Shown here one piece after another: positions 1-29,437 of a DNA stretch of 29,437 nt. The position numbers were made by a program, and so were the translations under genes. The notes below the pieces were generated by a model. That model worked only from the letters and a program-made list of their open reading frames with translations, was not told where the DNA came from and made no database searches. The first letter of the stretch is position 1. The number at the start of each line of letters is the position of its first letter. The stretch comes from a virus. The stretch covers positions 1-29,437 of the IMG/VR virus record IMGVR_UViG_3300034272_000285. One strand, written 5' to 3'.

Positions 1-1424
1 CTGTCATTGATAAAAGAGGAGACCAGTATTTTGATCTTGACTTTATTCAGTTTAACATTGACTATCCAGTAACATCAAAAACAATTGCAATAGAAACTGA
101 TCCAGTTGACTGGACATACGCAGAACTTGCAAACGAATACGGTCTGCCAGTTCAAAGAACTTATGAGTCACTTGACAATTATTTGTTTACTGGATATAAC
201 GATTACGAAGATCTTAAAAATAAAATAGCAAAAGATTATAGATATGATACAGACGGAGCAATTGTAAAAAGTTATGTAACTTTTCAATACACTGAACTAG
301 GAGCAAATGCAACACCATTCTATTTTACAAAAACAGAAAGACCATCTAGGAATGGCATACTAGTTCCTGGCACAGACTGGATGACAACAAAATATGAGGT
401 TGTAGATAATATGATTATTTATCCTCCTTCAGGCGTAGACTTTAATGATCTTTCTATTGTCACACATATTGATATGAACATTAAAGATTCAGATATTGGG
501 AATGTTATTATTAAAAAACTCTCTTATGCCTCACAAGCATTAAACGAATCTGACGCAAGTCCAATCGGAACAAGGTTTGGAACTCCTATTTATCCTTATA
601 CAAAAACAGGAATCTATTATGATTTTAAAAAGCAAAACCCATTCTCGATATATAGTGGGTCATCATCATACCTTTACCTAACTAAGACAAGCGGAATACA
701 GGTTAGAGGAAAGTATGATCCACTAGTAAACAGAGGTCTTTTGATTCCTATCAACACTAGCAGAGCAGATGATTTTAAAGCAATCGCAATGCAGATGGCC
801 GTTAGATTTGATGGAGACTATTTTCCCTACGCACCTACACAAATATTTGAGATAGAAAGCAAAACAGCATATATAAAATTCTATATGGTTGCAAGCGATC
901 CAAGCGGAAGAAGAGCAAAGATTTATGCAATAGATGCAAAGACTGGCTTGGTTCAGAATGGCATAGGTTTTTATTGGAATGGAAAGGTCGTTAAAGAGCC
1001 AGTTCTAACTCTTCAAGAGTGGGGATTCTTGGGTATAAGTTTTGCCGATAGTCTAATCTTCTCATCTTTCGAGGGAGCAATCAGACTAACAGGGCCACTG
1101 CTATTTAATAGTATTTCATACTATCAGTCAACAAACCTACAAGAAGTTCAGAACGTTTCAGACAGACCATGGTTTAGGGTTAAGGTTTTATCTGGCTCTG
1201 TTCTAGACTGGGAATTTTGGGATTCTCCTTCGTTTAACTGGAATAAGGTTCTTGTTTTAGCAGAAAAGAGTTTTTATGGGGTCAATCCAGCAGAGGTTTA
1301 CAAGAGTTATACGGGAACTAATAAGTTGATTGTTGGCGATGATACCCCCGTAACGTTAAAGGATTACGGATATTCTGTGTATACGGATATTAACTGGGTC
1401 AAATACGTTGTTGATCCAGTATGA
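1..1424 (+). CDS. Large LamG-like virion/minor tail protein, 5' end cut by window edge
   Basis: The reading frame is open from base 3, so the gene starts upstream of the window; 473 residues are visible and TTG 183 need not be the start. The visible part is rich in aromatic, Gly, Ser and Thr residues with alternating beta-type patterns. Around residues 270-370 (window numbering) a run including AIAMQMAVRFDGDYF, KIYAIDAKTG and GIGFYWNGK resembles a concanavalin/LamG-like jelly roll, as seen in phage tail-tip and adhesion proteins. No enzyme motif or membrane segment is visible. The stop is TGA, and a small gene with its own promoter follows at once. All arginine codons I checked are AGA or AGG, unlike the major capsid gene. 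Its place before the portal gene, away from the other tail-tip genes, is unusual. The family call is by general resemblance; virion protein is likely, exact role unknown. Confidence 0.6.
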   Translation, partial: VIDKRGDQYFDLDFIQFNIDYPVTSKTIAIETDPVDWTYAELANEYGLPVQRTYESLDNYLFTGYNDYEDLKNKIAKDYRYDTDGAIVKSYVTFQYTELGANATPFYFTKTERPSRNGILVPGTDWMTTKYEVVDNMIIYPPSGVDFNDLSIVTHIDMNIKDSDIGNVIIKKLSYASQALNESDASPIGTRFGTPIYPYTKTGIYYDFKKQNPFSIYSGSSSYLYLTKTSGIQVRGKYDPLVNRGLLIPINTSRADDFKAIAMQMAVRFDGDYFPYAPTQIFEIESKTAYIKFYMVASDPSGRRAKIYAIDAKTGLVQNGIGFYWNGKVVKEPVLTLQEWGFLGISFADSLIFSSFEGAIRLTGPLLFNSISYYQSTNLQEVQNVSDRPWFRVKVLSGSVLDWEFWDSPSFNWNKVLVLAEKSFYGVNPAEVYKSYTGTNKLIVGDDTPVTLKDYGYSVYTDINWVKYVVDPV

Positions 1425-1435
1425 TATGGTATACT
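1408..1435 (+). promoter_or_regulatory. Extended -10 promoter giving a probable leaderless transcript
   Basis: TGG followed by TATACT (hexamer 1430-1435) forms an extended -10 element. A weak -35, TTGTTG at 1408-1413, lies 16 bases upstream. The expected start of transcription, about seven bases past the hexamer, falls at 1442-1443, next to ATG 1443. No Shine-Dalgarno sequence precedes the ATG. The same arrangement recurs at 9930-9945 and 27302-27317. Confidence 0.55.
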
Positions 1436-1442
1436 TGTGGTT

Positions 1443-1829
1443 ATGGATTCTTTAATTAACCCAAAAACTGGTGAACCAATTGTAAAAAACGTTAGACGAC
1501 AAGTCATTGAAAAGAACTATGACTGGGGTCTTTATGTGTATAAAAAGGCAAACGGCAAGTGGTTCACAGATGGCAATGGCTCTGTGCTTAACATTCCTTC
1601 AGATAAAAATGATATTTCAAGAATGGCAGAACTCAAAAAGACTGCCATGCACTATGGAGATCCAGGAGATGGCACATGTGTATTTGTTCCAGGACTAACA
1701 AGAGTTTCTGAAGAAGAGTATTCTGAGCAAGTTGATAGATTAAATGCTGGGCTTATTCCTTCTCTAAATGACCTTGGAGCAGTACAGGCAGCCAAGGACA
1801 CTATTGCTAAATATGGAGATGAGGAGTAA
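1443..1829 (+). CDS. Small conserved-type phage protein of unknown function (between tail-like gene and portal)
   Basis: A 128-residue soluble protein (130 if GTG 1437 is used). I prefer ATG 1443 because a TATACT -10 box ends at 1435 and puts the transcription start at the ATG, and because no ribosome binding site serves either start. The sequence starts MDSLINPKTGEPI, continues with a compact Trp/Tyr-rich stretch (YDWGLYVYKKANGKWF) and ends in a charged helical tail. No signal peptide, membrane segment or catalytic motif is visible. It ends three bases before the portal start, so it is probably translated together with the portal. Its position suggests a head or packaging accessory role, but that is inference; I do not recognise the family. 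Confidence 0.7.
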   Translation: MDSLINPKTGEPIVKNVRRQVIEKNYDWGLYVYKKANGKWFTDGNGSVLNIPSDKNDISRMAELKKTAMHYGDPGDGTCVFVPGLTRVSEEEYSEQVDRLNAGLIPSLNDLGAVQAAKDTIAKYGDEE

Positions 1830-1831
1830 TC

Positions 1832-3424
1832 ATGGAAGACAACGATTATGAAATCCACGCAAGAATTGATGATGCAATAAAGAAGGATGATACATTTTCA
1901 AAGTCAGATCCGTTCAATGGTAACTGGGACACACTAAAATCTCTTGATGGACTAGAAGCAAATTTTAAAAGACGCATAAGCAGATCTTCAACCAAAATGG
2001 TTGAGCCAACAACACAATATACAACCGCAGCATTGGCTGGAAAAAGCGGTATTGATGGAGCACAATCAAAAGAAATAAACCCAGGCCTAGTGTATGTAAA
2101 CGGATATGGAATGTTTGATGTTATTACACCACCATGGAACCTTTATGAATTAGCAAACTACTATGACACTTCATTTGCAAACCACGCAGCAATTGATGCT
2201 AAGGTAGAGAACATTGTTGGACTTGGTTATGAGTTCAAGGTTTCTCAAAGAACAATGATGAGACTTGAGTCATCAGAAGATAACAGTGCAACACAGAAGG
2301 CAAGAAAGAGAATTGAAAGAACAAAGATTGAAGCAAGAGACTGGCTAGAGTCACTTAATGACGATGACTCATTTACAGCCACAATGGAAAAGGTTTACAC
2401 AGACCTACAGTCAACTGGAAATGGTTACCTAGAAATTGGTAGAACTACTCGTGGAGAAATTGGGTACGTTGGACATATACCATCAACAACAATGCGAGTT
2501 AGAAGACTAAAAGATGGATACGTTCAAATCATTGGAAACAAGATTGTTTACTTCCGTAACTTTGGTGCAAAGAATCAAAATCCACTAACAACAGATGCTA
2601 GACCAAACGAGATTATTCACTTTAAGCAGTACTCACCTCTCAACACATTCTACGGAGTGCCAGACATCATGTCGGCTATCAACTCACTACACGGAGACTC
2701 ACTTGCTTCACAATACAATATTGACTACTTTGCAAACAAGGCAGTCCCAAGATATGTTGTAACACTAAAGGGTGCAAAACTTTCTGGAGATGCAGAAGAT
2801 AAGATGTTCCGATTCTTGCAGACAAATCTCAGAGGGCAGTCACACAGAACGCTATATATTCCACTTCCAGGTGATAGCGAAAATAACAAAGTCGAATTCA
2901 AGATGGAGCCCATCGAAGACGGTATACAGGACGGCTCATTTAAAGAGTATCGTAAGCAAAACCGTGATGACATCCTGGTAGCACATCAGGTACCACTGTC
3001 TAAACTTGGAGGTGGCGATTCTGGATCTATAGCAGCAGCACTTGCACAGGATCGTACCTTTAAGGAGCAGGTTGCAAGACCAGCACAGAGACAACTTGAA
3101 AAAATGATCAACAAGATTATTCGTGAAAAGACAGATATCATTGAGTTTGTATTTAACGAGTTGACACTGACAGATGAGATTGCCCAGTCTCAAATTCTTG
3201 AAAGATACGTTAAGAATCAGATCATGACTCCTAACGAGGCAAGAGTTGTTTTGGACATGCCACAAAGAGATGGCGGAGATGATGTCCTAGACCTCAAGCC
3301 AGAAGCAGCAGCAGAGGCAACCACGACAAGAGCAAGAGACGCCGAAAGAACAAACAATAACTCTGACAGTTCATCGACTGTCGCTGGACGAAACCCAAAG
3401 GGTGAAGGAAGAAAAACTCCTTAA
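1832..3424 (+). CDS. Portal protein
   Basis: The portal forms the dodecameric ring at the head vertex through which DNA enters and leaves and on which the procapsid and neck assemble. At 530 residues it is within the usual portal range. Family signs are the middle segment NIDYFANKAVPRYVV near residue 296, the following beta-rich part with YIPLPGD, and a C-terminal part with DDILVAHQVPLSKLGG and TPNEARVVLDMP, as in PBSX/HK97-type portals (Phage_portal superfamily). The last 35 or so residues are a disordered Ser/Asn/Arg tail. ATG 1832 sits just after the previous stop with GATGAGGAG as binding site. The protease gene follows 52 bases on. Order portal-protease-capsid is the standard head module, which supports the call strongly. 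Confidence 0.9.
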   Translation: MEDNDYEIHARIDDAIKKDDTFSKSDPFNGNWDTLKSLDGLEANFKRRISRSSTKMVEPTTQYTTAALAGKSGIDGAQSKEINPGLVYVNGYGMFDVITPPWNLYELANYYDTSFANHAAIDAKVENIVGLGYEFKVSQRTMMRLESSEDNSATQKARKRIERTKIEARDWLESLNDDDSFTATMEKVYTDLQSTGNGYLEIGRTTRGEIGYVGHIPSTTMRVRRLKDGYVQIIGNKIVYFRNFGAKNQNPLTTDARPNEIIHFKQYSPLNTFYGVPDIMSAINSLHGDSLASQYNIDYFANKAVPRYVVTLKGAKLSGDAEDKMFRFLQTNLRGQSHRTLYIPLPGDSENNKVEFKMEPIEDGIQDGSFKEYRKQNRDDILVAHQVPLSKLGGGDSGSIAAALAQDRTFKEQVARPAQRQLEKMINKIIREKTDIIEFVFNELTLTDEIAQSQILERYVKNQIMTPNEARVVLDMPQRDGGDDVLDLKPEAAAEATTTRARDAERTNNNSDSSSTVAGRNPKGEGRKTP

Positions 3425-3442
3425 TGTCCAATTTGTCCACAA

Positions 3443-3451
3443 TGTGATACT
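3443..3451 (+). promoter_or_regulatory. Candidate promoter for the protease/scaffold/capsid group
   Basis: TGT followed by GATACT (3446-3451) matches the extended -10 pattern seen elsewhere in the window. It lies in the 52-base gap between portal and protease genes. Transcription would start near 3458, giving a leader of about 19 bases that holds the GGAGGG ribosome binding site at 3462-3467. No good -35 is visible. Confidence 0.4.
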
Positions 3452-3476
3452 TATATAAAATGGAGGGTATAATATA

Positions 3477-4814
3477 ATGGTGAGCAATATATCCAAGGCC
3501 CATTGGAACTCAGATGGGGAAAATTTACGTCTTTCCATGCCACTTACTAAGGTGGACAAGGAGCGTAGAATCGTTTCTGGATTTGCATCTTTAGACAATA
3601 TTGATAAGCAAGATGATATTGTAACAGCAGAAGCATCAATGGATGCATTTGCAAAATTCCGAGGGAACATCAGAGAAATGCATCAGCCACTAGCAGTAGG
3701 CAAGATGGTCTCATTCAAAGCAGATAAGTATTTTGATCCAGAATCAAAGAAGTTTTATAACGGAGTATTTGTATCAGCATATGTTTCAAAGGGTGCACAA
3801 GATACTTGGGAAAAAGTTCTAGACGGAACACTAACTGGTTTTTCTATTGGTGGACGTATGAACAAGTGGGACGAAGGGTTTGACGAGAAGTCAGATAAAG
3901 CAATTAGAATTATTAAGCAATATGATTTAGTTGAGTTGAGTCTTGTAGATTCCCCAGCAAATCAATTTGCAAACATCGTATCTGTTGAAAAGGTAGATGG
4001 AGTAGATATCATTAAGGGCGACGAGACAGTTCTAGAAAATGTTTTTTATGACAAGGAATCAGGACTTGTAATGGTTTCAGAAAATGAGTCAGAGGTAAGC
4101 CCAACTACTGGTGAGCAAATGGAAAATATAGGTTTCGTTGAAAAAACAGATAATGAAAAGACAGACATGATAAAATTCTTAGTTGATAGTGCTAAAGGCA
4201 TTAATACTTCTAAGATTAACAAGGAGGTACAACCTATGACAAAATCAAAAACACAAGTTGAAAAGACAGATGTAGTTGAAGATGTTGTGGTCGCTCCAGA
4301 GGCAGATGCATCAGTTGCAGAAGTTACTGAGGAAGTTGCTAAGGCAGAAGAGGTTGAGACAGCAGATGTTGTCAAGACTGATGAAGTTGTAGCAGAAGAG
4401 ATTGTAAAAGCAGAAGATGCTGAAGCAGTCGAGGCAGTAACAGAAGCAGTTGTAGAAGTATCTAAGTCAGAAGAGGTAATTGCAGAAGCAGTTACTGAAA
4501 TGAAAAATACTCTAGAATCAGCCTTTAGCGATCTAGTGTCAACAGTAAAGTCTTTGCAAGCAGAAGTAGAACTTCTTAAGTCTTCAAAGGTTGATGTTGA
4601 TACAGTAAAGGATTCATTTGCAGCAGTTGCAAAAGATATTGCAGCAGTATCAAATGAGTTTAATGAATTTGGAAAACGAGTAGACGCTGTGGAAGCAGAC
4701 ACCGCATTCCGAAAGTCTGGAGATATCGGCGATATCTTTCAGAATCAACCTGAAACGGTTGAAAAATCCCTATGGGGCGGTAGTTTCCTCAAAACAGCCG
4801 ATCTATTCAAATGA
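3477..4814 (+). CDS. Prohead maturation protease with fused C-terminal scaffold
   Basis: A 445-residue protein with two parts. Residues about 18-175 look like the HK97-type prohead protease (the S78/U35 group), which cleaves scaffold and capsid proteins during head maturation. Candidate catalytic positions are His69 in REMHQP and Ser123 in TGFSIGGRM, with the family-type motif LVELSLVDSPAN (Glu153 a possible third member). The region from about 254 on is acidic and Ala/Val/Glu-rich, with a predicted coiled coil near residues 340-410 and a terminal LWGGSFLKTADLF, typical of scaffolding proteins. An in-frame ATG with a perfect binding site at 4236 would give that part on its own. ATG 3477 has GGAGGG nine bases upstream. 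The stop overlaps an ATG at 4811 that I do not think is used. The major capsid gene follows, as expected for this module. Confidence 0.88.
   Translation: MVSNISKAHWNSDGENLRLSMPLTKVDKERRIVSGFASLDNIDKQDDIVTAEASMDAFAKFRGNIREMHQPLAVGKMVSFKADKYFDPESKKFYNGVFVSAYVSKGAQDTWEKVLDGTLTGFSIGGRMNKWDEGFDEKSDKAIRIIKQYDLVELSLVDSPANQFANIVSVEKVDGVDIIKGDETVLENVFYDKESGLVMVSENESEVSPTTGEQMENIGFVEKTDNEKTDMIKFLVDSAKGINTSKINKEVQPMTKSKTQVEKTDVVEDVVVAPEADASVAEVTEEVAKAEEVETADVVKTDEVVAEEIVKAEDAEAVEAVTEAVVEVSKSEEVIAEAVTEMKNTLESAFSDLVSTVKSLQAEVELLKSSKVDVDTVKDSFAAVAKDIAAVSNEFNEFGKRVDAVEADTAFRKSGDIGDIFQNQPETVEKSLWGGSFLKTADLFK
4221..4228 (+). promoter_or_regulatory. Internal Shine-Dalgarno for the nested scaffold
   Basis: AAGGAGGT is an exact match to the anti-Shine-Dalgarno core and lies seven bases before an in-frame ATG at 4236, inside the protease reading frame. 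Such a match at correct spacing within a coding region is unlikely to be accidental, given that the boundary also separates the protease domain from the scaffold-like part. Confidence 0.75.
4236..4814 (+). CDS. Nested in-frame scaffolding protein (internal start in the protease gene)
   Basis: Translation from ATG 4236 (codon 254 of the protease frame) would give a separate 192-residue protein beginning MTKSKTQVEKTDVVEDVV. It would be acidic, with repeated EVV/AEEV/KAEE segments, a likely coiled coil, and a C-terminal tail that could bind the capsid protein. This is the arrangement known from lambda, where scaffold Nu3 is made from an internal start in protease gene C. Making scaffold in excess over protease fits the need for many scaffold copies per head. 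The major capsid protein here has no obvious fused scaffold (delta) domain, so a separate scaffold is expected. The start is inferred from the binding site alone. Confidence 0.7.
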   Translation: MTKSKTQVEKTDVVEDVVVAPEADASVAEVTEEVAKAEEVETADVVKTDEVVAEEIVKAEDAEAVEAVTEAVVEVSKSEEVIAEAVTEMKNTLESAFSDLVSTVKSLQAEVELLKSSKVDVDTVKDSFAAVAKDIAAVSNEFNEFGKRVDAVEADTAFRKSGDIGDIFQNQPETVEKSLWGGSFLKTADLFK

Positions 4815-4824
4815 ACAAATCACT

Positions 4825-4833
4825 AGGAGGTGA
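4825..4833 (+). promoter_or_regulatory. Strong Shine-Dalgarno that decides the major capsid start
   Basis: AGGAGGTGA extends the match to the 16S rRNA tail on both sides of the GGAGG core and sits seven bases (core to ATG) before ATG 4838. It favours 4838 over the upstream in-frame ATG 4811, which overlaps the protease stop and has no binding site. Confidence 0.75.
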
Positions 4834-4837
4834 CAAT

Positions 4838-5971
4838 ATGTCAGAAGAAATAATCAAAAACCAGCCAGGCGCTGCAGGAGATCTAGGTGGAACAACACCA
4901 GGACTTTATCAGGGTCAAGGTGCTTTCGCATCAGGTGGAATTGGTGGAGTATCAAACCCAGGAGCAGACACACTGGGCAACATTCCAACAGCAACTCTTG
5001 GATCAACAAGCGGAGCAAACGCTGTTAACCCTAGTGGTTCAGCCGCTTCTGGAATTTTGCGCCCCGAGCAGGCACGTCGTTTTATCGACTATGTTTGGGA
5101 TGCAACAGTATTAGCAAAGGATGGCCGTCGTGTAACAATGAAGGCTAATTCTATGGAACTTGAGAAGGTAAACGTCGGTGAGCGTGTAATTCGTGCAGCA
5201 GCGCAAGCAGTTGGTAACTACACAAACACAGGTGCAACATTCTCTAAGGTCGAACTTACTACCAAGAAGATTCGTCTTGATTGGGAAGTAACAGCAGAAT
5301 CATTGGAAGATGGTGTAGAAGGTGACGCTCTAGAAGATCACTTGGTACGCTTGATGACCAACGCATTCGCAAATGATATCGAAGATCTCGCTATCAATGG
5401 TGATGGTGCAACAGGAGCATTCTTGTCAATCATGCCAGGCTTTATCAACAAGGTAAAGACAAACGGAGATGCACATGAGTCAGTAGTGACCGTAGCAGAT
5501 AATGCTTGGACACCTGATGTAATGCAGGGCATCATCAATGCAATGCCACGTAAGTACCGTGCACTTAAGAACAATCTTAAGTTCTACGCAGGTACAGATG
5601 CATTCGGTGGAATCGTTAAGAACAACGGTACACTTGCTGATGCAGTAGCAGAAGCATTTGCTGGACAGGTCCCAGGATCAACCCAGGCAAACCGCCAGTC
5701 ATACCTTGATGGTATCGGACAGACATTCGGTGGAGCACGTACAACACGTGTTCTCGGAATTGAAGTTCAGGAAGTTCCTTACTACCCAGCAGGCTATATC
5801 GATTTGACATTCCCTGCAAACCGTGTATGGGGATTCCAGAGAGATATCACTGTAAACCGTGAGTACGTAGCGAAGAAGGATACAATTGAATACACTGTAT
5901 TCGTTCGCTTCGGTATCAACTGGGAAGAAGAGGATGCAATCGCATTCGCTGACGCTGCAGCAGACGCATAG
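4838..5971 (+). CDS. Major capsid protein (HK97 fold)
   Basis: A 377-residue protein that would build the icosahedral shell. After a 70-residue Gly/Ser/Ala-rich arm comes a region starting RPEQARRFIDYVWDATVLA, then a long helix-type segment (EGDALEDHLVRLMTNAFAND), the A-domain with KNNLKFYAGTDAFGG, and a C-terminal part with VWGFQRDITVNREY. This order fits HK97-fold capsid proteins of siphoviruses. The start is ATG 4838 with a strong binding site; starting at 4811 would only add nine residues. Codon use marks it as highly expressed: 17 of 18 arginines are CGT or CGC, against AGA/AGG in the neighbours. A hairpin terminator follows the stop. The N-terminal arm may be trimmed by the protease, which is inference. 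Confidence 0.9.
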   Translation: MSEEIIKNQPGAAGDLGGTTPGLYQGQGAFASGGIGGVSNPGADTLGNIPTATLGSTSGANAVNPSGSAASGILRPEQARRFIDYVWDATVLAKDGRRVTMKANSMELEKVNVGERVIRAAAQAVGNYTNTGATFSKVELTTKKIRLDWEVTAESLEDGVEGDALEDHLVRLMTNAFANDIEDLAINGDGATGAFLSIMPGFINKVKTNGDAHESVVTVADNAWTPDVMQGIINAMPRKYRALKNNLKFYAGTDAFGGIVKNNGTLADAVAEAFAGQVPGSTQANRQSYLDGIGQTFGGARTTRVLGIEVQEVPYYPAGYIDLTFPANRVWGFQRDITVNREYVAKKDTIEYTVFVRFGINWEEEDAIAFADAAADA

Positions 5972-5992
5972 TCTGTAAACAGTACCTTTAAT

Positions 5993-6030
5993 GGGGGGCG
6001 GGAGTTCACTCTCCTGTCCCCCTTAATACT
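5993..6030 (+). terminator. Hairpin terminator after the major capsid gene
   Basis: Bases 5993-6004 pair with 6011-6022 (12 pairs, two of them G-T wobbles) around a six-base loop. The run of Gs pairs with the run of Cs. The tail is TTAATACTTTAATG, so the T-run is weak and termination may be partial. It lies 22 bases past the capsid stop and just before a promoter. Confidence 0.65.
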
Positions 6031-6034
6031 TTAA

Positions 6035-6043
6035 TGATATAAT
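6035..6043 (+). promoter_or_regulatory. Extended -10 promoter for the neck genes
   Basis: TGA followed by a consensus TATAAT (6038-6043) lies directly after the capsid terminator. Transcription would start near 6050, at the edge of the AAGGAGG binding site (6050-6056), giving a leader of only about 12 bases before ATG 6062. No -35 is recognisable. Confidence 0.6.
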
Positions 6044-6061
6044 ACAAATAAGGAGGATACA

Positions 6062-6508
6062 ATGGAAAATAATGATTACAACAAGCCATTTTCAGTAGAA
6101 AATGTAGAAGAGCCAGCACACGTTGAAGCCCCAGTGGTCGAGACACCAGCAGAGCCAGTAGCAGAGCCAGTCGTAGAGCCAGTAGTTGATGCACCAGTTG
6201 AGGTAGCAGTCGAATCAGCAGTTGTCGAAGCACCACCAGCAGAAGAGCCAGTTCAATCACTAGGATTTACAGAAACAGGTGCTATTGGATCAATGGCAGC
6301 AGATGGTCCAAAGAAAGATATTAAGCCAGCAAAGGATCTTGGAGACAAGGTCGCTATCTACTCAACAAGCAATGTTCGTTGGGAAGAAGCAAATGGAGCA
6401 GTTTACAAGGGTGTTAATATTGTAACAAAGGATCAAGCAGACAAGTGGCTAACCCGTGCACATGTTCGCTTAGCAACAACCGAAGAAGTACAAAAGGCTG
6501 TAAGGTAA
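6062..6508 (+). CDS. Small virion-associated protein with a Glu-Pro-Val repeat arm
   Basis: A 148-residue protein in two halves. Residues 15-65 are a low-complexity arm made of EPV, AEPV and APVE units, probably disordered. Residues 90-148 form a compact domain with KVAIYSTSNVRWEEANG, YKGVNIVTKDQADKWL and AHVRLATTEEVQKA. I recognise this domain style from small proteins encoded next to the capsid gene in actinophages, but no function is firmly known to me. It has its own promoter and a perfect AAGGAGG site. Between capsid and adaptor genes, a head decoration or neck role is plausible. The repeat arm could act as a flexible tether. That is inference. Confidence 0.8.
   Translation: MENNDYNKPFSVENVEEPAHVEAPVVETPAEPVAEPVVEPVVDAPVEVAVESAVVEAPPAEEPVQSLGFTETGAIGSMAADGPKKDIKPAKDLGDKVAIYSTSNVRWEEANGAVYKGVNIVTKDQADKWLTRAHVRLATTEEVQKAVR
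6148..6192 (+). repeat. Degenerate tandem repeat coding for AEPV/VEPV units
   Basis: Copies of a 12-base unit, GCAGAGCCAGTA with variants such as GTAGAGCCAGTA, occur back to back and code for alternating Ala/Val-Glu-Pro-Val. Looser copies continue to about 6250. It is a coding repeat in the arm of the small virion protein and could expand or contract by slippage. Confidence 0.6.
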
Positions 6509-6514
6509 TTTGGC

Positions 6515-7411
6515 ATGGAGATATTGAGAGTTTCGCCATATGCAGAAGTACCTGCTAATTTTGTAATTCCTGCGGGAATTGTAGATGCAGATATAACTGT
6601 TACCATAACGGATATGGCGGACCTTTCAATTTCAACATCAACCTTTACAGAGTCTTCTTCTGGAGAAGTTCTAGAAATTTCTTTGCCAGGGAAGTATGAC
6701 TCTTCATACAGAGTTGAGATTGTTAAAGATCTTGGAACATCAGATGAGCAAATTTTACAAGATGAGACATACGAGATAGTTAGACCGTATATTGATCCAT
6801 CAACAAAAGCAACAACAGCATCAGACATCGCAGCCTATGCATTAAATGAGGAAATTGCTAGAGCAATTATTGACTCAATAATCCCAGAAGGATTTTATTA
6901 TAAGAAAAAGGTTTTACATTTTACAGGAACAGGTGCCGACTATCTTCCAATCTGGGACGATGTTAAAAAAGTTTTAGCGGTATATGAAAACAATAAGTTA
7001 GTAGAAGATAGACAATACGAAGTATCATCAGACAAGACGGCGATTATCGAAAAGTCTTCTGATAACATCAATCGTGCAGAGTCTTCTCCACTAGTTTTAC
7101 CAGCAGCAGCATCGGATTCTTTGGACCCACAGTTTGTATATAGAGGGTTTGGCAAAACATGGGACTACCTAATAACTGTTGAGTATGGATATACAACAGT
7201 TCCATCAGACATTATCAGAGCAACAGAGATGCTAGTCCACGATTTAGAGTGTGGAAAGTTAGATTATTACAAGAGATTTATTTCTTCTTACAACACAGAT
7301 CAATACAGAATTCAGTTTGATAAGGGTCTTTTCGAAGGAACAGGAAATATAATTGTAGACAAGATACTTTCTAAGTATGCTAAGTCTATTACAAAAATTG
7401 GGGTGTTGTAA
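6515..7411 (+). CDS. Head-tail adaptor (connector) protein
   Basis: A 298-residue protein in the place of the HK97 gp6/SPP1 gp15-type adaptor, the ring below the portal. The N-terminal 95 residues are beta-rich (ITVTITDMADLSISTSTF, then YEIVRPYID). The C-terminal third is helical and ends with VPSDIIRATEMLVHDLECGKLDYYKRF and a closing segment DKGLFEGTGNIIVDKIL, which resembles the helical bundle of adaptors. It is longer than the minimal adaptors (about 100-150 residues) because of the extra beta-rich N-terminal part, which could be an added domain. ATG 6515 lies seven bases after the previous stop. The stop overlaps the next start as TAATG, so translation is probably coupled. Confidence 0.72.
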   Translation: MEILRVSPYAEVPANFVIPAGIVDADITVTITDMADLSISTSTFTESSSGEVLEISLPGKYDSSYRVEIVKDLGTSDEQILQDETYEIVRPYIDPSTKATTASDIAAYALNEEIARAIIDSIIPEGFYYKKKVLHFTGTGADYLPIWDDVKKVLAVYENNKLVEDRQYEVSSDKTAIIEKSSDNINRAESSPLVLPAAASDSLDPQFVYRGFGKTWDYLITVEYGYTTVPSDIIRATEMLVHDLECGKLDYYKRFISSYNTDQYRIQFDKGLFEGTGNIIVDKILSKYAKSITKIGVL

Positions 7412-7860
7412 TGACAGTTTGCGAAACTCCAGATTTTATGTTTCCAATGCAAGCCTCTCTTTATCACCCGATCATTGAGCAGGGTGACTTTGGTGCAATT
7501 AAAAAGCAATGGGTTTTAGATAGAACCTTTGCATGTAGTTTTTCATCAGGTGGATCAGCATTTAAAGAAGATGTAAAGCCAAATGTTAATATTACTCAGA
7601 ACTCACTATTGGTCGGAAGAACAAAATCAGACATAAGAATATCTTCAAGAGACAATAAGAATGCACTAACAAACATATTAATAACAGATATAAAAGACCA
7701 AGAAGGAAATCTAATATACATGGAAACCTCTGGCGTTAGATCTGGAAAACCAACTCTTTTTGAGATAGCAACCTGTGAGCCATTTGTAGGACCGTTCGGA
7801 GTTGTAGAATCATTTAAGTTAGTTATTAGAAGATCAGAGAATCAGTCAGGTGACCTATGA
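7411..7860 (+). CDS. Head-tail stopper-like neck protein
   Basis: A 149-residue protein between the adaptor and a gp10-like protein, where siphoviruses encode the stopper that closes the head channel (HK97 gp7/SPP1 gp16 position). The sequence is mostly beta-type, with SLLVGRTKSDIRISSRD, ITDIKDQEGNLIYMET and a final strand ESFKLVIRRSE. That pattern of an SH3-like small barrel suits the role, though sequence alone does not prove it. The start overlaps the adaptor stop and its stop overlaps the next start by four bases (ATGA). The call rests largely on order in the operon. Confidence 0.6.
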   Translation: MTVCETPDFMFPMQASLYHPIIEQGDFGAIKKQWVLDRTFACSFSSGGSAFKEDVKPNVNITQNSLLVGRTKSDIRISSRDNKNALTNILITDIKDQEGNLIYMETSGVRSGKPTLFEIATCEPFVGPFGVVESFKLVIRRSENQSGDL

Positions 7861-8531
7861 AACCAGTATACAATTCTAAGAAGTTTAAAAAAGAAATGAA
7901 TAATATCATGAAGTATTCTTTTGGTTTCTTGGACGGTGTTCAAAAAGGAAAGACCCCATTCTTAAAGTCTTTAGGAGTACAGACAGTAGAAATAATGAAG
8001 CAGTTCGTAGACTCAAATGCTAGAGTAAATCCAGAAATGCTACACCACATCTATGAATGGAATCGAACAGGCAGCCCTGCTGCAAGACTGTACGACATAT
8101 CGTTTACAACCAGTAACATTGGGCTATCATTTAAATCATCTTTTCGTCAATCAGAATCAATTCAAGATGGGTCAAAGACACCTTTTTATGACAAAGCAAG
8201 AATTATTGAAAGCGGAGTGTCTGTATTGATCAAGCCAAGAAACTCAGATGTTCTGGCTTTTGAAGAAGACGGAGAAATGGTGTTCACAAAAAAACCAATT
8301 AAAGTTACTAATCCTGGAGGAGTTGAAGCACAGGGTGGATTTGAAAAAACTATGGATCTATTTTTTAATAAATATTTTTCACAATCATTTTTGAGAACTA
8401 GTGGAGTTGCACAATATCTTGAAAACCCAGTAGTTTACAAGAAGAACTTAAGAGCAGGCAAAGCAAGAGGAAGAAGCAAAGGCCTTTCTGTTGGATACAC
8501 ATGGGTTGCTAATGCTGGGGTTGGTGCATAA
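7857..8531 (+). CDS. HK97 gp10-like tail completion/neck protein
   Basis: A 224-residue basic protein. The N-terminal helical segment (KKFKKEMNNIMKYSFGFLDG) and a following segment with RVNPEMLHHIYEWNRTGSP, then beta strands, fit the gp10-like family found between stopper and tail terminator. The end is rich in Lys, Arg and Gly. It shares ATGA with the gene before and TAATG with the gene after, so the three are very likely made together. It is longer than the usual 110-170 residues for this family. The family assignment is moderate; neck location is likely. Confidence 0.6.
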   Translation: MKPVYNSKKFKKEMNNIMKYSFGFLDGVQKGKTPFLKSLGVQTVEIMKQFVDSNARVNPEMLHHIYEWNRTGSPAARLYDISFTTSNIGLSFKSSFRQSESIQDGSKTPFYDKARIIESGVSVLIKPRNSDVLAFEEDGEMVFTKKPIKVTNPGGVEAQGGFEKTMDLFFNKYFSQSFLRTSGVAQYLENPVVYKKNLRAGKARGRSKGLSVGYTWVANAGVGA

Positions 8532-9139
8532 TGGCTGCAGCAATTCATCATCCTCCAACAATTATCAACGCTTACTTGGCAGACAAGATAGGTCCAAGTT
8601 TTGGTTCTTCTGGAGTAACTTATTTTTTTCCTACACTCCCTACCCAGATAGATGATTTAACAAATACATTCCCTCAGAGCAACGGTGTCTTTGGTGTGTA
8701 TGACAGAATGTTTAAGATGAGAAGAGAGGCTTTTCCATATATCAAGTGTGAGCAGTTGCTGTATTACTTTTATTCTGTAGGTGATGACGCACAAAAGAAT
8801 ATGATTATTACTCAGCAACAGATAAGTAATCTGCTTGATAATGGGGATGACTCAGCAAAAGACCTAAATGAATGGGCAGCAGCAAATGAGGGTGATTGGG
8901 ATGAAAACTCTCTACCACTGTTCTTCCATAACTTCAAGATCTACCAACTAGAAGAAACTAGAGATATAGTAGACTTTGGAACAGCCCGTACTTATGCGGG
9001 GAATAAGATAATTATCGATTACGACTGGCACCCAGTAAACGTATATCAAGGTGCTACCTGCTATAAACAGGGCGACATCGAGGGCAGTTTTGTTTGTACA
9101 TCAATAGATGGCCAATTGGTCTGGGATAAAAACACATAA
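8531..9139 (+). CDS. Tail terminator-like protein
   Basis: A 202-residue protein in the normal slot of the tail terminator, just before the major tail protein. The terminator ring caps the tail tube and joins it to the neck. Visible features are an opening IINAYLADKIG helix, the segment FKMRREAFPYIKCEQLLYYF with TQQQISNLLDN, a DWDENSLPLFFHNFKIYQLEE strand pair, and FGTARTYAGNKIIIDYDWH. No catalytic motif is seen. It begins at TAATG shared with the previous gene. A promoter for the major tail gene follows the stop. Function is by position with fair structural agreement. Confidence 0.6.
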   Translation: MAAAIHHPPTIINAYLADKIGPSFGSSGVTYFFPTLPTQIDDLTNTFPQSNGVFGVYDRMFKMRREAFPYIKCEQLLYYFYSVGDDAQKNMIITQQQISNLLDNGDDSAKDLNEWAAANEGDWDENSLPLFFHNFKIYQLEETRDIVDFGTARTYAGNKIIIDYDWHPVNVYQGATCYKQGDIEGSFVCTSIDGQLVWDKNT

Positions 9140-9150
9140 TAAAAAGGCAG

Positions 9151-9156
9151 TATAAT
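9151..9156 (+). promoter_or_regulatory. Candidate promoter for the major tail protein gene
   Basis: A consensus TATAAT (9151-9156) lies 50 bases before ATG 9207. It is not preceded by TGN and no -35 is clear. A leader of about 44 bases would include the AGAGGTGA binding site at 9194-9201. With the terminator at 9890-9915 it would make the major tail gene a separate unit. Confidence 0.45.
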
Positions 9157-9206
9157 TATAGCGAGGAAACAACCCCCTTTTAATAAAAATGAAAGAGGTG
9201 AGATAT

Positions 9207-9872
9207 ATGGCATACAGCCGTGGTTCAAGTAGTAACATTATCGTGGGTGCAGCAGCACTTTTTACACATAATGCAGGTCCACTAGGATTGGTATCATCTG
9301 GTGCTAATGCAGGAAAGATTACTGATGCTCAAGCAGCAACAGACCTTCCAGATTTAGCAGCAAGTGCAACATCCTACAAGGATGCATTGACATCAGACAA
9401 TGCGTTCACAAATATCGGTTACACATCAAATGGTTTGGAACTAGCGTTCGAACCAGATTTTGGTGAGGTAGCAGTAGATCAACTTCTCGACGTTGCTCGT
9501 TTGTTCAAGCAAGGTATGACAGTTAATTTAAATACATCTTTTGCAGAGGCAACACTAGAAAATCTTCTAGTAGCAATTGCAGCAGATACAGACGATCTAG
9601 ATGATTCAGTCGCAGGTCTTGTAGACATGAGAATGTCTGCAGGAGATATCGGTGACGTTCCACTAGAGCGTGGAATCGTAGCAGTAGGACCAGGTTCTGG
9701 TTCTGCACTAGATCCAAAGGAAAGAATCTATGTTGCATACCGTGCACTCTCAATCGAGAGCGTAACAGTATCAGCAAAGCGTGACGAGGCTTCAATGTTT
9801 GAAGTTTCATTCCGACTTCTTCCAAACGATGACGCATCATACGGTAAGATCGTAGACCGTTCACTCGTATAA
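9207..9872 (+). CDS. Major tail (tube) protein
   Basis: A 221-residue protein that would stack as rings to form the tail tube. It opens MAYSRGSSSNIIVGAAALF, followed by NIGYTSNGLELAFEPDFGEV, and ends with a strand-rich part including RALSIESVTVSAKRDEASM. Small size, beta-rich pattern, position before the tail chaperones and tape measure, and its own promoter and terminator all fit. I prefer ATG 9207 over ATG 9189 because AGAGGTGA sits five bases before it, and 9189 has no site. Arginine codons are mostly CGT (six of nine), a sign of high expression shared with the capsid gene. Confidence 0.85.
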   Translation: MAYSRGSSSNIIVGAAALFTHNAGPLGLVSSGANAGKITDAQAATDLPDLAASATSYKDALTSDNAFTNIGYTSNGLELAFEPDFGEVAVDQLLDVARLFKQGMTVNLNTSFAEATLENLLVAIAADTDDLDDSVAGLVDMRMSAGDIGDVPLERGIVAVGPGSGSALDPKERIYVAYRALSIESVTVSAKRDEASMFEVSFRLLPNDDASYGKIVDRSLV

Positions 9873-9889
9873 TACAACTCAATAGGACG

Positions 9890-9920
9890 AGCCCAGACCC
9901 TTGAAAGTCTGGGCTTTTCC
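9890..9920 (+). terminator. Rho-independent terminator after the major tail gene
   Basis: AGCCCAGAC (9890-9898) pairs without mismatch with GTCTGGGCT (9907-9915) around an eight-base loop, followed by TTT and a T-rich stretch to about 9930. A classical terminator, 17 bases past the stop. Confidence 0.9.
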
Positions 9921-9929
9921 ATTTCCATT

Positions 9930-9938
9930 TGGTATACT
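9930..9938 (+). promoter_or_regulatory. Extended -10 promoter giving a leaderless transcript
   Basis: TGG followed by TATACT (9933-9938), then six bases TATATA, then ATG 9945. The expected transcription start is the A of the ATG itself. No Shine-Dalgarno sequence is present; the upstream sequence is the T-rich tail of the terminator, so readthrough is not the likely source of this mRNA. Confidence 0.7.
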
Positions 9939-9944
9939 TATATA

Positions 9945-10625
9945 ATGGCAACCAGCATATATCCAAAAAGAAAGTTTTATTTTGTAGACAGGACAGAGAT
10001 TAATGCTGGGCCCCTTAAAATAAAGCACCTTAGAGATTTTCTAGAAACCTTTGAGCCAATCAAAGAAGCAAAAACAGACAATGAGTCAATATCTATTTTA
10101 GTTGACTGTGCTTTAATAGCAATGAAGCAGTATGCCCCACATATTAAAACGGTAGAAGACCTTGAAGATAATTTAGACCTTCCAACAATTTATGAGGTTT
10201 TAGACATAGCAGCAGGAATTAAAATTAATCAAAAATCAGAAGAGCCAGTAAAATCTCAAGCAGTAGAAAGTGGCTCATCATGGGAGACCCTAGATTTAGC
10301 AAAACTGGAGTCAGAGGTTTTTGTTCTTGGAATATGGAAAGATTATGAAGAACTAGAAGAGTCTTTATCTATGGCAGAACTAAGTGCAACACTTGAAATA
10401 AAAAGAGAACTAGAATATAATGATAAAAAGTTTTTTGCTGCAATGAAGGGTATTGATTTAGATAAGCAGTCAAAGAAGGGCAACGAATGGGAAGACATGA
10501 AAGCCAGGGTATTTAGCAAAGGCAAGGCAACAGATGGAAGCGACATTATGGCTCTGCAGGGCAAGAATGCAGAAAGGGCTGGGTTTGGAATTGGAATGGG
10601 CCTCACTTACGAGGTTTACGAATAG
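9945..10625 (+). CDS. Tail assembly chaperone, long form (fused G-T type)
   Basis: A 226-residue protein thought to hold the tape measure and guide tube assembly. Residues 20-95 (PLKIKHLRDFLETF to LDLPTIYEVLDIAAGIKI) form the G-like domain and are clearly related to the next gene. Residues 135-226 (DYEELEESLSMAELSATLEI, KKFFAAMKGIDLDKQS, then ALQGKNAERAGFGIGMGL) are a second domain of the type found in actinophage tail chaperones. In most siphoviruses the longer chaperone is made by a ribosomal frameshift; here both parts are in one open frame and no frameshift is needed. Translation appears leaderless. The stop TAG is followed by a promoter for the short form. Confidence 0.82.
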   Translation: MATSIYPKRKFYFVDRTEINAGPLKIKHLRDFLETFEPIKEAKTDNESISILVDCALIAMKQYAPHIKTVEDLEDNLDLPTIYEVLDIAAGIKINQKSEEPVKSQAVESGSSWETLDLAKLESEVFVLGIWKDYEELEESLSMAELSATLEIKRELEYNDKKFFAAMKGIDLDKQSKKGNEWEDMKARVFSKGKATDGSDIMALQGKNAERAGFGIGMGLTYEVYE

Positions 10626-10646
10626 CCAAAAAATAAGCCTGCGCTA

Positions 10647-10655
10647 TGGTATAAT
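10647..10655 (+). promoter_or_regulatory. Extended -10 promoter before the short chaperone and tape measure
   Basis: TGG followed by TATAAT (10650-10655). Transcription would start near 10662, giving a leader of about 19 bases with AAGGAGG (10670-10676) before ATG 10681. No -35 is evident. It could feed the tape measure and tail-tip genes, since no terminator is visible downstream before 20181. Confidence 0.65.
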
Positions 10656-10680
10656 TAACTAAACCTTATAAGGAGGATAA

Positions 10681-11004
10681 ATGTCTACAAAAGTTGAAGA
10701 CAAAGAGGAACTACATCTTATCGATGGAACAAAGTTTGAAGTAAGACCACTAAAGATCTCATTACTAAAGCCATTTATGCAGAAGTTTAATGAGTTACAG
10801 GAAGTGGCAGAAGATAACGAAAAATCAATGAACGTTCTGCTAGATTGCGTACAGATTGCATTCAAGCAGTATCTACCACTAGTGGCAGACAACAGAGAGG
10901 CGATTGAGGAAAATCTAGATCTTCCTACAGTCTATAAGATTATTGATGCAGCGTCAGGTATGAAACTGGCAGATGCAACAGGTCTTTTAAACTCAATCAA
11001 ATAA
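10681..11004 (+). CDS. Tail assembly chaperone, short form (G-like paralogue)
   Basis: A 107-residue acidic protein related throughout to residues 15-95 of the long chaperone: both carry PLKI near the start, a DNE segment, LLDC or LVDC followed by QIAFKQY or LIAMKQY, ENLDLPTVY or DNLDLPTIY, and an AASGMKL or IAAGIKI end. The shared pattern shows duplication of one ancestral gene. It has its own promoter and a strong AAGGAGG site. Near the end, 10986-10992 reads TTTAAAC in slippery phase; a -1 shift there would replace the last three residues by LNQIKKKVLMSG and stop at 11030, past the tape measure start. The stop in frame is 11002-11004. Confidence 0.85.
   Translation: MSTKVEDKEELHLIDGTKFEVRPLKISLLKPFMQKFNELQEVAEDNEKSMNVLLDCVQIAFKQYLPLVADNREAIEENLDLPTVYKIIDAASGMKLADATGLLNSIK
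10986..10992 (+). promoter_or_regulatory. Possible -1 frameshift heptamer
   Basis: T TTA AAC is arranged so that the zero frame reads TTA then AAC, the X XXY YYZ pattern of a -1 slip. It lies four codons before the stop of the short chaperone. I see no strong stem-loop after it and no upstream Shine-Dalgarno stimulator, so use is uncertain. The extension would be only 12 residues. Confidence 0.35.
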
Positions 11005-11022
11005 AGAAGAAGGTGTTAATGA

Positions 11023-14000
11023 GTGGCTGATGTAAACTCCAATATTGGTATTAATTTTGATACCACAGCAGCCCTTGCATCTCTTCGTAAACTCCAGGCT
11101 GGATTAAGCACATTTAATCAATCCCTAACTCAGGGTAACGTTGCAGCAATGAATGCCCAGAAGGGCCTTAATTCTCAACTAATCCAAGCAATCAATGCAA
11201 CTGGAAAGTTTGTTGCAAGTCAAAAAGAAATAGCAACAAGCACAGGATCTTTTACTCAGGCTCTTGAAAAAAATCAACTGTCAATGCGACAGTACTTTAG
11301 GTACACCGCAGCAGCAGCGACGGCAAACACAAAAACCTTTAAAGGCATGTTTGCACAAGAGCGTGAGATTATTAACCGTGCTCGTAAAGACAGAGTAAAA
11401 CTTCTTCAGTCTCAATACATTCAACTAGGTAATGCCAATGGCGACCTTGTCAAGGTTTTGCAGGTAGTTCCAAAGCATCTACAAATGGCTAATGGTAAGT
11501 ATGCCGACTATACAACAAGAGTGCAGATGGCTGCCCAGCGTCAACAGTTCTTAAACCAGTTATTAAAACAAGGATCAACAAACCTCCTAAACTTTGGTAA
11601 GAACACTCAGTGGGCAGGACGTCAGTTGATGGTTGGTTTGACAATCCCACTTTCTATTCTTGGATCTGCAGCAGCAAAGACATTTATGGAAATGGAAGAG
11701 GCAGTCCTTAAGTTTACAAGAGTTTACGGAGACATAACTACTTCTGGAGATGCAACTAACAAAGCCGTTGCTGACATACAAAGACTAGGTAAAGAATTTA
11801 CAAAATACGGCATTGCTGTAAAGGACACAATGGAAATGGCTGCAACAGCAGCAGCGATGGGTATGCAGGGAAGTGCTCTAGAAGCCCAAGTAGTCCAGGC
11901 GACAAGACTTTCAGTCCTTGGTCAAGTAGAGCAACAGCAAGCACTTGAGACTACTATTTCCTTACAAAATGCTTTTGGTGTTTCTTCAGAACAACTTGCA
12001 CAAAAAATTAACTTTCTTAACGCAGTAGAAAACCAGACTGTTCTTTCTATCGAAGATTTAACGATTGCAATTCCAAAGGCTGGACCAGTTGTAAAGCAAC
12101 TTGGTGGAGATGTTGAAGATCTAGCATTCTTTATGACTGCAATGAAGGAAGGTGGAATCAACGCATCAGAAGGTGCTAACGCACTTAAGTCTGGTCTTGC
12201 TTCTATGATTAACCCAGCAAAGAAGACCAGCGAGTTCCTTGCAGGACTTGGAATTAATATCAAGGGAATTGTAGATAACAATGCTGGAAACTTAAAGGGC
12301 ACAGTAGTAGGACTTGCTAGAGCACTAGATACTCTAGATCCACTTAATCGTGCTCGTGCTATTGAACAACTATTTGGTAAGTTCCAGTTTGCTCGTATGT
12401 CAACATTGTTCCAAAACGTTGCAAAAGATGGAACTCAAGCATCTAGAGCACTAGATCTTGCTGGAGCATCAATTGAAGAATTAGCAATTTTATCTGAACG
12501 AGAATTGGCAAGAGTCGAAAATTCAACAGGGGCTAAATTCAAAAAAGCCATGGAAAATTTAAAGAATGAATTAGTTCCAGTAGGTAAAGCATTCTTACAA
12601 GCAGTAACCCCAATAGTTGAGTTTGTTGGAAAAATATTAACAAAGTTTAATGGCCTTAGTGATGGAACTAAGAAGGTCATAACAATTATGATTGGAGTGC
12701 TTGGAGCCATTGCCCCAGTTGCACTTATGACATTTGGTGTTCTTGTTAACGGTATTGCAAACGTAATTAAGTTCTTTGCAATGCTCCGTGGTGGAATTGC
12801 TAAACTTAATGGACAAAACAATGTATTAGGTGGAGGGTTTGACTATTTAACTAATCAGCAAACAGAATTACTTGCAGAAACAAATGCTCTTCATACCTCT
12901 CACCAGCAACTTCTTTCTACATTCAATGTTGAAAAAGGTGCAGTCGATGCATTAGCCCTAGCATACGGAAATGCAGCCAGCCAAGCAAGAGCCCTTGCCC
13001 AATCATCACCAGGTCTGTTTAACTCAGTACCAGGACCTGCTGGGGCCGTAGCAGGGCTACCCCCTAAGAAGTTTGCAACTGGTGGAGTTGTTCCAGGTAG
13101 TGGAAACAAAGACACAGTTCCAGCATTACTAACTCCTGGTGAAGTTGTTCTTACAAAGCAGACTGCAAAAGAAAACCCAGAACTAGTTGAAGCACTTCAA
13201 AATGGATCCGTAATGAAGTACGGGACAGGAACTGGGAAGCGACAGACTGCGGGACATGCATCCAAGGGAGCAGCGTTTGATGTTGGTGGCCGTAAACTTA
13301 GTTTAGGAATAAAGCCAGAGTCTGAAGCAAACGTTCAAAATGTACAAGCACTTGTTAAGGCTATGGAATCTGGAATTGGTGGAGTTACCAATGGAACAGA
13401 AATAGTTGAAGAAGTTTTTGCAAGGTTTGCAGGAGACTCAAAGGTATCGCTTACAGATTTTATTGCTGAATTAAGAATTGCAACAGAAGAAATGAGTGGT
13501 ATTGCTTTATCTTCTAATGATATTAATGAAGCAGCAGGAAGAGAAGGAGCCAGCAAAAAAATTGCAGGTCACTCAGCATCTGAGGCTGGAGTAGGAACAC
13601 TAAGAAAAGAATCTGAAAGATTAGGTCCAGATCAATTAGCAGAGTATGACAGAATGGACAAGATTGTAAATGAAACTGCAGACAAACTAGAAAGAGAAAG
13701 ACCAGACTTAACAAAAACACAAAGACAGGTTGATAGAGCACACACAGGCGCAGTTGGTGCTACAGCAAAAAGCACTAAAGAAGGCTGGGCTCCTGATTTT
13801 TATGATCTTGGAACACATAATGAAAATGAAATGTCTCAGACTTTAACTAAAAATGATGAGGCAAGAAAAAAGTATTTAGAAGTATTGGCATCATCATCTG
13901 CAACAGAAGAACAAATTGCCTCTATAACAAAAAAAATAAATGAGAATGGAGCATTAACTGAGTCAGAACTTCAAATTCAAAAAGGTGTTCTTGAACAAAT

Positions 14001-17000
14001 GCTCAGAGATAAAGATTTCATGGCTGCAGAGCAAAAGAAAAAAGGAAAGGGTCCTCTTGCAATTGAAAAAACAATGCTTGCAACAGTTTCTGATGCAGAA
14101 CTGCGTGAAAAATATCCAAGAGTAGCACCAGAAGATACAAGATCTACAGAAGAAAGAAGTGCAGCAGGACAGGTTGCACTTACAAAAAGATTTGGCAAAA
14201 GAAATCAAGCAGGAGTAGATTCAAGCGAAGGTTTTGTCCCACTATCAGAAGCCGAAAAGAAAGCAAGGCTTGATTCAATTACAGTTGCTGAAGATGTAGA
14301 CGCAGACCTTACTGATGCAGAGAAAAAAGCAGAGACAGCATCACCATCAAGAAGAACTAAGCGTCTTGGAAAAGACATTGCTGATGGCCTTGCACAAGGT
14401 TTAGAAGAGGGAACTCCTGGAGTAAAAACAAAGTCTTCACAACTTACTGATGCTGCACTTCCATCAGCAGCAGAAACACAAGCAAAAACAGATAAAATGG
14501 ATCTTGGAAACAAGGCTTTCTATGATGACATTGATACACCAGAGATGCGTGATGAAAGACAGGTTCTTAAATCTTTAGATAGACAAAGAAGAAAGCGTGG
14601 GGCTACAGGAACAGTAGACGAAGTCTCATCAACACCAGCAGCATCTCAAGCGTCGCTTCTATCTGCTTCAAAAACTAGAGTAGTAAAAGCAACAGAAGAA
14701 TTAGCAGTTGAAACCGAAAAGGCAGTTGTTGCACAATCTCAGATAGTTGAACAAATAAAAGATGAGAGTAAAACAAGAGTAAAGATTAAAGGAAATACTG
14801 TCAACATTGGTAAGAATGGCGAAGAAGAAAGAGTTGTTAATGGAGTAAGCGATGTAGCAGATTCAACACTATTAGTTGCAGATCAAACAGATGAACTTGG
14901 AACTGCAACTGGTGATGCTGTTAATGCTCAAACAACAAATGCAGAGAATCTTATAACTACTGGGCAGTTAACTGATGCAGCAAATAACAATCTTGGAGAA
15001 ATGCTTCCAGCAATGGATCAAACAGGAATTGCACAGCAAGACCTTGCAACATCTTCTGCCAATATTGCAGTTGTAAATGATGATATAGAAGCAGAAAAAA
15101 GAGAACAGTTAGCACAACTAAAAGCATATAATGCTCAAGAGGCTGCACGTATGGCAGCAGAAAACGGAATTGTTCCACCAGGAAGCCAGTCAGCAAATGA
15201 AGAACTAGGAAAAAATAGAATGGGATCAGTTGAGGCTTATGAAGAAGCATCCACTTATACCAGAGATAAGAATGGCCAAATCATCTTTGATCCAGAACTT
15301 GATGCAGATGGAAAGAAGCAGCCAACAACTCTTTCAGCAAAGCAGGTTAAAGAAAAGAAGCGTGGGATGCGTAGAGAGAAGGTTGGAAGGTTTTCTGGTA
15401 AAGCCTCTGGTGCACTGGGGGCAGCAACCATGGCAGCAGGAATGGCTGGGGCACCACCACAGGTCACAGCAGCACTTGGTATAGCATCAACAGCATCTCA
15501 GTTTGCCCCAATGATTGCAGGCCTCACAGGACCGCAGGGTATTGTGGTAGCACTAGCAGCAGTAGCAGCAGGAGCATACCTATTCAACAAGCACCTTAAC
15601 GCTATGGCTGGTAAAGCAGCACAGTTTGCAAAAGACTTATCTGCAACAAGAAGTGGACTTAAAGCAATAGGTGAGGTTTCTGGTAAGGTTGGCTCATCTG
15701 AAATAATGGATAAGCGTAGACAAAAGAGTCAGTATGGAAAATATGATGAAGCAGTAAAGATTGACGATATATTTGGAAAGCAATTCTTAGGATCAGATGC
15801 TGGTAAAAAAGAAAAAGAACTATTCCAAAAGAATGCTAAAGAGTTTGGTAATGATAAGGCTGTATCAGATCTAGCATTAAAACTTGCAACAGGTGTTGCA
15901 GACGGAGTATTAGATAGTGACGCAGCAAACAGTATTGCAGCAGCACTTGCTATAGACCTTAAAGATGCAAAACTTGAAATGCAAGTTATTGGTCAAATGA
16001 ACTCATTGATTGGTCCAGATGGTGAAGACCTAAAGAAGGACCCAATGAAGACCAGAATTGGCATAATGGCAAAGGCAGGACAAAGAACTAGAGATCTTGA
16101 AACTGATATTGCATCAAAGTCTGGTTTTGGAGAAAGTTCAAGAAAAGAAGTTGCAGCACTTGCAGCACTAAACATGAACAACCTAGAACTAGCAACAATG
16201 ATGGCTGATCAGGTACAAATTGAATACGAAACACAAAAGAAAAAACTTGAAGCAGAGTTGGCAGCAACAACAAATGCACAAAAGAAGTTAGATCTTGAAA
16301 AACAAATTTCGACTCTTAATGCTCAGAATCTAAAAGATTCACAGTTTATGAATGATAATATTGCTGCACAAATAAATAAAAATGCTATAAGTTTTAACAA
16401 GGTTTACAGTGGATCTGTTTGGGGTAAGCAGGCAATGCGTGAAGATGCATACTTTGATGCATCTAAGGCCCAGGTTGAGTCTACATACAAGGGCACAGAT
16501 CAAGAGGGTGCAGCAAAGAGTTTCTTGAATAAAACCAAGTCTCTTGTAACAGACACCACGACTGGAAAATATAATTCAAGTACTGGTCAGTATGTAAAGA
16601 CTGGCCTAGGCACAGCAGAAGCAGCACAAAAGTTCCAAGCAAAAATGGAAATGCTTGTAGGAAGCAAGGTATTGAGCCCAGGAGAAGCAACAAGTTACAT
16701 GGATCTTTTCCGTGGCAAGTTAAATGAGATGGACTTTTTATTAAACGCAGGAATTAAAACAAAGGGTGCTGCAAAGACAAAAGAGTTGTTTGGAATGTTT
16801 GCAGGCTTTAGTGCTGGAGGAAGAAAGCAAGCAACATCAATCATTACTGAAATGATTATGAAGAAGAAGGATCCAGCAGAGTTTGATTCAATTATGGAAA
16901 CCCTGAAGAGCGTTCAATCAATGGATGGAAACACTCTTGATTTTGAAGTTCTTGTCAAGACAACAGGACTTGAGGGAATTGAAAAAATTAAAAAAGAGCA

Positions 17001-20000
17001 AGAAGACCTTGAAAAAGTTAAAGAAGATGCAAAGAAGGCTGGAAAAACATCTTTAGTTTCAGCCGATGGTAAGACTGTCGATGCATCTGCAGATGTCTCT
17101 GGAAATATGAAGGCTGCTATTGATGCACTAGAAGGCAACGAAGAAAGAATGGCAGAGTTTAAAAAGGGAAGCCTTGAACAACAAACAGAGTACCTACAAA
17201 AACTTGCAGCACAGATGATGTATGAGGCCACAGTGAATGATAAAACACGTGAAGCAGACATACAGTTCCTTGCTGAGCAGCAGGCAATGAATGAAGCATA
17301 CCTACAGGGCATTGCTATCGGATCTGATGCTTACGTAAAGATTTTAGAAAAAAATGTTGCAGCATTAAAACTTCTTTCAGATAGCGACTTTGCAGTTAAA
17401 AAGGTTGAGATGGTTGGAACAGGTGGAGTCACTAGCCTTGGAGCAGAGGTACCAAAGGTAACTCCTGATGGTGGTGGCAAGAAACCTCTATCTTTCCTTG
17501 ATGATCTTGCAATGAGAATTAAAAATGTTCGTGATGGAGCATTTGATGCAACAAAGCCATTAGAATCTATGCTTGCTGCATTTAGTAATCCAAAAATAAA
17601 GAAAGACATGGACAAGGCGTTTAAGGTATTTGATGGTCTTCAACAAAGAATGATTGACATGAAGATTCCAAAAGAATTTAGAGATATGATCGCAGGTATG
17701 TCTGCTGAAGATTTCAATGATATTGCAAAACTTACAGGCAAGAAGGCTATATTTAAATTTAAAAAGGGTAAGCCAAAAACAAAGGCAAACATCGAAGGAC
17801 TAACTGACACTGGTAAGAAGACAATGAAAACCTACAACGAGGCTATCGTTGGAGAAGGTAACGTTGTAAATAGAGAAGCCGTAGAGCAAGTTGCCAATCA
17901 AGAAAAAGCATTTAGAATATTAGTTTCAGAAGGAGCAAGTGCAACAGAAGCACTAGAGCATGTTCAAGACGCAGCACTAGCAGCATCTATTGCTGCAGGA
18001 GCACTTGGTAAAAAGGGAAGTGCAGAAAGAAAGCAGTATATCGCAGATCTTAAAAAGGCTACAGACGAAACAGAAAGATTTGCTCTTCGTCAAAAAATGA
18101 TTCAGGCTAATGAAGAGTTTAAACTTCTTGAGCAAATGCCAAAACTTGGAACAGCGATGAAGATGGCAGGCTTCTCTGCAGACCAAATGCAGGAAGTCTT
18201 AAATGACCCAGCACTTGCAAAGTCTTTAATTGAAGACCTCAAAGATGGAAAGGTTGACTCTAAAGAAATAGCAGACTACCTAAACTCTATTGAGGCTAGA
18301 AAGATGATTGACATTCAAGTAAATTATAACTCTGGAAACTATTCTGAGTCTGCTCGACCTGGCATGGAAATTGTAAATGAAATGTTTGCTGTTCAAGAGC
18401 AGATGCTAAGAACTGGAGCAGATCCAAGAACAACTGCCATGGTTGACCAAATGGATAAGAACAATAAGGCAATTAGAGACGCAGAAATGAGTGCTAAGGG
18501 TTTTAGAGACCAGATTGAATTGATCAATCGTAGCATTGCTGATGCTGAACGAGAAATTGAAATAAACTATACAAGACCTATAGAAGACATGCAGGAGCAG
18601 ATTAGCGACAAGCAAAGAACCTTAGAGATGGATCCTGAGTTTGGTGATCGTGCCATGGAGGAAATTAACAAGGCAAATGCGATTATGTCTAATGACTCCG
18701 CAATCATGGCTAATCAGGCAGAGAAGATTAATGAAGAGTATGACAAGCAAGCAGAGGCTCTTGAAAAGGTTGCACAGATAAATGAAGAAATTACAAACCA
18801 ACAAAAGAGCCAACTTGATATTGCAGGTGCTTTAACTAGCGGAGATATTGCAGCAGCAGCAAGAGCAGCACAGGATGCCCGTGCACAGTCGGCACAAAGA
18901 TTTGGAACTGCAACCGCAGATGCTTTGCAACAGTCTAGAGAAAATGAGATCAAGGGTCTTCGTGGAGCACAGACTGGTTTATCTCAAGAAGAAATTGATG
19001 ATGCACAATTTGCAAATGCTCAAGCACTTTATGAAATGGAAACTGATCCAAGACGAACTCTAATTCTTGAAGAGATCAGAAACCTAGAAGATTTAATTTA
19101 TGCAAAGCAAGAGGAGCAAGAACTTAAAGCCCGTGCAATTAGGGACAAGCAAGATGAAATTTATAAAATAGAAAAAGAAAAACTGCAACCACTAGAAGAC
19201 CAAATTAAAAGACTTACAGACCAGAACGAACTATTCCAGATGAGAATAGATAAAGAGGTTGAGAACATAACAGTTTTAGATAAGACCAAGTTGCAGTGGG
19301 ATAGAATACAGGCCCAGATTGATGCTAATGCTCTTGCAGGTAAGAACCTTGATGGTGTGCTTGGAGGGTTGCTTGCTTCAGTAGGTTCGATTGCAGACAA
19401 GTGGCAAACTATTCTTGACAAATTAAAAGAATATAACTCAACACCAGTTGCTGTTAAAAATGCACAGACAGCAGTAGTAAACAACGCTGCAACTGCAGCA
19501 GCAGCAGTCACAGCAGAAAAGATAGCAGCAAATGTGGTAACTGGTGCAACAACAGATTCAGCAGCAACAGCAGCATCAAAGACTGCAGCAGCAACTTACG
19601 CAGCAGCAAAGGCTGCTGGAGACTCAGCAGGAGCAGCCCTGGCTGCAGCAAAAGTAATCCCAAGTGTTCTAGCATCAGGAGAAAGCGGTGCAATCGGTGC
19701 AGCATCTATAGCATCACAACTAAAAGCAGCAGAGAAGGCTTTGGCAGCATCCAATGCAATAGCAGCACAAGCAAATGCATTAGCATCTTTTAGAGCGAAA
19801 GAAGCAGCAGATGCCGCAGCCAGTGCAAAAGTAGTAGGTGGCGGGTCAGGATTCTTTGATAGGTTTAAGGCAAAGGGTGGATTAATTGATCCAGTAAAAT
19901 TTGCTAAGGGTGGATTTGCAAAGGGTACTGATACAGTCCCAGCAATGCTAACTCCAGGAGAATTTATCATGAGTAAGTATGCTGTGGATCAGTACGGTGT

Positions 20001-20181
20001 GGATACAATGAGAAAGATTAATAATGGTGATTCTGTTGGCGGAGCAGTGTATAATAATACATATACATTAACAGTAAATGCCAAGACTGATGCAAACCCT
20101 AATGAGATTGCACAGGCAGTTATGTCGACAATTAGAAATGTTGAAGGTAGAAGAGTTAGAGGGGTATCATTAAATGACTGA
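11023..20181 (+). CDS. Tape measure protein, 3052 residues
   Basis: It sets tail length and is ejected with the DNA. At roughly 0.15 nm per residue the tail would be near 450 nm, very long for a siphovirus. GTG 11023 is the start, with AGAAGAAGGTG just upstream. Order: helical N-terminus; a TP901-type tape measure core at about 195-470 (GRQLMVGLTIPLSILGSAAA to ARMSTLFQNVAKDG); a hydrophobic stretch near 546-585; the motif FATGGVVPG and DTVPALLTPGEVVL at 684; a charged region with SPSRRTKRLGKDIADGLAQG near 1108; a second hydrophobic stretch at 1461-1525; long helical regions; coiled coil at about 2480-2790; an Ala-rich stretch coded by GCA runs at about 2820-2945; a second DTVPAMLTPGEFIM at about 2970; beta-type C-terminus. 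The stop overlaps the next gene by eight bases. Confidence 0.95.
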   Translation: MADVNSNIGINFDTTAALASLRKLQAGLSTFNQSLTQGNVAAMNAQKGLNSQLIQAINATGKFVASQKEIATSTGSFTQALEKNQLSMRQYFRYTAAAATANTKTFKGMFAQEREIINRARKDRVKLLQSQYIQLGNANGDLVKVLQVVPKHLQMANGKYADYTTRVQMAAQRQQFLNQLLKQGSTNLLNFGKNTQWAGRQLMVGLTIPLSILGSAAAKTFMEMEEAVLKFTRVYGDITTSGDATNKAVADIQRLGKEFTKYGIAVKDTMEMAATAAAMGMQGSALEAQVVQATRLSVLGQVEQQQALETTISLQNAFGVSSEQLAQKINFLNAVENQTVLSIEDLTIAIPKAGPVVKQLGGDVEDLAFFMTAMKEGGINASEGANALKSGLASMINPAKKTSEFLAGLGINIKGIVDNNAGNLKGTVVGLARALDTLDPLNRARAIEQLFGKFQFARMSTLFQNVAKDGTQASRALDLAGASIEELAILSERELARVENSTGAKFKKAMENLKNELVPVGKAFLQAVTPIVEFVGKILTKFNGLSDGTKKVITIMIGVLGAIAPVALMTFGVLVNGIANVIKFFAMLRGGIAKLNGQNNVLGGGFDYLTNQQTELLAETNALHTSHQQLLSTFNVEKGAVDALALAYGNAASQARALAQSSPGLFNSVPGPAGAVAGLPPKKFATGGVVPGSGNKDTVPALLTPGEVVLTKQTAKENPELVEALQNGSVMKYGTGTGKRQTAGHASKGAAFDVGGRKLSLGIKPESEANVQNVQALVKAMESGIGGVTNGTEIVEEVFARFAGDSKVSLTDFIAELRIATEEMSGIALSSNDINEAAGREGASKKIAGHSASEAGVGTLRKESERLGPDQLAEYDRMDKIVNETADKLERERPDLTKTQRQVDRAHTGAVGATAKSTKEGWAPDFYDLGTHNENEMSQTLTKNDEARKKYLEVLASSSATEEQIASITKKINENGALTESELQIQKGVLEQMLRDKDFMAAEQKKKGKGPLAIEKTMLATVSDAELREKYPRVAPEDTRSTEERSAAGQVALTKRFGKRNQAGVDSSEGFVPLSEAEKKARLDSITVAEDVDADLTDAEKKAETASPSRRTKRLGKDIADGLAQGLEEGTPGVKTKSSQLTDAALPSAAETQAKTDKMDLGNKAFYDDIDTPEMRDERQVLKSLDRQRRKRGATGTVDEVSSTPAASQASLLSASKTRVVKATEELAVETEKAVVAQSQIVEQIKDESKTRVKIKGNTVNIGKNGEEERVVNGVSDVADSTLLVADQTDELGTATGDAVNAQTTNAENLITTGQLTDAANNNLGEMLPAMDQTGIAQQDLATSSANIAVVNDDIEAEKREQLAQLKAYNAQEAARMAAENGIVPPGSQSANEELGKNRMGSVEAYEEASTYTRDKNGQIIFDPELDADGKKQPTTLSAKQVKEKKRGMRREKVGRFSGKASGALGAATMAAGMAGAPPQVTAALGIASTASQFAPMIAGLTGPQGIVVALAAVAAGAYLFNKHLNAMAGKAAQFAKDLSATRSGLKAIGEVSGKVGSSEIMDKRRQKSQYGKYDEAVKIDDIFGKQFLGSDAGKKEKELFQKNAKEFGNDKAVSDLALKLATGVADGVLDSDAANSIAAALAIDLKDAKLEMQVIGQMNSLIGPDGEDLKKDPMKTRIGIMAKAGQRTRDLETDIASKSGFGESSRKEVAALAALNMNNLELATMMADQVQIEYETQKKKLEAELAATTNAQKKLDLEKQISTLNAQNLKDSQFMNDNIAAQINKNAISFNKVYSGSVWGKQAMREDAYFDASKAQVESTYKGTDQEGAAKSFLNKTKSLVTDTTTGKYNSSTGQYVKTGLGTAEAAQKFQAKMEMLVGSKVLSPGEATSYMDLFRGKLNEMDFLLNAGIKTKGAAKTKELFGMFAGFSAGGRKQATSIITEMIMKKKDPAEFDSIMETLKSVQSMDGNTLDFEVLVKTTGLEGIEKIKKEQEDLEKVKEDAKKAGKTSLVSADGKTVDASADVSGNMKAAIDALEGNEERMAEFKKGSLEQQTEYLQKLAAQMMYEATVNDKTREADIQFLAEQQAMNEAYLQGIAIGSDAYVKILEKNVAALKLLSDSDFAVKKVEMVGTGGVTSLGAEVPKVTPDGGGKKPLSFLDDLAMRIKNVRDGAFDATKPLESMLAAFSNPKIKKDMDKAFKVFDGLQQRMIDMKIPKEFRDMIAGMSAEDFNDIAKLTGKKAIFKFKKGKPKTKANIEGLTDTGKKTMKTYNEAIVGEGNVVNREAVEQVANQEKAFRILVSEGASATEALEHVQDAALAASIAAGALGKKGSAERKQYIADLKKATDETERFALRQKMIQANEEFKLLEQMPKLGTAMKMAGFSADQMQEVLNDPALAKSLIEDLKDGKVDSKEIADYLNSIEARKMIDIQVNYNSGNYSESARPGMEIVNEMFAVQEQMLRTGADPRTTAMVDQMDKNNKAIRDAEMSAKGFRDQIELINRSIADAEREIEINYTRPIEDMQEQISDKQRTLEMDPEFGDRAMEEINKANAIMSNDSAIMANQAEKINEEYDKQAEALEKVAQINEEITNQQKSQLDIAGALTSGDIAAAARAAQDARAQSAQRFGTATADALQQSRENEIKGLRGAQTGLSQEEIDDAQFANAQALYEMETDPRRTLILEEIRNLEDLIYAKQEEQELKARAIRDKQDEIYKIEKEKLQPLEDQIKRLTDQNELFQMRIDKEVENITVLDKTKLQWDRIQAQIDANALAGKNLDGVLGGLLASVGSIADKWQTILDKLKEYNSTPVAVKNAQTAVVNNAATAAAAVTAEKIAANVVTGATTDSAATAASKTAAATYAAAKAAGDSAGAALAAAKVIPSVLASGESGAIGAASIASQLKAAEKALAASNAIAAQANALASFRAKEAADAAASAKVVGGGSGFFDRFKAKGGLIDPVKFAKGGFAKGTDTVPAMLTPGEFIMSKYAVDQYGVDTMRKINNGDSVGGAVYNNTYTLTVNAKTDANPNEIAQAVMSTIRNVEGRRVRGVSLND

Positions 20182-20815
20182 TCCAGCACCAGACCGTAGA
20201 GTTTCCTACATGTTGGGCCGTAAGAAATATCACAGACCTAGTGGAATGCTTTGGTCTGAAAATTCGGGGACCCTTCAAGATGGGCTTTATGTTCCTAATG
20301 GCTATGAAGTAGGAGCAGACCCTGAACTAATTGAGGATCCATCACTAGCAGATCAGTTTTTGTTGATTACTGATGATAACAGAATGCCTTTGCAATTTAA
20401 AAATGAAAGAATAGAAAAAAGAGAAAGAATGATTAATGGCCGTATGAGATCTTATCATATTGCTGACAAACTAACTTTAAGTACCAGTTGGTCATTAATT
20501 CCATCTAGGTCTCACAATGATATTCCAACATTCGATACAGACACTGGGCTTTCTACAAATAAATCATATACAACAGATGGAGGAGCAGGTGGTGCTGACA
20601 TGCTTGAGTGGTATGACTCACACAAAGGATCTTTCTGGGTGTTTCTTGCTTATGATAGAAAAGGCATCTTTAAGGGAACTGCAGAACCATATAAGCACCT
20701 TCAGCAATATAATCAATTAATTGAAATGTTTATTAGCGACTTTTCTTACTCTGTTGAAAAACGAGCAAACAAGTTTGATTACTGGAATGTCTCAGTAACT
20801 TTGGAAGAAGTATAA
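20174..20815 (+). CDS. Distal tail-type minor tail protein
   Basis: A 213-residue protein directly after the tape measure, the slot of the distal tail (Dit) protein that caps the tube and joins the tip. Visible parts are YMLGRKKYHRPSGMLW near the start, FLLITDDNRMPLQFKNER, SYHIADKLTLSTSWSLIPS, GSFWVFLAYD and a final strand KFDYWNVSVTLEEV. The LTLSTSWSLIPS-type strand followed by a closing beta strand fits a belt-domain fold, but I cannot prove it from sequence. ATG 20174 lies inside the end of the tape measure, and its stop overlaps the next ATG as TAATG. Translation is probably coupled on both sides. Confidence 0.6.
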   Translation: MTDPAPDRRVSYMLGRKKYHRPSGMLWSENSGTLQDGLYVPNGYEVGADPELIEDPSLADQFLLITDDNRMPLQFKNERIEKRERMINGRMRSYHIADKLTLSTSWSLIPSRSHNDIPTFDTDTGLSTNKSYTTDGGAGGADMLEWYDSHKGSFWVFLAYDRKGIFKGTAEPYKHLQQYNQLIEMFISDFSYSVEKRANKFDYWNVSVTLEEV

Positions 20816-23800
20816 TGTTTGAAGACAAAGATTTAAAAGCATTTTTAGAAAGTGCTGATACTGTTAGAAATAAGTCAGCAGTTATTGCAGAAATAAATAT
20901 GAATAGAGCAACCAATATTAAGCATATTGGAAACTATAGATACAGACCCACACAGCCAACATCTATATACTCTTCTTTGCCAACAAGTTTTGATATTAAT
21001 GATGCTGGAAATTTTTATACAGGAGCAACTGATGCAGATATTTTAATTGATGGCACTTTTGAAAATGATAATACTCCAACTACATTTTTAACTAAAAAAG
21101 AAAAAACACAAACTTTATACTCACTAGAGAGTTGTTTTGAAAGATTTAGACCAAGGTCTGGAATCAACAAGGCAGTATATTTTGAAAATGGTAAACTGCA
21201 CTATCCTAATATGTTTATGGCAGATAGACCTAGATATTATATGCCAGAGAAAAAAGATAAGTTTAAGTACTGGACCTCATACAGAACTGAGTCTGGTCAA
21301 GAGTATGGAATTTCTTCAAAAGTAAGTGGTTCTCAAAACTCCATTGAAGATGCCTGTCCTTTTGTAGTATATAAAGATCAGGTACCAACAAACAGAGTTG
21401 TAGTTAAAATGCAAACACATACTGGAACCGAAGACCTAGGGCCATTCTCATCTTCAACAGGATCTTTTGCTGATCCATTTTACGGAGAAGTAAATCAAAA
21501 GGTTCCAAGCAGATGGAAGATTCAATTTTTAAAAGACAACAACTGGCAAGACATTATTTCTTTTGACCCATCAAAAAGAAGAAGAGATGGTTCTGCAATT
21601 ATTAAAAGCGATGGGTATGTTGAGATTGCTTACGGCTTTATTGTCCCAGAGGAATGGAGAAATGTATTTGTTTTTGCTGAGGTTTATTCAAGCGAAACCC
21701 TTCTTCCTGAGCAGTCTGTAATTGGATATGCTTATCTTATTAAAGCAAATGAAAGCGATATAGGTGCCTATCATATCTGGAACGGATCAGCATATGAGAT
21801 TGTAACTCCAAAATATGGCTGGTATGTTCAAGATGAGACTGTTGACAGATTAACCAACTTCCTTACAGATGCAACATCTCCAGCAAAGTTTGTAAACCCA
21901 TTAAACAATAGAGTTCAGTATAGAGAGTTTGAATTTATTTCTGGAATTAGAATCGTTGTAGATTCTATGACATCAAAAGACTCAACATTTGATCTGATTG
22001 AAATATCTCCAAGGCTTACTATGAATCTTTCTGATAAAGTTATCAGTTATTCAATTAACAAGAGTGCCTCTGACCTAGGTCTAAGTGGTTTGCCTGTTGG
22101 TCAATTGGTTGCGTCAAATGGAAGTGTTAGTATCTTTGATCATGATCAAGCCTTTAATGATAACAATCCTTTTTCTTTTGATACTGGCCAAGGTAGCATC
22201 ATATCAAAATATGTGGACAGCCATGTACAGTTTAAGTTTTATGAAATTATTATAAATGTTAATGGATGGGACTACTGGGTTCCAATGAAGACATTGTACT
22301 CAGACTCATTTCCAAAAACAGACCTAGAGAATAAAAAAATCTCAATAACATTAAGAGACATGTACTGGTATTTAGAATCACTTACAGCCCCAGAAATATT
22401 GATGACAGAGGTTTCTGTTAGTTCTGCAGTGTCTCTATTATTAGATAGCATTGGTTTCTCTAACTACACTTTTAAAAGAATTTTAAATGAAAAAGAAATG
22501 ATTATGCCATTCTTTTTTGTTGCTCCAGACAAGAGTGTTGCTCAAGTCCTACAAGATTTGGCAGTGTCAACACAGACAGCAATGTTCTTTGACGAATACA
22601 ATAATTTTGTTATGATGAGCAAAGACTATATTATGCCAACTAAAGAACAGAGACCAACCACCTTTGCCCTTAAAGGGACTAACGATCTATATGAAGAAAA
22701 CGAAATTAAAAACAAAACAGTCGACAACTCTAAACTGGCAAACGTTATCTCAGTATCAAATGAATCAAATGCTATCTATAACGGAGGATCGATAAACTAT
22801 ACTGTAAGACATATTCAAAGATCTATCGGAACCTTAAGGCAGGCAGGTCTATTAGAAGATGAAAGAATGTATGCCTATAAGCCAGCCTTACTTTGGGAAG
22901 TGTCTGGTACTGAAAATACAAAGTCAATCAATAACGAAGTTGGCACAATGTCCTCATACGTTCTTGCTGCCATCCCCTTAAACTCTAACCTATCAGATAA
23001 AGTCCCAGAAGTAAAAAACGGTATCGTAATCAATAATACCTTCAGCCTAGGAGAAGCAGTATACTGGATAACAAGATACAACGGATACTTCTACTCTAGT
23101 GGAGAGGTTATAAAATATGATGCCGTTCAATATAATGTTAGTGGGTTTGGTAATGTCTGGATATCATCGGTTGAAGAATATCAGAACTACTTTTCTAAGT
23201 TGCCATTCAATGGAAAGATCTACCCTACTGGCCTTGTAAGAATTTATTCTGTGCCAAACTATGAGCAGATGCCTGGTGTCTTAAAGTTAAAGAATGGTCC
23301 AGTAGCAAAGCATGGTCGTGGTCAATTTGGAACAACAGTTGTAGAGCATTCTGCTGGGATTTCTGATTATTGGAAATCTGATGACAACGTAAAGGGCTGC
23401 TCTATGGCTTCAGAATATTTATTTGAAACAAAGACTGATTCTCCAGTAACAACTATAGATGCTGCAGGAAAAACATTAAGCACTGGCGTTGCATCAGATG
23501 CTTTAGCAAGAACCTCAACAAGAACAGGACTTATTAAAAATTTCTTGTCAACTGCTCTAACAGGAGAAATAACTACAAAGACTCAGCAAGTTCCTGGGTC
23601 TGTGCAGTCATCAGCATTTTCTTTAACTGGACCAAACTTTACAACAAAAGATAAACCAAGAGACTTTATCTCTTATGTGCATAAGCCTTTAACAGACAAG
23701 AAATATAAGCACTTTGGTACAAGAGTTAGACTAATTGGTAAAATAGAAAACGATCAAAGTCGAGGACAAACTGCTAACGGAGCAGCAGCATATTATGTTG

Positions 23801-25128
23801 TAACTGGTTCTACCCCAGATAAAAATGTTACAATCTCTGGAGGTTCTGCTGGAATAGCAGTAATGCTAAATCCAACCACTAATGTCGGGTATTACTTTGA
23901 AATTGCAGCACTTGGTTTGAACAAGTTGTCAGAAAGAGAAAAACAAGATGTTCAGAATGTGTTGTTCTATAAAGTTAAGTCTAGTGGAGGAAAGGCAATT
24001 CCAGTACCACTATATAAAGGTTTGGCTAAGATTATTGTAGATGATGGTAGGTTCACTGGTCAATCAAGAATGTTTGCTGAGGAAAATCCAACGGTATATG
24101 ATTTGGCAGTAGAATACGAAAACATAGGAAAGATAAGAAGATTCTATCTATATATAAACGGAACCATGGTAAAGACAGTGGATGACACAGATCCATTGCC
24201 AGAGTACTCCAATATTGCACTCTTCACTAGAGGATCATCAAGAGCAATGTTTGAGAATGTTTATGCCTTGTGCAACAACTACTCTCAGAACACATCCTTT
24301 TCTTTAGGAACTGTGGTCAATTCTATTTTTGCAGATGCTGATATTGATGCAAGTAATTCTTTTAGAAAGTATGCTCTTAGTGGCCTTATTCAGAACACAT
24401 ACCTTACTGGCATTGGATCTTCCGAACCACCGAAGTATAATATTTATTTTGAAGAGTTTGGAAGCATAATGAGAGAAGTGGCAGAGTTTAGTTTTAGATA
24501 TGATAAAGCATTCCCAGCCCTGACTGCAAAAGTTTCTCCAACATTTAATAGCATAAAAGGGTTTGTTATCTCTGGCTTTAGGGCAGGTTCATACGGGGCA
24601 GAGTTCCTAGTATTTAATGCAACAGATACTGCTCTTAACTTAGATGAGACTAGTGGAAACTATCTAAGAATACAAGGAATTACTTTTACTCAGCAGTCAA
24701 ACAATACCTTGACGGTTGATCAATACTTTAGCAAGAACAGTCTTATGTCGGACCCAAAGTTTGTGGCAGATAAACTAATTTCAAATCCTTTTAAGTTTAA
24801 ACTAGACTATGAAGATATAAAATTTAGCAGGATGCAGCATGGTAAAAAAGATTTCTCTTTAGATGCTGCATATATTCAATCACAAGACGAGGCATCAGAA
24901 CTGATGAAATGGATTGTTACAAAAATCTCAAAACCAAGAAAGTCTTTGGGAGTTAAGATATTTTCTATTCCAACAATTCAACTTGGAGATATAGTAACAC
25001 TAGACTATAAAGAAAATGGAATAGACATTGCAGCAAATTCATCTAACAGATTTGTTGTCTACAATATTGATTTTTCAAGAAGTTCTAGTGGTCCAGAAAT
25101 GCAATTATATTTGAGTGAGGTGATCTAA
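20815..25128 (+). CDS. Large tail hub/tail tip protein with LamG-like domain
   Basis: A 1437-residue protein, the largest after the tape measure, in the slot of the tail hub or tail-associated protein. The part at about 380-620 (ISYSINKSASDLGL, SITLRDMYWYLESL, then VSVSSAVSLLLDSIGFSNY at 532 and QVLQDLAVSTQTAMFFDEYN) resembles hub domains of siphovirus tail tips. Residues about 960-1150 (HFGTRVRLIGKIEND, GYYFEIAAL, FYLYINGTMVKTVDD, IALFTRGSSRAMFENVYA) look like a LamG/concanavalin jelly roll, a carbohydrate or surface-binding fold. The C-terminus (LGVKIFSIPTIQLGDIVTL) looks like a further hub segment. No lysozyme or peptidase motif is seen. Start and stop both form TAATG overlaps with neighbours. 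Confidence 0.72.
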   Translation: MFEDKDLKAFLESADTVRNKSAVIAEINMNRATNIKHIGNYRYRPTQPTSIYSSLPTSFDINDAGNFYTGATDADILIDGTFENDNTPTTFLTKKEKTQTLYSLESCFERFRPRSGINKAVYFENGKLHYPNMFMADRPRYYMPEKKDKFKYWTSYRTESGQEYGISSKVSGSQNSIEDACPFVVYKDQVPTNRVVVKMQTHTGTEDLGPFSSSTGSFADPFYGEVNQKVPSRWKIQFLKDNNWQDIISFDPSKRRRDGSAIIKSDGYVEIAYGFIVPEEWRNVFVFAEVYSSETLLPEQSVIGYAYLIKANESDIGAYHIWNGSAYEIVTPKYGWYVQDETVDRLTNFLTDATSPAKFVNPLNNRVQYREFEFISGIRIVVDSMTSKDSTFDLIEISPRLTMNLSDKVISYSINKSASDLGLSGLPVGQLVASNGSVSIFDHDQAFNDNNPFSFDTGQGSIISKYVDSHVQFKFYEIIINVNGWDYWVPMKTLYSDSFPKTDLENKKISITLRDMYWYLESLTAPEILMTEVSVSSAVSLLLDSIGFSNYTFKRILNEKEMIMPFFFVAPDKSVAQVLQDLAVSTQTAMFFDEYNNFVMMSKDYIMPTKEQRPTTFALKGTNDLYEENEIKNKTVDNSKLANVISVSNESNAIYNGGSINYTVRHIQRSIGTLRQAGLLEDERMYAYKPALLWEVSGTENTKSINNEVGTMSSYVLAAIPLNSNLSDKVPEVKNGIVINNTFSLGEAVYWITRYNGYFYSSGEVIKYDAVQYNVSGFGNVWISSVEEYQNYFSKLPFNGKIYPTGLVRIYSVPNYEQMPGVLKLKNGPVAKHGRGQFGTTVVEHSAGISDYWKSDDNVKGCSMASEYLFETKTDSPVTTIDAAGKTLSTGVASDALARTSTRTGLIKNFLSTALTGEITTKTQQVPGSVQSSAFSLTGPNFTTKDKPRDFISYVHKPLTDKKYKHFGTRVRLIGKIENDQSRGQTANGAAAYYVVTGSTPDKNVTISGGSAGIAVMLNPTTNVGYYFEIAALGLNKLSEREKQDVQNVLFYKVKSSGGKAIPVPLYKGLAKIIVDDGRFTGQSRMFAEENPTVYDLAVEYENIGKIRRFYLYINGTMVKTVDDTDPLPEYSNIALFTRGSSRAMFENVYALCNNYSQNTSFSLGTVVNSIFADADIDASNSFRKYALSGLIQNTYLTGIGSSEPPKYNIYFEEFGSIMREVAEFSFRYDKAFPALTAKVSPTFNSIKGFVISGFRAGSYGAEFLVFNATDTALNLDETSGNYLRIQGITFTQQSNNTLTVDQYFSKNSLMSDPKFVADKLISNPFKFKLDYEDIKFSRMQHGKKDFSLDAAYIQSQDEASELMKWIVTKISKPRKSLGVKIFSIPTIQLGDIVTLDYKENGIDIAANSSNRFVVYNIDFSRSSSGPEMQLYLSEVI

Positions 25129-25664
25129 TGGCAGACACAAACATGCCAGCAACAGCAGCAATTCCAAAACCAGCCAAGACAAGCACATCTAGTTCTGTAA
25201 AAATTGCAACCCCTGATTTACTTATATTTGGCGAGCAGGTTGTTTCTATTGAAATAATGACAGACCTTATCTTTGAAGATATAGGTGGGTTTGAACTTGC
25301 AACAATATCAAGACACGATTTGGTCAATGGTCAGACAGTCATATATGAACCAATCAAAAATTTAACAGATCTTTACCTACAATATAACCCAAACAACGTT
25401 TTAAGGCTTCAGTCTGCCGATTCATTCTTTAGTTCTTTGGCTATAACGCTTGCTAACTATCTTCCAAAATATGGCAACGGGTATGACTTGATCGGAACTA
25501 ATCCAGACTTAACAAAAAGAGTAAAGGTCTACAATGGAAAGTCTATATACATCGACCCAATAAGTGGAGACCTTGTGATTAATTTAGTAAACGTAAAGGA
25601 AAATGAGCAGGTAGAGGTTGAAATATTAACTGCTGGAGGGACTTATGATGATACAATATACTAG
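25128..25664 (+). CDS. Minor tail protein, function unknown
   Basis: A 178-residue protein beginning with a 30-residue Ala/Pro/Ser/Thr-rich linker, followed by a compact mixed domain (LLIFGEQVVSIEIMTDLIF, YLPKYGNGYDLIGTNPDLTK, then SIYIDPISGDLVINLVN). No known enzyme or adhesin motif stands out. It begins at TAATG shared with the hub gene and ends just before the fibre-like gene, so it is almost certainly a virion tail-tip component. The linker may join it to a partner; that is inference. Confidence 0.65.
   Translation: MADTNMPATAAIPKPAKTSTSSSVKIATPDLLIFGEQVVSIEIMTDLIFEDIGGFELATISRHDLVNGQTVIYEPIKNLTDLYLQYNPNNVLRLQSADSFFSSLAITLANYLPKYGNGYDLIGTNPDLTKRVKVYNGKSIYIDPISGDLVINLVNVKENEQVEVEILTAGGTYDDTIY
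25649..25657 (+). promoter_or_regulatory. Possible extended -10 promoter before the fibre gene
   Basis: TGA followed by TACAAT (25652-25657), inside the last codons of the previous gene. Transcription would start near 25664, giving a 12-base leader with AGGGGAG before ATG 25676, the same leader length as at 6050-6061. Because it lies in coding sequence it could be chance. Confidence 0.3.
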
Positions 25665-25675
25665 GGGAGAAATTA

Positions 25676-26869
25676 ATGATAACTAATTCAGGTAAAAACA
25701 TCTTGGCAAAGTACCTTGTTGGGCAGACCACATCCTATGCATCTCACATTGCCATAGGCTGCGGAACAAAGCCAGTTGTCTCTGATCATACATTTAGTCC
25801 TGCCGAGTTACTAGCAATGAAAAATAAAGAGTCTTTAGAATTTGAAATGATTCGTATGCCTATTATTTCTAGAGGCTTTGTTGATGAGGACGGGCAGTCA
25901 AAGGTTGTTTTGACCGCAGAACTTCCAACCCAAGAAAGATATGAGATTACTGAGGTAGGCATATTTTCTGCAGCATCAAATCCATCAGCAGGAGCATTTG
26001 ATAGTCGGGTAGTTTATTCTTTTTCAGATACAGATAATTGGAGATATAGTATTGATGGGGAATCTCCTGTTAATATTGTACCAAAGTATGAGCCACTGGA
26101 TGGAGATTCTGCAAATGGAATTATAAATGTAGTTGATACTAACCAGCAACCACTCAAGGTTTTTGCAACAAATGCAGATAATAGAATCTTTACAGACGAA
26201 GACAGAGTTGGTTTAAATGAAAGATGTAGATTTTTAAATAACATTATTGCAATGAGAGGCGATACATCAGAGATTGGATATAATATACAGGGAAGCATGG
26301 TTGGCCAAACTGGGTCAGACAGTATTGTTTTAGATCCAACAACTATTGATTTTACCAAAAATAGTCCGTTAGACGAACTTAAACTTGCATTTTCTGTTGT
26401 TAATAAAACTCCTGGAACACAACAGGTTCCTGCAATTGTTCCCGATAATGTTAAAATACTATTACAGTTTTCTCATAACCTAGCAAATCAAGGCGTTCAA
26501 TATGCAAAATTTGCAGTAGACATTGATAACACAGGATACGCAAATGGAACATCTCAAGACAAGCATGATTTTGCAAATAATAGATATGTGGTAATAAGTA
26601 AAACTTTTCAGGAATTAGACAAAAGTTTAAGATTTAATTGGGCAGAAGTTACAACGGCAAGAATTTTTGTTACTGTTACTAAAAATAATTTGCCTTCTGA
26701 CTCTTTTTATGTTTGTCTAGATGCTCTAAGAGTTGAAAATAATACAGCAACAAATTCTTTGTACGGACTAACTGGCTACTCTGTAATTAAAAATGTACAG
26801 GCTAGGCCAATCATAAAATCAGCAAACACCACAAACTACATAGAGTTTAGATTTGCATTGGACGTTTAG
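25676..26869 (+). CDS. Tail fibre-like/receptor-binding minor tail protein
   Basis: A 397-residue protein. Residues 1-115 open with MITNSGKNILAKYLVGQTTS and HIAIGCGTKPV and include ITEVGIFSAASN, the pattern of phage tail-fibre N-terminal attachment domains. The rest is beta-rich and contains one or two jelly-roll-like domains (LKLAFSVVNKT, VKILLQFSHNLA, FVTVTKNNLPSDSFYVCLDA), which could bind a cell-surface glycan. The binding site AGGGGAG precedes ATG 25676. The stop TAG lies two bases before the next ATG, so the two are probably translated together. A receptor-binding role is likely but the receptor cannot be read from the sequence. Confidence 0.65.
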   Translation: MITNSGKNILAKYLVGQTTSYASHIAIGCGTKPVVSDHTFSPAELLAMKNKESLEFEMIRMPIISRGFVDEDGQSKVVLTAELPTQERYEITEVGIFSAASNPSAGAFDSRVVYSFSDTDNWRYSIDGESPVNIVPKYEPLDGDSANGIINVVDTNQQPLKVFATNADNRIFTDEDRVGLNERCRFLNNIIAMRGDTSEIGYNIQGSMVGQTGSDSIVLDPTTIDFTKNSPLDELKLAFSVVNKTPGTQQVPAIVPDNVKILLQFSHNLANQGVQYAKFAVDIDNTGYANGTSQDKHDFANNRYVVISKTFQELDKSLRFNWAEVTTARIFVTVTKNNLPSDSFYVCLDALRVENNTATNSLYGLTGYSVIKNVQARPIIKSANTTNYIEFRFALDV

Positions 26870-26871
26870 TT

Positions 26872-27309
26872 ATGGCAATTACACCAGATCCTGGAATTAA
26901 AAATGTTGTTATTAAAAAACAGTCACTAGGAAAGGTGACAGGAAATAACAAAACTGTTTTAAGGTTTAGAATAGTCGCAGAGGACAAGAACAGAAAGTCT
27001 GCTTATTCTCCAATATTTTTTACTGAATCAGAAGAGGTTGAGGCTGGTACTGGAGATTTAAGACAGTTGGGAAATACCCTATTTCTTAGTTGGGACCCTG
27101 GAAATCTTTCTACACAGATACTTTATGATGTTTTTGTTGGCTTTGACTCTTCTGGGCCAACCTATAGAGCAACAACTGGATCTACCAACTATTCATTTTT
27201 AAAAACTGGAACAACTTCAGTTAGGGCTGTTGTCCAAGTATCTTCAATAAATCCAACATTAAATTCAGCATTAACTATTTATGATTCTGGAACTGAGAGT
27301 CTGGTATAA
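26872..27309 (+). CDS. Small beta-rich (fibronectin III-like) virion protein
   Basis: A 145-residue protein. After an 18-residue basic N-terminus the sequence reads like one fibronectin type III or similar Ig-like domain: VLRFRIVAEDKNRKSAYSP, GNTLFLSWDPGNLSTQILYD, VFVGFDSSGPTYRATTGS, then a last strand VRAVVQVSSINP. Such domains are common in phage tail tips and fibres, where they help binding to the host surface. ATG 26872 is two bases after the previous stop. Its stop TAA (27307-27309) lies within the -10 box of the next gene. Confidence 0.6.
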   Translation: MAITPDPGIKNVVIKKQSLGKVTGNNKTVLRFRIVAEDKNRKSAYSPIFFTESEEVEAGTGDLRQLGNTLFLSWDPGNLSTQILYDVFVGFDSSGPTYRATTGSTNYSFLKTGTTSVRAVVQVSSINPTLNSALTIYDSGTESLV

Positions 27310-27310
27310 T
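27302..27310 (+). promoter_or_regulatory. Extended -10 promoter giving a leaderless transcript
   Basis: TGG followed by TATAAT (27305-27310), then six bases TATATT, then ATG 27317. The predicted transcription start is the A of the ATG. The layout matches 9930-9945 base for base in spacing, and both genes begin ATGGCAA or ATGGCAAC. No Shine-Dalgarno is present. Confidence 0.7.
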
Positions 27311-27316
27311 TATATT

Positions 27317-27763
27317 ATGGCAATTTTACCCGTACCAGAACGAGGACAGCCCTTAGACGTAACCTACATCTATCAGATTGTTAAGGCTGTTAATGATTTA
27401 TCGACTCAGGCTTCTACATCTGTTAATAAGTATGTTACAGTTGATACGCCAAATGCAGGTAAGCAGAGCGTTAAGACTTCAGAGGCAAGAGTTATTGGTG
27501 GCTATGTTAGAGTTACAAATGGTGAAAGCCAGACTGCTGGATCATCTCGTACATTTTCTTACTCTTTTCCAACCGAGTTTAAGTTTGTTCCAATTGTAAC
27601 AGCAACGCCTGTAAGTATTGGAAATTCTTCTGACGCTGGAAAAGATGTCGTAGTTACTCTTTCTAGCGTAACAACTTCAAGCATAGAAGGATCAGTCAAG
27701 TTTAATCTTGGCGGAATAACAAGTGTTGGCATTAACCTTATTGCAATAGGTATACCTAACTGA
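27317..27763 (+). CDS. Last tail-tip gene: small beta-rich adhesin-like protein
   Basis: A 148-residue protein starting MAILPVPERGQPLDVTYIYQ, with a short helix (IVKAVNDLSTQASTSVNKY) that could trimerise, followed by a beta sandwich with RTFSYSFPTEFKFVPIVTAT, VVVTLSSVTTSSIEGSVKF and NLIAIGIPN. The FPTEFKFVPIV stretch recalls H-type lectin-like trimeric domains at fibre tips, a guess at fold level. An upstream in-frame ATG (27281) lies inside the previous gene and has no support, whereas the -10 box fixes 27317. The stop TGA overlaps the next ATG. It marks the end of the virion genes. Confidence 0.65.
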   Translation: MAILPVPERGQPLDVTYIYQIVKAVNDLSTQASTSVNKYVTVDTPNAGKQSVKTSEARVIGGYVRVTNGESQTAGSSRTFSYSFPTEFKFVPIVTATPVSIGNSSDAGKDVVVTLSSVTTSSIEGSVKFNLGGITSVGINLIAIGIPN

Positions 27764-27954
27764 TGATTTTTTGCAAAAAATGTAAAGGTAGAATGTTTAT
27801 AGACAGACAGTATACCGAGATAAATAATTTAGAAATGTACTGCATGTCGTGTGGAGCACGAGCATTCTTTCATCCACCAAGCAATTCTCAGGAGGGCCGA
27901 TGGCTATTAAAAAGGGAACAATTGAGAGCGAAGGCTACAATGTCCTCCCTGTAA
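27763..27954 (+). CDS. Small zinc-ribbon protein
   Basis: A 63-residue protein with CKKC at residues 4-7 and CMSC at 27-30, the two halves of a zinc ribbon, separated by about 19 residues. After the ribbon comes FHPPSNSQEGRWLLKREQL, a basic helix. Small ribbons of this kind occur in actinophages next to a helix-turn-helix gene. It could bind nucleic acid or RNA polymerase, but nothing in the sequence proves a target. It starts at TGATG shared with the last tail gene and overlaps the next gene by 55 bases, so the two are very likely expressed together. Confidence 0.7.
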   Translation: MIFCKKCKGRMFIDRQYTEINNLEMYCMSCGARAFFHPPSNSQEGRWLLKREQLRAKATMSSL

Positions 27955-28442
27955 TTCAAGGGAATAAAAAAGTCTGGTTTTTAAACGGGGACCTAGTAAG
28001 AGTACATCATCTTAACAAGTCTAATGGTATTATGTCTGTTTATAATATTACAAAAGATCAGATTGAAAGTTGTTTAATTAGTGATTTTAAAAATAAAAGA
28101 GAGAGAGCATATACTGTAGGGCAGACTGCTGATTTAGTTAATCGTCATAAAAAATATATGCCGTCATTAATGAAACGAGGAGTCATTCCGTTTCCTACGG
28201 GATCTCAAAAAGGTGGAGCAAGAGGATTTCAGGTAAGATCATATTACTCAGAATCGCAAGTAAGAGAGATACGTGATATACTTGCTTCATACCATATTGG
28301 CAGACCAAGAAAAGATAAGTTAATTACTAATGATATTACGCCCAGCAAGCAAGAGTTGACACGCAGAATGGGAGATGGTATACTTACATATAGAAGAACA
28401 GAAGATGGACGGTTTGTTCCAATTTGGGGCGAATCTATTTAG
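27900..28442 (+). CDS. Helix-turn-helix DNA-binding protein (probable regulator)
   Basis: A 180-residue basic protein. The N-terminal 60 residues form a small domain (KVWFLNGDLVRVHHLNK, MSVYNITKDQI). Residues 70-135 contain AYTVGQTADLVNRHKKYMPS, MKRGVIPFPTGSQKGGARGF and YYSESQVREIRDILASYHIG, matching a MerR-like winged helix that would bind DNA. The C-terminus (TPSKQELTRRMGDGILTYRR) is basic. I chose ATG 27900, with AGGAGGG eight bases ahead, over GTG 27849, which lacks a site. It lies at the junction of structural and replication genes, so it may control their switch. A strong promoter lies in its 3' part. Confidence 0.72.
   Translation: MAIKKGTIESEGYNVLPVIQGNKKVWFLNGDLVRVHHLNKSNGIMSVYNITKDQIESCLISDFKNKRERAYTVGQTADLVNRHKKYMPSLMKRGVIPFPTGSQKGGARGFQVRSYYSESQVREIRDILASYHIGRPRKDKLITNDITPSKQELTRRMGDGILTYRRTEDGRFVPIWGESI
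28357..28385 (+). promoter_or_regulatory. Near-consensus promoter within the helix-turn-helix gene, driving replication genes
   Basis: TTGACA (28357-28362), then a 17-base spacer, then TATACT (28380-28385), with TGG just before the hexamer. This matches the housekeeping sigma consensus at -35 exactly and at -10 in five of six positions, and has ideal spacing. Transcription would start near 28392, inside the upstream gene, giving a leader of about 64 bases before ATG 28456. It is the strongest promoter in the window. Confidence 0.75.
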
Positions 28443-28455
28443 CGAAGGGTATAGC

Positions 28456-28665
28456 ATGGAAAACGAACCAACAAAGGTATCCGTAACACTAGGGTACACA
28501 TTAAATCTAGGAAATTTTCAATCACTAAGACTTGATCTTGGCGTTGTTGACAGTTCACGTAATGGAGAGACAGTAGATCAGTCTTTTGAGCGTGTGTATA
28601 AGTTTGTTGAAGACAAACTAACTGCCAAGATTTTAGAAGCACAAACTGAGGCTGAAGAGAAGTAA
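28456..28665 (+). CDS. Small conserved-type phage protein of unknown function
   Basis: A 69-residue acidic protein starting MENEPTKVSVTLGYTLNLGN, with beta strands first (LRLDLGVVDSS) and a helix second (DQSFERVYKFVEDKLTAKIL). No motif points to a function. I chose ATG 28456, preceded by GAAGGG, over the upstream in-frame ATG at 28375, which would overlap the end of the previous gene and its promoter. It is the first gene after the strong promoter and shares its TAATG with the next one, so it is probably part of the replication operon. Confidence 0.7.
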   Translation: MENEPTKVSVTLGYTLNLGNFQSLRLDLGVVDSSRNGETVDQSFERVYKFVEDKLTAKILEAQTEAEEK

Positions 28666-28973
28666 TGGCCGAACGCAAAGACCGTATGGCTTTGCTTTCA
28701 AGATACAGCAAGTATCATACCGCAAGGTACGAATCAAAGCCATCTCTAAATCTAAATGTAGAACAGTGGGCATCTGATGCTCTTATTGAGTCCTACACTC
28801 TCCCAGGATGCTACGATATACTTGAGTATTATTTTACTGTTTCAGAAACCCCATCGTGGAATTATTTTGCATATAATGCAGAAAAAATATTACAGGCAAA
28901 AAAAGATAGACTAAAAGATAGTCAAGAGAGAGCAGAGCGTAGACGAATGGCAAAGGAGTGGCTAAGTGAATAA
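28665..28973 (+). CDS. Possible replication accessory protein preceding the helicase
   Basis: A 102-residue basic protein. It contains LLSRYSKYHTARYESKPSLN, a Trp-bearing segment LNVEQWASDALIES, then CYDILEYYFTVSETPSWNYF and a long charged C-terminal helix (KDRLKDSQERAERRRMAKE). The YF..W pattern and terminal helix recall small genes that sit before a DnaB-type helicase in phages. A helicase-loader or primosome role would fit its place, but I have no motif to prove it. It shares TAATG with the gene before and overlaps the helicase GTG start. Confidence 0.6.
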   Translation: MAERKDRMALLSRYSKYHTARYESKPSLNLNVEQWASDALIESYTLPGCYDILEYYFTVSETPSWNYFAYNAEKILQAKKDRLKDSQERAERRRMAKEWLSE

Positions 28974-29437
28974 TACAGAGTCAAAACTAATTACTGCCGT
29001 TCTTCAGGATAAGCAAATCCATGTTCTTCTGCAGGCAAATGTAGACACTTTACTTAGAACCCATGGAGATATTTGGAATTTTGTAAGACTTTATTTTGAG
29101 AACAACTCGTCACTGCCTCCTGTAGATTTGGTAAGAGAAAAGTTTCGTGATTTTGATCCAGTGCCAGGTGTCGGTGCTACAAAGCATCATCTTGAAGAGT
29201 TGCAGGGAGAATACTTACGTGATAGTCTAAAAGATATCTTAAGGTCTGCTGCAACAGATGTTCAGCAGGGTGAGGGCAGTAAGGCTTTGGAGGGTCTGAT
29301 TACAAAAACTTCAGAACTAAAAAAGAATACTGCTGCTATTCGTGATATTGATGTAACAGATCTAGAGTCTGCGATTGCTTACTTTGAAAATGTAAAGAAG
29401 CAACAAGCCCTAGGTCATATTGGCATCAAGACTGGCT
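28966..29437 (+). CDS. DnaB-type replicative helicase, N-terminal part (3' end cut by window)
   Basis: The visible 157 codons run off the window edge. The N-terminus (MNNTESKLITAVLQDKQIH, then IWNFVRLYFENNSSLPPV and DLVREKFRDFD) is helical, like the N-terminal domain of DnaB helicases that forms the hexamer collar. The end reads VKKQQALGHIGIKTG, matching the start of the RecA-like core, whose GI-TG-LP entry precedes the Walker A motif; the motif itself would lie past the window. GTG 28966 is the start, seven bases after AAAGGAG, overlapping the previous stop. The helicase would unwind DNA at the phage replication fork. Confidence 0.75.
   Translation, partial: MNNTESKLITAVLQDKQIHVLLQANVDTLLRTHGDIWNFVRLYFENNSSLPPVDLVREKFRDFDPVPGVGATKHHLEELQGEYLRDSLKDILRSAATDVQQGEGSKALEGLITKTSELKKNTAAIRDIDVTDLESAIAYFENVKKQQALGHIGIKTG

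Follow-up and report, generated by a model that had tools for sequence, protein, structure and literature searches.

A tail assembly chaperone pair encoded without a frameshift, and a predicted leaderless start for its long form, in a clade of probable actinobacterial phages

The frameshift that produces the tail assembly chaperones G and GT is one of the most broadly conserved cases of recoding in tailed phages. In lambda (gpG/gpGT) and in its homologs employing a -1 frameshift, such as gp36/gp37 of TunaTartare among the Stanwilliamsviridae, the short and long forms share a G domain, as they do at the locus described here, and the Streptomyces phage pair additionally has homologous G and T domains and occupies the same place between the major tail and tape measure genes. 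Unlike the lambda and TunaTartare type, the present locus has no frameshift; its GT is a single-frame fusion that apparently lacks both a leader and a Shine-Dalgarno sequence (SD), while G is a separate gene. A short-plus-long chaperone gene pair without a frameshift already has a precedent in some T4-like phages (Vladimirov, Gautam and Davidson 2022, Virology 566:9, as cited in PMC10885494), and, to the extent that it is described there, it likewise combines a separate short gene with a fused long gene. That pair belongs to a different phage group, whereas here the sister phages still use the frameshift. Some Microbacterium phages also lack an evident frameshift (PMC7302621). As for the start signals, leaderless promoters had earlier been predicted for Cluster O mycobacteriophages (PMC4351075), and in Actinobacteria leaderless genes make up about 19% of the total (PMC3160421). 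In these cases, the -10 box places +1 on the first base of the start codon, as it would here, but they were not reported for chaperone genes, whereas the box described below is of an extended TGGTATAMT type and precedes several genes.

The window, meaning the entire 29,437-base fragment that was analysed, belongs to a viral contig and probably comes from a phage of freshwater actinobacteria, a host and habitat that we infer. Our main reading, to which we assign a probability of about 0.82, is that an extended -10 promoter at 9930 would give rise to a leaderless GT in a lambda-type G/GT system that has been split. The relevant features are as follows:

9189..9872, + strand: major tail protein gene (phrog_2175, Ig-domain protein), in a position matching the annotated major tail protein gene of Streptomyces relatives
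9889..9916, + strand: terminator-like hairpin with a T-rich tail, 3' of the major tail gene; the hairpin occurs in 52/52 split loci while its sequence diverges
9930..9938, + strand: extended -10 promoter TGGTATACT, with no -35 at a fixed distance
9945..9945, + strand: predicted transcription start, 7 nt downstream of the -10 box and coinciding with the A of the ATG
9945..10625, + strand: long tail assembly chaperone GT, with the G domain (phrog_10504) in frame with the T domain (phrog_10474); predicted to be leaderless, no SD
10647..10655, + strand: extended -10 promoter TGGTATAAT preceding the short chaperone gene, with a predicted start at about 10662 and a leader of about 19 nt
10669..10676, + strand: Shine-Dalgarno AAGGAGG of the short chaperone
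10681..11004, + strand: short tail assembly chaperone G, 107 aa in length and paralogous to the GT G domain
11023..20181, + strand: tape measure protein gene (3052 aa), SD-led, with position and length as in relatives

The chaperone locus thus lies between the major tail protein and tape measure genes, which is the location typical of G/GT systems, and the short and long forms with a common G domain are present as two paralogous genes. The 226 aa GT product aligns with phrog_10504 in residues 1-101 and with phrog_10474 in residues 130-218, making it an in-frame fusion of two chaperone parts similar to the G and T of lambda. The 107 aa second G matches phrog_10504 as well and shares 41% identity with the beginning of GT. 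By tblastn, GT matches 127 Streptomyces phage records annotated as tail assembly chaperone, the best at about 39-43% identity, and the GT/G homologs are annotated tail assembly chaperones in Streptomyces phages of Stanwilliamsviridae. Pfam returned only sub-threshold matches for both GT and G. A structure model of the short G matches a predicted tail assembly chaperone (TM 0.78) and weakly resembles the HK97 chaperone 2ob9, while the GT model is poor (pLDDT 60) and too uncertain for use.

The original prediction placed the start of the GT transcript on the A of its ATG, and the letters on which it relied are indeed present: TGGTATACT occupies 9930-9938 of the + strand, followed by TATATA at 9939-9944 and ATG at 9945-9947. 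The box therefore ends 6 nt before the ATG, inside the 5-9 nt range that we took to define a leaderless start. The predicted lack of an SD agrees with both the anti-SD duplex energy of the 22 nt preceding the ATG (-2.9 kcal/mol, as compared with -11.1 for the next gene) and the alignment of relatives. The GT start codon itself is supported by homology, the N-terminal MAT being common to Streptomyces phage chaperones. On the + strand of the window, 3/5 TGGTATAMT sites are followed by an ATG after 6 or 7 nt (binomial P about 9e-4; the chance of an ATG at this distance below a random window position is P = 0.046). A common -35 hexamer at a matching distance was not found among the dereplicated loci. 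The window does contain an exact consensus TATAAT at 9941-9946, and were this overlapping hexamer the true -10 box, transcription would begin near 9953, inside the listed gene. We consider this extremely improbable, as the hexamer is not conserved in relatives and is broken in L017, L036, and the L247 group, while TATACT is kept and the N-terminal MAT remains conserved.

A strong argument for a leaderless start comes from the comparison of relatives. In all 80 relatives of the first scan, TTTGGTATACTT occurs at a constant distance from the ATG. Among 44 dereplicated close relatives, which differ by >3% in the GT gene, this sequence (positions -17 to -6) is invariant and the spacing is always 6 nt, whereas positions -5, -4, and -1 before the ATG vary, and within the GT gene of the same 44 loci only 2/34 fourfold sites and 12/224 third codon positions are invariant. 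Across the broader set of 52 dereplicated split loci, the extended -10 box precedes the fused GT in every case. The distance from its end to the GT start is 6 nt in 42 loci, 7 nt in four, 5, 8, and 9 nt in one each, and 14-15 nt in the other three, such that it falls within 5-8 nt in 48/52 and within 5-9 nt in 49/52. The box, its spacing, and the upstream hairpin look to be under selection, since the first two have been kept while silent sites are nearly saturated, and the hairpin has been kept while its sequence diverges. Such an arrangement fits a terminator followed by a promoter. The promoter and the start position at 9945 are strongly supported by these alignments, and a leaderless start of GT is very likely. 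In three loci (L210, L275, and L279), the fused GT has a short leader with the -10 box 14-15 nt upstream and a weak GGGG stretch. These are probably secondary departures from the leaderless state, and they indicate that leaderlessness is not strictly required.

A terminator just upstream had also been predicted, and the hairpin at 9889-9916 (RNA fold z = -4.1) with its T-rich tail bears this out. Hairpins of -18.7 kcal/mol or better are found in 52/52 dereplicated split loci, followed by a T-rich tail in 40/52 by our own count, while shuffled control regions reach -9 in 10/30 cases. The further claim that the mRNA must start at the ATG was too strong, since intrinsic terminators leak. Late phage operons also frequently read through their terminators and the gap to the major tail gene is only 72 nt, so readthrough is possible and some RNA from the major tail gene may cover GT. 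One could go further and suppose that GT is expressed mainly from such readthrough RNA, with the box being a weak or silent promoter. This seems improbable to us, because RNA of this kind would carry no SD for GT and because it leaves unexplained both a stable hairpin retained throughout the split loci and a box whose 6-nt spacing is invariant amid variable flanking bases.

The original prediction overlooked the main context of the promoter, which is the fused GT together with an adjoining G that has its own promoter and SD, replacing the frameshift of the sister phages. Beyond the first scan of 80 relatives, two further scans added distant ones, and a domain scan was performed on 255 loci. 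In 166 of them a fused GT is followed by G, in 82 G and T lie in a -1 relation without a second G, and none is mixed; the remaining seven contain only a partial set and derive mostly from contig ends. Neither the window nor any of the 166 split loci has a long form made by -1 frameshifting, as each encodes it in one frame, whereas the sister group does. After dereplication, 88 loci remained: 36 in which one SD-led gene yields both G and GT through a -1 frameshift, and 52 with a fused GT and a separate G. The canonical slip C CCA AAY is present in 30/36 frameshift loci; TunaTartare gp37, which is joined from two pieces with gp36, has C CCA AAT in the right phase. In Karimac-type Streptomyces phages (L085, L137-L141), T likewise stands in the -1 frame relative to G, but the canonical X XXY YYZ slip is absent from the overlap, so another slip site must be used. 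The window GT passes the frameshift point without a change of frame. Its tail corresponds to that of the -1 frame product, while the tail of the second G follows the 0-frame tail of the frameshift homologs.

The start signals of the three gene classes do not overlap after dereplication. For the frameshift-type G (n=36), duplex energies range from -11.2 to -8.1, 35/36 have a strong SD by motif, and the extended -10 box lies 22-34 nt upstream, with none near the start. The second G (n=52) is much the same, with duplex energies of -12.2 to -9.3, a strong SD by motif in 51/52 (perfect in the window), and an extended -10 box 24-37 nt upstream in 52/52. The fused GT (n=52), by contrast, has duplex energies of -6.1 to +0.2 and a strong SD in 0/52. 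In trees of both the T domain and the G domain, the split loci are placed at one point (99/94 and 99/92 support), and a single change between the two states suffices. The second G nests among the frameshift-type G of environmental phages, while the branch leading to the G part of GT is longer. By these trees, the split arose once, and the association between fusion and SD loss is therefore a single event kept by descent rather than repeated evolution.

The start type seen at GT, which the original prediction expected to make this gene react to the host's translational state in another way than its SD-led neighbors, is not unique to it. Two further window genes, at 1443 and 27317, are conserved in relatives and share it. 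The first (1427-1829, + strand; phrog_9394, unknown), located just upstream of the portal gene, has TGGTATACT 7 nt before ATG 1443, a start conserved in four large relatives. The mechanically assigned GTG at 1437 is probably wrong and ATG 1443 probably marks a second leaderless gene. In the other (27302-27763, + strand), which has no family match, TGGTATAAT lies 6 nt before ATG 27317, suggesting a third leaderless gene; the start at 27281, which gives a longer ORF, is probably incorrect. A conserved TGGTATACT at 28376-28384 falls within the coding region of the gene at 28375-28665 and could be either a promoter or a coding coincidence; with no start at 6-7 nt, it was not counted as leaderless. 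In the four large relatives, 19/39 TGGTATAMT sites, belonging to several different genes, have an ATG at 6-7 nt. A search of 12 relatives, most of them fragments, for a phage-encoded sigma factor that might read the box yielded neither a sigma-70 region 2 nor a region 4 above threshold, and the box at 9930 is thus probably read by the main sigma factor of the host. WhiB genes occur in 5/10 large relatives, and the evidence suggests that the hosts of these phages are actinobacterial; a host search found no relative of GT among genome contigs.

Based upon these features, a mechanism can be proposed. Firstly, the promoter at 9930 would generate a leaderless RNA that covers GT and G and probably extends over the tape measure gene, and as this transcript would begin at the A of the GT start codon, GT would be translated leaderlessly. 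Secondly, the promoter at 10647 would supply extra RNA for G and not for GT, with G being initiated by its own SD. The second promoter and the SD together would yield more G than GT without a frameshift. A single SD-led gene with low-level -1 frameshifting would in this manner have been replaced by a leaderless fused GT and a second G having its own promoter and strong SD. That gene duplication replaced the frameshift in one large actinophage clade and that the G:GT ratio is now governed by start signals is a tentative proposal, to which we would give slightly less than even odds. The effect upon the ratio is something we infer, and an excess of G could result from the extra promoter alone. 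Mycobacterial leaderless mRNAs exhibit similar translation and lower predicted transcript production (PMC7148126), and a separate study found leaderless translation in mycobacteria to be robust (PMC8485053). As the former work does not portray leaderless mRNAs as clearly weaker, the ratio claim may be wrong. It is accordingly quite conceivable, if somewhat short of an even chance, that the leaderless start is real and has nothing to do with chaperone dosage, being simply an ordinary promoter of actinobacterial phages, with the ratio determined elsewhere, for instance by RNA levels or protein turnover. The other window genes and the many sites in relatives with the same start type would be expected in that case, as would the commonness of leaderless genes in Actinobacteria and the lack of any systematic translational deficit in mycobacteria. 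The clean partition of strong SDs, absent from every fused GT and present in nearly all G genes of both types, is less readily accommodated.

In the literature, leaderless chaperone genes surfaced only as incidental co-mentions, and we found no open-access description of this clade, of the comparison between frameshift and split sister groups, or of the opposite start signals within the chaperone pair, although such absence is weak evidence. These sister groups bear on how phages without the G/GT frameshift balance the two forms. As homologous groups in which one frameshift gene stands opposite two genes with opposing start signals, they offer a natural comparison for ratio control, and the split locus itself would be a clear example of a gene pair with one of its members initiated leaderlessly.
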